NCBI GenBank assembly: GCA_030710605.1
Contig: CP092870.1
Coordinates: 54,511,921-54,575,920 of the forward strand
Direction: 5' to 3'
Origin: Cordylochernes scorpioides
Taxonomy: Eukaryota > Arthropoda > Arachnida > Pseudoscorpiones > Chernetidae
Length of the DNA stretch: 64,000 nucleotides
Shown here: positions 1-64,000 of the stretch, piece by piece
Layout of the letters: each line of letters opens with the position of its first letter
Numbering within the stretch: position 1 is the stretch's first letter
Notes under the pieces: generated by a model
Databases searched by the model: none
What the model was told of the DNA's origin: nothing
The model's input: the letters and a program-made list of their open reading frames with translations, nothing else
Position numbers and translations under genes: made by a program

Positions 1-2049
1 TTTCCTTTTTGGATACCAGGAAATAACCCTAATAATATAGAATGATAAATTAATAAAACAGCTTTTCGCCAAAAGTAGAAGAATTGGATGGCGATTTTTA
101 TATATAATCCGAGATATGTAAAATAAGTGAAGGCAAGTTAAAACATGAAGTAAAAAAAAAAAATGTTATCTTAGATGCGGTTGCTGGAATCCTCTCAACG
201 ATATAAATTTCGAAGTTTATAAATTTTTAATTTTTATTAATTCAACTCATACTCAGTATCGATAATATTTATTTTAATTCATTTGAAAAATTCGAGTATT
301 CATCTATCTCTGATGATATAATTTTCCCTGAAATTCAGTCACTTAAGGATAAAGCACTATGATGATTTTTTCAAAATTGAAATTTCTAATTCACCACTGA
401 AGCTTCACAAGCCTTTCGTACTTTTAAAGATATTCAAAGCAGTAAAGACCCATGCTTTGGTACTCTCTAAGGCGAAGGTTAAAAAATTTTGAGAATACTC
501 TCTCTGGAAACAAAACCTCGACATGGAAGACCATCGACATGCAAGTCAGTGGCTGTTACGATTTCACAGAATGTTTAAACTATTAAAACGTTATCCACGT
601 ATGGAGAAGTAAGTGCTTTACAAGTTTCTCGACAAACGGGGATTTCGTATGGAACAGTTTGGAGAGCACTAAGAATTTCTCTTAAAACATACCCGTACAA
701 AATTCAAAGATTTCACGAGCTAAAAGTCGACGATTTTGAGAAGCTTCAAGAAATCGCTTCCAGGGTTTTCTGACAAATTGATATTGATGAAACCTAGCTG
801 TCGAATATTCTGTGGACAGATTAGGCTCACAATTCTCTAAACGGAGAAGTTAACATTCAAAACAACAGCATTTGGGCAACAGAAAACCATAGGAATTTTA
901 CAGAAATGCCACTTCAACAGCCCATATATATAATTTGGTGTGGGTTCACTTCTTCTTTTATTATTGGGTCATTTTTATTTGAAGAAATCAATGGAAGAAC
1001 TTTTAAACCCGTTTCTGTAACTGGTGAACGTTATGTTCAACTTGTGGGAAAAAGGGTATTCCCGTATTGCAGTAGAGACAAGCACTAAGCGAAATAACAT
1101 TCATGCAAGATGGAGGACCTCCTCATATCTTCCGCGGTGCTAAACAATTGCTGAAGGATACGTGCTGTGAAGATCGTGTGATAAGTCGCCACTTTATACA
1201 CCAGTGGCTTCCAAGATTAACAGACTTGACGCCTCGCGATTTTTTGTTATGGGGGTACATTAAGTCGCGTTTTTATTGATGCCGGTCTATCACATTGGCC
1301 ATGTTGAAGGCTTCTATCAGAAGGCACGTTTCATATATTTCAACAGATATTATTTAATGCTGTCCAATCTGTCTTCTATCGTCTTCAGGCGGTGTTTGTG
1401 AATGAAGGGCGCCACATTGAGCAAGGATTGAGACCTAATACAAGAGAGATAAGCTGCCATATATTATATTATCTACCAATATTTTGAAGCTCTTCGATTT
1501 GGGTTATGGAGATAATAAATGCTGTCCTCACATCTTGACTCTTTCCTTTTTTGTGAACAGTATTTATTTTTTTATTTATCATTTACGCACATCTTATATT
1601 ATGTCTTTCATGCCAAAGTGTTATAACTTCTCGAATAACAATGTTACACACAATTTTTTTTCTTATGTTTAGTTTATCGCTTTTCTCTCATTATAAGGAA
1701 TATTCTCTGTACACCCCTAAATTTAGAAATTTTCGCAAAAAAAAAAAATACAAATTGATTTTACTGCCATGTTATTCCACGAAAAAGTATCGATCTAAAA
1801 ATGATTTTTATTTGAGGGGAAACATTTTAAAATTTTGTACAGCATAATAAGCAATGATAGCATTTGACAAGCCCATAGGGTACATGGAATAAAGTACGAC
1901 TAATAGATTTTGTTATCCCCTTCTTTATTTCATTTGTTGGATCCTGACAAATCTCCAGTTAAATAGTCAAGTGTCGCCAATTTGTCAAGAAACTATACAT
2001 TTCTTATAGCAAGAAATCCTATTAGTAGTGCCATCATAAATTTGGGTAA
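1..2049 (+). mobile_element. Tc1/mariner-like element copy A, 5' end outside window
   Basis: It aligns by eye along its length with the complete copy at 2054-4804 and the split copy at 52367-62466, and begins inside the left inverted-repeat region of that family. Its true left end lies before the window. It stops at about 2049, directly before copy B, and its right inverted repeat is missing. The coding part holds many frame breaks. It is a dead, truncated copy. Confidence 0.8.
480..1420 (+). pseudogene. Tc1/mariner-like transposase remnant (copy A)
   Basis: This is the remnant of a DDE transposase, the enzyme that cuts the element at its inverted repeats and joins it to a TA target. Short in-frame stretches resemble the copies at 2760-3720 and 60652-61460: a helix-turn-helix-like stretch RQTGISYGTVWRAL near 640-670, then QDGGPPHI near 1106-1130 with the second catalytic Asp, and the LTPRDF stretch near 1230. 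These pieces are in different frames and are broken by stop codons, so no functional protein is expected. The family call rests on motif order only. Confidence 0.75.
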
Positions 2050-2053
2050 TATA

Positions 2054-2379
2054 CAGGGTGATCCAAAAGTCTTGCACAACTTTAAAAATTAATAACTCCG
2101 CGAATATTTGCGCTAGATCAAAGCGGTAAAACACCATTGTGTTCAGGATTCAATGGGATTTTTATGGTAAATATTTAAAAATTCGAAATTGATTTTAGTT
2201 ACAATTTTATTCGCTAGATGGCCCCCTATCAGAATAAGCGATTCAGCGGCCAAATTGTTTGATAAATTGAAAAATATAACTGATCGACACGTATTTTTTT
2301 TCTTTTTGAATACCTGGAAAGAATCCTAATACCAAATGATAAATTAATAAAACCCCATTTCGCTAAAAGTAGAAGAATT
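2054..2379 (+). repeat. Left long terminal inverted repeat of copy B
   Basis: About 326 bp that pair with 4480-4804. The pairing starts at the CAGGGTGAT tip and runs through the CGCTAGATGGC block to the TAGAAGAATT block, with scattered mismatches. Repeats this long are unusual next to the 20-30 bp of classic mariner. Confidence 0.85.
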
Positions 2380-2759
2380 GGTTGGGAACGATTTTTAAAT
2401 GCAATCTGAGATATGTAAAATAGGTATAAGCAAATTAAAACATGTAACAAAAAATATATATATTTTAGATGAATGTGCTGGAATCCTCTCAGCGATTTAA
2501 ATTTCGAAAATAATAAATTTCATTTTTTTCAAATTCAACTATCTCTTAGTATCGATTGTATATATTTCAATTCATTAGAAAAATATTTATCTATCTCTGA
2601 TCATTTATTTTACTCTGGAATGCCGTCACTACAGGATAAAGCACTCTTGGTGAATTTTTTAAAATTTAAATTCAGAATCTGCCACTGAGGTTTTACGAGC
2701 GTTTCGTACCTTTAAAGGTATTCGAAGCGGTAAAGGACCCATGATATGTCACTCTCTAA

Positions 2760-3720
2760 GGCAAATGAATAAAAATTTGAGAAGACTGTATCTCCCTGGA
2801 AGAAAAATCTCGGAATGGAAGACCATCAACATGCAAGTCACTGGCTGTTACGGTTTCGCAGAATGTTGAAGCTATTGAAACATTATCCACGTATGGAGAA
2901 GGAAATACTCGACAAATTTCTCGACAAACGGGGATTTCGTATGGAACAGTTTGGAGAGCGCTAAGAATTTTTCTTAAAAAATACCCGTACAAAATTCAAA
3001 GATTTCACGAGCTGAAAGTCGGCGATTTTGAGAAGCGACAAGGGTGTACCGGCAAATTGATGTTGATGAGAACTGGCTGTCAAATGTTCTTTGGACAGAC
3101 TCTAAATGGAGAATTTAACATTCAAAACAGCCGCATTTGGCAACAGAAAACCCTAGGAATTTTACAGAAATACCACTTTATCAGCCGAGAGTTACAGTTT
3201 TGTGTGGGTTCACATCTTCTTTTAGTATTGTGTTATTTTTCTTTGATAAATCAATGGAGTAACTTTAAAACCGTTTCTGTAACTGATGAACGTTATGTTC
3301 AACTTATGATAGAAAAGGGTATTCTCATATTGCAGGACAGACAAGCACTAAGCGAAATAACATTCATGCAAGATGGAGGACCTCCTCATATCTCCCGCAG
3401 TGCCGAACAATTGCTGAAGGATACGTTCGGTGAATATTGTGTGATAAGTCGCCACTTTATACAGCAGTGGCCTCCAAGATCACCAGACTTGACGCCTTGC
3501 GATTTTTGGTTAGGGGGGTACATTTAGTCGCGTGTTTATCGATGCCAGCCTACCACATTGGCCATGTTGAATGGCTTCTATCAAATGGCACGTTTTATCA
3601 ATTTCTACAGATATGTTATTCAATGCTGTCCAATCTGTCTTCTATCGTCTGCAGGCGGTGTTTGAGAATGAAGGGCGTCACATTGATCGAGAATTGTGAC
3701 CTAATACAAGAGAGAAGGTA
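2760..3720 (+). pseudogene. Tc1/mariner-like transposase, frameshifted (copy B)
   Basis: The best-preserved stretch, read at 3057-3527, carries NGEFNIQNSRIW, then FMQDGGPPHIS with a catalytic Asp, then RSPDLTPCDFWL with the probable third acidic residue. Read directly, 41 residues lie between the Asp of QDG and the Asp of PCDF, longer than the 34 of mariner proper. The tail after DFWL continues in another frame at 3437-3721. The N-terminal part (2820-3050) is in yet another frame and is partly deleted compared with copy C. The protein is inactive. Family Tc1/mariner is clear; the subfamily is not. Confidence 0.8.
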
Positions 3721-4479
3721 GTTACCTCATGTGTTATATAATCTTCTATGTATTATATTATCTACCAATATTTTGAAGCTCTTTGTGTTGGGTTATTGGG
3801 TTAATAAATGCTGTTCTCACATCTTGACACTTTTTTTTCTTTTCTGAACAGTATTTTCTTTGTTTGTCACTTGCTCACATTTTATATTAGGTCGTGCAGA
3901 CCAAAGTGTTATAACTTCTCGAATAACACTGGTACACACAATTTTACCCCTCATGTTTAGTTTATCGCTTTTCGCTCGTTAGAAGAAATAGCATAAGGAA
4001 TATTCTCTGTACACCGCTAACTCTAGAAATTTTGCGCAAAAAAATAATACAAAATGGTTTTACTACCACGTTATTCAAAGCAAAAGGTCGATCTAAAAAT
4101 TATTTTATTTGAGGAGACACATTTTAAAATTATGTACAGTATAATAAGCAATGATAATATTTGCAAGCCCATAGGATATTTGGAATAAAGTTTGAAAAAT
4201 ATATTTTGCCCCTCCTCTCTATATTTCATTTGTTGGATCATGACAAATATCCAGTTAAATAGTAAAGTGTCGCCAATTAGTCAAGAAACTACACATTCCT
4301 TATAGCAAGAAATCCATTAGTAGTGCCATCATAATTTTTAGTACTATATTACCATTTCAAAAAATCGTGTATTGATATCAGCACTGTTTTTCAAACATTC
4401 AATCTATACCTCAAAACTCCATCAAAATATAAATATTTTTTGCTACTTGTTTTAATTTGCATTTTAGAATTATCATAAA

Positions 4480-4804
4480 ATTCTTCTACCTTTAGCGAAA
4501 TGATGTTTTATTAATTTATCATTTGATATTATTAGGGTTCTTTTCTGGTATTCAAAAAGGAAAGATACGCGTCGATCAGTTTTATTTTTCAATTTCTCAA
4601 ACAATTTGGCCGCTTAATCTCTGATTCTGGTAGAGCGCCATCTAGCGAATAAAATTGTAACTAAAATCAATTTCGAAATTTCATTATTTGCCATAAATAT
4701 TCCCATTGCATCCTGAACACAATGGTGTTTGCCGCATTGCTCTAGCGCAAATATTCGCGGAGTTATTAATTTTTAAAGTTGTGCAAGACTTTTGAATCAC
4801 CCTG
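4480..4804 (-). repeat. Right long terminal inverted repeat of copy B
   Basis: Partner of 2054-2379. The outermost bases are CAGGGTGATTCAAAAGTC when read on the minus strand, one difference from the left tip. Confidence 0.85.
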
Positions 4805-4809
4805 TAAAA

Positions 4810-5037
4810 TAAAAAGCATATATTGGATAGAATAAAAATCAATTATTTGCCAATATTCCATTTGACTCAATGACAAACCTTTTGAAGGCGATACAGCGTA
4901 ATCCTTTGTTTGTAAAAATGAATGCAAAATTTTACAAAATTATACATTATAATGCCTTGACAAAGTTGATTTTCAGCCAACCAAAATATTGGCAAATTTA
5001 TATTTTCATCAAAAAAATTTATATACCCTTTTTATCA
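4810..5037. repeat. Inverted dimer of a short AAAAAGGCATATATTGG-type repeat
   Basis: The left arm reads AAAAAGCATATATTGG near 4814 and the right arm ends with ATATACCCTTTTT near 5033. Both arms contain the ATTTGCCAATATT block (4845-4860 and 4982-4995, inverted). The right arm holds a degenerate form of the GATAAAGG stem-loop seen intact at 36577-36617. It belongs with the small fold-back elements of this window. Confidence 0.55.
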
Positions 5038-5039
5038 TC

Positions 5040-6020
5040 TAAATGCTCAAAATTGGAATGCTTTATATTCAAGATGATTATTATAACTAATTATCTATAT
5101 TAGAGTATTTTTCCGTTATGGAGTTTAATTTAGATAAAATGAACAAATATTCAATAAATATTTTCCTTGCATCATACCTCTATTAAAATGAGAATATTTC
5201 TGAGATAATATATGTCGTATATTTCTATTTTAATAATTTCAAATTCACAGATTATTATTCTGTGATATATTGTATATATCGTAATATATAACTTATCATC
5301 ATCATTCTATTGTTGATTTGTAATTATCAAGTTTTCATCTGATATGGTGTAATATAACAAAGACATTTAAATAAATAAAACCTAAAATCGATTTCTACTT
5401 CTAAATCAACCTAAATACACTACAATATAAAGTAATTTTCATTTAAGAATAGTTTTCTTTTTAATAAGAGCACCAGATTTCAGCTATGTCAACAGATGTG
5501 TGAAACGTGACATGCGTGAAATTGTGATGGGCCTTGATGTAACAGTAATAATGTGACATCGGATTATCAGAGATTGATTTCAGGATCATTTAAATAGGAA
5601 TAATAATAGATAATATTACTTTATTGATAGACAATATGTATATTATATTAAGAATAGGAAAATTTGCCGGCGTTCTTGCACAAAAAGCTTTTAGGATACC
5701 TTTATATCTCTATAAAAATATGTTGTATATATATCAATTAATTGTTACCACAGAGTGTGTTTAAGCTCACAGGTAAATAGTCGCTAACTAATGAAAAAAA
5801 AATCCTTTTTTAATTATAGTTTCCCTTTTATATTTTGTTCTCTCTTTTGTAAACAATAAATATAATGTTCAATTAATATTTTCTTTGGAATCAGTTTCGT
5901 TAAAAATTCTAAGCAAAGTCAACGAAATAATTAAATGATAGAAAATAGGTAGGTTCTATGTACAATGTTATTTTAGTATTTATTATCGTGTACCTAGAAA
6001 AATATATAGTTAAAATTTTA
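5040..6020. other. AT-rich stretch, nothing recognised
   Basis: I see no coding signal, RNA gene or clear repeat boundary. Confidence 0.5.
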
Positions 6021-6024
6021 TTTT

Positions 6025-6062
6025 CTAAACGTTCCAACAAAATTATTTTGTCTCTTCGTCAG
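6025..6062 (-). ncRNA. Hammerhead ribozyme-like core, class 2
   Basis: On the minus strand the core reads CTGACGA (6056-6062), a stem II formed by GACAAAA and TTTTGTT, then GGAA where the canonical core has GAAA. The single base change should impair cleavage. It lies in a repeat module that continues to the TTACTGGC and ATGAATGCC blocks at 6105-6175. Confidence 0.55.
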
Positions 6063-6230
6063 GATAAAAAAAAAAATTGTTGAAAGGTTAAAAAAATAAT
6101 ACTTTTACTGGCAGAAGTGTCTATTTTTTAATAAATATGAATGCCAACCAGGCAACGCTTATCTTCAAGATACGTATTATTTGTCTCTTAACGTTATAAA
6201 GCTAGTCGAAGAACGTTTTGTGTTCGAAAA

Positions 6231-6251
6231 CTCTCTCTCTCTCTCTCTTTA
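6231..6251. repeat. (CT)n microsatellite
   Basis: About ten CT dinucleotides in a row. Confidence 0.9.
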
Positions 6252-6379
6252 GATTTTCTATGAAATATTTTAAAAAATTGATGGATAATGAAGTAATATG
6301 GTCTAAATTACCTTAAATATTATTTTATTATTTTTAAAATAACAATAAAACAAATTAAATACTATTATAAAGTAAATAA

Positions 6380-6475
6380 AGCCTACAGGCCTAAGTTTCT
6401 TGTTCAAATTTTTATTTTCAAATTTTGGGACTTGTCAGTCTTTCAACAGGGGTATCACGTTAATTACTGCAAGAA
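6380..6475 (-). repeat. Penelope-like 3' tail module, solo
   Basis: On the minus strand it runs from CCTGTTGAAAGACTGACAAG to AACAAGAAACTTAGGCCTG. The same order of blocks follows the GIY-YIG regions of the Penelope-like elements at 34190-35225 and 63110-63840, which is why I assign it to that class. No coding part is attached here. Confidence 0.5.
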
Positions 6476-6544
6476 TAAAATGGAATTTGTTAAAGTAAAA
6501 TGTTTTTATATGGTTTGATTTTGGAAAAGGAAATTGGAAACTAA

Positions 6545-6790
6545 ATGTTGGATCGTTTTGAAGACAACTCTCAGATTTATAAAATTAATTCATTAAAATT
6601 TAAACATTTTCAGATATAGAGAGAAACGATTTCCTCGTATTATCTACAATATCGTTCTAACCAGATTAAACTTGCGAAAAAGACAACAAATAAAAATAAA
6701 CAAATTAATGGTAGAGGGTAAGTTCCTAATTTTTACAAGCTTTCACAAACAAAGAATTTTCTTGCTTCACTAAATATCGAAAATTCGTTT
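6545..6790 (+). repeat. Dispersed repeat shared with 46105-46400
   Basis: It starts TGTTGGATCGTTTTGAA and runs through TCTCAGATTTATAAAATTAA, CGTTCTAACCAGAT and ACAAGCTTTCACA in the same order as the second copy, with small length differences. The TG start fits a solo LTR, but no target duplication is visible. Confidence 0.6.
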
Positions 6791-6881
6791 TTTTTAAGTA
6801 CGCTTTTAATTTTTTTCTATTTGCTTTTTATAACAAATTTTATATATTTTTCTTACCTTATATTTTAAATGCGCCTTTTTC

Positions 6882-6883
<2 letters not shown>

Positions 6884-6922
<39 letters not shown>

Positions 6923-6962
6923 CTTTATATATATATATATATATAATCTTTATATATATATA
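6884..6962. repeat. (TA)n microsatellite
   Basis: Three runs of TA separated by two copies of ATCTT. Confidence 0.9.
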
Positions 6963-7600
6963 TTTATTTACATATAATTAAATTTGTATAAAAAAATTCA
7001 AGTTACCTTTATGATTGAGCGGTAAATTACGTCAAAGTGGTCATATACTACATAGAGAAATATAAAACTAATTCGAAATATATTTTATGGAAGGATGGGA
7101 TTCTGAGAAATCATTGAAATTTTATCAAAAAGGTGAGACACTAAAAGTGTATGAATGCTTAATAGAGGGAAAATAAGTTTAAAATTCAAATTAAAACGTG
7201 AAATAGCGACAAATTTTGAAATTATATTCACAAACTACTGTTATTTTAAACGAATTTTGTAGATGTGTCTACCATTTTGTTAATTTTATTTTATTTTTTG
7301 TCTATATTTCGTTGTTTGGAGTATCTAGGTACTGCTCGTTTTACGCTTTTGAAGCATAAGATCATTCAGAATTTGCATAAAAGTAAAGAGCAGTCAAATA
7401 TGTCCTTGAAAAAGGCGTGATAGAGGATTGTGAAAACTAAAGAAAGTTTGAAGCAGATATTATAGAACATAATTATATTTTCAATTCAATAGAATAATTC
7501 CTTGTATTAATATTGAGTAAATTTAATCAGGCCTCTAGGGAAAATACACTTTTCCATTATATAAGGGCATGATTAATTTAGTCAATAGTTATTTTTCAAA
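6963..7600. other. No gene seen
   Basis: AT-rich sequence without a coding signal or a repeat I can define. Confidence 0.45.
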
Positions 7601-7607
7601 GAAAAAA

Positions 7608-7776
7608 AAAGGCATCTCCTTATCGGGCAAATGGAAGTTTCTGATGGCTTACGTCATTTAACTGAATGAATATCAACTATTCGTTGATTTTTAATTAATC
7701 CAGAAAAATCAAAGAATAGTTTATTTCGATAAGTGGCGCAACCCATCAGCAACTTTCAGTTGCCTGATAAGATGCT
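7608..7776. repeat. Short fold-back (MITE-like) repeat
   Basis: The left edge AAAAAGGCATCTCCTTATCGGGCAA pairs imperfectly with the right edge, which reads CAGTTGCCTGATAAGATGC before a T-run. The centre contains ATCAACTATTCGTTGAT. Related half-elements lie at 8560-8760 and 41573-41930. Confidence 0.65.
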
Positions 7777-7869
7777 TTTTTCTTTCTTAATTTATGAACC
7801 TTATCCCAGTACAATATCACATTTGTACTATTTTTTCACAGAATTAGTTTTTAAAAAATAATTGAAAAA

Positions 7870-8145
7870 AATAAAAGGTCAGGTGTTGATATTAAAAATG
7901 AAAAAAGGCATATCCTGACTAGGAGCACATTTGCTTTTTGGTCGCAGTGGTACAGCCTAATCCACGCTGAAGAGCGCCAACAGCGCGAAACGCGTTTGTG
8001 GATGGCTTTTTTTGATTTAAAAAGAAAATGGGCTGGCAAAATATCAGGGAACAGGTTAAATCAACGTTTAGTTGATTTCTGTTCCATTGGATGGCGCTTT
8101 GCTATCTATAAAGCACATGTGCTCCTAGTCATGATATGCCTTCTT
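7870..8145 (+). mobile_element. Short element with an intact-looking hammerhead ribozyme
   Basis: Its ends are inverted copies: AAAAAGGCATATCCTGACTA at the left (7903-7922) and the reverse complement of AAGGCATATCATGACTAGG at the right (about 8120-8142). The left end is followed by the ribozyme at 7960-8003; the right half carries the TATCAGGGAACAGG and GATGGCGCTTTG blocks that recur at 31895-31960 and 45100-45150. It has no coding capacity, so it would have to be mobilised by another element. Confidence 0.7.
7960..8003 (+). ncRNA. Type I hammerhead ribozyme, complete core
   Basis: A self-cleaving RNA motif. Stem I is ATCCACG (7960-7966) with TGTGGAT (7997-8003), seven pairs including one G-U. 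The core is CTGAAGA (7967-7973). Stem II is GCGC, loop CAACA, GCGC (7974-7986). Then come GAAA (7987-7990), a minute stem III (ACGCGT, 7990-7995) and the cleavage base T7996. Stem III is too short to fold alone but is self-complementary, which suits cleavage as a dimer, as known for ribozymes of Penelope-like elements and retrozymes. Confidence 0.85.
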
Positions 8146-8559
8146 TATTTTTAGAATTAGATTTTTTATTCATTTCACTCGGTATTATTTTATTGATTCA
8201 AAACTATTTTTGTTGGAAAAAAATGAAGGTTTCGTAGAAGAGAAAGAAGGCTTGATAATTACGAAGATCCATTATTACTTAAAGTTATTTATTAACAATA
8301 AGGAAGGACAAAAGATTAAAGAAATTGAACTAGATCAAATTATATATATACATACCAGCAGCTCAGCCTATCAGCGGCCTGACCTATCCAAGAATCGCTA
8401 GCCAACTAACCAATCTAACAAAGCTGTGATATATAGGTAGAGATGCAAATCATCATAGACAATATTACAGCAATTAACGAGTATTTTATCGTAAAAATAT
8501 ACCGGAATTGCCACTTTCAGCAATTCTCGATATTAAGAAGGAACAAAAGAAAAATAAAT

Positions 8560-8760
8560 ACCTCTCTTTATCGTGCAACTGAAAGTTGCTTGCGCCATCT
8601 ATTGGAATAAATATCAACTATTCGTTGATTTTTTAATTATTTCAGAATTGTTAAATGTCCATTTTTGATTAATAAAGAAAAGCTAAACCCGTCCCTTTTT
8701 TACGCTGTTGACCCGCGTCAGCTGTACCTCAACGACCAAAAAAAAATCAATTTTATTTTT
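8560..8760 (-). repeat. Diverged hammerhead-element copy
   Basis: It shares the TTATCGTGCAACTGAAAGT, TTGATTAATAAAGAAAAGCTAA blocks with 41573-41720. In place of the ribozyme core the minus strand reads CTGACGCGGGTCAACAGCGTAAAAAAGG, so catalysis is lost. Confidence 0.55.
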
Positions 8761-8761
8761 T

Positions 8762-9165
8762 AATATGTGAAATCAATGATTGAAATTTTTATAGGATCTT
8801 ATTTATTAGTATGTGATATTATCTGTTCGTTATATTAAAAGATAATATAGGTTTTTAAATTTTTTAATTAGTCAATTTTAATTTATATTTAGACATTTTT
8901 CATTTTAAATTAGACACTTTCATTTTTATTTAGACATTTTCAATTTTAATTCAGACACATGGCCTTTTTAATGAAAGGTCGAAGTGTCTAAATTAAAATG
9001 TAAAATGTCTAAATTAAAATGAAAAATGTCTAAATTAAAATTAGAAATGTCTAAATATAAATTAAAATTGAACAATTAAAAGTTATAAACCTATATTATC
9101 TTTAAATATAACAAACTGATAAGATCACATACTAAAAACCTGTATATCAGTGATTACTTTACTCT
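8762..9165. repeat. 400 bp imperfect palindrome with internal TTTAGACATTTT repeats
   Basis: The left arm carries TATTAAAAGATAATATAGGTTT (8832-8853) and the right arm its inverse near 9095-9115. The inner part of each arm is a run of roughly 20 bp repeats built on TTTAGACATTTTCATTTTAA, in opposite orientation on the two sides of a centre near 8965. It looks like a MITE whose inner arm has expanded. Confidence 0.65.
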
Positions 9166-9420
9166 GTTTTGATTTGAGATAATCGAAGGTATATTTATCA
9201 TTAAAGACTTTGTTTATAATGTATATGTATGAAAGAATTGTGAAATAATAAAATAATTATAGTAGCATAAAATTTGGCATCTTCTATTTTTCTTTTAAAG
9301 ATATCTAAATATAAAGTGCAATTTCTTATAAAATATAACTCTCACTAATAATCTTCACCCTATAATAGAAACTTTTCAATATGCAAAATATAGTAGTTGA
9401 ATTTTAATATATATATTATA

Positions 9421-10129
9421 TCTATATTAATAAAATGGAAATTTCATAAGTGGATATCACTAAAAACTTTCGTTACAATGCATCAATTTCAACCAAATTT
9501 TCAACATTTATGTAAAACGAGATGGAGCAGGTTTTGCTTAACATCAAAATATATTTCCTAACATTAACATGCGTAACTTCGCTGTTATCGATTAAATACA
9601 AAAAAATCAACAGAGTTAATTTTATTTATATATAAATACAGAATTATATTTCAACAGAGTTAATTTTTTTACATACTAGCTAATAATCTCAATCTAAAAA
9701 ATATTCAAAACAAGCAATTTTAAGATAACACCATATGTAAAACAGTCGGCCAACAAAACAACAACGATATTACATCTTTCTCACATATTCACACACAATC
9801 TTGATTAATAATTAAAACTAATATTTAACATTGTTTATTATACTTCAACTTTTATTTCTACATTTGTTTTTAAATACCGAATTGTTTTATCATGTTTCTA
9901 ATTTCGCCTAACAAATATACAAATTTATAGTGACCAACATATGCAAATTTTATCTTTGTTTTTATTTAACTTGATATCGTAAACATAACATCCATTGTAA
10001 GTATTTTTCTGTTCACCTTCCGTGGTTTCTCTTTTCTCTGATAGTTTTTAGGTGTAGTATATTTTCTTATTACTAGACTACAAACATTCCCTCGAGAAAA
10101 ACCTGGGCGAAGCCGGGTACATCCGCTAG
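9421..10129 (+). mobile_element. Non-autonomous Helitron-like element
   Basis: It starts TCTATATTAATAAAATGG after an A and ends CTAG followed by a T, matching Helitron insertion between A and T. Ten bases inside the 3' end there is a hairpin: CCTGG (10102-10106), loop GCGAAG, CCGGG (10113-10117). The element is 709 bp, carries no Rep/helicase coding sequence and has no target duplication, as expected for the class. Confidence 0.75.
10102..10129 (+). other. Helitron 3' hairpin and CTAG terminus
   Basis: Five-pair hairpin with a GCGAAG loop, an 8-base spacer, then CTAG at 10126-10129. This is the termination signal of rolling-circle transposons. Confidence 0.75.
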
Positions 10130-10289
10130 TATATATTGTAATATTAATTTTTGTGTAGAACATAGTATAGGCTAATCGATATTTATGATAAAAGTTGCCA
10201 ATAGGCAAAAATGGAACTTATACAAAATAGTTCGAAATAATTTTGAATCATTTTACATTTAATTTTGACCTTTAATAACATTTGGGAAT

Positions 10290-10522
10290 TGTTGTTAATT
10301 TTCGATTGTAGAGTTGGAGCATTTCGATATGAAATATATTTATTGGCTTATATACTTAGCACAACATTATAAAAGTAAGAAATGATTAAATGATTATATA
10401 TCTAAATACAAAAGTTTATTTAAAAATTGAAAACCATCCTTTGTTCTTCATGTCTAAACATTCTTCTTTGTTCTTCATGATTTTTATTGATGTTCCTTTT
10501 TTTCACAGACAATATACCTTCA
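10290..10522 (-). repeat. Copia 3' LTR
   Basis: It begins TGTTGTTAATTTTCG and ends ATATACCTTCA on the plus strand (TG...CA in both directions). It differs from the other LTR by a few substitutions and short indels, so the insertion is not recent. Confidence 0.85.
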
Positions 10523-10545
10523 ATATCCTCCCTGTCTTCAAAAAG
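10523..10545 (-). other. Copia polypurine tract
   Basis: On the minus strand a purine-rich run with GACAGGGAGGATAT lies directly before the 3' LTR; it would prime plus-strand DNA synthesis. Confidence 0.6.
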
Positions 10546-10599
10546 GGGCATCATTCAACTTAATTCCAATGTTCTGTAGATGGTTGTTTAAAACAGTTC

Positions 10600-11045
10600 C
10601 GCTTAAATTCTTTGTCATGATGTCTGCAGGATTATCTTCTGAGCTGATGTATTTGAGAGTGATTATGTTATCATTAAAGTTATCTTTGATATAATGGTAT
10701 TTTCTGTTCAATGTCTGCTTCTATTGGAGTGCATAAGATTTTTGATCCAATTTATCAATGATTGGGAGTCAGTGTTGACTTCAATTGGTTGTTCAATCAG
10801 TTGATTTTGTCCAATTGCCTCCAATAAGCTTGTACATCATTTTCCATCACAAATTCCATCACAAAGTGAGAAAAGTTCAGCTTCCATTGTAGAGAGTGCA
10901 GTCATTCTTTGTTTTTCACTTTTCCAACTAATTGGAGTGTTTCCTATCCTTATGAAATATCCTCCAAAATATTTGGCATCCTGAGTGGTGTTCCAGCTGG
11001 CATCAGATATTTTGTTCATTTTCCTGGGTCTGAATTAATTTCTAG
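10600..11045 (-). pseudogene. Copia RNase H region
   Basis: Residues readable at 10837-11019 include ISDASWNTTQDAKYFGGYF, ISWKSEKQRMTALSTMEAEL: the D of SDA and the E of MEAEL are RNase H catalytic positions, and STMEAEL is a Copia hallmark. The frame is broken after GICDGK; further remnants run toward 10600. This domain removes RNA from the RNA/DNA hybrid in replication. Confidence 0.8.
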
Positions 11046-11960
11046 TCAAAAATCTTTTGTTCCATTTAGGTATCTGAAATTCCTTTTATATACCTCTCCA
11101 GTGGATTTTCTTAGATCATTAGAGTATTGGGATAGATGGCTCAAAATAAAACTTATATCAGTTCTGGTTCCAGTTGATAAGTACATCAACGAACCTAGGG
11201 CTTCTTGATATTCTTTTTGGGATATAGTTTTCTCATTTTGATAATCATCAAAGTTTTCACTAAGGCTTCCTGGTGTTTTAACAGGTTTACTATCCAACAT
11301 GCTGAAGTTTCCTAAAATATTCTTCATATATTCCTTTTGAGATAACAAAATCCTATGGTCTTTCCTTGTTATCTTTATTCCAAGAAAATGGTCTTGAATT
11401 TTCAGTTCTTTAATGATAAAATGGTCTGATAACTTTTTAAATAATTCTTCAATCATATCATTTGAAATTCCTGCCACTGAAATGTCATCAACATAAACTC
11501 CTAAATATATGTAATGATTTTCATTTTTCCACATAAAAATGCATGGGTGTGTTTTTAATTGGTTGATGTTCAATGATTACAAAAATGTGCATAGCTCATT
11601 GTACCAGCATCTTCCAGATTGTGGAAGTCCATAAATGCTTTTATATATATAGTATACCTTGTGTGTGTGTTGTTCTTTTGGAATCCAGGTGGTGGTTCCA
11701 TATAAATAGGCTTATCCAAGTGTCCATTTAAATATGCTGATTTGACATCATACATTTTTATTTTTAGGTTAATCTTTCCAGCTATTGTTTGAAGTGTTCT
11801 TAAAGATGCGTGTCTCATAACAGGACTGAAGTTTTCTTCAAAGTCAATTCCTTGAGTTTGATTGTAGCCGTTTGCGACTAATCTTGCTTTAAAGGTTGGT
11901 TCAAGAATTTCCTCTTGGTGTTCGATGGTGAATACCCATTTGCTTTTTATTACTTTTTAG
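11046..11960 (-). pseudogene. Copia reverse transcriptase
   Basis: Two frames cover the domain. The upstream piece (11818-11570) has IKMYDVKSAYLNGHLDKPI with the first catalytic Asp and the Copia-typical YMEPPPGF. The downstream piece (11573-11046) has YLGVYVDDISVAG, the YVDD active site, then FLGIKI and the LMYLSTGTRTDISF stretch. A frame change near 11570 and further breaks up to 11960 make it inactive. The enzyme would copy element RNA into DNA in virus-like particles. Confidence 0.9.
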
Positions 11961-12192
11961 TCTTTAGGCCTATCAACAATATCACATCATGGATATTCAT
12001 GGAGTTGATTTCCTCAATCATGACTAGGTGCCATAGATTTTTGTTTTTTGAATTTATTGCTTCTTCATAGGTTTTAGGAGTTTCTTGAGTACTGTATGCA
12101 ATAAAGTCCTCATATCCTTTGGGCATTTTTGTCAGTCTTTGAGGTCTAATTATTGCATATGAAGTTGATGGTTCAATTTCTATTTCCCTATT

Positions 12193-12790
12193 TTAATTTT
12201 GCTTAAATTCAGTGTGCGACTCATCATCTGTATCACTTGAAACTGGAATTTCTTCATTTACATCTTGATTATTGTTTTCATAGTTTGATTCTTCATTTTG
12301 GTCAAAAGCAAAATATTGGATATTTTCATATTCTAAAGTATTTTGTTTTGATTCTGGAATACCTAATTTAGTTTCATCAATAATTTGATTAAGTTCCTCA
12401 TTACTTGAGAATTCAATGGTAAACAAGTCATTTGTGAAGTTACCGAAACAAATTAGTTTAGATTCTTTAGAGTAAATGAATGCTCCTTTATCATTAAAAG
12501 TAACTTCATTGCTATATTGGACAAATTTTGGTACTGAGAGTAAATTTGTTCTTAAATCAGGTACAAAGAGTACTTCTTCCAGTTTTATATTGTTTTTTTC
12601 TTCATTTTGAATCATGTGCTTCATTATAACAGTTCCTTTGGCTATTGATTTTATGCTTCTTCCATTTTCAGCTACATTGATGGTTCTTTTTTCAAAATTT
12701 CATTTTTTTTAAGTGTGATCTGTCATTAGTCATGTGTGAAGTACATGCAGAATCCAATTGCCAAATTAGAGTATTAGAAAATTTTTTGAT
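12193..12790 (-). pseudogene. Copia protease and pre-integrase remnant
   Basis: WQLDSACTSHMTND near 12770-12720 corresponds to the Copia aspartic protease, with Ala-Cys in place of the usual Gly-Ala after DS. LFVPDLRTNLLSVPKF (12570-12525) is the usual follow-on. Instead of an HHCC zinc motif and DDE integrase, the protein goes straight to an acidic Asn/Glu-rich stretch ending EFKQN at 12193, normally found after integrase. Hence an internal deletion. Confidence 0.75.
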
Positions 12791-13560
12791 TAGAAGATTG
12801 ACCTTGAATCTCTGATAAATTAGCTTCTTCTTTATTCTTTTGTGAAAATGGAATACCTTTTGATCTGTTGTTTGTATATCTATTTTAAGTCTTCTTGTTT
12901 TTTGGATTGTGCCAACATTGGTTTTGTAGATGACCAGATTTATGGCATATATGACATGTTTTAAATGTTTTCTTCTCTTGTGCTTTGAAGGCATTGTTTC
13001 ATTTATGGTCACGTTTCTTTTCAAAGTCAAGAAGGGTTTGTCTTAAATTTCCTATAGAAATATTTCTATTCATAATTAGTGCTGTAGAAATACTTTTGTA
13101 GTTATCTGGGAGACCTTCAATTATGTATCTGACTAATTCTCTTTCAGATATTAATTTCCCTAGCCGAGATATTTGACTACTTAATCCTTGAGCTCTTGTT
13201 ATATAATTTTCAATATTTTCATTGTGCTGTTTCTTCAATTTTGTTATAGGTTTAAAAATAAATTCATTTCCTTGTCTTCTGTTTAACCTTCAAATCTTTC
13301 TTTTAATGATTTCCAAATTTGTCTGGCATTCTTTATTCCTTTGTAGATAATTGCAATCTCAGGAGACATATGTAAGATCATATATCCAAGGGCTTCCTTG
13401 TTTTTCCTGCTCCAATCTTTATACATTTTAATAAATGATGGATCATTTTCATTTTTAGTTGGCATTTGATTTTCAATCACTTCAAAAGGTTGCTTGGCTT
13501 CAAGTAGCGTTTCAAGCCTTATACTCCAAATAGCATAATTTCTATCATTTAAGGTCAATT
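12791..13560 (-). pseudogene. Copia gag with zinc knuckle
   Basis: The coding starts at MTLNDRNYAIWSIRLETLL (13558), the typical Copia gag N-terminus with the W in NYAIW, and continues through WKSLKERFEG, then in a second frame MKKQHNENIENYITRAQGLS and LVRYIIEGLPDNYKSI (13238-13100). A third frame near 12965-12905 holds CHICHKSGHLQNQC, a CCHC nucleocapsid knuckle for RNA binding. Two frameshifts break it. Confidence 0.8.
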
Positions 13561-13672
13561 TTCGTGTTGTTAAATACGTCCATATCGAAGCTTTAATTTA
13601 TTTATTTTCAACTTTCTAAAAATATATTCAAATATCATGAAGTTAAGCCTGTTAGAACTCACTTATTTTTAA

Positions 13673-13691
13673 CCACGTTCTGCTACCAATT
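13673..13691 (-). other. Copia primer-binding site
   Basis: On the minus strand TTGGTAGCAGAACG lies two bases after the 5' LTR. It resembles the initiator-Met-type primer sites common in Copia elements. Confidence 0.6.
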
Positions 13692-13924
13692 TGTTGTTAA
13701 TTTTCGATTGTAGAGTTGGAGCATTTCGATATAAAATATATTTATTGGCTTATTAGCACAACATTATAAAAGTAGGAAATGATTAAATGTAAAAGATTAT
13801 ATATCTAAATACAAAAGGTTATTTAAAAATTAAAGACCATCCTTTGTTCTTCATGTCAAAACATTCTTCTTTGTTATTCATAATTTTTATTGATGTTCCT
13901 TTTTTCACAGACATTATACCTTCA
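13692..13924 (-). repeat. Copia 5' LTR
   Basis: Second LTR copy, lacking the TATAC insertion present near 10352 in the other copy and carrying an extra GTAAAA near 13790. Confidence 0.85.
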
Positions 13925-14461
13925 GTAATAAGGTAGTTATTTTGTTGAAAACCTTAAAAATGCAATATTTTGGTACAAGAGGTACTTATAATAAAATAGC
14001 CACAGAATAAATTTTTTGAATACTCTATTGTTTATCATCATAAATATATGCATAGTCATCACCCCTTACCATGCTTGTATATTATCACTTCTAAAATAAA
14101 TTTTAAAATCGTTTGCATTTTAATCAATGAATTATTTTCAATTAAACTTTTATAAAACTCGTTATCACTACCATGACAATATATTTATCTAAAAGGTTTT
14201 TTAAATGAATTTTTATGTATCAAAATTGACACCTCTCCTTACAAAAATGCATCGAAAAAATTCATTAGCTTTATCACTCCAATACGAAATGTGAAAAGTT
14301 GTGATAAAGAATGTAACATAACACCTATTTTGTCGAATTCAGAAAAAATTCAAATTTTAAAATGTTTATACTTAGATGATACGCCTATAGAAGATTTTTA
14401 CAACTTAAAAGTTGTAGAAATTATTAAAGTTGTGAAGATATCTTTGCGTAGTACTTGATCA
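13925..14461. other. No feature identified
   Basis: AT-rich. It may belong to the element whose coding-like end is at 14462-14601, but I cannot show it. Confidence 0.4.
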
Positions 14462-14601
14462 AGTATTTTAAAAAGCCAAATGTATTTAACAGTTCTGAGT
14501 TTTGGCCTTTATCAGTACAAGATGACTTAGATTTCATAGCATTCAACGAGAGCAGTGATATTGCTCATTTTTTATCAACAACTTCATTTTATGTAAAATG
14601 A
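14462..14601 (+). pseudogene. Unidentified coding-like fragment
   Basis: An open stretch of about 45 residues with balanced composition: it contains NVFNSSEFWPLSVQDDLDF and ends HFLSTTSFYVK before a stop at 14599-14601. The family is not recognised. It is cut off on the right by the tRNA-like repeat unit. The low-complexity bias of neighbouring AT-rich frames is absent, which is the only reason to list it. Confidence 0.3.
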
Positions 14602-14890
14602 CATTTGAAAATTATTCCGCATGTGTTTCTTTTTGACGAAATATCGAAATTTATTTTAAGGAGAAATAACGATCATTTCGATCCTTAGGGATGAGGTATG
14701 AAAGAATGAATTGTGAAGAGTAATGATGAACGGAAAAATAAAGTGTCCAGGGATGGGAATCGAACCCACAGTGTTCCGTTTACCTGGCAGATGCCATGTC
14801 CACTAGGTTACCGTGGGCATATTTTTCCGTTCGTAAATAATATATAAAGTAATATAGCAATAAGCCGCATTATATTGTATCATAAATAAC
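14590..14890 (-). repeat. Single diverged unit of the tRNA cassette family
   Basis: It has the block order of the array unit: TGTAAAATGACATTTGAAAAT, the RGAAATAAC block, GATGAGGTATG, GAACGGAAAAATA, tRNA-like core, TATTTTTCCGTTC, then AAGCCGCATTATATTGTAT. Divergence from the array units is high, so this looks like an older, unamplified member. Confidence 0.75.
14746..14817 (-). tRNA. Diverged tRNA-Thr-like pseudogene
   Basis: The minus strand retains TGTGGGTTCGATTCCC (B box) and CTAGTGGACATGGC (A box region). The acceptor stem no longer pairs: the 5' strand reads CCCACGG against CCCTGGA. An anticodon loop CAGGTAA gives GGT by position. Not expected to be functional. Confidence 0.6.
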
Positions 14891-15222
14891 TTTATTTTAT
14901 ATTGATAAAATAAACCAAATATTTTGCTTCAGTTCGTTTTAAAAAGGAGATATGCAACTTTTAGTATATGAAATATCAACCTACCGCAAATTCAAGTTGC
15001 ATAGATTTTTATTTGAAAGTAATCACATCTGTCAGGCCGTTTCCTTACTCTTAGGCAATAGCAATTGAAAATTGGGTCATCTGTAGTCATTATAGCACAT
15101 ATATATCGTGGATATTTTTGCCAATTTTGATGGCAAAATATTTTTTAGATTTTATTTTTTTATTGATATATTAGGTGATTTTCTCCCTTCTAGAAATCTA
15201 TATATGGCGTAGATATCTATAT

Positions 15223-15425
15223 TGCCACGTGGGAAATTAGGAAAGACAAACTTCAGAATGGGACAGAAATTTATGTAAGGCAAGAACAAACTATGAAGGA
15301 TAAAACAAAAGATAAGGAATGAGGGAATTTTACAGAGTACTAAAATATAAACTTAAAAATGATACTCTGTGTTAATACTAGTGTAAAATAATAAATGCTT
15401 TTAAAATAATAAATACTTCGCTACA
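15223..15425 (-). repeat. TRIM 3' LTR
   Basis: 203 bp, aligning with the right LTR apart from small indels and the 117 bp insertion in the latter. Confidence 0.75.
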
Positions 15426-15756
15426 TAGCTCCTCCCTATGAAAACTAAACCACAGCTAGAAATTATTATAGATACTGACATGGATCTGACGTGCTTCTGC
15501 CAAGAATTCCATCGAAGTCTTGTACTTTTTTTTCTAGTACCTTTGCTTCCATTTTCTTGCGGCATGAAGAGCGGAATTGTCATCGTATTGTCGTCTATAG
15601 GGACATCGTCATCTCGGAAGTAAGTCCTGGCTTTGACACGGCGGTGGAATCCTGGTGTCAGTCTCCGAAAGTGTAAATCACAGCACCCATGGCCTCTATG
15701 TCTTTTCGGCGATCTTCAGTTTGTCTTCCCTAATCTACCCAGCATCCCTACCAAAA

Positions 15757-16088
15757 TGCCACGTGGAAAATTACGAAAGACAAACATCAGGATGGGACAG
15801 CAATTTATATAGGGCAAGAACAAACTATGAAGGATGAACAAAAGATAAGCAATGAGGGAAGTTTACGGAGTAGTAAAATATAAACATAAAAAATGATACT
15901 CTGTTAATACTAGTGTAAAATAATAAATACTTGTGTAAAATAATAAATACTTTTTCAAATAAAAGACACCTCAGCCAGTAAATATTTCTATTGTCTGGCT
16001 AATATCTGGCTTAAATATCTTTTATTTGAAGAACTATGAATGCCGGCTAGGCAGCTTCTATCTTTACGATAATAAATACTTCGCTACA
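15757..16088 (-). repeat. TRIM 5' LTR with nested insertion
   Basis: It matches 15223-15425 once the insertion at 15952-16068 is removed. Confidence 0.7.
15952..16068. mobile_element. Small insertion with 12 bp target duplication
   Basis: ATAATAAATACT occurs at 15940-15951 and 16069-16080. The insert carries GACACCTCAGCCAGTAAAT and ATGAATGCCGGCTAGGCA, the two end blocks of the class 2 hammerhead repeats at 39480 and 36370, but it lacks the ribozyme core. Confidence 0.7.
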
Positions 16089-16198
16089 ATATTCTCAAAA
16101 TTATTGCAAAAGCACAAACACATTACATTAACCAATATCGATTATAATAAAAGAAAATAAGACCTAATCCAAATAATTTATTAGAGTGTGAACGTTTC

Positions 16199-16344
16199 AG
16201 TGGTGAATTCTCCCAGCGGTTTCATCAATTTAATCCATCAGACAGCTTCTTAGAGCTCTAATACTGTATTGGAGGATTATACTTCTTATATACGCAGCGG
16301 TCTGGTAGATTAAATTGGCGAAACCGTTGGGAGGGTTCACCACT
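16199..16344. mobile_element. MITE-like element with 40 bp inverted ends
   Basis: The left end AGTGGTGAATTCTCCCAGCG pairs with the right end, which inverts to AGTGGTGAACCCTCCCAACG. The pairing continues through the TTTAATC block. A diverged copy of one end lies at 39695-39745. No coding capacity. Confidence 0.7.
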
Positions 16345-16608
16345 GATTAATCAAGCCCTCCCAATATATATTTTTTCATCTCAGTAAGGACAGAAAAGAT
16401 TGCATTGTGTATAAAAAAAATTTATGCGCAAATCTTTTCATTTTATATACATAGATCATATAAAACGAAAATTAAAATTATACCGCGAATGTTTCTTTTA
16501 AAAATAGAAATTTATTTTCAAAGAGAAATAGCGACATTTCTAACTTTGAGGATGAGGTATGGAAAGGTGATAAATGAAGAGTAATGGAGAACGGAAAAAT
16601 AAAAAGTG

Positions 16609-16680
16609 TCCAGGGGCGGGAATCGAACCCACACCCTTCTGCTTACCGGGCAGGTGCCTTGTCCACTCGGCTACCCTGGA
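16609..16680 (-). tRNA. tRNA-Thr-like, array copy 1
   Basis: Reference description for all copies, read on its own strand: acceptor TCCAGGG with CCCTGGA; T8, A9; D stem GCC/GGC; A box TAGCCGAGTGG; anticodon stem CTGC/GCAG with loop CCGGTAA, giving anticodon GGT; variable AGGGT; T stem GTGGG/CCCGC; B box GGTTCGATTCC. Position 33 is C, not the near-universal U, and eukaryotes normally use AGT for this box, so it may be a tRNA-derived repeat rather than a working tRNA. Similarity to eukaryotic tRNA-Thr in the anticodon and T arms supports the origin. Confidence 0.7.
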
Positions 16681-16897
16681 CGTATTTTTCCGTTCATAAC
16701 TTATATTTAAAGTAACATTTAAAATACAATATAACGCGGCTGATGATTGTAAAACGAAAATTAAAATTATACCGCGAATGTTTCTTTTAAAAATAGAAAT
16801 TTATTTTCAAAGAGAAATAGCGACATTTCTAACTTTGAGGATGAGGTATGGAAAGGTGATAAATGAAGAGTGATGGAGAACGGAAAAATAAAAAGTG

Positions 16898-16969
16898 TCC
16901 AGGGGCGGGAATCGAACCCACACCCTTCTGCTTACCGGGCAGGTGCCTTGTCCACTCGGCTACCCTGGA
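16898..16969 (-). tRNA. tRNA-Thr-like, array copy 2
   Basis: Core identical to copy 1. Its unit has GAGTGATGG instead of GAGTAATGG next to the inverted repeat. Confidence 0.7.
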
Positions 16970-17186
16970 CGTATTTTTCCGTTCATAACTTATATTTAAA
17001 GTAACATTTAAAATACAATATAACGCGGCTGATGATTGTAAAACGAAAATTAAAATTATACCGCGAATGTTTCTTTTAAAAATAGAAATTTATTTTCAAA
17101 GAGAAATAGCGACATTTCTAACTTTGAGGATGAGGTATGGAAAGGTGATAAATGAAGAGTAATGGAGAACGGAAAAATAAAAAGTG

Positions 17187-17258
17187 TCCAGGGGCGGGAA
17201 TCGAACCCACACCCTTCTGCTTACCGGGCAGGTGCCTTGTCCACTCGGCTACCCTGGA
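17187..17258 (-). tRNA. tRNA-Thr-like, array copy 3
   Basis: Core and unit as copy 1. Confidence 0.7.
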
Positions 17259-17475
17259 CGTATTTTTCCGTTCATAACTTATATTTAAAGTAACATTTAA
17301 AATACAATATAACGCGGCTGATGATTGTAAAACGAAAATTAAAATTATACCGCGAATGTTTCTTTTAAAAATAGAAATTTATTTTCAAAGAGAAATAGCG
17401 ACATTTCTAACTTTGAGGATGAGGTATGGAAAGGTGATAAATGAAGAGTGATGGAGAACGGAAAAATAAAAAGTG

Positions 17476-17547
17476 TCCAGGGGCGGGAATCGAACCCACA
17501 CCCTTCTGCTTACCGGGCAGGTGCCTTGTCCACTCGGCTACCCTGGA
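17476..17547 (-). tRNA. tRNA-Thr-like, array copy 4
   Basis: Shares the GAGTGATGG variant with copy 2, two units away. Confidence 0.7.
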
Positions 17548-17764
17548 CGTATTTTTCCGTTCATAACTTATATTTAAAGTAACATTTAAAATACAATATA
17601 ACGCGGCTGATGATTGTAAAACGAAAATTAAAATTATACCGCGAATGTTTCTTTTAAAAATAGAAATTTATTTTCAAAGAGAAATAGCGACATTTCTAAC
17701 TTTGAGGATGAGGTATGGAAAGGTGATAAATGAAGAGTAATGGAGAACGGAAAAATAAAAAGTG

Positions 17765-17836
17765 TCCAGGGGCGGGAATCGAACCCACACCCTTCTGCTT
17801 ACCGGGCAGGTGCCTTGTCCACTCGGCTACCCTGGA
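17765..17836 (-). tRNA. tRNA-Thr-like, array copy 5
   Basis: Core and unit as copy 1. Confidence 0.7.
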
Positions 17837-18053
17837 CGTATTTTTCCGTTCATAACTTATATTTAAAGTAACATTTAAAATACAATATAACGCGGCTGAT
17901 GATTGTAAAACGAAAATTAAAATTATACCGCGAATGTTTCTTTTAAAAATAGAAATTTATTTTCAAAGAGAAATAGCGACATTTCTAACTTTGAGGATGA
18001 GGTATGGAAAGGTGATAAATGAAGAGTAATGGAGAACGGAAAAATAAAAAGTG

Positions 18054-18125
18054 TCCAGGGGCGGGAATCGAACCCACACCCTTCTGCTTACCGGGCAGGT
18101 GCCTTGTCCACTCGGCTACCCTGGA
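18054..18125 (-). tRNA. tRNA-Thr-like, array copy 6
   Basis: Core and unit as copy 1. Confidence 0.7.
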
Positions 18126-18343
18126 CGTATTTTTCCGTTCATAACTTATATTTAAAGTAACATTTAAAATACAATATAACGCGGCTGATGATTGTAAAAC
18201 GAAAATTAAAATTATACCGCGAATGTTTCTTTTAAAAATAGAAATTTATTTTCAAAGAGAAATAGCGACATTTCTAACTTTGAGGATGAGGTATGGAAAG
18301 GTGATAAATGAAGAGTAATGGAGAACGGAAAAAATAAAAAGTG

Positions 18344-18415
18344 TCCAGGGGCGGGAATCGAACCCACACCCTTCTGCTTACCGGGCAGGTGCCTTGTCCA
18401 CTCGGCTACCCTGGA
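18344..18415 (-). tRNA. tRNA-Thr-like, array copy 7
   Basis: One additional A in the A-run beside the inverted repeat makes the spacing from copy 6 290 bp. Confidence 0.7.
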
Positions 18416-18632
18416 CGTATTTTTCCGTTCATAACTTATATTTAAAGTAACATTTAAAATACAATATAACGCGGCTGATGATTGTAAAACGAAAATTAAA
18501 ATTATACCGCGAATGTTTCTTTTAAAAATAGAAATTTATTTTCAAAGAGAAATAGCGACATTTCTAACTTTGAGGATGAGGTATGGAAAGGTGATAAATG
18601 AAGAGTAATGGAGAACGGAAAAATAAAAAGTG

Positions 18633-18704
18633 TCCAGGGGCGGGAATCGAACCCACACCCTTCTGCTTACCGGGCAGGTGCCTTGTCCACTCGGCTACCC
18701 TGGA
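18633..18704 (-). tRNA. tRNA-Thr-like, array copy 8
   Basis: Core and unit as copy 1. Confidence 0.7.
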
Positions 18705-18921
18705 CGTATTTTTCCGTTCATAACTTATATTTAAAGTAACATTTAAAATACAATATAACGCGGCTGATGATTGTAAAACGAAAATTAAAATTATACCGCG
18801 AATGTTTCTTTTAAAAATAGAAATTTATTTTCAAAGAGAAATAGCGACATTTCTAACTTTGAGGATGAGGTATGGAAAGGTGATAAATGAAGAGTAATGG
18901 AGAACGGAAAAATAAAAAGTG

Positions 18922-18993
18922 TCCAGGGGCGGGAATCGAACCCACACCCTTCTGCTTACCGGGCAGGTGCCTTGTCCACTCGGCTACCCTGGA
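18922..18993 (-). tRNA. tRNA-Thr-like, array copy 9, innermost minus copy
   Basis: Last copy before the turn; 291 bp separate it from the first plus copy. Confidence 0.7.
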
Positions 18994-19284
18994 CGTATTT
19001 TTCCGTTCATAACTTATATTTAAAGTAACATTTAAAATACAATATAACGCGGCTGATGATTGTAAAACGAAAATTATATTTCCATTCTCCATTACTCTTC
19101 ATTTATCACCTTTCCATACCTCATCCTCAAAGTTAGAAATGTCGCTATTTCTCTTTGAAAATAAATTTCTATTTTTAAAAGAAACATTCGCGTTATAATT
19201 TTAATTTTCGTTTTACAATCATCAGCCGCGTTATATTGTATTTTAAATGTTACTTTAAATATAAGTTATGAACGGAAAAATACG

Positions 19285-19356
19285 TCCAGGGTAGCCGAGT
19301 GGACAAGGCACCTGCCCGGTAAGCAGAAGGGTGTGGGTTCGATTCCCGCCCCTGGA
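19285..19356 (+). tRNA. tRNA-Thr-like, array copy 10, first plus copy
   Basis: The body before it reads CATTCGCGTTATAATT where other plus units have CGCGGTATAATT. Confidence 0.7.
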
Positions 19357-19573
19357 CACTTTTTATTTTTCCGTTCTCCATTACTCTTCATTTATCACCT
19401 TTCCATACCTCATCCTCAAAGTTAGAAATGTCGCTATTTCTCTTTGAAAATAAATTTCTATTTTTAAAAGAAACATTCGCGGTATAATTTTAATTTTCGT
19501 TTTACAATCATCAGCCGCGTTATATTGTATTTTAAATGTTACTTTATATATAAGTTATGAACGGAAAAATACG

Positions 19574-19645
19574 TCCAGGGTAGCCGAGTGGACAAGGCAC
19601 CTGCCCGGTAAGCAGAAGGGTGTGGGTTCGATTCCCGCCCCTGGA
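19574..19645 (+). tRNA. tRNA-Thr-like, array copy 11
   Basis: Preceded by TTTATATATAAG and followed by TTATCGCC, two variants it shares with copy 14. Confidence 0.7.
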
Positions 19646-19862
19646 CACTTTTTATTTTTCCGTTCTCCATTACTCTTCATTTATCGCCTTTCCATACCTC
19701 ATCCTCAAAGTTAGAAATGTCGCTATTTCTCTTTGAAAATAAATTTCTATTTTTAAAAGAAACATTCGCGGTATAATTTTAATTTTCGTTTTACAATCAT
19801 CAGCCGCGTTATATTGTATTTTAGATGTTACTTTAAATATAAGTTATGAGCGGAAAAATACG

Positions 19863-19934
19863 TCCAGGGTAGCCGAGTGGACAAGGCACCTGCCCGGTAA
19901 GCAGAAGGGTGTGGGTTCGATTCCCGCCCCTGGA
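19863..19934 (+). tRNA. tRNA-Thr-like, array copy 12
   Basis: The upstream inverted repeat is altered to GAGCGGAAAAATA, and the body has TTTTAGATGTT. Both changes are unique to this unit. Confidence 0.7.
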
Positions 19935-20151
19935 CACTTTTTATTTTTCCGTTCTCCATTACTCTTCATTTATCACCTTTCCATACCTCATCCTCAAAGT
20001 TAGAAATGTCGCTATTTCTCTTTGAAAATAAATTTCTATTTTTAAAAGAAACATTCGCGGTATAATTTTAATTTTCGTTTTACAATCATCAGCCGCGTTA
20101 TATTGTAATTTAAATGTTACTTTAAATATAAGTTATGAACGGAAAAATACG

Positions 20152-20223
20152 TCCAGGGTAGCCGAGTGGACAAGGCACCTGCCCGGTAAGCAGAAGGGTG
20201 TGGGTTCGATTCCCGCCCCTGGA
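20152..20223 (+). tRNA. tRNA-Thr-like, array copy 13
   Basis: Unit has ATTGTAATTTAAATG instead of ATTGTATTTTAAATG. Confidence 0.7.
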
Positions 20224-20440
20224 CACTTTTTATTTTTCCGTTCTCCATTACTCTTCATTTATCACCTTTCCATACCTCATCCTCAAAGTTAGAAATGTCG
20301 CTATTTCTCTTTGAAAATAAATTTCTATTTTTAAAAGAAACATTCGCGGTATAATTTTAATTTTCGTTTTACAATCATCAGCCGCGTTATATTGTATTTT
20401 AAATGTTACTTTATATATAAGTTATGAACGGAAAAATACG

Positions 20441-20512
20441 TCCAGGGTAGCCGAGTGGACAAGGCACCTGCCCGGTAAGCAGAAGGGTGTGGGTTCGATT
20501 CCCGCCCCTGGA
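20441..20512 (+). tRNA. tRNA-Thr-like, array copy 14
   Basis: Carries the same pair of flanking variants as copy 11, exactly three units (867 bp) away. Confidence 0.7.
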
Positions 20513-20729
20513 CACTTTTTATTTTTCCGTTCTCCATTACTCTTCATTTATCGCCTTTCCATACCTCATCCTCAAAGTTAGAAATGTCGCTATTTCTCTT
20601 TGAAAATAAATTTCTATTTTTAAAAGAAACATTCGCGGTATAATTTTAATTTTCGTTTTACAATCATCAGCCGCGTTATATTGTATTTTAAATGTTACTT
20701 TAAATATAAGTTATGAACGGAAAAATACG

Positions 20730-20801
20730 TCCAGGGTAGCAGAGTGGACAAGGCACCTGCCCGGTAAGCAGAAGGGTGTGGGTTCGATTCCCGCCCCTGG
20801 A
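20730..20801 (+). tRNA. tRNA-Thr-like, array copy 15
   Basis: The only core with a base change: D stem GCCG is GCAG, which weakens the D stem but leaves the A box consensus intact. Confidence 0.65.
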
Positions 20802-21018
20802 CACTTTTTATTTTTCCGTTCTCCATTACTCTTCATTTATCACCTTTCCATACCTCATCCTCAAAGTTAGAAATGTCGCTATTTCTCTTTGAAAATAAAT
20901 TTCTATTTTTAAAAGAAACATTCGCGGTATAATTTTAATTTTCGTTTTACAATCATCAGCCGCGTTATATTGTATTTTAAATGTTACTTTAAATATAAGT
21001 TATGAACGGAAAAATACG

Positions 21019-21090
21019 TCCAGGGTAGCCGAGTGGACAAGGCACCTGCCCGGTAAGCAGAAGGGTGTGGGTTCGATTCCCGCCCCTGGA
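21019..21090 (+). tRNA. tRNA-Thr-like, array copy 16
   Basis: Last copy. The body after it ends at 21269 and is followed by the right 13 bp direct repeat. Confidence 0.7.
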
Positions 21091-21341
21091 CACTTTTTAT
21101 TTTTCCGTTCTCCATTACTCTTCATTTATCACCTTTCCATACCTCATCCTCAAAGTTAGAAATGTCGCTATTTCTCTTTGAAAATAAATTTCTATTTTTA
21201 AAAGAAACATTCGCGGTATAATTTTAATTTTCGTTTTACAATCATCAGCCGCGTTTTATTGTATTTTAAACATAGATCATATATTAAAATATATTTTTTT
21301 GTGTCATTTTATTATACATTCAGGAACAAAACACTGTTTTT

Positions 21342-21720
21342 TATGCCTCTTGATTCATTATATAAAAATAAAAATATCATATATTGAAAATAAATATATT
21401 TTTTTTATGAGAGAAGTTTCCATTATGTATCAAAGAAACATTCGTGTTTAAATCCTTGCATTTATATATATATAGATATTATATAGATATAGATGGCGCT
21501 TTGTGTTGATATGATCTATGTATTTTACAATATTAAATCAAGAGAATTATAATCTATGGACAATATAATTGTCGCCGGTCGTCTGTTTTTATGCCTCTTG
21601 ATTCATTATATTTGAGGAAAAAGATCATATATTCATAATAAATATATTTTTGACAATAGAAGTTTGCATTTTGTATCAAAGAAAAATTCGTGGTTAAATC
21701 CTTACATTTTATATATATAG
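21342..21720. repeat. Two direct copies of a repeat flanking the array
   Basis: TATGCCTCTTGATTCATTATA occurs at about 21341 and 21588, and both are followed by AATAAATATATTTTT, TATCAAAGAAA and TTAAATCCTT. The left flank of the array (16390-16450) resembles the end of this unit, so the array may have inserted in one such repeat. Confidence 0.5.
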
Positions 21721-21989
21721 ATACATCTCTGAATGCACTATTGTTAACGAGGAACGGAATAAGATCTTAATAAAAAGTATACAAGTCTACGTGAACCCAG
21801 TTAAGCTAATCAGAATAATGTCCGAGAAAAAATATATAGCGATATAATTGTTATCTTTAATAAAGCGTTAGAGAAAAAAAATTACAGAACAATTTCCTCC
21901 CATAGTTAATTTTTATAGTTATGTTGAATAATTTTATTTCCTTTTCATTTTCCCTTCTCTCCTTTTTTTTTTCATTTTCTCCATTAAAT

Positions 21990-22045
21990 TTATGTATGGC
22001 GAGTACTTACAGGACGGAAATGTCCTAATAAAGCTGTTGTTGTTG
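21990..22045 (+). repeat. LINE 3' end with TTG-type tail
   Basis: GGCGAGTACTTACAGGACGG, AATGTCCTAATAAAGC and then (TGT)n. Tails made of TGT/TTG repeats after AATAAAG are common at non-LTR 3' ends. The coding part is missing. Confidence 0.5.
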
Positions 22046-22149
22046 TTTATATAGATGGATGGGTATTGCTTTTTGTTAATATGCTCAATGTATTTTACGA
22101 TATTCAAACAAGAGAAGTTTAAGCTATGGATAATATAGTTTCTATTTCT

Positions 22150-22320
22150 ATGAAAAAATAGACACTTCGGCCAGTTAAATATTGTTCTTGCCAAACGTAT
22201 TGTAATTGTAAACGCCTTGCCAAATGCTTTATTTTCATTTACTTCAACTGACTAAGACAAAAGGTTTTGTTGAAACGTTGAGAAAATAAAAAACTCTAAC
22301 TGGCCGAAGTGTTCCAAATC
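22150..22320. repeat. Inverted dimer of class 2 hammerhead repeat
   Basis: The left arm opens AAAATAGACACTTCGGCCAG and the right arm closes with its near inverse, CTGGCCGAAGTGTTCC. Only the right arm keeps the ribozyme region. Confidence 0.65.
22248..22285 (+). ncRNA. Hammerhead ribozyme-like core, class 2, mutated
   Basis: CTGACTA (22248-22254), stem II GACAAAA/TTTTGTT, GAAA (22272-22275), CGTTGAG. The core G at the sixth position is T, so cleavage is unlikely. Confidence 0.55.
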
Positions 22321-22426
22321 GTTGTATTAGGAACCGCTCAAAAAGAGCAAACTAGTTTATGATAATTGTAAAAATAAAAAATATATGAAGGTTATTCACA
22401 TATTATACAAAATGTTAGCGCAGGAT

Positions 22427-22600
22427 TCAATCATGGCTGTCGGGAATCGAGAGTGTTACCCACTCGTCCACCGAATCTTGAACAGAGATCTTGGGTAAGT
22501 TCTGGAGCATCTTCCACTCCCGCTGTAAGCATTCGACATTGCCGACGATCATGACGTGCTTCAGCTCGTGGTAGTGAATATGAATGCCGGCCAGGCAATT
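22427..22600 (-). pseudogene. Unidentified coding-like fragment
   Basis: On the minus strand HYHELKHVMIVGNVECLQRE, then WKMLQNLPKISVQD and DEWVTLSIPDSHD before a stop at 22427. Composition and GC content differ from the AT-rich surroundings. Its N-terminal side runs into an ATGAATGCCGGCCAGGCA repeat end at 22575. No family recognised. Confidence 0.35.
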
Positions 22601-22624
22601 TCTATATTCAGGATAGTTTCTATT

Positions 22625-22995
22625 GTCTATAGAGACTAAGTTATAATACAATATAATGCGGCATATGATTGTAAAATGACATTTGAAAATTACCCGCATT
22701 TGTTTCTTTTAAACGAAAAATCGAAATTTATCTTTAAGGAGAAGTAAAAATTATTTCTAACCTTAGGGATGAAGTATGAAAGGATGAATTGTGAAGAGTA
22801 ATGATAAACGGAAAAATAAAGTGTCAGGGATGGGACACTGAACACTTTTTCCGTTTATCATTACTCTTCACAATTCATCCTTTCATACTTCATCCCTAAG
22901 GTTAGAAATAATCGATATTTCTCTTTAAAGAAAAATTTCGATTTTTCGTTCAAAAGAAACACATGCGGGTAATTTTCAAATGTCGTTTTACAAAG
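22625..22995. repeat. Palindromic tRNA-cassette relative without the tRNA
   Basis: Both arms carry the cassette body (GAAACACATGCGG..., GGGATGAAGTATGAAAGGATG, AATTGTGAAGAGTAATG) in opposite orientation. At the centre, 22810-22850, ACGGAAAAATAAAGTGTC is followed by AGGGATGGGACACTGAACAC and TTTTTCCGTTT. Only edges of the tRNA-like core remain. Confidence 0.75.
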
Positions 22996-23319
22996 TTATC
23001 TTGATAGGAGCTGAAGAATCAACTTACTTCATAGTGAGAGCCAATAGAAGATTTGTGCGGATTCCCTCGAACGGCGGAATATTTATATCAACAGGTGTGA
23101 GATTTTTTTGGCCAATGACGTTAGCCCATAATTCAATGAATCATTTATAGTAATCTTTTTACTTTTACATTTACACGCACGTTTATTTCCTTTCTGCATA
23201 TACTTAATGAATTGAATGATTTATATATCGATACAAAATTTAGATTTTATCTTTCTCAAACTAATCCAACGTTCAAGATTTTTTTTTCCGAAAGATATAC
23301 CAAGATTCATTGCTCCTGA

Positions 23320-23602
23320 TAAATAGACTACTTTGTTCTTCACAGGCAAAGGACCCTTTTTAAGATTTCTCTTTGACTTGAGAGTTATAAATGATCCAAC
23401 ATATGAATGCTGTCTAGATGTTGAAACACCAGAGCATCTTTTGTTGACTTGCCCTCTGAATAACCAAATTTTATCTGCCTACTTTGACATAATGCCGAAT
23501 CATCTTTCTGTATATTCTCAATCTTATGAACACTTTGGCAGGTTTAGAGCAATTTGTACACAGATTTATAAATCACTACTAATTCATCGTGTGAATAATT
23601 AA
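23320..23602 (+). pseudogene. LINE ORF2 C-terminal fragment
   Basis: The last domain of a non-LTR polyprotein. GKGPFLRFLFDL is followed by the Cys/His pattern ECCLDVETPEHLLLTCPLN; this TGKGPF-CxxC-H-C arrangement is usual after the reverse transcriptase of R1/Jockey-like elements. It ends at a stop at 23600-23602. The upstream domains are absent, so it is a 5'-truncated insertion or relic. Confidence 0.6.
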
Positions 23603-23844
23603 AGATATATATGTAAGTAATTCTAATATAGCACAATAGTCTGATAGATTTCATGCTTCTATAATAATAAAATAAAAATAAAAAATATACATTTATTATA
23701 TTTTTATTTAATTTTATTTTGAATTAGAGCGCTATGACCCCTAGGGACAATTGCATTACAAAGGTGAACTAAACATTTAAAGAGGAAAGAAAGAAAGATA
23801 TTTGGAATATATACAAAAATAGTATGCAAGGTTTATAATACAAT

Positions 23845-24115
23845 ATAATGCGGCTTATGATTGTAAAACGACGTTTGACAAGTTTTACCGCAAATGTTTC
23901 TTTTGAATGAAAACAAAAAAATCGTGAAATATTTGAATGGGGAATTTCCCATCCTTTTATTTTATATACTTTTATTTTCCGTTCATTAGTACTCTTCACA
24001 ATTCATCTTTCATACTTCATCCCTAAGGATAGAAATACTAGTTATTTCTCCTTAAAATAAATTAAGATTTTTCGTTCAAAAGAAACATTTGCGGTAAAAG
24101 TTGTCAAACGTTTTT
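23845..24115. repeat. Palindromic tRNA-cassette relative, second copy
   Basis: Left arm: AATACAATATAATGCGGC, TTGTAAAACGAC, ACCGCAAATGTTTCTTTTGAA. Right arm: TTTTCCGTTCATTAGTACTC, CATACTTCATCCCTAAGGAT, CAAAAGAAACATTTGCGGTA. The left arm is shortened and no tRNA-like core remains. Confidence 0.65.
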
Positions 24116-24401
24116 ATGCAATTTTTTGTTTAATGAAAATAGAAAAATATTAACACAATTTAAATATGTACAAATGGTTGGTATGCAATAAGAAAAATGT
24201 GCAACTCCTATATGGTAACAAATACGCAATTCATTCGTAATTCTTTGATATAATCTGACCTATAAATTGGCCCTGACAATTCACCAACTTAAACTTATTG
24301 TAGAAAAGTGTTTAACATTTTATTAACAGAGTATCTTTTTGCATATTTATATTATTATACTCAGTAAACTTCACCTTTTGCTTAATTTTTGTTTATCATT
24401 G

Positions 24402-24635
24402 TTAGTTTGTTCTTGCCTTGGATACAATTTCTGTGACATCCTGAAGTTTGTCTTTACCAATTTTCCACTTGACAATATTTTTGGAAATTTGATCAATTTC
24501 ATAACCCCTCTCGTAGGATGTTATGGAATCGAAGCCGCGCCTGTACTGATGAAGGCTATAGTTCGAAACCATGATATACAGGTTGTTAGCGTTTGTTAGA
24601 ATTTTACAAAACTGACGTTGTGGCTTATTCTTCAT
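24402..24635 (-). pseudogene. Unidentified coding-like fragment
   Basis: A 77-residue open frame with a varied composition, including YSLHQYRRGFDSITSYERGY and DQISKNIVKWKIGKDK. No family recognised, and the opposite strand is also open (24339-24599), so even the strand is uncertain. Confidence 0.25.
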
Positions 24636-25224
24636 TCTTCACGTTTTTTACTAAGATTATAAACAAAATAAATTGTATCCTTTGAACATATTCAACTATA
24701 TACGTAGTTATTTTGTTTGAAATATTCCCTTCAGGGGTAGATTCTCATATTAAAATTATCTTACTAGAAAGAGAGATTTTTTTTTATTTATTCAATTAAA
24801 AATGAACTATTTTACATATTTTATTTCAGAACTAAAATAACTAAGCTAACTAAATTTTTTCTTACTAAAGGGAATTTAGAACTTCACTAGTGATATTTAT
24901 TCGTTTAATATTCGGTTTAATTTTGTTTTGATATGAAAACCTATTTCAAATTACGAATACAAGCCAAATTTAATTAGAGCTGTATAGGAGGGGAAAGGAT
25001 TTGTAAATCAATGTTTGTTATGCAAATAATTAGGGGTAAATATATCAATATGTTTTCTCTATATAAATAGATATTAATATATAAAAAAAAAACAAGTTTT
25101 ATTGAGACCACAACACACCCAAGGCAGAGCGAGGTATAATTTCATCAAGATTACGTTTCCTCCCAAATAACTTCCATAAGTCGTTAGTGTTTTATGACCA
25201 GCTGCCGTACAAAAACAGATCATC

Positions 25225-25395
25225 TTTCCCACTCTTGCAGATTAGATACCCTCCTGGACTATGCCTTGTCTTCGGCCGCTGACCTCTCTTAGGTATTATC
25301 CTACCTGCCTAACCCTTTGTGTTGGTCATAGACGCCTGAAGCCACTTGGCCCCATGACTGCATGTGCTTGTGGTACGACATATATTATATAAATA
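25225..25395 (+). repeat. 3' end of the 47.6-51.4 kb LINE family, solo
   Basis: TACCTGCCTAACCCTTTGTG, GACGCCTGAAGCCACTTG, CATGACTGCATG: the same block order as 51320-51430 and 48690-48810. Confidence 0.5.
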
Positions 25396-25399
25396 TATA

Positions 25400-26032
25400 T
25401 GTGATGATTTAAGATCATGGAATTGTTGTAAATAGTCCAGATATCTACTACCACATGTTCCACCACGTGACTGTATATAACCTCTTATTTACTGCAAATA
25501 GAAAGCCTCACCTAACATCAATCTGTACCGCGTAAGAATCTAATAAAGAATAGCAACTGTACAGATAGAAGGAATGGAACTTAACAGGATAAAATTAAGG
25601 TTAAAACTAATCAGGCTTAGGTGAGAATAGAAAAGAAGGCCTAGCAAACCCAGTCCAACTTTTACGAGGTCGTGGCCCTCCTGGATAATAAAACTCCCCC
25701 CCCCCTGTTTACGTCAGAAAAGAGCAGTGACCTGCATGGACCCATCTCAGCTATAAAAGGAGGCCCCGATCCTCAGCTAGTCAGTCCTTAGTTAGTCTTT
25801 GTTTCAGCCCCAGTCCCCGCCGGACGCTCCGATAAAAGGTAAACCCTTTCCTGCCAGAATTCTCCTCGTCCCATTCCTTCTTGACGTCAGACGCTTCTAA
25901 GTGGAATCTCTGTTTGGTTATTTCACCTTTGGCCCAGCTGTGTCGCCTTCCACCCCGACTGCACGGTAGAGTTGACATCGAGGTTCGTCTAGCATCAGGT
26001 AACACTGGTCCCAGGGGTCCCAAGATATCACA
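25400..26032 (+). repeat. Gypsy 5' LTR
   Basis: TGTGATGATTTAAGATCATGG to AAGATATCACA. A pol II promoter-like region is visible: CTATAAAAGGAGGCCCC at 25751-25767, followed by CTCAGCTAGTCAGTCC about 20 bases on, a plausible start region. Confidence 0.85.
25751..25760 (+). promoter_or_regulatory. TATA box in 5' LTR
   Basis: CTATAAAAGG, conserved at 30059-30068 in the other LTR. Confidence 0.6.
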
Positions 26033-26062
26033 GACTCCCCCGTCCGAAGAGCCGACAGGATT

Positions 26063-26530
26063 GTGGACGCCAAGGTACAAGTAAGCAAAGAGACCACTGT
26101 CTGTACAGATAGATGGAACAGGGAAGCGAGGAGGATTCAAAGGAGCCCATGGAGTCCGATCTCGACTACGAAAGTGGTGAAAACCCCACTTTTCCAAAGA
26201 TGGAAAACACTCGGTAGGACGCAGGAAATCGCCACCAGCCAGGAAGACGCCACGCCACTGCCGGCGGTATCAGATGTCCTGCGGAGTTTGACCAGGACGC
26301 TACATCAGCTTTCTGCCGTGACCGGACTATCGCGAGATGTGGAACTACCGCGCTACAATGGTTCGTACGAGGCGCAGAGCTTCTTCACCAACTACGACGC
26401 CTAAGCATATCGGGCCCAACTACAATACTTTACAAGACTGAGAAAGCCACCAAATCTCCCGCAAGCACCCCTCCGAGTTGCCAACACGCGAACGTATGTT
26501 ACCTGCTCCCCCGACCATCTCTAAACCACG
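26063..26530 (+). pseudogene. Gypsy gag remnant
   Basis: The open frame from 26063 ends VELPRYNGSYEAQSFFTNYD at a stop at 26402-26404. The P-x-Y-N-G-x...F-x-x-F/Y pattern is that of retrotransposon capsid starts, where the coiled N-terminus is followed by a W/F-rich capsid core. The reading continues after the stop with AYRAQLQYFTRLRKPP. Most of capsid and the zinc knuckle are missing. Confidence 0.5.
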
Positions 26531-26684
26531 AGCCCAGCGCAAGCAGTGAACTCTGACTGTCCCAAAGATCCTCCAACTATGGCACCAAACCAGGCCTGTT
26601 CCGACATACAAGGCAGCACAACAGTAGGTTCCTCCATACATAATTTTTGTTGAACAATTTCTCGTTCGAGCTGAACTGTCCAAT

Positions 26685-26930
26685 AATGTAAACCTACCTC
26701 TACTACTTGATACAGGAGCATCTATCGATATAATTAGTCGGAATACTTTTAAAATAATAGAAACTCCCTCGTACCTTCCTTTTACATACATATTTAATCA
26801 TCGACAAATCACTCTCAACAAAATAAACAAAATCCTCTCACATCACGTTCTCCAATTGACAACAATTTTTAGTGCGCGACTTAACACCCAAATCCAATTT
26901 CGAGCCACACAAGCTCCATAACGTCGCCCC
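26685..26930 (+). pseudogene. Gypsy protease remnant
   Basis: NVNLPLLLDTGASIDIISRN: the DTGAS active site of a retroelement aspartic protease, followed by a strand-like IIETPSYLPF stretch. It is out of frame with gag and ends in stops. Confidence 0.65.
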
Positions 26931-27329
26931 ACTAAACACTAAAAAATAAAATTTCACATTAAACGTGCCATATCCACTAACAATATAAAAATTATCGATA
27001 TGTTCGTACAACCAGCACCCATGACTTTAGTAAATTTGTTATTCATGGTGAAACAGGTTAGATTTTGTACCAAACAAAGACACTTCACATGATACCATTT
27101 CATTTACAATTTTTTTCGCTTCGTGTCACAGAGCCACACCACAAAACTCCTTCACTTTTCAGGCCAAAGACGCCTTCACGCCTGTGACATCTCACCTCAA
27201 AGCGTGTCCACGTCGAAAGTCGCACTTTCACTCACTTCTAACCTGATATCACTGAATAACATTTTTACTAAGTCCGCAACAACCTCGAAACACAACAACC
27301 ATTCGATTTAATATCATTAGATACAATAT

Positions 27330-27530
27330 CCGGATTTTCGAAATACAAACACAAATCGAACAAATGCTTGGACACGGGATAATTACAACCTCTGTATCTC
27401 CCTATGTCAGTCCCGTAACGCTTGTCACCAAACGTGACAAGTCAAAACGCTTCTGTGTTTACAATTATAGAAATAAAATCTCCGAACGTAGTCCGAATTA
27501 ACATACCCAATGTCACTAATTCATGGCCAT
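27330..27530 (+). pseudogene. Gypsy reverse transcriptase, N-terminal scrap
   Basis: IEQMLGHGIITTSVSPYVSP then VTLVTKRDKSKRFCVYNYRN: the well-known Gypsy RT entry (I-x-x-M-L-x-x-G-I-I ... S-P-V-x-L-V-x-K-x-D). The palm motifs with catalytic Asp are absent downstream. Confidence 0.75.
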
Positions 27531-27599
27531 CAGAAAACCAGGCGTTTCCAAAGGTGGGAGACAACCACCAAGCAAGCTGCCCCCACAAGAGGCCCCTGA

Positions 27600-29708
27600 C
27601 CTAAATCCGGAATCGCATTAAAAATAGGTTCGCTCCCCCCTCTTCCGCTGGACACGAGCAAACAAACAGCAGACATGTTCTTGTTACGACCCATCGTTAT
27701 TGCCCGGTGTCACTCTTATGAATGTTTACCAGCTATGAAATCAAATATTAGTGCGTGATTTTACTATATATAGTTCTAATCCCTAACCCATTATTCTACT
27801 CCGATATCCCGTTTAGCTACTAATAACTTGCTTAACACGTTATTTTACAGTTACTAACAAATCAGTCCACTAACAGAATAACTAATTAATTCAATAACTA
27901 ATCCCGTCTACTGAACCCCAATGAATTAACATATATATTTTTTATTAATGACCCAAAACCAAGTCATCAGGTCTAGATTCTCTCGCCCCCAATTAACTTG
28001 TCCACTTAACATCGACACTTAGATCCAAGGACAACATTATACCTACAAAAATCACACACACCCACATAAGTTAAAAAAAAAACAAAAAAAACGACAACAT
28101 TAGGACTCAGTGAGTTTCACAGTTGGAAACAGTTTGATCCACGAGTCGCGTCAAACATAAAACAAATTCGATAAGTTAGAACAATTTAAAGCTCTCTCAA
28201 CCCATCCTAAAAAAACAGGAACATACATTTGGCCTACTACTTTCCATTCTTTTCCGATATACAAACTTCTATATATAATCTTACTTGCTCTTCTTTCTCG
28301 ATGAACATTTTTTTTCATTTTAATATTCTTTATATAATCATTATCTAGCTCGTATAATATTTTTTTACGTCAACCAATCAGTTTAGATTATTGTCATTTT
28401 ATTTTATTTTTATTTACCAAAGCTTATTTACTTTTGTTTTATGACTCTATTTTATAATCAACTTTATATTTTATCTTTCATATCTAATAATCTCAAGTTT
28501 ATATTTCATGTTTATATCACTAATTTGCATTTGTCATTTTATATTTTCTCTCTCACTTTATTAAATAGATGTTATTTACTGTTTCATCTTCCGCTACCAT
28601 GTTCAATGCTATCGAGTATATTATTGCTCATTCTTAATTTTTATTTAAGATGTTCACTTTCTACTACCCCTTATATTCTGCTATAATGTGTTAATCTTTG
28701 TATTATGCCATCACTATTTTTACTCTTTTTTTAAAAGATTACTTTGCATTTAACTTCGCAATTCTGTTTTCGATTTTTCAAATCCTTTAACGCTAGATGC
28801 AAAGCCTTAATTTCGCAATTTCATATCTCTATGATATATTCTTTTATAATCAAACTAAAAATCATGATCTAAAAACAGGGCAATCTTCAATAACCTCTTA
28901 ATCAACCACTTTAAAGGTTACTTCTTAATAAATATTAACATTCCTTTTAGGCAGGAACTTTTAACTCCTTCGCAGGCTAGACTTGACCTACTTTGATTTC
29001 GTAAATAAAAATATTGACACACCGTCCCCCAGATTTACCTATCCCAACTTCTGGCTTGGACACTGCAAATTGTATTTTTTTTATATATTCCAGGGCACTC
29101 TAATGCCACACGCTGGCACATCTTTTTTTACTCTTTTTCTCGCTAAGCCCCTGACGACTCCAATTAAAACTTTGATTTCTGGTCACTGATCTTCGCCCTC
29201 ATTTATTCTGCATGCGTACGTCTTAACGACTAATTATTAAAACCCATAACAATCACCCTTATCTTACTATTCGATTGTGGTACTGTAACTTTATTAGGTC
29301 CTTAAATTTATATGTGAAACATGGCCTAGGTTTTCCGCGCCGTGCACATTAAATGGTTTGGGACTTGAGTCAAGGTGACATTGCCTCAACCTAATAACAA
29401 CTAACTCCTCAACCCTTTCTAACGCCCATCACGAAGAGATCATGATTTACCCATCCAATCATTTATATATTTACCTATAATCATTATATGTTCTCTATTA
29501 AAGCTTTTATTCCTATTTTTATTTTTACTTGTATGTTTAGTATTAGTTGTTTATACTTTATTATCTCTTATGGATATACAGAAATCAACCCCATGTTATA
29601 TACCAACTCATTTTAATAAATTTTTTAAAAATTACTTCCTAAATAACAGTCTTCCTATTCCGCTCTCTTAAATCCCTCCATATGAACCCTCTCACATCCG
29701 GGGCCATC
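27600..29708. other. AT-rich interior of the Gypsy element, no recognised coding
   Basis: Pol domains expected here (RNase H, integrase) are not visible in any frame. The stretch may be replaced sequence or very old decay. Confidence 0.5.
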
Positions 29709-30339
29709 TGTGATGATTCAAGACCATGGAATTGTTGTAAATAGTCCAGATATCTACTACCACATGTTCCACCACGTGACTGTATATAACTTCTTATTTA
29801 CTGCAAATAGAAAGCCTCAACTAATATCAATCTGTACCGCGTAAGAATCTAGTAAAGTATAGCAACTGTACAGATAGAAGGAATGGAGACTAATAGGAGA
29901 AAATTAAGGTTGAAACTAATCAGGCTTAGGTGAGAATAGAAAAGAAGGCCTAGCAAACCCAGTCCAACTTTTACGAGGTCGTGGCCCTCCTGGATAATAA
30001 AACTTTCCCCCCCTGTTTACGTCAGAAAAGAGCAGTGACCTGCATGGACCCATCTCATCTATAAAAGGAGGCCCCGATCCTCAGCTAGTCAGTCCTTAGT
30101 TAGTCTTTTTTCAGCCCCAGTCCCCGCCGGACGCTCCGATAAAAGGTAAACCCTTTCCTGCCAGAATTCTCCTCGTCCCATTCCTTCTTGAGGTCAGACG
30201 CTTCTAAGTGGAATCTCTGTTTGCTTATTTCACCTTTGGCCCAGCTGTGTCGCCTTCCACCATGACTGCACGGTAGAGTTGACATCGAGGTTCGTCTAGC
30301 ATCAGGTAACACTGGTCCCAGAGGTCCAAAGATATCACA
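29709..30339 (+). repeat. Gypsy 3' LTR
   Basis: TGTGATGATTCAAGACCATGG to AAGATATCACA. No convincing purine tract precedes it: the preceding bases are CATCCGGGGCCATC. Confidence 0.85.
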
Positions 30340-30354
30340 TATATATATATATAT

Positions 30355-30432
30355 TAAAAATGGCATATCCTGACCAGGAGCACATGGCTTTACAGAAGGC
30401 AGAGCGCCATCTGGTGGAACAGAAATCAACTA
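30355..30432 (+). repeat. End fragment of the hammerhead element family
   Basis: ATGGCATATCCTGACCAGGAG and GAGCGCCATCTGGTGGAACAG correspond to the ends of the element at 7870-8145. Confidence 0.6.
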
Positions 30433-30471
30433 AACTCTCCACTGAACAGATTTTAAAAAGATAATATAAAT

Positions 30472-30524
30472 AAAAATATCTATAGATATACTACAAGATC
30501 TTAGCCAAAAGGCCGAAAAACGAT
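30472..30524 (-). pseudogene. U2 snRNA 5' fragment
   Basis: On the minus strand from 30524: ATCG, then CGGCCTTTTGGCTAAGATC, which matches the conserved 5' region of U2 exactly over 19 bases, then GTAGTAT, the branch-point recognition segment. The TT before GTAGTA replaces the usual AAGT, and similarity ends soon after. It is too short for a functional U2 and could be the head of a U2-derived SINE. Confidence 0.7.
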
Positions 30525-30539
30525 ATTTTATATATAGAG

Positions 30540-31490
30540 ATGACCTGGCTTCGTATGTTTTCTGCTCGAGTGAATGTTTCGCTGGTAGAATTTTGTTCCT
30601 GCCTACTAAATATTATTATCTGGCTCCGCCCGTGGACTGCTTTAGTGAATATTCTCCTCAAGAATTTTGTTTATGTCAATCATGCATGATACAGCAATAT
30701 TGTTATTATCATTTCTGACTAAAAAATATTGTTGCTCAGTATTTGGTTAATTATAATTTTTCTTGGTTAAAGTGCGACAAAACTTTTCCAGATTTAACTC
30801 TCTGTCCTGTTCAAATATAAGCGAGATTAGTTACAAGTTGAGTACGTGCATAGCCGACAAACATATATATATGTTCGCGGCTTCGCCCGATTTTTACCCG
30901 AGTAAAGGTTTGCCTAACAAACATTTGTTAAAGCGAATCTAGCAAACATCCAATCCCTACTGAATCTATACTTGTCTATACTCTCTATAATTTGAAAATT
31001 TTCCCGGTCCCTTGAAAAATACTCGATAAGTTGAAAAAATGTAAAAATGTATTTTAACATTACATTTTAACATTTAACACAAAATCGTTACAATATTTTG
31101 CTTAAATATATATTAATATTAAAATGCCAAGTTATTTTACGTCATTGGAATATTATATAAATAAATTCACAAATTAAATTTATTATGCTTGGAAAACACA
31201 TTTTAAGCATTGTTGCAATTTATAAATATAATTTCACCAGATGCCGCTAGAGGTGATGCTTGCGAGTGGAAGTAAGAAATTTGCAAATAAAATTGCAAAG
31301 AATATTTATTTCAAATCAAATTCAAACCAGAAACCTTCCCAGTAGTATAGTAAATAACTTCCTAAAGTTTCACGGCGATTGTATAATCTTACCTTTTAAA
31401 AACATTCATCTTGAAAACAAATTAACATTCATCGTGTAAACAAACCACGAGTAAATTATTAACCAATCAAATTTATTTATCGTCGCGCCC
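30540..31490. other. No gene seen; possible Helitron 3' scrap
   Basis: GCGGCTTCGCCCGATTT at 30875-30891 is the inverse of a Helitron-like 3' hairpin, and TATAGATATAAGGA near 31695 would invert to a Helitron-like 5' start. A minus-strand Helitron between them is possible, but no CTAG end is present. Confidence 0.3.
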
Positions 31491-31754
31491 AGTGCTGCGC
31501 CCAAGCGGTAAAAGGCTGGAGCTAACGCTTTTTGGTTTTATATTTAAAAAAAAGCACATTAACATTTTTAGTTTTTTGAATAGCCTATATGTTAAACGAA
31601 ATCTTCAGCTACCTACATGCGAAATTTCATAATGATTTATTCGGTATATTTTGCGCAATGCGATAACAAACACAGATTTTGGATTTCATTTTTATAGATA
31701 TAAGGATAATATCAACCACTGACCTTTCTATTATTCTTTTTTTTTCTATTATTT

Positions 31755-32020
31755 CATCACAACTTAAGCGTATTCACGCAAATTTGGCCTCAAATACCCA
31801 TTTCTTGGTTTCTCAAGAAGCATTTGGGACCAAAAATTCTTTTAGTCTCAAATTCTTTGATGGCTTTTCTTGAATGATCAAATAATTGGGTTGGCCAAAT
31901 ATCAGGGAACAGGCTAAATCAATGTTTAGTTTATTTCTGTTCCAACAGATGGCGCTTTACCTTCTGTAAAGCACATTTGCTCCTTGTCAGGATATGCCAT
32001 TTTTATTTTTAATATCAACA
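31755..32020 (+). repeat. Hammerhead-element copy with the ribozyme deleted
   Basis: AGCGTATTCACGCAAATTTGG and TTTGGGACCAAAAAT match the upstream part of the minus-strand copy at 45085-45340. GATGGCTTTTCTTGA, AAATATCAGGGAACAGG and GGATATGCCATTTTT match 8001-8142. The core between the two parts is missing. Confidence 0.65.
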
Positions 32021-32582
32021 CCTGACCTCTTTATTTTTGTTTTCTATTATTTTTTCACAAATATATGTTAATTGCACAGTAATTTGCAACTAGGTAACAA
32101 CGTTTTTTTCCCCTGATTACATGAAATATGAAATATTTACAATACAGATTGAACCAGAGAATAAATAATATATCTTAGATTACACGCATTGGTGTTATAG
32201 CCTCCCGCGAAAAGGCTCATAACCACACACTGGCATTAAACTGTCCCTTAAGCAAAAACTTATAACCCAAGGTTTGCGTGTGATTGATTGCTAAAGGTTT
32301 GATCAGTGGATTAACATTTTTTTATTCTATATTCAATAAAATCTGTAAAAATAAATATGTTCGAATAAAATGATATCAAGTATTCAATGATATTTCGATA
32401 TTAATGAATATATTTCATTGCAATAATCTCAAAAATCTATATAAAATCTCTTTATATATAGAGAGAAATATGTTTAAATACAGTGATCACGAAGTACCAT
32501 TAAAAATTCGATACAAATAAATATATTTGAACCTGATGTGTGTGATCTCAAGAATTCAATTAAATTTCGATACAAATAAATA

Positions 32583-33890
32583 CAAGGTATGTCCCATAAG
32601 TTCCCGGACTGGGTCCATAAAAAAAAGGTAAGATTTTTTTAAAATTTTTGTATTAAAACTTTTCAAAGTAATCCCCCCTTGCTTCAACGCACCAGCGCCA
32701 TCGTTTCTCCCAATTGTCGAAACAGTTTTTATAAGCCTCTTTTAGAATGCTCTTCAATGCTAACGGCGATTTTTCTATTATGTCATCCCTGGTGTCAAAA
32801 TGTCTTCCTTTTAGAACTGCTTTAAGTTTGGGGAACAGGAAAAAGTCATTTGGTGCGATGTCTGGGAAATAGGGTGGTTGAAGTAGGATTTGTGTCCCGT
32901 TTTTCGCCAAAAAGCTAGTCATCAAGTGCGTTGTGTGAGGGTGAGCATTGTCATGGTGTAGGATCCAGCCACCATTAGTCCATTTTTCTGGCCTTTTTTT
33001 TTCGAATCGCTTCCCTTAGACGGCGAAGAATGCCCAAATACATTTCCTTAATAACTGTTTGGCCTGCAGGAAGATACTCGTGATAAACAATGCCCTTGTT
33101 ATCCGAAAAAGCGACCAGCAACACCTTCTTTCTGGATTTTTTGGGTTTAGGCTCACCCTAACCTTTCCACTCGGCAGATTGAGGTTTAGTTTCAGGGTCA
33201 TAGCCATAGACCCATGTCTCGTAGCCTGTGATTATCTTGTCTTTCCATTCAGGATCCGTTCTTGTCATTTCCATCATGTCCTCACAGGTTGCAAGCCGAC
33301 ACAGTTTTTGCTCATTGGTGAGGAATCTTGGGATGAATTTTGCAGGAGTCTTTTTGAGCTTCAAATCTTCGGTTACGATCCTTCCAATCGTTGTTTTAGA
33401 GATGCCTGTGTCTTGCTCTAGCTCCAGCAAAGTGGTTCGAGGATTTTCTTTTATCAAATCGGTGATTATTTGCACATTTTCATCAGTCTTTTGAAATTTT
33501 GGGCGTCCTTGACGAGGATCATCTTCAATGGAAATTCTGTCAACTTTAAATCTAGAATGCCATTCAAAAACAGTTGTTCTCTTTGGGGCGTCATTGGGGA
33601 ATGCTTTATTAAGCATTTCAAAAGTTTCGGTTGCTGATATTTGAAGTTTCACACAAAATTCTATGCAAATCCTCTGCTTCAATTTTTGTTCCATCGTAAA
33701 ATCGCCGCAGCGCTAGGTGTGACCTTTAAATAAATTAGAATAACCTTGGCGCGCGCGCAAGTACCGCCTCGATATTGGTACCACCGTGTAGCCAGATATT
33801 TTTTCTATAATTAACAGTCAAATTCATTTACATTTTTCATTTATTTATTTTTTTATGGACCCAGTCCGGGAACTTATGGGACATACCTTG
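32583..33890 (-). mobile_element. Mariner element, inactive
   Basis: 1308 bp with inverted ends CAAGGTATGTCCCATAAGTT and its inverse at 33871-33890, flanked by TA (32581-32582 and 33891-33892). Removing it and one TA restores the surrounding 58 bp repeat (AAATAAATA + TTCGAACC), so the insertion site is certain. Confidence 0.95.
32653..33694 (-). pseudogene. Mariner transposase with nonsense, frameshift and active-site mutations
   Basis: The start MEQKLKQRICIEFCVKLQIS (33694) opens the paired helix-turn-helix; LEQDTGISKTTIGRI is in the second. The catalytic order is D, D34D. The first site reads ITGYETW, with Tyr for Asp. A TAG follows WKG at 33160 where the family has Gln. One additional A in the run near 33000 shifts the frame before the second site, ILHHDNAHPHT, and the third, PDIAPNDFFLF. 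The C-terminus is YFEKF, full length of about 347 codons. Dead, but only lightly decayed. Confidence 0.95.
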
Positions 33891-34067
33891 TATATTCGAA
33901 CCTAATGTGTGTGATATCAAGAATTAAATAAAATCTTGATACAAAAATTATGTTTGGACCTGATGTGTGTGATCTCAAGAATACAATAAAATCTTGATAT
34001 AAATGAATATGTTTGAACCTGATGTTTGGGATCTCAAGAATTCAATAAAATATTGATACAAATAAAT

Positions 34068-34137
34068 ATTATATAAAAAGGCGTACCTGGATCTGTAAAG
34101 AATTCTTTACAGATCCAGGTACACCCTTTTATATAAT
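34068..34137. repeat. 70 bp near-perfect palindrome
   Basis: Two 35-base arms without a spacer around AATT at 34101-34104. ATTATATAAAAAGG at the left edge is the inverse of the right edge with one or two mismatches. It sits between units of the 58 bp repeat. It may be a snap-back MITE or a mirror of a transcription terminator-like hairpin. Confidence 0.85.
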
Positions 34138-34189
34138 CTTAATTAATGGATCGCCTTTTGACTCAAACAAATAAATATGTTTGAACCTG

Positions 34190-35225
34190 ATGTGTGTGAT
34201 CTCAAGAATTCTTAAAAATCTTTTATCATCAGGTTACCCAAAGTCCTTCATCCTGCGACATTTTTATCAAACCGCAGAAAACACCAAATCAATAACTCAA
34301 AAAGCAGAAATTTATATAGCATTATTCATCATCCCATATTCACTTCAATCAGTTTCCATAGCGAGAACACTTAGAAATTATGGTATCAAAACTATGTACA
34401 ATAATTCTCCAAATTTAGGCAATATGATTAGACACCCATTAACAAAGAATCAATCCAACATTCCATTCAATAGAAAAGAAGCCATATACTCCATATCATG
34501 TAATATATCTGTAGTTCTAAATATGTAGGGGAGACTGGGAGAAAAGTTCATAATAGAATAGCCGAACATAATAGGAATATCGTCAATAGTGACCCAAGAT
34601 CTTTAATATTTCAACATATAAAAGAAACCGGCCATACATTTAACTTATCCCAACCCATAGTGCATTATGACAATATCCATAGTAAATACCAAAGACTCTT
34701 AATAGAATCTATGATAACCAAACAACAAAAAAGCATAAACAGATACATAGAAATATCAGAAACATATGAAACAATATTAACAAACACTACCCCTTAGATT
34801 TAAAATAGTCTTCTATATATACACCATAATAGTTCATGAATTTAATAGGTTTAATTTGAGATCACGAGATATCATTAGACCAACGCGTGGCCTCTACCCA
34901 TGCACGTATAATTATAAAAAAAATTGTTTATAACACACAAAGAAGGTAATATACGTTTTCTCCACCTTTCCATATCATTAATAGTTAGATATGTAAACAT
35001 CCTATTACGTAATCTAATATGTAAATATTCTATCTATTATTATTATCATCTTTGTTAGATTAAAACATTATAAAATTAAATATGCAAAAACTTATTTTGT
35101 ATAAAAATAGTATATATACCATCAATTTGTTATCGTGATACTCCTGTGGAAGGACTGACAGTTTCGAAAGCTAGAGAATTAAATTTTAACAAGAAACTTA
35201 GCCCAGGAGCCTTTATTTTCTTTAA
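34190..35225 (+). mobile_element. Penelope-like element, 3' part
   Basis: 5'-truncated copy inside the 58 bp repeat: coding remnant, AT-rich spacer, then the tail CTCCTGTGGAAGGACTGACA ... AACAAGAAACTTAGCCCAG at 35140-35215, after which the 58 bp repeat resumes. Confidence 0.75.
34215..34798 (+). pseudogene. Penelope-like C-terminus with GIY-YIG endonuclease
   Basis: The first frame (34215-34528) has VSIARTLRNYGIKTMYNNSP, which in this family precedes the nuclease. A +1 change near 34515 leads to SKYVGETGRKVHNRIAEHNR, the YIG half of GIY-YIG with the Arg of helix 1, then FQHIKETGHTFNL with the conserved His, and LLIESMITKQQKSINR with the catalytic Glu. It ends TNTTP-stop at 34796-34798. The nuclease nicks target DNA for reverse transcription. 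The reverse transcriptase is not present. Confidence 0.85.
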
Positions 35226-35524
35226 AATACAAATAAATATGTTTGAACCCAATGTATGTGATCTCAAAAATTCAATAAATATTGATACAAATAAATATGT
35301 TTGAATGCGATGAGTGTGATCTCAAGAATTCGATAAAATCTTGATACAAATAAATATGTTTGAACCTGATATGGGTGATCTCAAGAATTCAATAAAAATA
35401 TATTGATACAAATAAATATATTTGAACCCAATGTGTGTGTTCTCAAGAATTAAATAAAAAATCTAGAAACAAATAAATATGAACCTGATATGGGTGATCT
35501 CAAGAATTCAATACAATCTAGATA

Positions 35525-35540
35525 CACACACACACACACA
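35525..35540. repeat. (AC)n microsatellite inside the 58 bp repeat
   Basis: A longer (AC)n lies at 35598-35621, at the same position in the next unit, so it was copied with the unit. Confidence 0.8.
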
Positions 35541-35842
35541 AATAAATATGTTTGAATGTAATGAGTGTGATCTCAAGAATTCAATACAATCTAGATACAC
35601 ACACACACACACACACACACAAATAAATATGTTTGAATGTAATGAGTGTGATCTCAAGAATTCAATAAAATCTTGATACAAATGAATATATTTGAACCTG
35701 AAGTGTGTAATCTCAAGAATTCAATAAAATCTTGATACAAATAAATATGTTTGAATGTGATGAGTGTGATCTCAAGAATTAAAAAAAAATCTTGATATAG
35801 ATACATTTTTCTGAACGTGATAATCTCAATAAATTAAATCAA

Positions 35843-35845
<3 letters not shown>

Positions 35846-35876
<31 letters not shown>
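35846..35876. repeat. (TA)n microsatellite
   Basis: About fifteen TA dinucleotides at the right edge of the 58 bp repeat. Confidence 0.9.
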
Positions 35877-35878
<2 letters not shown>

Positions 35879-35974
35879 GAATATGTTTGAATGGTATTAT
35901 TTCGATCTAAATCAATAAAATATCATATAGATAAATATTGTTTTGAAAAAAGAGCAATCCATAAATAAATATTT

Positions 35975-36062
35975 AATTAAAAAGGCATATATTGGATCGA
36001 AATATAATATATTTTACCAATAATTCAGTTGGCTGAACGCTAACCTTTATCAAGGTATTAAA
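35975..36062 (-). repeat. Half-element with GATAAAGG stem-loop
   Basis: Minus strand: ACCTTGATAAAGG, stem GTTAGC with GCCAAC around GTTCA, GAATTATTGG, then TATGCCTTTTT at the end. A single-arm member of the family found as an inverted dimer at 36525-36750. Confidence 0.55.
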
Positions 36063-36430
36063 ACATATTAAACTATTTTTTTAATGAATAATTTGTTTGA
36101 ATGCAATGATATCAATAATTCATTAAAACCCTATACGGATATATACCTTTGAACATATAGATCTCTTAGAATTACTATAATTAAATAAAACCTTTTCGTA
36201 TGGAGGATTTTGATAAGGGAAATTAGATATTTGGAGGTCTTTGTGAATTTCTATCCTTAATCTTAATTAGGTATTTTTCTCTTTATGTAAAATATTGTAA
36301 TAATAGGATAGATTCTAGAATAATTCAGAATTTTCTTATCAAATATATAGGTAAAGATATAGGTTCCCTGGCCGGAATTCATAATTCTTTAAATTGATGA
36401 TACTTCGGCCAGTAAATCTTTTTTATTGTA

Positions 36431-36470
36431 TCGACGTTTCGACAAAAATATTTTGTCCTCGTCAGGAGCG
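36431..36470 (-). ncRNA. Hammerhead ribozyme core, class 2, left arm
   Basis: CTGACGA (36459-36465), stem II GGACAAAA/TTTTTGTC, GAAA (36437-36440), then ACGT and cleavage base C. Stem I has only two to three pairs beside the core (CTC/GAT). Confidence 0.7.
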
Positions 36471-36576
36471 AACAAAAATAAAAACATGGAAAAGCATTAA
36501 AAATTATTCCTATATAGGATATTATATGATAATAAAAAAAAAACATATATTGGATTTAATAAAAAAAATAATTTGC

Positions 36577-36617
36577 CACTATTTCGGTTGGCTGAACGCC
36601 AAACCTTTATCGAGGTA
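36577..36617 (-). ncRNA. Hammerhead-like stem-loop, non-canonical core
   Basis: CGATAAAGG, stem GGTTTGGC/GCCAACC around GTTCA, then GAAATAG. The layout is that of a hammerhead, but the CTGANGA box is replaced by CTCGATAAA or CTTGATAAA in all copies, so activity is doubtful. Confidence 0.4.
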
Positions 36618-36815
36618 TTTACATTTTTGAATAAAACATTGTTTTACATTTGTTGTATACAAAAATGTAATGCCTTGATTAAGGTTTGGCGTTCAGCCAA
36701 CCCAAATATTGGCAAATAATTATTTTATTAAATACAATATATGCCGTTTTATTATCTGATAAAATTCTATAAAATAATAATTTTTAATGCTTTACCATGT
36801 TTTTATTTTTGTTCG

Positions 36816-36854
36816 CTCCTGACGAGGACAAAAGATTTTTGTCGAAACGTCGAG
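36816..36854 (+). ncRNA. Hammerhead ribozyme core, class 2, right arm
   Basis: CTC before the core pairs with GAG after it (36852-36854). CTGACGA at 36819-36825, stem II GGACAAAA/TTTTTGTC, GAAA 36844-36847, ACGT then C36851. All core bases are canonical. Confidence 0.75.
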
Positions 36855-36989
36855 ATAATAAAAATATTTACTGGCCTAAGTATCTTTAATTTGAAGAAAT
36901 ATATAGGTGCTCTTCTGTTAAAAAAAAAATTTGAAAGGAATCCTTAAAAATCACATATCTATATCATTCTATGTTATTAAGTGTTTAAA

Positions 36990-37430
36990 AAAATATGTTG
37001 CGAAAGGGAGGCTTGGCAAGTGTTTCAATTAAATTGTGGCCATCTGGTCTGGTACACGTGTTAACTCAAATAATTGGAGTATCTAGAGCGGAAGAAAAAA
37101 CATTCCAATAAAATTACACACACTAGTGGCGATTAAATTCGCTATACCAGGAAGAAATGCAAACAACAAAATGATATTTACTGGAAGAATACAGTATGCT
37201 AAGATTAACATGTTATTAGATTTTTTGAAATATTTTGGGTTTGGATGCTTAAAATTCAGTACCGATAAGAAAATTCTCTGGCAGCATTAACGACAATTAC
37301 ACAGTCTAGCCATAAATTCTGTTACAAACAATTTATAAATTAAATGATTAAGAACAAAAACTAATGGAATATAAATACACATTCCATTAGCCAATAGGAC
37401 ATATATTTCAAATACATACAATCATTCAAA
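36990..37430. other. No gene seen
   Basis: AT-rich sequence without a recognised feature. Confidence 0.45.
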
Positions 37431-37434
37431 ATAT

Positions 37435-37560
37435 CCTACCTTATTTTTGACACAGGATCTTAAACGTTCGGGCCACTGATCTATGGCGGCACTCAACTTT
37501 TCTAAGAGTATTTCTTTCATTGCTCTCACCAATGCTGATTTCAATTGATCCAAATCTGAG
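37435..37560 (-). pseudogene. Transposase C-terminal scrap (Tc1/mariner-type)
   Basis: Minus strand: DLDQLKSALVRAMKEILLEK then LSAAIDQWPERLRSCVK. A pattern of L-K-x-A-(I/L)...I-x-x-(M/W)-P-x-R-L-x-x-(V/C) is typical for the last helices of Tc1/mariner transposases. The rest of the gene is missing. Confidence 0.45.
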
Positions 37561-37617
37561 AATTAGCCAAACAGAGATAGGATAACGTGAAGTTTATTCT
37601 CTATTTATAATATTATA

Positions 37618-37712
37618 AAATAAATAAAGCCTCCAGGGCTAAGTTTCTTGTGCAAACCTTTTATTTACAAGATTTCGGACTTGTCGGTCCTTCTTAACGT
37701 GAGTATTGCATT
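37618..37712 (-). repeat. Penelope-like 3' tail module, solo
   Basis: Minus strand: AAGAAGGACCGACAAGTCCG ... CACAAGAAACTTAGCCCTGG, closest to the copy at 6380-6475. In both, TTATAATA borders the end. Confidence 0.5.
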
Positions 37713-37839
37713 AACTAAAATTAACGATGAATACTATTTTTTTATACTAATATTATTCAAATATTTCAAATACTTATGATATTTAGAGAAATTAATTACA
37801 TATTCTTATTTATTATCTCCACTCAATCATATTAGGGTA

Positions 37840-38240
37840 TCAAGCATGTAAAGCTTGTCATTGTCCGTAGATGACCAGACTTAAGTCTGGAAATCAAAGA
37901 CTGTTGTTCTCTTGGGAGGACAGAACCGGTGCTTGTCCTTCCTGTTCTGTACCAGTCATGTGCAGCATTAGATTTCCATTTCTGCAGGCCTTGGATCTTG
38001 ATGGTATGGATGAGGTCTCTTTGTGCATCAAGCTTTACAAGCTTGATAAATTTGATGGTGTCTGCCAGGGAAGAGTAGAGCTCATCAATGTATGAGTCAA
38101 TACAGTCAATAATGTGTTTTGGGGTTGCAGGTTGAGAATTACACTTAGTACATAGTAGGAAAACATTGCAACCATTCTGGAAAGTCATTGTCCGTAGATG
38201 GCCAGACTTGAGTTTGGATTTCAAAGACTGTTATAATAGA
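37840..38240 (-). pseudogene. Jockey-like LINE C-terminus, rearranged
   Basis: The minus strand carries LKSGHLRTMTFQNGCNVFLL, then the Cys/His stretch CTKCNSQPATPKHIIDC and a helix LADTIKFIKL, normally the end of the protein. It is followed, downstream in the same reading direction, by AHDWYRTGRTSTGSVLPREQ, QSLISRLKSGHLRTMT, which should precede it. The segment is thus two overlapping pieces of the same C-terminus in tandem, joined near 38000. No reverse transcriptase remains. Confidence 0.7.
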
Positions 38241-38272
38241 AAAATAGTAGAATAATTCTTCCTGGAGTGAAC

Positions 38273-38720
38273 TTATACGATAATAACAAGGCGAAGGAAG
38301 ACGAGTATCTTTATTGGTGCATAAGAGCAAGCTTTCGGGCAAAAGCCCTTCGACTGGCAAGATATAACGACACTGTGAACGACAACGATGGCGGTAGTGA
38401 ATATATACACATATTAATTTACATAAATATGGAAAAAAGCATGCAAATGGCCAATTTAACTATTTGTAAAAAAGTGAGAGGTAAAAAAAATAAAAATAAA
38501 ATAAAATAAAAATCCTATAGGGTAATAGAAGAGATGCCAGAACATTTGCATGCTTTTTTTCTATATTTATGTAAATTAATATGTGTATATATTCACTACC
38601 GCCATCGTTGTCGTTCACAGTGTCGTTATATCTTGCCAGTCGAAGGGCTTTTGCCCGAAAGCTTTCTCTTATGCACCAATAAAGATACTCGTCTTCCTTC
38701 CCCTTGTTATTATCGTATAA
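38273..38720. repeat. Near-perfect palindrome, 177 bp arms
   Basis: The left arm 38273-38449 and right arm 38543-38720 are inverse copies with very few differences; the spacer is 93 bp and contains AAAATAAAATAAAA. Each arm holds GTCGAAGGGCTTTTGCCCGAAAGC (minus strand at left), a GGGC/GCCC stem-loop followed by GAAAGC. Confidence 0.9.
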
Positions 38721-38759
38721 ATACTGTTATAATAGGATTATAATTATTTTATCTGTAGT

Positions 38760-39470
38760 CAGTCTAATGCAGGCCCGCGAAAGCACATGCCAATAACACA
38801 TTTTTCAATTATTTTTGTATAAATATATCATTTAGAGATTGTACATCAAGTATTTGTCCGTTAAAGAGCAGTATATATTTGCTCGAAATCTTGCAAAATA
38901 AAAATTAAAATAAGCTTTTTGCCTTAATTTTATTTTTCCTTTTTGAAATAATTTCTGGGTAACTATTGCTCACATAAAGATATTAGTCAATAGTTTGATG
39001 GAATATTTTGATTGACTTTTTTGATAATATGTTTAAGTATTGCTTGCAATCATATGAAATATATTGATTGATGATCTGTTTTGTAATGATCTTTGTATTC
39101 TTCTGAACAGGCAAATATTGCAATGGGTATGATTGTTTTGCTCTAATATTGACTCCAGATGTTTTATCGTCTGTTTAATTAAAAACCATCTGTGATGATT
39201 CCAGTACAGATGATTTCACCATCCATTTCGAAATTTCAATTATTGATAGAATATAAATCCAATTAAACAGTTGATAGAGAAATTCACTTAGGAATTTTGT
39301 TATTAAAGATGATAACGCCCATGTTTAATTAATCTTTTGTTTGAAGAAATTAATATTTGACTTAATGAACACATGTGACATCTGTATATTGTAATTGAGA
39401 TTATTTTTCGCCTTTTTTTCTCTATAAATAAAACTTCCTTCTGTTCTTACTACGGTTAAAGATGTTTAAT
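38760..39470. other. No feature identified
   Basis: AT-rich, no coding or repeat structure seen. Confidence 0.45.
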
Positions 39471-39479
39471 ATAAAGGTT

Positions 39480-39655
39480 GCCTGGTCGGCATTCATATTT
39501 CTTAAAAAATAGACACTTCGGCCAGTTAAAGTCTTATTTTCTCAACGTTTCAACAAATATGTTTTTGTCTTCGTCAGGTGAAATTATTTTGTTGAAACGT
39601 TGAGAAAATAAATAAAACATTAACTGGTTGAAGTGTCTATTTTTTAAAGGAAAAA
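39480..39655. repeat. Class 2 hammerhead repeat, collapsed inverted dimer
   Basis: TTGCCTGGTCGGCATTCATA, AAAATAGACACTTCGGCCAG and the ribozyme at the left. The right arm, 39580-39655, inverts GTTGAAACGTTGAGAAAATA and AAGTGTCTATTTTTT, but its CTGACGA box is lost at the join. Confidence 0.7.
39541..39577 (-). ncRNA. Hammerhead ribozyme core, class 2
   Basis: CTGACGA (39571-39577), stem II GACAAA/TTTGTT, GAAA (39548-39551), ACGTT. Compared with 36816-36854, stem II has a G-U in place of G-C. Confidence 0.65.
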
Positions 39656-39694
39656 ACGATTAGATATATTAGGAGGGCCTTGATCATCAGTAGT

Positions 39695-39745
39695 GAATCC
39701 TCCCGGCGGTTACGTCAGTTTAATCTCTACCAGACTAATAATTCA
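39695..39745 (+). repeat. One end of the MITE at 16199-16344
   Basis: AGTGAATCCTCCCGGCGGTT and GTTTAATCTCTACCAGAC match that element's end. Confidence 0.55.
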
Positions 39746-39788
39746 TTGAGCTCTATTGCTATGGGCAAATTTCGTTGAAAATTGATTT

Positions 39789-41400
39789 TTGGAATGGACG
39801 TCTTCAACAAGGAATTCTGACCTTATAACGATGGTCAGCTTAACCAGAACATGCAGAGGGATTTTCATAGAGTGGTTTGAGAGATTCACCGAGAAGAACC
39901 GGGATTGTAAGTCCTGTAACCGTTCTATGATAGAGAAGGCATCTGGGATGAAAAACGGATGGCTCTATTGGAGCAGTAGTAGTGGGAAAGCAAAATGTAG
40001 CTGGATAGCAAGCGGCGAAGACAAACTGGAACGAAAACGGGTGCTCCAAAGGAGGCAGATCGTAAAGAGCCAGCCGGAGAGCGATATCCACAGAATGATA
40101 CCCTAAAGTACTTTGAAGGAAATATGCTAAGGCAGGAATCGGCAAACTTTTGAGTCGGAAGAGTCACAAATAACAATTTGCAAAATTTCAAAGTTTTTAA
40201 AGAGAAACAACATTTTTTCTTGCCAACAATAAATAGCCCTTTCATAAATAATATTTGCTTATGGAACTATTTTAAGAGCGGCAGCTTCACATCCAAAGAG
40301 CGGCATGTGCCTCGCGAGCCGTAGTTTGCCGACCTCTGGGCTAGGGTTACCTGAAAGAAGGTACGGTAGAAGAGCCTCGTGGAGCAAGAATTCGACGATT
40401 TCCCCCGCGATGAAGTCCTCAAAACTCTTGAGGAGTTTTCAGGTCACGCTTTTCAAGCCAACCGCTTTTAATTGTGTCAAGCTGCGGATTGAATTTTTTC
40501 ACATCAGTCAGAGAGATATCTACTCGATGAAGCTAAAATGGCGGTGTAGCTCATTGGTAGAACATTCCACTCCAGATCGAAAGGTCAATGGTTCAATTAC
40601 TCGATGAAGCTGGTCAGCCTTCCCCAGGATGATGCCTTCCGTAGCTCCCTCTAGGAATACAGCGATGTCCTGCAGCCGCAGCTATAACACGCAAGGCACT
40701 CGCCAGCTCAGGGAGTAATGGGAAGTCTATCTTGAGTATGATGCGCAGGAACTGATGACTGTGGCAACTTGAACTTCGTCTTCGAAGTGTGAAAAGGAGA
40801 GGAACTTGATATCTTCAATTATATCCCTCTTTATTTTACCATTTAATTATAAAAACTCCAAGGAATATGTCTCCAATCTTCCTAATGTTTCACTAAGAAA
40901 TGCCTCTGCTCTTTTAACGAATGACGCTAATCGAAAAAGAGCGAAGACAAATGGCACTGATGGTGATGGGGGAATCCATTACTTGGAGACAGATGGCAGT
41001 GTGGTCCGAGCAACAGTATTTGAGGCTCAGTAGTGGGTGACGCGTATCAAGAGCCTCAATGGTATTAGGACTTGATACAAACATGCAGCAACAACACGGC
41101 TTCCGCAAATGACAACCTTATTAGGCTTGTGAGGAATCTTAGATGGCGGTTATGTCGAAGAGGACGGTTGCCTCTAGGAGCTCCGAGAAGGGTTCAACGG
41201 CTCCAGACTCGATGTCGCTCGAAGACTCCTCGGATATGTTGATATCACCGAGAATTGACGCATCTTCTCTAAAGACCATTTTCCGCGATGATCTGCAGTT
41301 GAAGATGCCGTTATTCAGGAGTATGAGGTAGATTACAGATGATGACGTGGGTCTCGAGTCCACGGATATTGACGCTGGAAGTGGCAACCTTGCCTGATTA
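39789..41400. other. GC-richer decayed stretch, origin unknown
   Basis: It contains fragments of open frames on both strands with rich composition, such as SCNRSMIEKASGMKNGW (plus, 39915) and FREDASILGDINISEESSSD (minus, 41230-41290). Nothing is long enough to assign. GC content is above the neighbourhood, which suggests an old retroelement or gene remnant. Confidence 0.35.
40535..40597 (+). tRNA. Retroposed tRNA-Trp-like fragment with target duplication
   Basis: TGTAGCTCATTGGTAGAACA is a canonical A box/D arm. The anticodon loop CTCCAGA gives CCA (Trp), and GGTTCAAT is the start of the T loop. The tRNA stops there, missing the T stem 3' side and acceptor 3' side. TACTCGATGAAGCT lies directly on both sides (40521-40534 and 40598-40611), a perfect 14 bp target duplication. 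A truncated tRNA was therefore inserted as DNA, most simply by LINE-type machinery. Confidence 0.75.
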
Positions 41401-41572
41401 CAGGACGCGCTACTAGAGGAGAGTCATTCCCAGCACCATGGTGAAAACAAGGTTGTATCCTTTAAGAATAGAATCTGGCAAAAAGGTACAGCTTCGACCT
41501 ACTTATTGGTTAGTGTCTTGTCTTAGTGGGCCCACACAATGCCGAAATTTCAAACTAAACCTTTAATAAGGT

Positions 41573-41930
41573 ATGAAAAAGGCATCTATTTATCGTGCCG
41601 CTGAAAGTGTCTTGCACCATCTATCGGAATTAATATAAACTATTTTAGTTGATTGTTAATTATTCTAAAATTGACCAATTACCCATTCTTGATTAATAAA
41701 GAAAAGCTAACCACGGACACGTTTCGGGCTGTTGGCCCTCATCAGCCAAATCAGCCTTCATTCAGGCATCCTGAAAAATCATGAAACGGGTAGTTAAGGC
41801 CAGAATTGCGTGAGACCGCGACACAATGTGAATAAATAGTAAATATGTGATATTGTACTGGGATAAGGTGCATAAATTATGAAAAATACATTTTTAATAA
41901 AATGTCTGATATTTTCATCTATCCCCCCTT
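41573..41930 (-). mobile_element. Hammerhead element, class 1
   Basis: Minus strand: GTGATATTGTACTGG..., ACGCAATTCTGGCCTTAACTAC, TTTTTCAGGATGCCTGAATG, ribozyme, GTTAGCTTTTCTTTATTAATC, AGATGCCTTTTT. The order matches 45085-45340. It has no protein coding. Confidence 0.7.
41711..41750 (-). ncRNA. Hammerhead ribozyme core, class 1
   Basis: CTGATGA (41739-41745), stem II GGGC/GCCC with loop CAACA, GAAA (41722-41725), ACGTGT, cleavage base C (the favoured GUC context). Stem I is poor in this copy: TTTGG against CGTGG. Confidence 0.75.
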
Positions 41931-42154
41931 CAGCCTGAAAACCAAAGTGTGATAATACTGTTTATAATCCTTTGAACATATACAGCTCTATTACTCTGCT
42001 AAACATGCTTGTCAAGGTACACTCATGGACAGAACTTTGAAAAGTTCTACCTTTTATAATAATTATCTAGATTCAAACAATAACTCTGAAATATACTTGA
42101 TACACAGTGACCTTTATTGAAGACACACGTGATAAACAAGTGTAAAAAATATTT

Positions 42155-42335
42155 CCTATTCCCATCCCTGAGAACTTTATTTTCCCGTTCATTTTTACTC
42201 TTCACAATTCATCTTTTCATACCTCATCCCTAAGAATAGAAATAGTCGTTATTTCTCCTTTAAAAATATATCACGATATTTCGTTTAAAAGAAACATTTG
42301 CAGTAAAATTTCAAACGTCATTTTACAAAGATTTA
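42155..42335 (+). repeat. Half of a tRNA cassette, no tRNA
   Basis: TTTTCCCGTTCATTTTTACTC, CATACCTCATCCCTAAGAAT, TTTAAAAGAAACATTTGCAG and CGTCATTTTACAA: one body arm only. Confidence 0.65.
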
Positions 42336-42478
42336 CTCTATCTCTTTTAGAAAATCAGACTATTGAGGACTTTAAATACATTCTATTTCCTCAATATTTG
42401 TTTATAAGTATATTTAAGAAATGTTGACAATGACTAGGAACCGTTTTAAAACTGGTATACAAATTCGATTATATTGGT

Positions 42479-42854
42479 ATTGTCTAAATTCCGATATACA
42501 TGCTAAATGTACAACTTCTTTAAGTTTGTCCATGAGTGTATCTTTCACAGTTATTGTCTCAATCCCGATATACATGCTAAAAGGTACAACCAACTTAAGG
42601 TTTGTTCTTAAGTGTATCTTTCAGAGTTATTGTCTCAATCCCGATACACATACTAAAAGGTACAACCTCCTTAATTTTTGTCTATGATTGTATCCTTCAG
42701 AGTTATTGTCTCAATTCCGATATACATGATAAAAGGTACAACTTCCTCAAGTTTTGTCCATGTGTGTATCTTTCAGAGTTATTGTCTCAATCCCAATATA
42801 CATGCTAAAAGGTACAACCTCCTTTATTTTTGTTCATGAGTTTACTTCAGATCG
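42479..42854 (+). repeat. Minisatellite, five units of 76 bp
   Basis: Units start ATTGTCTCAATCCCGATATA at 42479 (74 bp), 42553, 42629, 42705 and 42781. Units differ at 5-15 positions. 76 is not a multiple of three, so no coding repeat is implied. Confidence 0.9.
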
Positions 42855-43140
42855 TACAAAGCTATTTTTCGGACAAGAAAACAATTTAGAGAAATTTTGG
42901 ACACCTTGTTTTGATTCAATCGCCATAAAGACTTCCACAAGGATCTGTTTTAGGCCCTTTTTTTCAACATAATTGTATGACAACGTTGATAATTCCAAAG
43001 CTATTAGATAAAAATCAATATGCTTTGCAGACGACTTTACTTCCGTCACACATGTGTCATACCAACTTCCTCATATGTGGTGTTTCAAGGGAAGCAGAGC
43101 CAAATTACCCATTGTCTACAATTCTTCTCAGATTCATCAA
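42855..43140 (+). pseudogene. LINE reverse transcriptase fragment
   Basis: PQGSVLGP (42937-42960) is RT motif 4; after a frame change, KSICFADDFTSVTHVSYQ (43009-43065) is the catalytic FADD box of motif 5. The gap between them has the usual length. Upstream, SDRTKLFFGQ leads into the minisatellite, so the repeat abuts or replaces the N-terminal side. Confidence 0.65.
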
Positions 43141-43230
43141 ATATAAATCTCAGAGGATAAGTTTCTTTATTAATCTATTAACGAGTTTACAAGCTTTCAG
43201 GTTTTAAACGACCCTTCTACAGGTAAAAAT
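43135..43230 (-). repeat. Penelope-like 3' tail module, solo
   Basis: Minus strand: CCTGTAGAAGGGTCGTTTAA ... AAAGAAACTTATCCTCTGAG, closest to the tail of the element at 63110-63840. Confidence 0.55.
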
Positions 43231-43239
43231 ATTTTATAA

Positions 43240-44040
43240 AAGGCACAGTCATTTCTGTAAATCTTCTTGAACACAGCTGTTAACAGTTTCATTCAAATTC
43301 CAGACATAATTTTGATTGAAAAAGAACATTCATAAAACAACTCGACAACAATAAAACAATTCTAATGAAATCTTTACAGACTCATTCAACAAATAATAGA
43401 CAATATGAATCATTCTTAAACTATAGACGTAAAACATTTTATAGTTGTTCTACAAGCACTATATTTTTTTATATCTCTGGTGTTTGGAGAATACGCAAGT
43501 TTGATACAATCGATTGATCTTCTGTTTATTTAATTGAGAACAGATAACTAAATATATATATGTTATAAAAAGAAAAGTGAATACAATAATAAAATTTATA
43601 TTATATTTAAGAATGAGATTTCTGTTGATTTTTGATCATGTTGAGGATTATGGTAATGCAGTCGTGGCAAAAGTCTTGAAAGTATATAAACAAAAATAGT
43701 TTTGATCAGAGATTATTTTAATTGAGCTAAAGTAATATATACTAACATAATTTGATAAGGGTACCTCCTGGCTTAAGGCGAGTAGAAAAGGGAAAACAAA
43801 ATATTATTTACATAATGTACAAAAGATTTGAGCCGGCCAACGGGATAGAGAGAGAAATAAGGATAACCCAGGCCCCTGGAGCGCAAGAAACGCCAACTGC
43901 CCGGTATCCATCGAGATACAACAACAATGATTTTTATAGGGGAAGAGTGACCTCTGGCGGTCGATTTAGCAGAGTATTTGAATCTATGAAATTATAATTT
44001 TAAATAAAATAATATTCTAATATAACATATATATATATAT
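43240..44040. other. No feature identified
   Basis: AT-rich; a short frame at 43752-43997 has mixed composition but no known motif. Confidence 0.4.
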
Positions 44041-44192
44041 TATATATAATAAAAAAGGCAATACATTTTTGTATAAACAAACTCAGCGCCGCATAGTGTT
44101 ATAATATCACATTTGAAAAGAAATATATATACAAAGTAGGTGGGGGAAATTTGTGCAAGCAAAAATTATTATATTTTATTATATATATATAT

Positions 44193-44880
44193 ATGTGATG
44201 ATGAGTTGCTGTCGACTTATCTGTGATGAGAATTCCAGTAGCTTTTGTAGAGATCCTGTCGACTAATGTGATAATAGTTGAAGTTTGGTGTTTGTCGACT
44301 TGTAGTATCCTGTCGACTACTGAAATAAGTTGAAGTTCTGGTAAGCCTTGTGTAGAGTTTTCCAGTACCTCTCTGCACCTTGGAAGACCTTTAAAAGTTC
44401 TCACAAAATACAGGCAGTCGTGGTCGAGGCAGAGTGGAAAGTTTGGGATGTCCACAAAAAAAACGAAGACACAGTTGCACTAAGAAAGTTCCGTAAACAG
44501 ATAAAAGTTGAGCCGGGAGCGAAAGATGGAGATAGAAGAGTCCTTACTAGTCTACATGGTGAATGAGGAGGACCTTGGTGACAACCGACGTGAGCTTCGC
44601 TGAGGGTGAACTAAACTAAACTGAACTGAACTGTCAAGTCCCTGTAAAAGTGATGTATGTCTAGGTTAAAAGACGGGGGGGGGACCTTATGTGACAGGGG
44701 CGTTTGAGAAAAGGCGCCTTCACCTGTCCAGGTGTGAGAGGGGTCTCTGCATTCCCCCACATGTGACAGTGTGGGTGGCCTTGTTTGTGGGAATTGTAAA
44801 TCGACCTGATTTATGACTTACATCTTTAGGCTTTGTTGTTTTGGTAATACTATGCTCGATCTCTGCTCTAGCTCAACTCT
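44193..44880. other. Unclassified GC-richer block with four GTCGACT motifs
   Basis: It starts TGTGATGATGAGTTGC after (TA)n. GTCGACT occurs at 44211, 44258, 44294 and 44312. A short frame reads EIEESLLVYMVNEEDLGD near 44526-44580. It also has ACTAAACTAAACTGAACTGA. It might be a solo LTR or a retroelement 5' region, but no second copy is in the window. Confidence 0.3.
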
Positions 44881-45084
44881 TAAATCTATTACAGATTTTA
44901 TTTATTTATCCACTTTGTACAAATTACATTACATAGGGTGATGTAAAGACACAGATTAATCATGCGCATAATTATTTATAGATGTGTTTCTATATACAAC
45001 ATGACAATCTTGTTATAAGTTATCTACACAATATGAGGTTGTTGTTTTAAATTACCATATATATATATACAAGTATATTAAAAT

Positions 45085-45340
45085 CAAAAAAGGCATTCCC
45101 TGACCACGTTCACATTGATTTAACCTGTTCCCTGATATTTGGCCAACTTATTATCTTGATAAATCAAGAAAAGTCAACCACGAAGGCGTTCCGGGCTGTT
45201 GGCCCTCGTCAGCGTGATGCGTACTGTACCTCTATGGCCAAAAATATTTTGGTCCCAAAGGCTTCCTGAGAAATCAAGAAATAGGTATTTAAGGCTAAAC
45301 TTGCGTAAATACGCTAAACATATAAATTTTTATTATTTTT
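45085..45340 (-). mobile_element. Hammerhead element, class 1
   Basis: The minus strand begins AGCGTATTTACGCAAGTTTAGC, passes TTTGGGACCAAAATA, the ribozyme, TTGACTTTTCTTGATTTATC, GGCCAAATATCAGGGAACAG, and ends GGGAATGCCTTTTTT. Confidence 0.7.
45177..45218 (-). ncRNA. Hammerhead ribozyme, class 1, one core change
   Basis: Stem I ATCACG/CGTGGT (six pairs with one T-G), CTGACGA (45206-45212), stem II GGGC/GCCC, loop CAACA, then GGAA in place of GAAA, A-CGCC-T, cleavage base T. The core change should weaken cleavage. Confidence 0.7.
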
Positions 45341-46104
45341 TGACATATATGTTTCTCTAACTCAAAGAAATTGATCACTAAACGATTCTTCGACAGAAAA
45401 TTTTAATCTATATTTCATATAAAATTGAAACATAGAAGCACAAGATCTATCACATTAAAAGCTGTCTTGTTATATAGATCCGAAAAATAAACAAATTCTA
45501 CAAGGGTCACTCTAATATAGGCAAAAAGGTCATTTTAGCAAATTCTTCGATTACAATTTAAAACGAATAAAAGTAACAAAACTTCTAATTTCTACTTTCA
45601 AAGTTAACCAAGGAGACATTTTGAATAATATATTTAAAATAATTTTGTTAAGAGTAACAATGGACAAAATAGGTTCTCGATAGGAAAATGTTGATTAACT
45701 ATATTTTATGTACCCTATATTGTATGAATATATTTTTAATCATACGATCTAATTTCACAGAGAGAATATATTTTGTTGTGTTCTAGTTAATAGATGAGTG
45801 AATCAACAAAATAATGCATATGTACATGTTTATAATTAAAAAGAATGATCATTAGTGATATTCGAAATTATATATTGAAAATATTCAATCCCAGAAAGAA
45901 GAAAGATTCTACCATTGGCTCTAATATTCAATGCCATTTTCATTGATTTATCCTTTTCAAACATAGAAGAAGAAACAAAACTGATTTCCAAGAACAAACA
46001 GATAACTTCAACCTAAATAAGTTAAAGGTAAGACTCTCTCAGATCACTCTTGATTCTTCTCTATTGACGAGATCCAATTTTGGATTCTAATGTCTAATGG
46101 ATAT

Positions 46105-46400
46105 CTGTTGGATCGTTTTTGAAAACAACTCTCAGATTTATAAAATTAATTTATTAAACTTTAAACATTTTTAGATATAGAGAGAGAAACGAGTTAATTA
46201 CCTCGTATTTAAGGCAACAAAAGAATCATCTAATTTTCATACATCGTTCTAACCAGATACAACTTATGCAAAACAGACTACAAAGAAAAATAAACAAATT
46301 AATAATAGAGGATAAATTCTATTTTTACAAGCTTTCACACACAAATAATAATCATTTTCTTGCTTCAATTTCATTGATGTATCTTCGTGCTTGCTAAATA
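46105..46400 (+). repeat. Dispersed repeat shared with 6545-6790
   Basis: TGTTGGATCGTTTTTGAA to TGCTAAATATTCA; TG...CA ends and a length near 295 bp suit a solo LTR. Confidence 0.6.
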
Positions 46401-46634
46401 TTCAGAAAAGGCCAGACAATAAGAAGAGTTGATTGATAACACGTTATGTGAACTGGACCAACTCATGACAATTGACACAAATAAACTTGAAAAAAAAAAA
46501 AAACTTTAAAACTATATATAAACCTAACCACAAAAAGGTATAAGATGCCACAACTATTTTTATTAATTGTATAAAGTATCTTTGGGGCAAGCCCTTCCTC
46601 AGCAAACTGAAACATAAAATAATATTTATAAATA

Positions 46635-46712
46635 AATAAAAGGCATATATTGGATCTAAATTTATTATTCAATCAATATTTCTAGGCGCGAAACGCCTCT
46701 CTTTATCAAGTC
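46635..46712 (-). repeat. Half-element with GATAAAGAG stem-loop
   Basis: Minus strand: ACTTGATAAAGAG, stem AGGCG/CGCCT around TTTCG, AGAAATATTG, ..., GATCCAATATATGCC then TTTTA. Stem sequence differs entirely from the GGTTTGGC copies but pairs as well. Confidence 0.5.
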
Positions 46713-46739
46713 TTTTTTTTTTTATTTATACTAAATCAC

Positions 46740-47580
46740 GTGGGTATGTGATCCAGTCATGCTACACAAGATCAAAGTAAGAAACATCTGATGAAAATTT
46801 CACTATATATAAAATATATGTACAATAGTTATATTAATAATAATAATTAAAAAGTATATAATTAAATAATCATTTGATTAAATAAATGAAGACACTGATA
46901 ATAATTATAGAAATAAAAATGAGTAAGGATTATGATTCAATATGTTGTGTTGTTAAATATAAATAAAAACATATTACAAGTATAAATATATACAAAAAAT
47001 AATAAAATATAAAATAATGAATAAATAATTTAGGAAGATATAAATTCTCTATAAATTTCTGGTATGTCAATTTTCCTATTTGTGCTTTCTATATCTTCTA
47101 TAGAGGTTCAGCTTTCTAAAAATAATCTGCAGTAAAAATAATCATTGGAGAGAGATTATATAATAAATTAATAATTAATAAAAATGAAAATAATAAATAA
47201 TAAAATATTATTATATATTAAGTCTCATACCTTTTTGTAATTTATCGAAATCCTCAAACTGTGATATTGAATAAACCATCTGTATGAAAATGTGACTATA
47301 ATGATGTCTTATCTTTAAAAGTATTGTGGTAATAACTCATTTCTTTAGTGGTACCACATAATATTTGAGGTACCACAAGTTTAACAGAATTTTTTGTCTC
47401 TAGTAAAAAGCTGACAACTTGTATTGCCAGCGATTGTATTGCCATCTTGTATTGCTAGCTTATATCACTCGATCAGGTGGCTGATTTCTGGTGTTCTTCA
47501 CGAACTCTTTCATTCCTACATGATGGCAATATATCCATTTTATATATATGTATGTGGTAGGTTTTACTGTCTCCTAATTG
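46740..47580. other. No gene seen
   Basis: Very AT-rich, with many AATAAT runs. Confidence 0.45.
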
Positions 47581-47584
47581 TTGT

Positions 47585-48165
47585 GATTGGCAGGTTAGAT
47601 GCAGTCGTGATGGCGACAATGGTCAGAGTGGTTTCAGGCGTCAATGGATAGCACAAAACGAGATAGGTTGGATTTCACCTCAGAGAGAGAGAGAGATAAT
47701 TGAAACACTTTTATTGACATCTAGTCAATAATACAATTCAAATAAATGAAAAGTAATGAAAATATACAAATATTTATGAGCTAGGGAGGCTCCCCCACCT
47801 TGATAGAGTCCTTCTCCAGACCAGGAGGGGTCTTCTCCAGGCCCAGAAAATGCTTGAATATGCTAGACTTGGCAGACGCTAGGATGGCCAGGGCGTCGTC
47901 CTCCAGGTCATGCCCGAAGATCCAGCTCTGCAGGTCAGGGGGCCGCTGGAGAGAGAGAAAGAGGCCAGCGCCAGAACAGGAGGGTCTGATCTTCATGAAA
48001 GCCAGAGAAAAAGTTGTGTTCCTTCGTGATGATCTAGTTGGGATTGGACTACAGACGTCCGACTTCTCAATCTTGGCTCGCTTGCTTTTAAAGTTACACA
48101 TCTTGTGCTTGGTAACAGGGTTGAAAGGTGTGAAGAGTATCTCCCCTTTCACGGTCTATACCTAA
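47585..48165 (-). pseudogene. LINE 3' part, ORF2 C-terminus and 3' UTR
   Basis: The minus strand reads LQRPPDLQSWIFGHDLEDDA, LAILASAKSSIFKHFLGLE and stops at 47781. The plus-strand copy at 50870-51180 has the corresponding DLQAWLFG and TIYKYHLGLELG. The 3' UTR (47700-47585) has CTCAGAGAG-type repeats and TGACGCCTGAAACCACT, CGACTGCATCTAACC, as in 51320-51430. It is inverted relative to its neighbours. Confidence 0.6.
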
Positions 48166-48426
48166 TCCGCTCAATTTGTCTTTTTTTTTCATCCGCGACC
48201 CGATTTGCACAGCTGCCGTTCATTATAAACGAATTTACATTTTCGTCCATGCATTGAGTGTTTGTAGTTTAATTAAGTTAAAATTATTCATTGACAAATT
48301 TTCTGTCGAAGATCGTCGTGCTCTATTGTATCCTTATATATGTATTATATGTATAGATGGAAATTTTGCCTGTAGGAAATTGATCGGGCGCCACTCTTGT
48401 CAAAAATATATATGATTCAATAAAAA

Positions 48427-48836
48427 TATATGTGGTAATATATTTCAATATATATTTTATATCCATATGTAAAAAAAATAACAGGACACAATCCAAATCA
48501 TCAGTTTGACTATCATTTAATACAAAACAGGATAATAAAGTTGATTGAGGGTTCGCCGGCGCCAGACAGAAGAAAGGTCTCCGAAAAACAAAGTCGGGTT
48601 ACCATGTGTGCCCCCTTTTCCTCCAAAATAGATTTGTCCCTCTGAAAAACGATGATTAACACACCTGCCTTGACCGGCGTCACTCTCTCGCTTTTTCTAG
48701 GGTGACATCCAACATGTCTCGTTATTCGGTGTAATTCATTCACGCCTGGAATCATTCTGAACATTGAGGCCACAGCGACTGCATCTAACCAACTCATCAC
48801 GACATTCATCCAACAGAAAAAAAACATCACAACATA
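48427..48836 (+). mobile_element. Internally deleted LINE derivative: 5' UTR fused to 3' end
   Basis: 48430-48620 aligns with the 5' region at 48838-49030 (GTGGTAATATATTTCAATATA, AATAATAAAGTT, GAGG...GCCGGC). 48690-48810 aligns with the 3' end at 51320-51430 (GGTGACATCCAACATGTCTC, GACTGCATC). Nothing of ORF1 or ORF2 lies between. It stands directly upstream of a longer copy. Confidence 0.6.
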
Positions 48837-49491
48837 TTTGTGGTAATATATTTCAATATATACTTGATATCCATATGTAACATATTTATAGTGTAACAGC
48901 CAAAATTGTGGACACAGTCCACATAATGTAATACAAAACGGAATAATAAAGTTTTATTGAGGTCCGCCGGCACACCCAGACAGAAAAAAAGGGTTTCCGA
49001 TTACACATTCGAACCGACATAGTCGGATATCAAACAGTTCCTCTCTGACGCTAATGTAGATCAGACCCTCCTGAACCGGCGCTGGTCTCTCTCTCCGCCA
49101 GCTTTGGCTCGCCTGCTTGAAGGAGGTTCAGGCCTCACTTCGCGGCGTCGCCAACGGCTACTCTTGGCTGGTCCTCAGCCGACCGCCAGCTCCTGACGTC
49201 TTCTCTCGCATAGGAGGAGGAGACTGCTGAGCCTGTGGGAGGCCGCCTTAAGTGTCCTTGAGCTGGACCACAAGGTTCTGCATCCCGTCATCCTGAGGCC
49301 CCTGCGCTTTCGAGGCGACAATAGATTCCTGCGACCGCCAGACCTGCTGGCTACAGGCGACTTTCGGAGACTTCTCCGATGGCGCCCTGACCTAGCGCGC
49401 TCCCGCTTACCCCGCCGGCGTGACGTGTTCTTTGGCGTTCTTTTCTTAAGACTAAAAATAATGTTTTTATTATTTTTCGAAATAAATAAAT

Positions 49492-50312
49492 ATGATGGAA
49501 CTTTCCAACCTATATGCGTTATTGGCGGAGAGCCAGGACAAAGACCTACACGATAGTATGATTCCCATCGAGGTGACTGATATGCAAGTCGATTCAACGA
49601 CGATAAAAGATTCGACGAAGAATCGTTCGAATTCAGATGTGAGCGACGCAAATTCGCTCGTGAAAAACGGCGGAAATGTAAATCCGGCCGCGAAAAAAAG
49701 AGAAAAATGGGCGGAGCAAGTTGATTCCGCGTAAAAGGATAATGACACCGAACCTTTCCAATCTTTACACGAAAAAAAAAAGGAAACGGCTTAACCCAAA
49801 AAGTCAGCGGGCCCAGATTGTGAGGCCGAACGCTAGCTCTCCAAACCCATCTGGACAGCTTCATAGGACAACGAAGGAGTCCGTGACCTTCGTCGGGAAC
49901 ACGAGGCAACAGCAGGCGCTGAACAAAGCCAGATCATCAGAAGCAACGTTCGATCAATGCTGCTATGTCGAATGGTGCACGAATTTCCATCCCGTGCACT
50001 ATATGAAGGCCTTGGAGGAGTTGCTGGGGAAGGGATCCGTCTACCAGCTGATGAAGATGGCCGGCCATGTTATGGTCGGACTGGCCAGCATTGAGAAGGC
50101 GTAGCGCCTGGTGGAGAAAGGACTCACCATAAACAACACCTTCCTCAGGGCATTCCCTTACAGAAGGAAGGCGGAGAAGATCATCCTCGGGAACCTGCCC
50201 ATCGCAGTGAGGGAGGAGGACATCATCGAGGCCCTGCGACCTTACTGCCGGGTTGTCTCCCTGGCCTATGAAGTGGTGTCCTGTAAGGGCTACACCTGGA
50301 CCACCGGCAACA
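49492..50312 (+). pseudogene. LINE ORF1 (gag-like RNA-binding protein), N-terminal part
   Basis: The start MELSNLYALLAESQDKD at 49495 follows an ATG pair. The frame changes near 49730, and a stop at 50102-50104 splits the protein. The second part has CCYVEWCTNFHPVHYMKALE, MKMAGHVMVGLASIEKA, then TINNTFLRAFPYRRKAEKII, LGNLPIAVREEDIIEALRPY, an RRM-like fold typical of gag-like ORF1 of I/R1-group LINEs. It ends SCKGYTWTTGN at the inverted insert. The protein would coat LINE RNA. Confidence 0.7.
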
Positions 50313-50547
50313 GTGTTCACGACGAAGGTCACGGACTCCTTCGTTGTCCTACGAAGCTGTCCAGATGGGTTTGGAGAGCTAACGTTCGGCCTCACAATCT
50401 GGGCCCGCTGACTTTTAGGGTTAAGCCGTTTCCTTTTTTTTTCGTGCAAAGATTGGAAAGGTTCGGTGTCATTATCCTTTTACGCGGTCTCAACTTGCTC
50501 CGCCCATTTTTCTCTTTTTTTCCGCGGCCGGATTTACATTTCCGCCG
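50313..50547 (-). repeat. Inverted copy of ORF1 segment 49668-49902
   Basis: 235 bp with about 95% identity by eye to the inverse of 49668-49902, including CCAAACCCATCTGGACAGCT. It interrupts ORF1 after TTGN. Then follows AT-rich sequence 50548-50671. Confidence 0.85.
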
Positions 50548-50671
50548 CTTTTAATTTTAAAATTATTTTTTTAATAAAAATTTATTTTTTTAAAGTAAAA
50601 GTGATTTTACTAATATATAAAAAAATATTTATATTTAAACAATGATTTTTCTTTATTTTTAAATCAAACCA

Positions 50672-50764
50672 GCTCCATGCCAAGCTGGTGATGATCTCCA
50701 AAGGGGAGTCTACACCCGCCTACATCACCTACGGTGTTAGGTGTAGTAGATGTCACCGCCAGGG
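50672..50764 (+). pseudogene. LINE ORF1 C-terminal zinc knuckle
   Basis: NQLHAKLVMISKGESTPAYI, then CSRCHRQGHI: the first CCHC knuckle of ORF1, continuing the protein interrupted at 50312. It is cut by a stop after HIG. Confidence 0.65.
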
Positions 50765-50869
50765 ACACATTGGATAATGACTTCTCGGGGCACGACGCAG
50801 ATGTCGCCCTACGGATGGCCCTCGACGCGCTACCCTATCCTGATCATCCTACCTGAAGCGTGTCACCTG

Positions 50870-51180
50870 TGTCGCCTGTGGGTCCAGCGATGTGTCGCTG
50901 GCCCACGGATATTGGAGTTGCGGAGCCTTGCGACCCCTGTTCCGGGATGTGTTCGCCTCCTGCGAAATGCCCCTGGATCTGCAGGCCTGGCTCTTCGGCC
51001 TCCTTCCCTAGGCAATAAATATCACAAGTGTGGAGAAGGCTACCATCTACAAGTACCATCTTGGTCTTGAGCTTGGTAATGCCAGCCATCTTATTGACCT
51101 GCCCACTCTGTGGGAAAGAACTCTCGTAGTCCATCGGTGGCGGAGTCTTTCCCGCGGTGGGCGCCACCAATGACGACTTA
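50870..51180 (+). pseudogene. LINE ORF2 C-terminal part
   Basis: VALAHGYWSCGALRPLFRDV, FASCEMPLDLQAWLFG, then ATIYKYHLGLELGNASHLID. One stop after GLLP. The C-terminal region of I/R1-group ORF2 lies after reverse transcriptase; the latter is absent. Confidence 0.5.
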
Positions 51181-51879
51181 TATATATTTATCAATTATTT
51201 TTATCTATTTATTCATATATTCATCATTATATAATCTTATTTATTCATATTTATATCTGTATTTCCCATTATATAATATTATATGTACATTGTAATAAAT
51301 CAGTGTCAGTCTCAATCTCTCTGAGGTGATATCCAACATGCCTCATCTTTTTGTGCTATCACTTGACGCCTGAAACCACTTGTGACCATTGAGGCTACCA
51401 TGACTGCATCCAACTTGCCTACCAGTTAAAACATACCATATATATATATAAATATAAACATATATATAATGGAAATATTGCTATAATATATGAAGTAATA
51501 CTGGCCCTCTGTAAATCCCTATAGGGGCATGAAGATATTCAGCATCCTTATTTCATATAGGATTCATCCTAATATCCTAATATACAGAGCAACAAGGTTA
51601 ATAACATAGGAGCGCAATACATTATAAATTCGTCACTTTAATCAATCACATACACACATACAGCTTTATTAGCACCACAGGTCTTATACAGATTCACCAC
51701 AGGAAAGAAGCATAGATGCTCTAGGCAGCGGAGAGCCCAACAGCCTCCAGGTCCGACCCAAGTCCAGTGGCCACAGAATTCATCGTGTATTTAATTAATC
51801 ACTAAATGCAATTTAATTAATTACTAATGACATTTCGAGTAATAGAACGCAACTGGAGCAGACTCTGATATATTAACAA

Positions 51880-52364
51880 CAACACAACAAAAATACCTTT
51901 ATTAAGACACTATTGTCTTACAAGGGGATTCCCCTAAAAGGCTATATATGTACATGAGTGAGGAGGAAAAGTAATTTAAAGGGGAGGGGGAGCAATCAGT
52001 CGTTGTTTGTGGAGTTGAGCACTTCTTCTCTCATTTTATCAATCGCCTTGAAATATTTAAAATATTTATAAACAAATGTTTTATCCAGCAAGATAGTAGT
52101 GAAGATTTTATATACATGTTGTTCATTGTAGTGAGTTGGCCCCGAAATTTCGCGAATTTCCAGTCTCTTTTCATGTAGGATTGGGCAATGGAATAGATAG
52201 CGGACCAAATTGTCTTGGATGTCAACATTGCAGAAGTAGCAATTTAAAGGGTCGCTGTTCTAAAATCCCGTGATATCCTCGCGGAAAAGTAGCCATACCT
52301 CCTTTGACGGGATATAAATCGTTTAATTTTTAAAGGGAGGTTTGATAGTAAGTGACTTCTGATA
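51880..52364 (-). pseudogene. LINE ORF2 C-terminus with 3' tail
   Basis: Minus strand: LNCYFCNVDIQDNLVRYLFH, CPILHEKRLEIREI, then IDKMREEVLNSTNND and stop at 51996. C-x2-C ... H-x4-C is the terminal zinc motif of non-LTR ORF2. The 3' UTR ends AATAAAGGTATTTTTGTTG with TGT/TTG repeats. The upstream side is cut off by the mariner at 52367. Confidence 0.65.
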
Positions 52365-52970
52365 TACAGGGTGATCCAAAAGTCCCGCACAACTTTAAAA
52401 ATTAATAACTCCGCGAATATTTGCGCTAGAGCAATGCGGTAAACACCATTGTGTTCAGGATGCAATGGGACTTTTTATGGCAAATAATGAAAAATTCAAA
52501 ATTGATTTTAGTTACAACTTTATTCGCTAGATGGCGCTCTACCAAAATCAGCGATTCAGCGGCCAAATTGTTTGATAAATTGCAAAATATAACTGAATGA
52601 CACGTATTTTTCCTTTTTGAATACCAGGAAAGAACCCTAATAATATCAAATGATAAATTAATAAAACACCATATCGCCAAAAGTTAGAAGAAATGGTTAA
52701 CGATTTTTAAATACAATCTGAGATATGTAAAATAGGTATATGCAAATTAAACATGTAGCAAAAAAAAACTGATATTTTAGATGCGGTTTGCTGGAATCTT
52801 CTCAGCTATTCAAATTTCGAAAATAATAATTTTCTATTTTTTTTTAATTCAACTCTCTCTCAGTATCGATTATATTTATTTTAATTCATTTGAAAAATAT
52901 TTTTATATCTCTGATGATTTATTTTACTCTGGAATGCCGTTGTTGTTTTCGTCGTGTCCAAAAAAGAGCC

Positions 52971-53222
52971 TCAGATGTCTCCATGCATCTCTATCACAGC
53001 AGCAGCAGCATTGTCCACTATCTTGGGTGTGTAAAGCAGCTGCTCTGGGTTTATGTCAATTTTCTGCAAGGCTGCGTCCATTGCTGGACATGAGAACATG
53101 TGAGTAGGTGTTAGTTCCACACCAGGACAGTTGTTGCATGTCCTATAGGTTCTTGTGCCATCTGGATGTATTGTCATTTCTTTATAGTGTTTTGTTCTAA
53201 GCCGTGTTATAGTTTTTGTCAT
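52971..53222 (-). pseudogene. LINE ORF2 C-terminal zinc domain
   Basis: TRTYRTCNNCPGVELTPTHM then FSCPAMDAALQKID and VDNAAAAVIEMHGDI before the stop. C-x2-C-x8-H-x4-C is the terminal Cys/His motif of Jockey-like ORF2. Confidence 0.75.
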
Positions 53223-53499
53223 TTTTCTCTCAGTGTTTATTTCGCATTTTGATTTTTTTCTTCTTATTTTTGTTCAATTATCTTGTATTTTTCCAAAGCA
53301 TCAGCGTCAAATAATGGCATTTGTTCTTTCCTTTGGCTCAACCTTCTGGCTTCCTTTGCAAATTCAACTACCATTTCTTTACCCCCGATCCAAACACTGG
53401 CAGGAATCCATTGTAGAATGCAGTTATTCTCCAATGATATCAGTTGAGTAAGTAACGAGTGTATTTTCTGTGTGATTATAGTATTGCCCTTCTGAATTG

Positions 53500-53770
53500 C
53501 TTCTAGATCGGATATGAAGTCGTTGTACGGTATATTATAATTCCTTCTGCTTGATGCAGGGATGGTTAGTTAAGGCATACATCAAGAGCTTTCCAGATAG
53601 CTGTCAGTTCACAAGTGAAATCTTTCTTTCTCCTTCTTTGATTTTGATGTATGTTCCATCTTGCAGTATTATGTTAATTCCAGCCCCTCCATTACTTATG
53701 GTAAGGTCTGATGATCCATCTGCATATGCTGTTAAATAATTTATCTGATCGCATAAACCAATTGTGTCAA
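53500..53770 (-). pseudogene. LINE RNase H domain
   Basis: Minus strand YADGSSDLTISNGGAGINII, the first catalytic Asp (ADGS) and the SNGGAG loop of Jockey-group RNase H; then DGTYIKIKEGERKISLVN and a stop where the family has a Cys/Glu-bearing strand. It removes RNA after first-strand synthesis. Confidence 0.65.
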
Positions 53771-54299
53771 GTCCGTTCTTTTTAAGTATGTTTTTGTTCT
53801 ATTTTTTTATTGCAGGGTTCATTCAGGTTAAGATTGATGATTACATTCGATGGCAATGGGGAAGGAAATATTGGTTATTCTCGAATTTGAAATTCATTAT
53901 GTTTCATATTTGTGCTCTTTCTAATATTGTTGTCGTACTGAAGTGTTGAAAATCTTTTGAGCCTTTCTCTTTTGTCCAGTTTAAATAGGTTCTATGGGAT
54001 ATGTGTTCAGTTTCTTTAGTTTTTAAGCTATTGGTGAATTTTATTGTTTTTAATTGTCTTCTGCTTTCAAGTAGGTCTAGACCACATTCTCTCTGAATTT
54101 TCTAATTGTTGGTATTTGAAACAGAACCAGTGATTAATTTGGCCGCTTTTGCTTGAACACTGTCTAGTCTTTTTTTTAGTGATGAACCTGAGGGAGCCCA
54201 AACAGGTGGCCTTATTAAGGTGATATATGTTGTTCTGAGAATTTTGGGTTTTGCTCCCCAATTTGTTCCACATAGCCTTCACAGAATGTTTAGGTTTCT

Positions 54300-54643
54300 G
54301 GTAGCTCTATTTGAAGTGCTAATTATGTGTTCTGTAAATCGCAATTCCTCATCAAGTATCACACCTAGATAATTTGGAGATCATATTTTATCAATTATAT
54401 GGTTGTTTATGCTTATTTTGGAGTTAAATTCATGCCTTTTTTTCCTGTCAGTGAGGGAGACCTATAGGTTTGTGTTTATTGGGTTTAGGGTCATTTTGAG
54501 TTTCATTGCCCACTTCTCCAGTCCTCTCATTGATGTGTTCAGTATTTTTCTGATATTTCTATACTGCTACCTGTGTGCCATATGGCTATATAATCTGCAT
54601 AACAGGCAACCTTTGTGTCTTCAGTGAGGATGGATGTTGTTAA
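54300..54643 (-). pseudogene. LINE reverse transcriptase, catalytic box and thumb
   Basis: Directly after the Gypsy insertion: LTTSILTEDTKVACYADYIA, in which YADY replaces the catalytic YADD, then IWHTGSSIEISE. The downstream ENEEL-FTEHIISTSNRATRN-like stretch (54290-54350) is the usual thumb. The second Asp change would inactivate the enzyme. Confidence 0.7.
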
Positions 54644-54816
54644 GGTTGTGTCGTAATTAGATGTACAACAACTCAAACTTGACCATGACTCTTTATTTAG
54701 CTCTTATTCTTTTCGTTTGGCCAACAAAAAATGTCCAATTTATATATACATATATTCTTTCATAATGAGACTTAAAAGAATGCAAATAATCTTAATCTAT
54801 TTTCATACACAAAACA
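54644..54816 (-). repeat. Gypsy 3' LTR
   Basis: It differs from the other LTR mainly by a 33 bp segment, ACTCTTTATTTAGCTCTTAT and following bases (54686-54718). Confidence 0.85.
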
Positions 54817-54832
54817 TCTCCCCCTTGATGAA
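54817..54832 (-). other. Gypsy polypurine tract
   Basis: AAGGGGGAGA on the minus strand, directly before the 3' LTR start TGTTTTGTG. Confidence 0.8.
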
Positions 54833-54839
54833 ACTCCAG

Positions 54840-56166
54840 TCGGTCTGGGGGTTTCAGTGCACAGAAGCAGTCTCCTCCTTGTTTCCTGATGTAACCTCTG
54901 GAACCTCCTCTTCACTTTATTTCTGACTTCCACCTACAGGCTTCTCTCCTGATGTTCGAAGAAGTATCAATTTTCTTGTCTCCACTTGTTTCTTTCTCAC
55001 AGGTCGCAATTTATTGATATTCTTCTTATACACGACGCCCTCGCAACTTATAAGGTAGTGACGGTAGCTCAATAATTTCAAAATGGTACCTTTTTACCGT
55101 TTAGGTCCAGTTGCATAGTTGCGGAAATAAACCTCGCAACCTGTAGTAAACTGCTCCTGCCTTCTTACGGCCTCATGAAATACCTCTCGCGGATTTCCCA
55201 TCATGATATTAAATTCGAGAATCTTGATCTTAAACTTCTCTTCATTAGCAGTTCCACGGGAGAATTCTTTTATTACAGTTTGGGGGAATGCTCTATGAGC
55301 AAATAGGAATCTTTGTAGATTCGTCTCTAAATCATCCTTCCCATTATTATTTCTCAAAAGGTTTTTAAACTCTCTTACATATCTCTCAGCTAAACCATTT
55401 GTACTAGGATTATACGGACTGGTCTTAGTGTGCCGTATACCATTCATTTTGGTAAATTGCTCGAATTCACTGGAGACAAACTGTCTTCTGTTATCTGTAA
55501 CCAAAAATTAGGACAATCCAAATCTGGCAAAAAATTCTCTAAGATGATTTATAATCGTTTTGCTGGTAATATCTTTGATGATAAAAATTTCTATCCACTT
55601 TGAGTATGCGTCCACGAGAACCAAAAATATTCTTCCCATGAACGGACCCGCTAGATCAAGATAAAGTCGATGCCACGGTTTATCGGGCCAAGTCCATTCC
55701 GAGATGGTAGCCGGGGGCATGCTTGCCGATTCTTGGCATACTCTACATTCTCTAGTTAACTCCGATGTTACTGTCTATGCCTGGCCACCATAAAATACCG
55801 TCTGGCGATCATCTTCATTTTAACACTCCCCATGTGTATTTCATGCAAGTCATTTAAAATTAAAGATCTTAATTTTTGGGGAATTACCACTCTTTCACGC
55901 CATTGAAGACAACCAAACTCCAAACTTAATTCCTCATTAATCTTATAATGAGGAGCTAGTGGGTTTTCTCTCGGTACCCTTGTGAATTTCCACACACAGT
56001 TGCCTTCTCTAACATTCCTTAATACTATAGACAGTATTTTATCTTGGGGCGTCTCATATGCCACCTCCATAAAAGAGAACGGTACCTCATTCAACTTCCT
56101 GAGAAGAAGTACCTGGTCTTCATCAAGAGACTCCCTGACACTCGATTCTAAAGGAAGACGTGACAA
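54840..56166 (-). pseudogene. Gypsy integrase
   Basis: Zinc-binding part near 55870-55770: DLHEIHMGSVKMKMIARRYF with H-H, then the CxxC. Core: WHRLYLDLAGPFMGRIFLVL (first D), VTDNRRQFVSSEF (second D), NPSTNGLAERYVREFK (E). C-terminus near 55080-55000: YLISCEGVVYKKN...LRP, the GPY/F-like module. A stop splits the core at 55508/55504, and LDLAGP replaces the usual IDFAGP. The enzyme joins element DNA to the target. Confidence 0.9.
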
Positions 56167-56600
56167 TGCGTCAACATTGGAATTATCACTAGTTTTCGAA
56201 ATTCCACAGTATAATTAAATGCAGCTAATTTTAAGGACCATCTTTTAATTCTGGATGATGCACATATGGGAATTGTTTTATGAGGTGAAAATATATGAAT
56301 TAAGGGTCGGTTGTCTGTGACCAATACAAATTTTCGTCCCAGTATGTATTGTCTGAATTTCCTAACGCCAAAATTTATGCTCAACGCTTTCTTTTCTAGT
56401 TGAGAGAAACGTTCTTCCGCTTCGGTTAATGTTCTAGAAGCAAAAGCTATAGGGCATTATTTCTTTCTGCATTTCTATGACTCAGAATTACGCCTAGTCC
56501 ATAGTCCATTAATAATGATTTACATTTTTGAAATAACATTCGATATTCTTTCGTCCAATTGCATCTACAATTTTTATTCAAAAGTTGATAGAATAGCGCT
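56148..56600 (-). pseudogene. Gypsy RNase H
   Basis: MSINFGVRKFRQYILGRKFV, LVTDNRPLIHIFSPHKTIPI, RIKRWSLKLAAFNYTVEFRK: the conserved TD-x-x-P-L and RW-x-L-x-L-x-x-(F/Y) segments. The preceding SYDASP-type start is in a broken frame near 56450. Confidence 0.8.
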
Positions 56601-56619
56601 AAAATGTTTGCTATATTCT

Positions 56620-57492
56620 TTATGAATCTATAATAATAAATTAAGAGTCCTATGAAAGATCTTAATTGCGAAACATTCTTTAGGTTCAGGCGCCTCTATC
56701 ACTGCTTTAATTTTATTTTCTAAGGGATGCAGTCCATATTTAACCATTTTAAACCCTAAATATTCCACCGATTTCTTTTTAAATTTACATTTATATCTGT
56801 TTAACTTTAAACCTTTTTCTAGCAATCATCTGAACACTAGATCCAACTTTTGTTCATGATCTTCAAAGTTTTTTCCTGCAACCAAAATATCATCTATGTA
56901 GCAGGCCACACCTGGCAAATCAGAAAATAGACCTACCATAATCCTCTGAAATTAATTTTGTGCTACCGCTACGTCATATGGTAGTCTTTTATAAGAAAAC
57001 AACCTCTTTGTTGTGTTTATATCAACAACAGCTTTGGCTTCTTCCGCTAACATTACTTGTAAGTAAGCTTGTGATAGGTCTAGAGTCGAAAATACGGTGC
57101 TTCTAGATAATTTTAAAAAGATCTCATCGATCGATGGAAGGGGGGATACCTATCTAATTCTATTGCTTTATTAGCTGTACATCTAAAGTCACCACATATC
57201 CTTACATTACCATCCATTTTTATTAACGGTACTATTGGACCGGTCCAATATGCATGAACTATAGGTTATAAAATGCAAGAATTCACTAAACGATCAATTT
57301 CATTCTCTACTTTGTTTTTAGAGAGAAAGGTGAACTTCTGGCCTTACAAAACACAGGAGTCACATCCTTTTTTAAATTAAAATTTATTTTAACATCCTTT
57401 AGACAGCCCAGATCTTTGTTAAACAAATATGCATATCTATCAATCAAACTATTTCTGTTAGAATCATTATTTAAATTTTTAATGCTAAACAA
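56620..57492 (-). pseudogene. Gypsy reverse transcriptase
   Basis: DVTPVFCKARSSPFSLKTK near 57370 is the RT entry. CYIDDILVAG near 56910-56880 is the catalytic YIDD. LKLNRYKCKFKKKSVEYLGF, KYGLHPLENKIKAVIEAPEP (56815-56690) is the palm-thumb junction. At least four frame changes lie between these. Confidence 0.85.
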
Positions 57493-57542
57493 TCTAGAAT
57501 AATTAAGTTTTAACTGTTTAAGTCATTCTCTTTCTAACAAAA

Positions 57543-57848
57543 TCACCTGGATTTTTCATTTACAACTATTAATCGTAAATATTGGTTGGCTTCTTTTACA
57601 AAAACATTTCTTTGCCCTTTAATCTCTATTGATTTACCACAAAAGGATTTTAATCTTAAATTTGTTAGAAATAATTTTTTACCTTGCCAATAAATCTTAT
57701 AAATATCTTTAGGTATTAACGTAACTGGACTTCCTGTATCTATTGTAAAGCACAAAGAATATTCATCTACTGTTAAATTTATTATGGCATCAGTTTCGCC
57801 CTTTACAGAATATATAGAGTCCTCTTGTACAAATTTACATCCCCACAT
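57543..57848 (-). pseudogene. Gypsy protease
   Basis: LCFTIDTGSPVTLIPKDIY with the DTGSP active site about 35 residues in, followed by LRLKSFCGKSIEIKG, the usual flap and strand pattern. Open over 101 codons. Confidence 0.85.
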
Positions 57849-57859
57849 TTTTTACTAGC

Positions 57860-58640
57860 TTTCCAGACCCTACTTAAATGACCGAGTTTTTTACATTTTA
57901 AAACAAGTCTTTGCTCTATGAGGGCAAACAGAGGCCACGTGTGAATGTCTTTCACTACTTCTATAACACATTATTTCTCCCCTTTGTCTGAAAGGCCTAT
58001 GCTGTATCATAATAATATTGTACTCACCCTTTTTATATTTTCCATTCACAGGGGATATCTTGGCCACTAATTTATCTTGTAATTCTCTTGTATTTATCTG
58101 CGCCAGTTCGAACGAGATTGCCACTGCAAAACTTTATCCAGGGTGACATCGTCGTTTTCTTGTAGTAGCTTCTTTTGCAGGCTTTCCAACTTGATTCCAG
58201 CCACAAAACGGTCTCGCATCATGGTTCCCAGCATATCGTCGAAATTACAATTTATTGCTAAATGTTTCAATTCTCTAAGATATTCCGAAATTGATTCTCC
58301 TTCCTGTTGAATTCTCTTTAAAAATCTGCATCGCTGTGGTATTACTTTCTTCTTTGGATCCAAATGCAGCTTAATTCTTTGAATGATAGTATCATAGGGT
58401 TGATCTTTCGTTAGACCAGGAAGAAAATGTCGTTTCCCTGCTTCAAAGTTTCAGAATCTGGTAGCGAGAGGTAAAAATCAGCACTTTAATCTCCTCCTTC
58501 AGATGCCAAAAAGAAAGCCTCAAATGTTTGTACAAAAAGATCGAAGTGTCCTCCACTGGGCTATAGCATCTAAAAGGTACTATTAACTTTGAACTTGTCA
58601 TGCTGATCTTTTCTACTCCTTTGTTTTCTTGATCCAGATA
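57860..58640 (-). pseudogene. Gypsy gag
   Basis: FLKRIQQEGESISEYLRELK, HLAINCNFDDMLGTMMRDRF, VAGIKLESLQKKLLQENDDV (58330-58150): the C-terminal capsid core. A nucleocapsid-like Cys/His stretch, CYRSSERHSHVASVCPHR then TCFK (57970-57890), follows in another frame. The start lies in the broken region 58400-58640. Confidence 0.75.
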
Positions 58641-58715
58641 GTTTAAAATATGTAGTTGTTATACTTGCATAGACGCCGTTTTCCTCAACTTTTTACTGGC
58701 TCTGTAGATCGCGCA

Positions 58716-58731
58716 TCCTCGTCGCCACTTT
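58716..58731 (-). other. Gypsy primer-binding site
   Basis: TGGCGACGAGGATG, a few bases inside the 5' LTR on the minus strand. TGGCGACGAGG-type sites are common in invertebrate Gypsy elements. Confidence 0.65.
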
Positions 58732-58870
58732 TGTTGTGTCGTAATTAGACGTACAAGAGCTCAAACTTGACCATGGCCAAAAACAAATGTCCAATTTATA
58801 TATACATATATTTTTACATAATGGGGCTTTAAATAATACAAATAATATTCATCTATTTACATAAACAACA
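58732..58870 (-). repeat. Gypsy 5' LTR
   Basis: From TGTTGTTTATG (minus strand start at 58870) to ACGACACAACA. Shares CTCAAACTTGACCATG and AAATGTCCAATTTATATATA with the other LTR. Confidence 0.85.
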
Positions 58871-58875
58871 GTTAA

Positions 58876-59480
58876 CATATAGCGAGAAGAGTAGAGGACT
58901 GAGCACAGATCCCTGAGGTACACCAGCCCATGTTCTTCGGTCCTTGGAAAATGCTCCATATCTGCAATACAGATTAAGATTTTTCCTTTTACTCCGATGT
59001 TGTGCAGCCTTTCAAGTAATTTCTCCCTTCACACTCGATCAAAAGCTGAGGTCATATCCAGGAATACGGCCGTTGTCTTCTTTGGCGGTTTTTTTCTAGA
59101 AATCTATTATTGATTGACAGAAGTAGAACAGTTTATCAGTTGTACAGTGTCTGGATCTTTAGGCAGTTTGGTAGAAGTTTATTTTATTATTGTTAGTGAG
59201 CGAGACTATGAGCCTACAGTGGATAATTCATTCTGTTATTTTACAAAGTATGCTGGTAAAAGCAATTGGCCGATAGTTCTTGCATTCCTTAGCATCTTTG
59301 TTTGGTTTCAGTATTGGCACTATAATTGATATCTTCCAATTCTTTGGTAGTTTACCAGTTTGCCATGAAATCTTCAGTATTCGTAGGAGTTGATTTTTAG
59401 CTTTGTCTCCAAAGTGTTTAATCATTTGACCAAATATTAGAGCATCTCCAGGTGACATCTTGGATTTAACTTTTCTATTG
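58876..59480 (-). pseudogene. LINE reverse transcriptase, N-terminal and middle part
   Basis: WQTGKLPKNWKISIIVPILK, PNKDAKECKNYRPIAFTSIL (59370-59240) is RT motif 1-2, with NYRPI. AVFLDMTSAFDRV-type reading lies at 59075-59030, the first catalytic Asp region. VPQGSVLSPLLFSLYV (58920-58875) is motif 4, cut by the Gypsy insertion before the catalytic box. Confidence 0.85.
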
Positions 59481-60186
59481 ATGAGTTTATCTCATTTAGT
59501 GTGAAGTCTTCTCGAGTAAATATCTTGTTGATTGTAATTTCTTTCTTGTTTAACTAACCTGTTTACATTATTTTTTAGAGTCCTGCCTTCATACGTATAG
59601 CTGAGTCTGGAAGTGCTTGAAAGATATTCAGCAATTATTTCAGCCATCTGTTTGTTCGTTCTCGCTATTCATATCGGTTAGAGTATTGGAGGATTAGTGT
59701 TGGTTTTGATTGTTTTATAACACTAATTATATTCCAGTGATGGCTTTCCTTTTTTGGATCCATTTTTCTCGCAGAATTCTGCCCATTTTTCTTGTTTGAA
59801 TATCCAAATTTCTTGTTCTATTTTGTGACTAATTTCAACGAGTTCCTTTATAATTTCTTCTGTTTTATTTGTTTTAAGAAGTTCATTGATATTGTCTCTC
59901 TCTGCAATCATTGCCTCGATATTGTGGTCCTTCCAGTAACGTATTCACAGGTCTTTACGTCTCCCTCTAGGTATCGATACTTTTGCAGCTTTGGATATGT
60001 TCGAAGAGAATTTTCCCAATTTTTTGTCAATCGTTCTGTGAATCAATTCTTCGTTGCACAGTTCTTCAAGCTTTTCTGTGAATCTTTTTCCAGTGTTATT
60101 TTATTCTGTTGGAAATTCTCAATTTTGAATTTTAACGTTGTTAAAATTGGTCTGTGGTCACTGATTGCACTTTTCAGAATTTTCCA
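59481..60186 (-). pseudogene. LINE linker between endonuclease and RT
   Basis: It carries ISHKIEQEIWIFKQEKWAEF and HWNIIS-type readings (59900-59730) seen between the two enzymes in Jockey-like ORF2. Several frame changes. Confidence 0.6.
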
Positions 60187-60651
60187 TTATGTTGTGGGTG
60201 CGATGTTGTAATTTATCGCTGTGATGTTTATTTCGGATTCTGTGCCTGTGGACTTGGATAGAAAGGTGTTCTTTTCGTTATGTAACGGTGTTCGGTCGAG
60301 GTCGGTTAGCATGTCCTCAACCTGCTGACCTTTGTTATCCTGGACAGGTGATCCCCAAGTTGGTCTTTCGGCGTTAAAATCACCAAGTATGATTGAGATA
60401 TCCGAAGACGCTTCACTTGATGTCTCTATCAGGCCTGTATTGATGCTAGTATTATCGTGGTGATAAACATTTATGATTGGAATTGTTTTATCTGTAAGAT
60501 AGATTTCTATTGCCTGAGCTTCTGTCGTGCTTTCTCTAGGCTTACTCTGATTATAGGTGATTTCCTTAAATTTGATTTCTAGAGTTTTAATCAAAACGGC
60601 AAGTCCTCCTCCGAATTTTCCCGGTCTGTCCTTTCGTAGTGTTGTATAGTG
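60187..60651 (-). pseudogene. LINE apurinic-type endonuclease, 5'-truncated
   Basis: HYTTLRKDRPGKFGGGLAVL, then IINVYHHDNTSINTGLIETS, DISIILGDFNAERPTWGSP and SEINITAINYNIAPTT. GDFNA with Asp/Asn and the GGGLAVLI strand identify the EEP endonuclease that nicks the target. The N-terminal metal-binding Glu is beyond the truncation point at 60651. Confidence 0.85.
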
Positions 60652-61460
60652 TTTCGTATGGAACAGTTTGGAGAGAACACACATTTAGAATTTTTCTATA
60701 ATAATACCCTAACAAAATTCAAAGTTTTCACGAGTTGAAAGTCAGCGATTTTGAGAAGCGTCAAGAATTCGCTGCATGGGTTTTCCAAAAAATTGATATT
60801 GATGAAAACTAACTGTCAAATGTTCTAACAACAGATGATGCTCACTTTTATCTAAAGGGAGAATTTAACATTCAAAACTGCCTCATTTTGGCAACAGAAA
60901 ACCCTAGGATATTTACAGAAATACCACTTCATCAGCCCAGAGTTACGGTTTGTGTGGGTTCACTTCTTCTTTTATTATTGGGCCATTTTTCTTTGAAATA
61001 ATCAATGGAAGAACTTTCAAAACCGTTTTTGTAACTGGTGAACGTAATGTTCAACTTTTTAGAGAAAATGTTATTGCCATATTGCAGGACAGACAAGCAC
61101 TAAGCGAAATAACATCCATGCAAGATGAAGGACCTCCTCATATCTCCCGCGGTGCCAAACAATTGATGAAGGATACGTTCGGTGAAAATCGTGGGATAGG
61201 TCTCCACTTTATATACCAGTGGCCTCCAATATCACCAGACTTGACGCCTTACAATTTCGGTTATGGGGGTACATTAAGTCGCGTTTTTATCGATGCCGGC
61301 CTACCACATTGGCCATGTTGAAGGCTTCTATCAGATGTCCATTCTGTCATCTATCGTCTGCAGGCGGTGTTTGAGAATGAAGGGCGCCACATTTAGCAAG
61401 GATTGTGACCTAATACAAGAGAGAAGGCAGTTACCTCATGTGTTATATTTTGCAGCTCTT
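60652..61460 (+). pseudogene. Tc1/mariner-like transposase remnant (copy C)
   Basis: It begins in the helix-turn-helix (SYGTVWRE-like reading at 60652), with TTDDAHFYLKGEFNIQN near 60829-60880 as the first catalytic site, SMQDEGPPHISRGAK at 61115 as the second, and DLTPYNF where copy B has DLTPCDF, so the third acidic residue is lost. Frameshifts at about 60870 and 61270. Confidence 0.75.
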
Positions 61461-62469
61461 TGTTTGGGGTTATGGGAATAATAAATGCTGTCCTCACATC
61501 TTGACTCTTTTTTTTACTGTGAACAGTAACTTTTATAACTTCTCGAATAACACTGGTATACACAATTTTACCCCTTATGTTTAGTTTATCGCTTTTCGCT
61601 CATTAGAAGAAATAGCATAAGGAATATTTTCTGTATCCCCCCCACCAACTTTAGAAATTTTGCGCAAAAAATAATACAAAATGATTTTACTACCACGTTT
61701 TTCAACGCAAAAGGTCGATTTAAAAATGATTTTTTTTAGGGGATACATTTTCAAAATTATGTACAGTATAATAAACAATGATAACATTTGACAAACCCAT
61801 AGGATATTTGGAATAAAGTACGACAAATATATTTTGTCACTCCCCTCTATATTTCATTTTTGGATCATGACAAATATCCAGTTAAATAGTCAAGTATCGC
61901 CAATTAGTCAAGAGACTACACATTCCTTATAGCACGAAATCCTATTAGTAGTGCCATCATAATTTTTGGTACTATATTAATATTTCAAAAAATCGTGTAT
62001 TGATGTCAGCAGTATTTTTCAAACATTCAATCTATTTCATAAAACCCCATCTAAAATATAGATATTTTATGCTATACATGTTTTAATTTGCATTTACCTA
62101 TTTTACATATCTCAGATTGTATTTAAAAATCGTTAACCATTTCTTCTAACTTTTGCCGAAATGGTTATTTATTAATTTATCATTTGATATTATTAGGGTT
62201 CTTTCCTGGTATTCAAAAAGGAAAAATACGTGTCGTTCAGTTATTTTTTTAAATTTATCAAACAATTTGGCCGCTGAATAGCTGATTCTGGTAGAGCGCC
62301 ATCTAGCGAATAAAGTTGTAACTAAAATCAATTTCGAATTTTTCATTATTTGCCATAAAAAATCCCATTGCATCCTGAACCCAATGGTGTTTACCGCATT
62401 GCTCTAGCGCAAATATTCGCGGAATTATTAATTTTTAAAGTTGTGCGGGACTTTTGGATCACCCTGTAT

Positions 62470-63100
62470 TATTCATAAAATATTTTAACGAGATTCTATT
62501 TTAGAATATAATTCAAACATACTGTAATATGGATAATCCACTCCCTACTGTATTACAAGCCAACAATGAGCCTAGATTCCAGGGAGAAATTAGGGAAAGA
62601 TAAATGGAGTCCAACTGTGGGGGGATGACTCATGTTTGAGGGGGACAGGTCCAAAAAAACGGCATTCGCCAGTGTTGGGGAGAACAAACAGTCTAGAGAT
62701 CTGCAATGAAAGAATACGTGTCGAGTTGACTCCAGGCGTGAGACCGTGTGGATTAACCAGGAAGACGATGCCAAAAAGGACGAGCAGGAACCTTCTAATG
62801 GCGGACATTGAAGGCAAGTTCATCTACTGTACATAATTATTAAATACCATTTCAAAATCCTTGTATTAAAGTATATTGAATTAAGCTGTATCCACAGAGA
62901 ACCATGTTCACAAACAATGGCGGTTGGAAACGACGCTTCATTCAATTTTTCAATATGTCTAGCCTAGCTGAATCCCAAATGTAGAGACACACATTAAACA
63001 TGTGTGTCAACATGTAAAAATAACTATTCTACAAACAACTTGCGAAACGCTTTCCATTTAATTGTCTTTTACGCAAACCTACAAAGCGCCTATTGAATAT
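62470..63100. other. No feature assigned
   Basis: 62580-62830 is GC-richer and open on both strands, but nothing is recognised. Confidence 0.4.
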
Positions 63101-63109
63101 TAACGTATT

Positions 63110-63840
63110 TTTTTTAGAAAAATAAAATCACCAAGGATAAGTTTCTTATATTTAATGTTTTACGTTTCAAACCTTTGGAGATTAACGACCCTTCTACAGG
63201 AATAAAAAGAAAGAATCTAGATGATCAACCGGTTATATACGAACACATATAATATTAAATATCTGTTTTCTAAATTAGAATTATATAAAATGTTTGAATA
63301 CAATTAGATGTAAATGAAGAGAAATTTATAGTAACTATTATATACAAATGCTAAACAATTAAGATAACTATTGTGATAGGTTAATTTAGTTTACGAAATA
63401 AACTAAGAATTAGTATTATCAATTGAAATATTGTAGACATCTGGAATATCTATATGCCTGTTAATGCTATTATATTCTATGGATAATAATGCTTCAAGAA
63501 TCAGTCTTTTGTATTTACTATTCATATTAGAAAAATATGAAAGGGGGTCTGATAGATTAAAACTATGACCGGTGTTGTTCATGTGGTGTACAATAAAGGA
63601 TTTTGTATTTTCATTATTGCTATTTCTGCGGTGTTCTTCAACTCTGTTTCTAATATATCTACATGTTTCACCTATATATATACTATTACACTGAGAACAT
63701 TTCAATGGGTTTATAGCATATTATATATTAGAAAAATGATAGAAAGGGAAATTATTCTTTGTAATGGGGTTTCTAACGGCTGATTCTATATTAGGGTTGT
63801 TTTTATATATCGTTCTAATACTAAATTCTTTTAGATATCT
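63110..63840 (-). mobile_element. Penelope-like element, 3' part
   Basis: Coding remnant, AT-rich spacer 63210-63400, and tail CCTGTAGAAGGGTCGTTAAT ... AAGAAACTTATCCTTGG at 63200-63120. Same layout as the plus-strand copy at 34190-35225. Confidence 0.75.
63403..63840 (-). pseudogene. Penelope-like C-terminus with GIY-YIG endonuclease
   Basis: CSQCNSIYIGETCRYIRNRV: SIY-YIG corresponds to GIY-YIG, preceded by a C-x2-C pair and with the Arg of helix 1 in IRNRV. VHHMNNTGHSFNL has the conserved His and LILEALLSIEYNSINRH the catalytic Glu. It ends ISIDNTNS-stop at 63403. Upstream, LKEFSIRTIYKNNPNIESAV is in a shifted frame. Best-preserved nuclease in the window; no RT domain to the window end. Confidence 0.85.
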
Positions 63841-64000
63841 GAACTAAAAAAAAATAAATATGGACGCTGTTGGGGGAATAAGGTATGACGCAAGTGGATT
63901 TGTATATTTGAATATTGTGATTCAGAAGCGGATTATGGAAGTGTCTTAATATGAAATTCCTTGGTATACTAATGGAGAAAGATTATTAAATGTGTTCTGG

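Follow-up and report, generated by a model that had tools for sequence, protein, structure and literature searches.

Sixteen head-to-head tRNA-Thr-like units in Cordylochernes scorpioides most likely form a recently multiplied mobile repeat rather than a working tRNA cluster

Does a tandem run of near-identical units, each carrying a sequence that is read as tRNA-Thr, represent a working gene cluster of the host or a mobile repeat that resembles one? The locus raising this question lies in a 64-kb stretch of C. scorpioides DNA, hereafter the window. From the structure of the array, its diverged relatives and its borders, we propose that the 16 units most likely represent a dispersed mobile repeat that was recently multiplied, and not a working tRNA cluster.

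Using a combination of methods (ARAGORN, TRF and unit comparison), we confirmed the predicted order of nine minus-strand units followed by seven plus-strand units, head to head at about 19075. ARAGORN found 16 tRNA-like cores, nine on the minus strand (16606-18994) and seven on the plus strand (19284-21093), all labelled tRNA-Thr(ggt), and TRF returned a period of 289 with 98-99% matches on both halves (Table 1). The near-absence of divergence was also borne out: when the units were cut at one common point, 7 of the 16 matched the consensus exactly, the variation being confined to seven substituted positions, a 1-base insertion (M3) and, in M9, a changed outermost end. The inverted alignment of the two halves spans 2198 columns with 14 mismatches and one gap (the longest ungapped arms measure 1879 nt), so that the hairpin of more than 2 kb that had been envisaged is possible, as a stem just over 2 kb long with one bulge. 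Within each unit, the end motif X (30 bp) is followed by a spacer (36 bp), the tRNA-like core (74 bp) and a downstream arm (about 149 bp), which begins with the T runs, directly 3' of the core, that had been taken for a terminator. An inverted repeat of 12-13 bp brackets the core, and the end motif X occurs once per unit inside the array. At the turn, the minus arm reaches some 16 bases into a downstream-arm end and stops there, and the plus arm begins just past the point where a tRNA-like core would end.

Table 1. Features of the array, its borders and its relatives, in positions of the window
Feature	Position	Strand	Basis
Single-unit relative with tRNA-like core, X inverted at 5' end	14592..14886	-	sequence and profile search
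Left flanking direct repeat ACATAGATCATAT, candidate target-site duplication	16449..16461	+	direct-repeat search
Minus arm, 9 tandem 289-bp units	16461..19076	-	TRF, unit comparison; cores on minus strand
Core M9	16606..16681	-	ARAGORN
Core M8	16895..16970	-	ARAGORN
Core M7	17184..17259	-	ARAGORN
Core M6	17473..17548	-	ARAGORN
Core M5	17762..17837	-	ARAGORN
Core M4	18051..18126	-	ARAGORN
Core M3, unit with 1-base insertion	18341..18416	-	ARAGORN, unit comparison
Core M2	18630..18705	-	ARAGORN
Core M1	18919..18994	-	ARAGORN
Central turn	19070..19082	.	sequence, inverted-repeat comparison
Plus arm, partial unit and 7 tandem units	19074..21270	+	TRF, unit comparison; cores on plus strand
Partial innermost plus unit, downstream arm only	19074..19217	+	profile search
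Core P1	19284..19359	+	ARAGORN
Core P2	19573..19648	+	ARAGORN
Core P3	19862..19937	+	ARAGORN
Core P4	20151..20226	+	ARAGORN
Core P5	20440..20515	+	ARAGORN
Core P6, single base change, 50.3 bits	20729..20804	+	ARAGORN, Rfam, unit comparison
Core P7	21018..21093	+	ARAGORN
End motif X, outward-facing, right array end	21239..21270	-	profile search
Right flanking direct repeat ACATAGATCATAT, candidate target-site duplication	21270..21282	+	direct-repeat search
Inverted-pair relative, arms 94% over 148 nt, X at left end	22641..22993	.	alignment, profile search
Partial inverted-pair relative, X at left end	23832..24112	.	alignment, profile search
Relative 5'-truncated inside core	42146..42328	+	alignment, profile search

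The distribution of the variants suggests how the units were multiplied. Two variants are common to P2 and P5, one is common to M6 and M8, and none is common to the two arms. Such spacing of two and three units inside one arm would fit unequal exchange within each arm; the rolling-circle or breakage-fusion copying put forward earlier was not borne out.

The tRNA-like character of every unit is plain to the search programs, since all 16 cores were called by ARAGORN and passed the covariance threshold of Rfam RF00005 (58.4 bits for 15 of them and 50.3 for the one at 20730-20802; gathering score 29). Functional tRNA genes have U33, a 7-bp acceptor stem and the usual discriminator base, all of which are absent here: the anticodon loop CCGGTAA has a C at position 33, and the acceptor stem comprises 8 bp, its eighth pair ending in C73. 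The anticodon stem has one mismatched pair, the minimum-energy folds of the core do not adopt the cloverleaf, and GGT is, to our knowledge, an unusual anticodon for Thr in the nuclear genomes of animals. Given C33, the eighth acceptor pair with C73 and the GGT anticodon, it is unlikely that the units form a working tRNA-Thr cluster. Of the Pol III boxes of the original prediction, the B box is present (GGTTCGATTCC), whereas a strict 12-base A-box pattern had no match in the core, where TAGCCGAGTGG fits what we take to be a shorter form of the A box.

Four relatives of the unit, with matched pieces 75-86% identical to it, occur elsewhere in the window: one single copy with a core, two inverted (palindromic) pairs and one copy truncated at its 5' end. 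A profile gave 36-194 bits for their pieces, from which it had itself been partly built, and at most 0.7 bits for the reversed window. The core of the 14.6-kb relative (14745-14817) is degenerate, scoring 26.9 bits, below the gathering score of 29, and that of the 22.6-kb pair is reduced to its 3' end. The array and three of the four relatives each have the end motif X facing outwards at one end, and a 3' end TTTTACA recurs in three of the four relatives.

Pieces near-identical to the unit were also found in five predicted C. scorpioides proteins from five contigs, of which one at most can carry the window; this spread was gauged solely through exons that gene predictors happened to call. Over 18-37 residues, the matches are 86-100% identical to the translated unit (the weakest with an E value of 0.97), and all five resemble the array unit more closely than they do the 14.6-kb relative. 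One protein (P0121) has the end motif X, the spacer and the core in the array order, with one residue that is absent from every array unit. Together, the four diverged relatives and the pieces on five contigs mark the unit as a dispersed repeat.

The limits first given for the array, 16449 and 21282, coincide with the outermost bases of a pair of ACATAGATCATAT copies. A 13-bp direct repeat like the one at the array borders arose in 75 of 200000 random boundary draws. When extended, the repeat of the array matches at 16 of 17 positions, which 3 of 1369 random boundary pairs equalled. The flanking repeat is clearly significant for the 14.6-kb relative (14/16) and borderline for the 22.6-kb one (9/10; 49/1369), and a search around the relatives at 23832..24112 and 42146..42328 gave none beyond chance. 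In these three of the five copies the repeats measure 17, 16 and 10 bp and contain one, two and one mismatches, respectively, the copy boundaries having been picked by eye. Since a third exact copy of the 13-mer lies inverted at 21509-21521, the flanking repeat of the array could partly be local repeat sequence.

We therefore consider it probable that the array belongs to a dispersed, palindromic and non-autonomous repeat family of the foldback type in the C. scorpioides genome, and that it expanded recently. First, it has the long inverted arms with internal tandem repeats of a foldback element, and palindromic copies are dispersed. Second, where the original prediction had hesitated between a mobile cassette and a real tRNA locus, the diverged relatives, the pieces on five contigs and the duplication resembling a target site favour the cassette; the replaced U33, the 8-bp acceptor with C73 and the degenerate or cut-down core of the relatives go against the locus. 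We propose that an inverted-pair element would have inserted at the array site, duplicating about 13 bp of the target, and that unequal exchange or slippage would then have multiplied the unit separately in each arm, to nine and seven copies. More speculatively, the core may be able to recruit Pol III and may have acted as a promoter of the family rather than as a host tRNA. No link was found between the family and a transposase or any other mobilising protein.

The alternative that best withstands these data, which we hold to be a real though less than even possibility, is a SINE-like retroposon moved by a LINE/Penelope-like enzyme through target-primed reverse transcription, with inverted pairs produced by 5' inversion and the array expanded in place. 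It shares the dispersed mobile repeat with the foldback explanation and differs in the mode of movement. Most DNA transposases make short target duplications, which the flanking repeats of 16/17 and 14/16 exceed; moreover, the 42.1-kb copy is truncated inside the core while its 3' end is intact, and the recurrent TTTTACA end also speaks for retroposition. Against it, the core begins only after 66 bp of unit sequence and gives way directly to T runs, so that a Pol III transcript would miss both the upstream part and the arm. The tRNA-like head at the 5' end of tRNA-derived SINEs is thus absent, despite the B box, and the end motif X behaves as a fixed end.

A bolder form of the foldback explanation, to which we give only tentative credence, is that of an active non-autonomous element whose arms would be tandem Pol III tRNA-like genes, and whose bidirectional arrays would represent early satellite DNA with its own Pol III transcription, at several loci, one of them on a contig tagged X. 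Every added unit would then bring one more promoter.

Three other explanations fare far worse. An assembly artefact, in which a misjoined repeat would look inverted or multiplied, is very improbable: assemblies typically run into trouble where a repeat has an exact period, near-identical units and inverted arms, but here the two arms differ in their variants, the turn is asymmetric and includes a partial unit (19074-19217), two separate inverted-pair relatives exist in the window and a matching direct repeat borders both array ends. A Pol III-promoter LTR element of the Helenus type (TRIM), its repeats multiplied in tandem as in Cassandra, is very improbable. It would account for a tRNA-like sequence in a tandemly arrayed direct repeat, and the available accounts of Helenus and Cassandra do include arrays, but no copy among the array and its four relatives has two direct repeats (LTRs) around an internal domain, the flanking repeat far exceeds 4-5 bp and two of the four relatives are inverted pairs. 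Scarcely credible, finally, is a functional tRNA-Thr gene cluster amplified by selection for tRNA dosage, for although all cores are called tRNA, 15 of them at 58.4 bits, with B box and terminators, the defects of loop, stems, folds and anticodon described above oppose it, as does the comparison with the 14.6-kb relative, where the core (60/74) is kept about like the 5' flank (30/36) and only slightly better than the arm (111/147), and as does the loss of all but the 3' end of the core in three of the four relatives.

Among known systems, the array resembles, as far as available descriptions go, Tetris, a foldback transposon of Drosophila virilis without conserved ORFs, in its foldback form and in tandem arrays that would grow within the arms; Tetris arrays expand towards satellite DNA, with one-repeat differences between alleles (PMC4079207). 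That account does not describe a tRNA-like unit, and it gives target duplications of 8-10 bp, against 13-17 and 14-16 bp in our two best cases. Galileo, a P-superfamily foldback element of Drosophila whose two-arm copies outnumber nearly complete ones, likewise has long, internally repetitive inverted repeats with unequal numbers of tandem repeats per arm; some Galileo copies contain transposase sequence, in contrast to the array family, where none was found, and the available text mentions no tRNA-like core (PMC3573991). Helenus (TRIMp3) is similarly non-autonomous with a tRNA-like Pol III unit, some units being predicted as tRNA-Thr and the element inflating tRNA counts, but it is described as an LTR element with a primer-binding site, a polypurine tract and 4-5 bp duplications, and is not inverted (PMC10886601). 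Cassandra also is a mobile Pol III repeat resembling a small RNA, in tandem arrays (at least 12 copies in plants) that look like a gene cluster; unlike our unit, it is reported as 5S-derived, of LTR type (TRIM) and from plants (PMC7215508). The tRNA arrays of Entamoeba, with up to 5 tRNA genes per unit (PMC2652664), and the human 1q23.3 repeat, with a 7.3 kb unit and variable copy number (PMC4041453), share tRNA genes in tandem, but the parts of these reports available to us describe no dispersed foldback repeat. In literature mostly outside subscription journals, neither this array nor a foldback element with tRNA-like units was described in the titles and abstract openings of the matches listed, and three papers naming C. 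scorpioides among the best 20 of 92,766 matches did not, by title, deal with its repeats.

The array would thus unite two known processes, tandem growth in foldback arms (Tetris) and the spread of a Pol III promoter by mobile repeats (Helenus, Cassandra). It illustrates how a mobile repeat that bears a tRNA-like promoter can become a compact array in which a tRNA finder counts 16 tRNA-Thr genes; arachnid tRNA counts may therefore need filtering for such repeats. If transcribed, the units would yield tRNA-like RNA in both directions from within an inverted repeat of more than 2 kb.

Several other readings were rejected. CTGATGA and CGAAA sit close together at the unit junction, but a hammerhead ribozyme was dismissed, as Rfam (E up to 10) returned no ribozyme for 19000-19700 and the relatives have not kept the motif. 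An 86-residue stop-to-stop frame occurs in 14 of the 16 units; a Pfam search of one unit frame gave no match, and the C. scorpioides protein matches were read as repeat taken up into predicted exons rather than as a coding gene. A reverse-transcriptase stop at modified A58, considered for the T-arm truncations of three relatives, was set aside because divergence blurs the break points. A viral tRNA cluster was discarded as the source, as a pattern scan of viral contigs gave a single stretch (L001) with no other link to the array; it has a 3' tRNA part with U33, judged by eye, adjoining 15 ARAGORN tRNAs. Separately, a mariner-type frame in the window reaches 96% identity with C. scorpioides proteins, which account for all of the first 54 matches listed.

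As originally predicted, the array consists of 289-bp units arranged head-to-head, nine with a minus-strand tRNA-like core (M1 to M9) followed by seven with a plus-strand core (P1 to P7), the two arms joining at about 19075. The ARAGORN cores, the period and the Rfam scores all confirm this organization. The tRNA model of Rfam, whose gathering score is 29, gives 58.4 bits to 15 of the 16 cores and 50.3 bits to the other one. When all units were cut at motif X, a 30-bp end motif present once in each of them, seven of the 16 were identical to the consensus; seven positions were substituted across the array, M3 carried one inserted base and M9 had an altered outermost end. The other cut point, which yields 15 units, gave eight variable positions, including one in the partial unit beside P1. 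The alignment of the inverted arms has 2198 columns, of which 14 are mismatched, and a single gap, so that a hairpin stem of just over 2 kb is possible.

The array, its relatives in the window and the predicted proteins with a unit-like stretch.
Feature	Position or identifier	Orientation	Score or content	Method
Array of 289-bp units	16461 to 21270	minus then plus	16 tRNA-like cores	
14.6-kb relative	14592-14834		194 bits	profile
22.6-kb relative	within 22670-22992	two opposed matches	190 + 168 bits	profile
23.8-kb relative	within 23862-24112	two opposed matches	137 + 36 bits	profile
42.1-kb relative	42146-42327		161 bits	profile
Proteins with unit-like stretch	LAZ67_X000763, 16002773, 14001689, 8001197, 5003399		five contigs	

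The 289-bp unit is a dispersed repeat, and the proposal of an amplified mobile cassette is well supported by three lines of evidence: four relatives in the window, unit-like pieces on five contigs and a flanking repeat. First, blastn with one unit as the query located pieces of 75-86% identity in four parts of the window that lie outside the array (E down to 4e-48). The independent evidence is that of blastn, since the profile was built from one unit and the four relatives, so that its scores show extent only; no other profile match outside the array reached 8 bits, and none exceeded 0.7 bits in the control scan of the reversed window. At 14.6 kb the relative is one unit whose core has decayed (26.9 bits, less than the gathering score). 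The relatives at 22.6 and 23.8 kb are inverted pairs, the first with arms that match at 94% across 148 nt and the second, a shorter pair, at 89% across 54 nt, and both have a core reduced to its 3' end; the 42.1-kb copy is 5'-truncated within the core. The array and three of the four relatives each have an outward-facing motif X at one end. TTTTACA marks the opposite end in three of these four and also within the array, the left end of the array itself being TTTTATA. A 76-bp tandem repeat (4.8 copies, 42478-42841) lies to the right of the truncated 42.1-kb relative.

Second, a protein search with the open frame of the unit matched one protein, and a wider search (joined sense and antisense pieces, broader length range, cut-off E of 1) retained five of 100 candidates, all from C. 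scorpioides and on five contigs that differ in length, with at most one of the five proteins borne by the window's own contig. The weakest match had an E of 0.97, yet 18 of its 18 residues equal the unit, and all five proteins matched the array unit better than the 14.6-kb relative. The matches cover the spacer and the first half of the core in three proteins and the core antisense in two. Of the three sense matches, a pair stop at GGTAAGC in the anticodon loop, a sequence resembling a splice donor, and the third extends four residues beyond; we infer that the five matches are repeat sequence taken as exons by the gene predictor. LAZ67_X000763 comprises motif X, spacer and core in array order, with one residue absent from every array unit, which indicates that an array-type unit is present at least once elsewhere. 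The rest of the five proteins had no match in the window at E of 0.01 except 15479-15652 and weak overlaps with the 14.6-kb relative. In P0125, a predicted protein with a unit-like stretch, the part outside that tRNA-like stretch is a 69% protein-level match to 15479-15652, a second repeat common to the window and the P0125 locus.

Third, ACATAGATCATAT occurs as a direct repeat on both sides of the array; of 200000 randomly drawn boundaries, 75 showed an exact direct repeat of 13 bases within 8 bases, draws that fell inside the array being skipped but included in the 200000. In a second test, with boundaries picked by eye and compared with 1369 random pairs, the flanks matched at 16 of 17 positions for the array (3 random pairs as good), 14 of 16 for the 14.6-kb copy (6 pairs) and 9 of 10 for the 22.6-kb copy (49 pairs); the 23.8-kb and 42.1-kb copies had no flanking repeat beyond chance (391 and 726 pairs). 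Two findings count against reading these flanks as an insertion duplication, namely an inverted exact third copy of the 13-mer at 21509-21521 and the resemblance (79%) of the left flank (16396-16456) to a repeat tail at 21660-21722. Two 141-bp direct repeats (86%) stand to the right of the array (21338-21478 and 21586-21723), and the array may itself sit in a copy of this repeat, because its left flank resembles the repeat's tail. Just left of the array, at 16197-16346, two 56-nt arms separated by 38 nt form an imperfect inverted repeat (82% complementarity) that resembles a small inverted-repeat element; pieces related to it occur at 39664-39735.

The alternative, a real expanded locus of working tRNA-Thr genes, is unlikely, even though ARAGORN finds a cloverleaf in the core. 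First, this cloverleaf has an eighth acceptor pair, which closes on C73. Second, the anticodon loop, CCGGTAA in both ARAGORN and the Rfam alignment, places a C at position 33, where the U33 of tRNA is almost invariant, and the Rfam alignment has one mismatched pair in the anticodon stem. Third, the anticodon is GGT, whereas Thr ACC codons in animal nuclear genomes are usually served by an AGT-type anticodon. Fourth, the core has a minimum-energy fold other than the cloverleaf. Compared with shuffles, the core alone folded better by only 0.7 to 2.0 standard deviations. An inverted repeat of 12-13 bp (GAACGGAAAAAT on one side, its complement on the other) brackets the core, and the 119-nt stretch including both folded better than shuffles by 3.5 standard deviations. 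As for the Pol III signals ascribed to every unit, transcription is plausible, given the intact B box and the T runs 3' of the core. A strict 12-base A-box pattern had no match in the unit.

P2 and P5 have two variants in common, M6 and M8 one, and the two arms none, which points to duplication within each arm, in blocks of two or three units, at a stage when both arms already existed. Among 13 of the 16 units (all but M1, M9 and P7), unit pairs differed on average by 2.4 substitutions if both lay in the plus arm, by 0.48 if both lay in the minus arm and by 1.62 if they lay in different arms. Most likely, an inverted-pair element would have inserted at the array site, and tandem duplication would then have brought one arm to nine units and the other to seven. 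As far as sequence tells, the array is a foldback-type repeat with tandemly multiplied arms that bear putative Pol III promoters. In Galileo, a Drosophila P-superfamily foldback element, repeat dynamics are likewise reported to be independent in the two arms (PMC3573991). The array differs from Galileo and from Tetris, a foldback transposon of Drosophila virilis, as described, in that every repeat holds a tRNA-like Pol III unit, and the flanking duplications of the array and the 14.6-kb copy span 13-17 bp, as compared with the 8-10 bp given for Tetris (PMC4079207). The tRNA-like content recalls Helenus LTR elements, whose LTRs contain tRNA-like sequence, some of it predicted as tRNA-Thr, but the LTR anatomy and 4-5 bp duplications described for Helenus were not seen in the array family (PMC10886601).

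Other elements occur in the window. A mariner-type frame (33161-33712) contains a Pfam Mos1 HTH and gave 162 matches, the first 54 of the 120 listed being all from C. scorpioides, with up to 96% identity over 97% of the query among the matches listed. Near it lie two separate blocks of tandem repeats of about 59-62 bp (33891-34069 and 35227-35821), both carrying a GTGATCTCAAGAATTCAATAAAAT core. The frames 34504-34794 and 63406-63720, which by eye resemble the GIY-YIG end of Penelope-like elements, had no Pfam match at E of 0.001. The minus-strand open frames at 11049-13597 look like the remains of a Copia-type retrotransposon, Pfam identifying RVT_2 in 11049-11576 and the rest being assigned by eye. 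Lastly, the open frame 40248-40604, which ends with CSSLVEHSTPDRKVNGSITR, resembles by eye a translated tRNA-derived repeat and may represent a second tRNA-derived repeat family.
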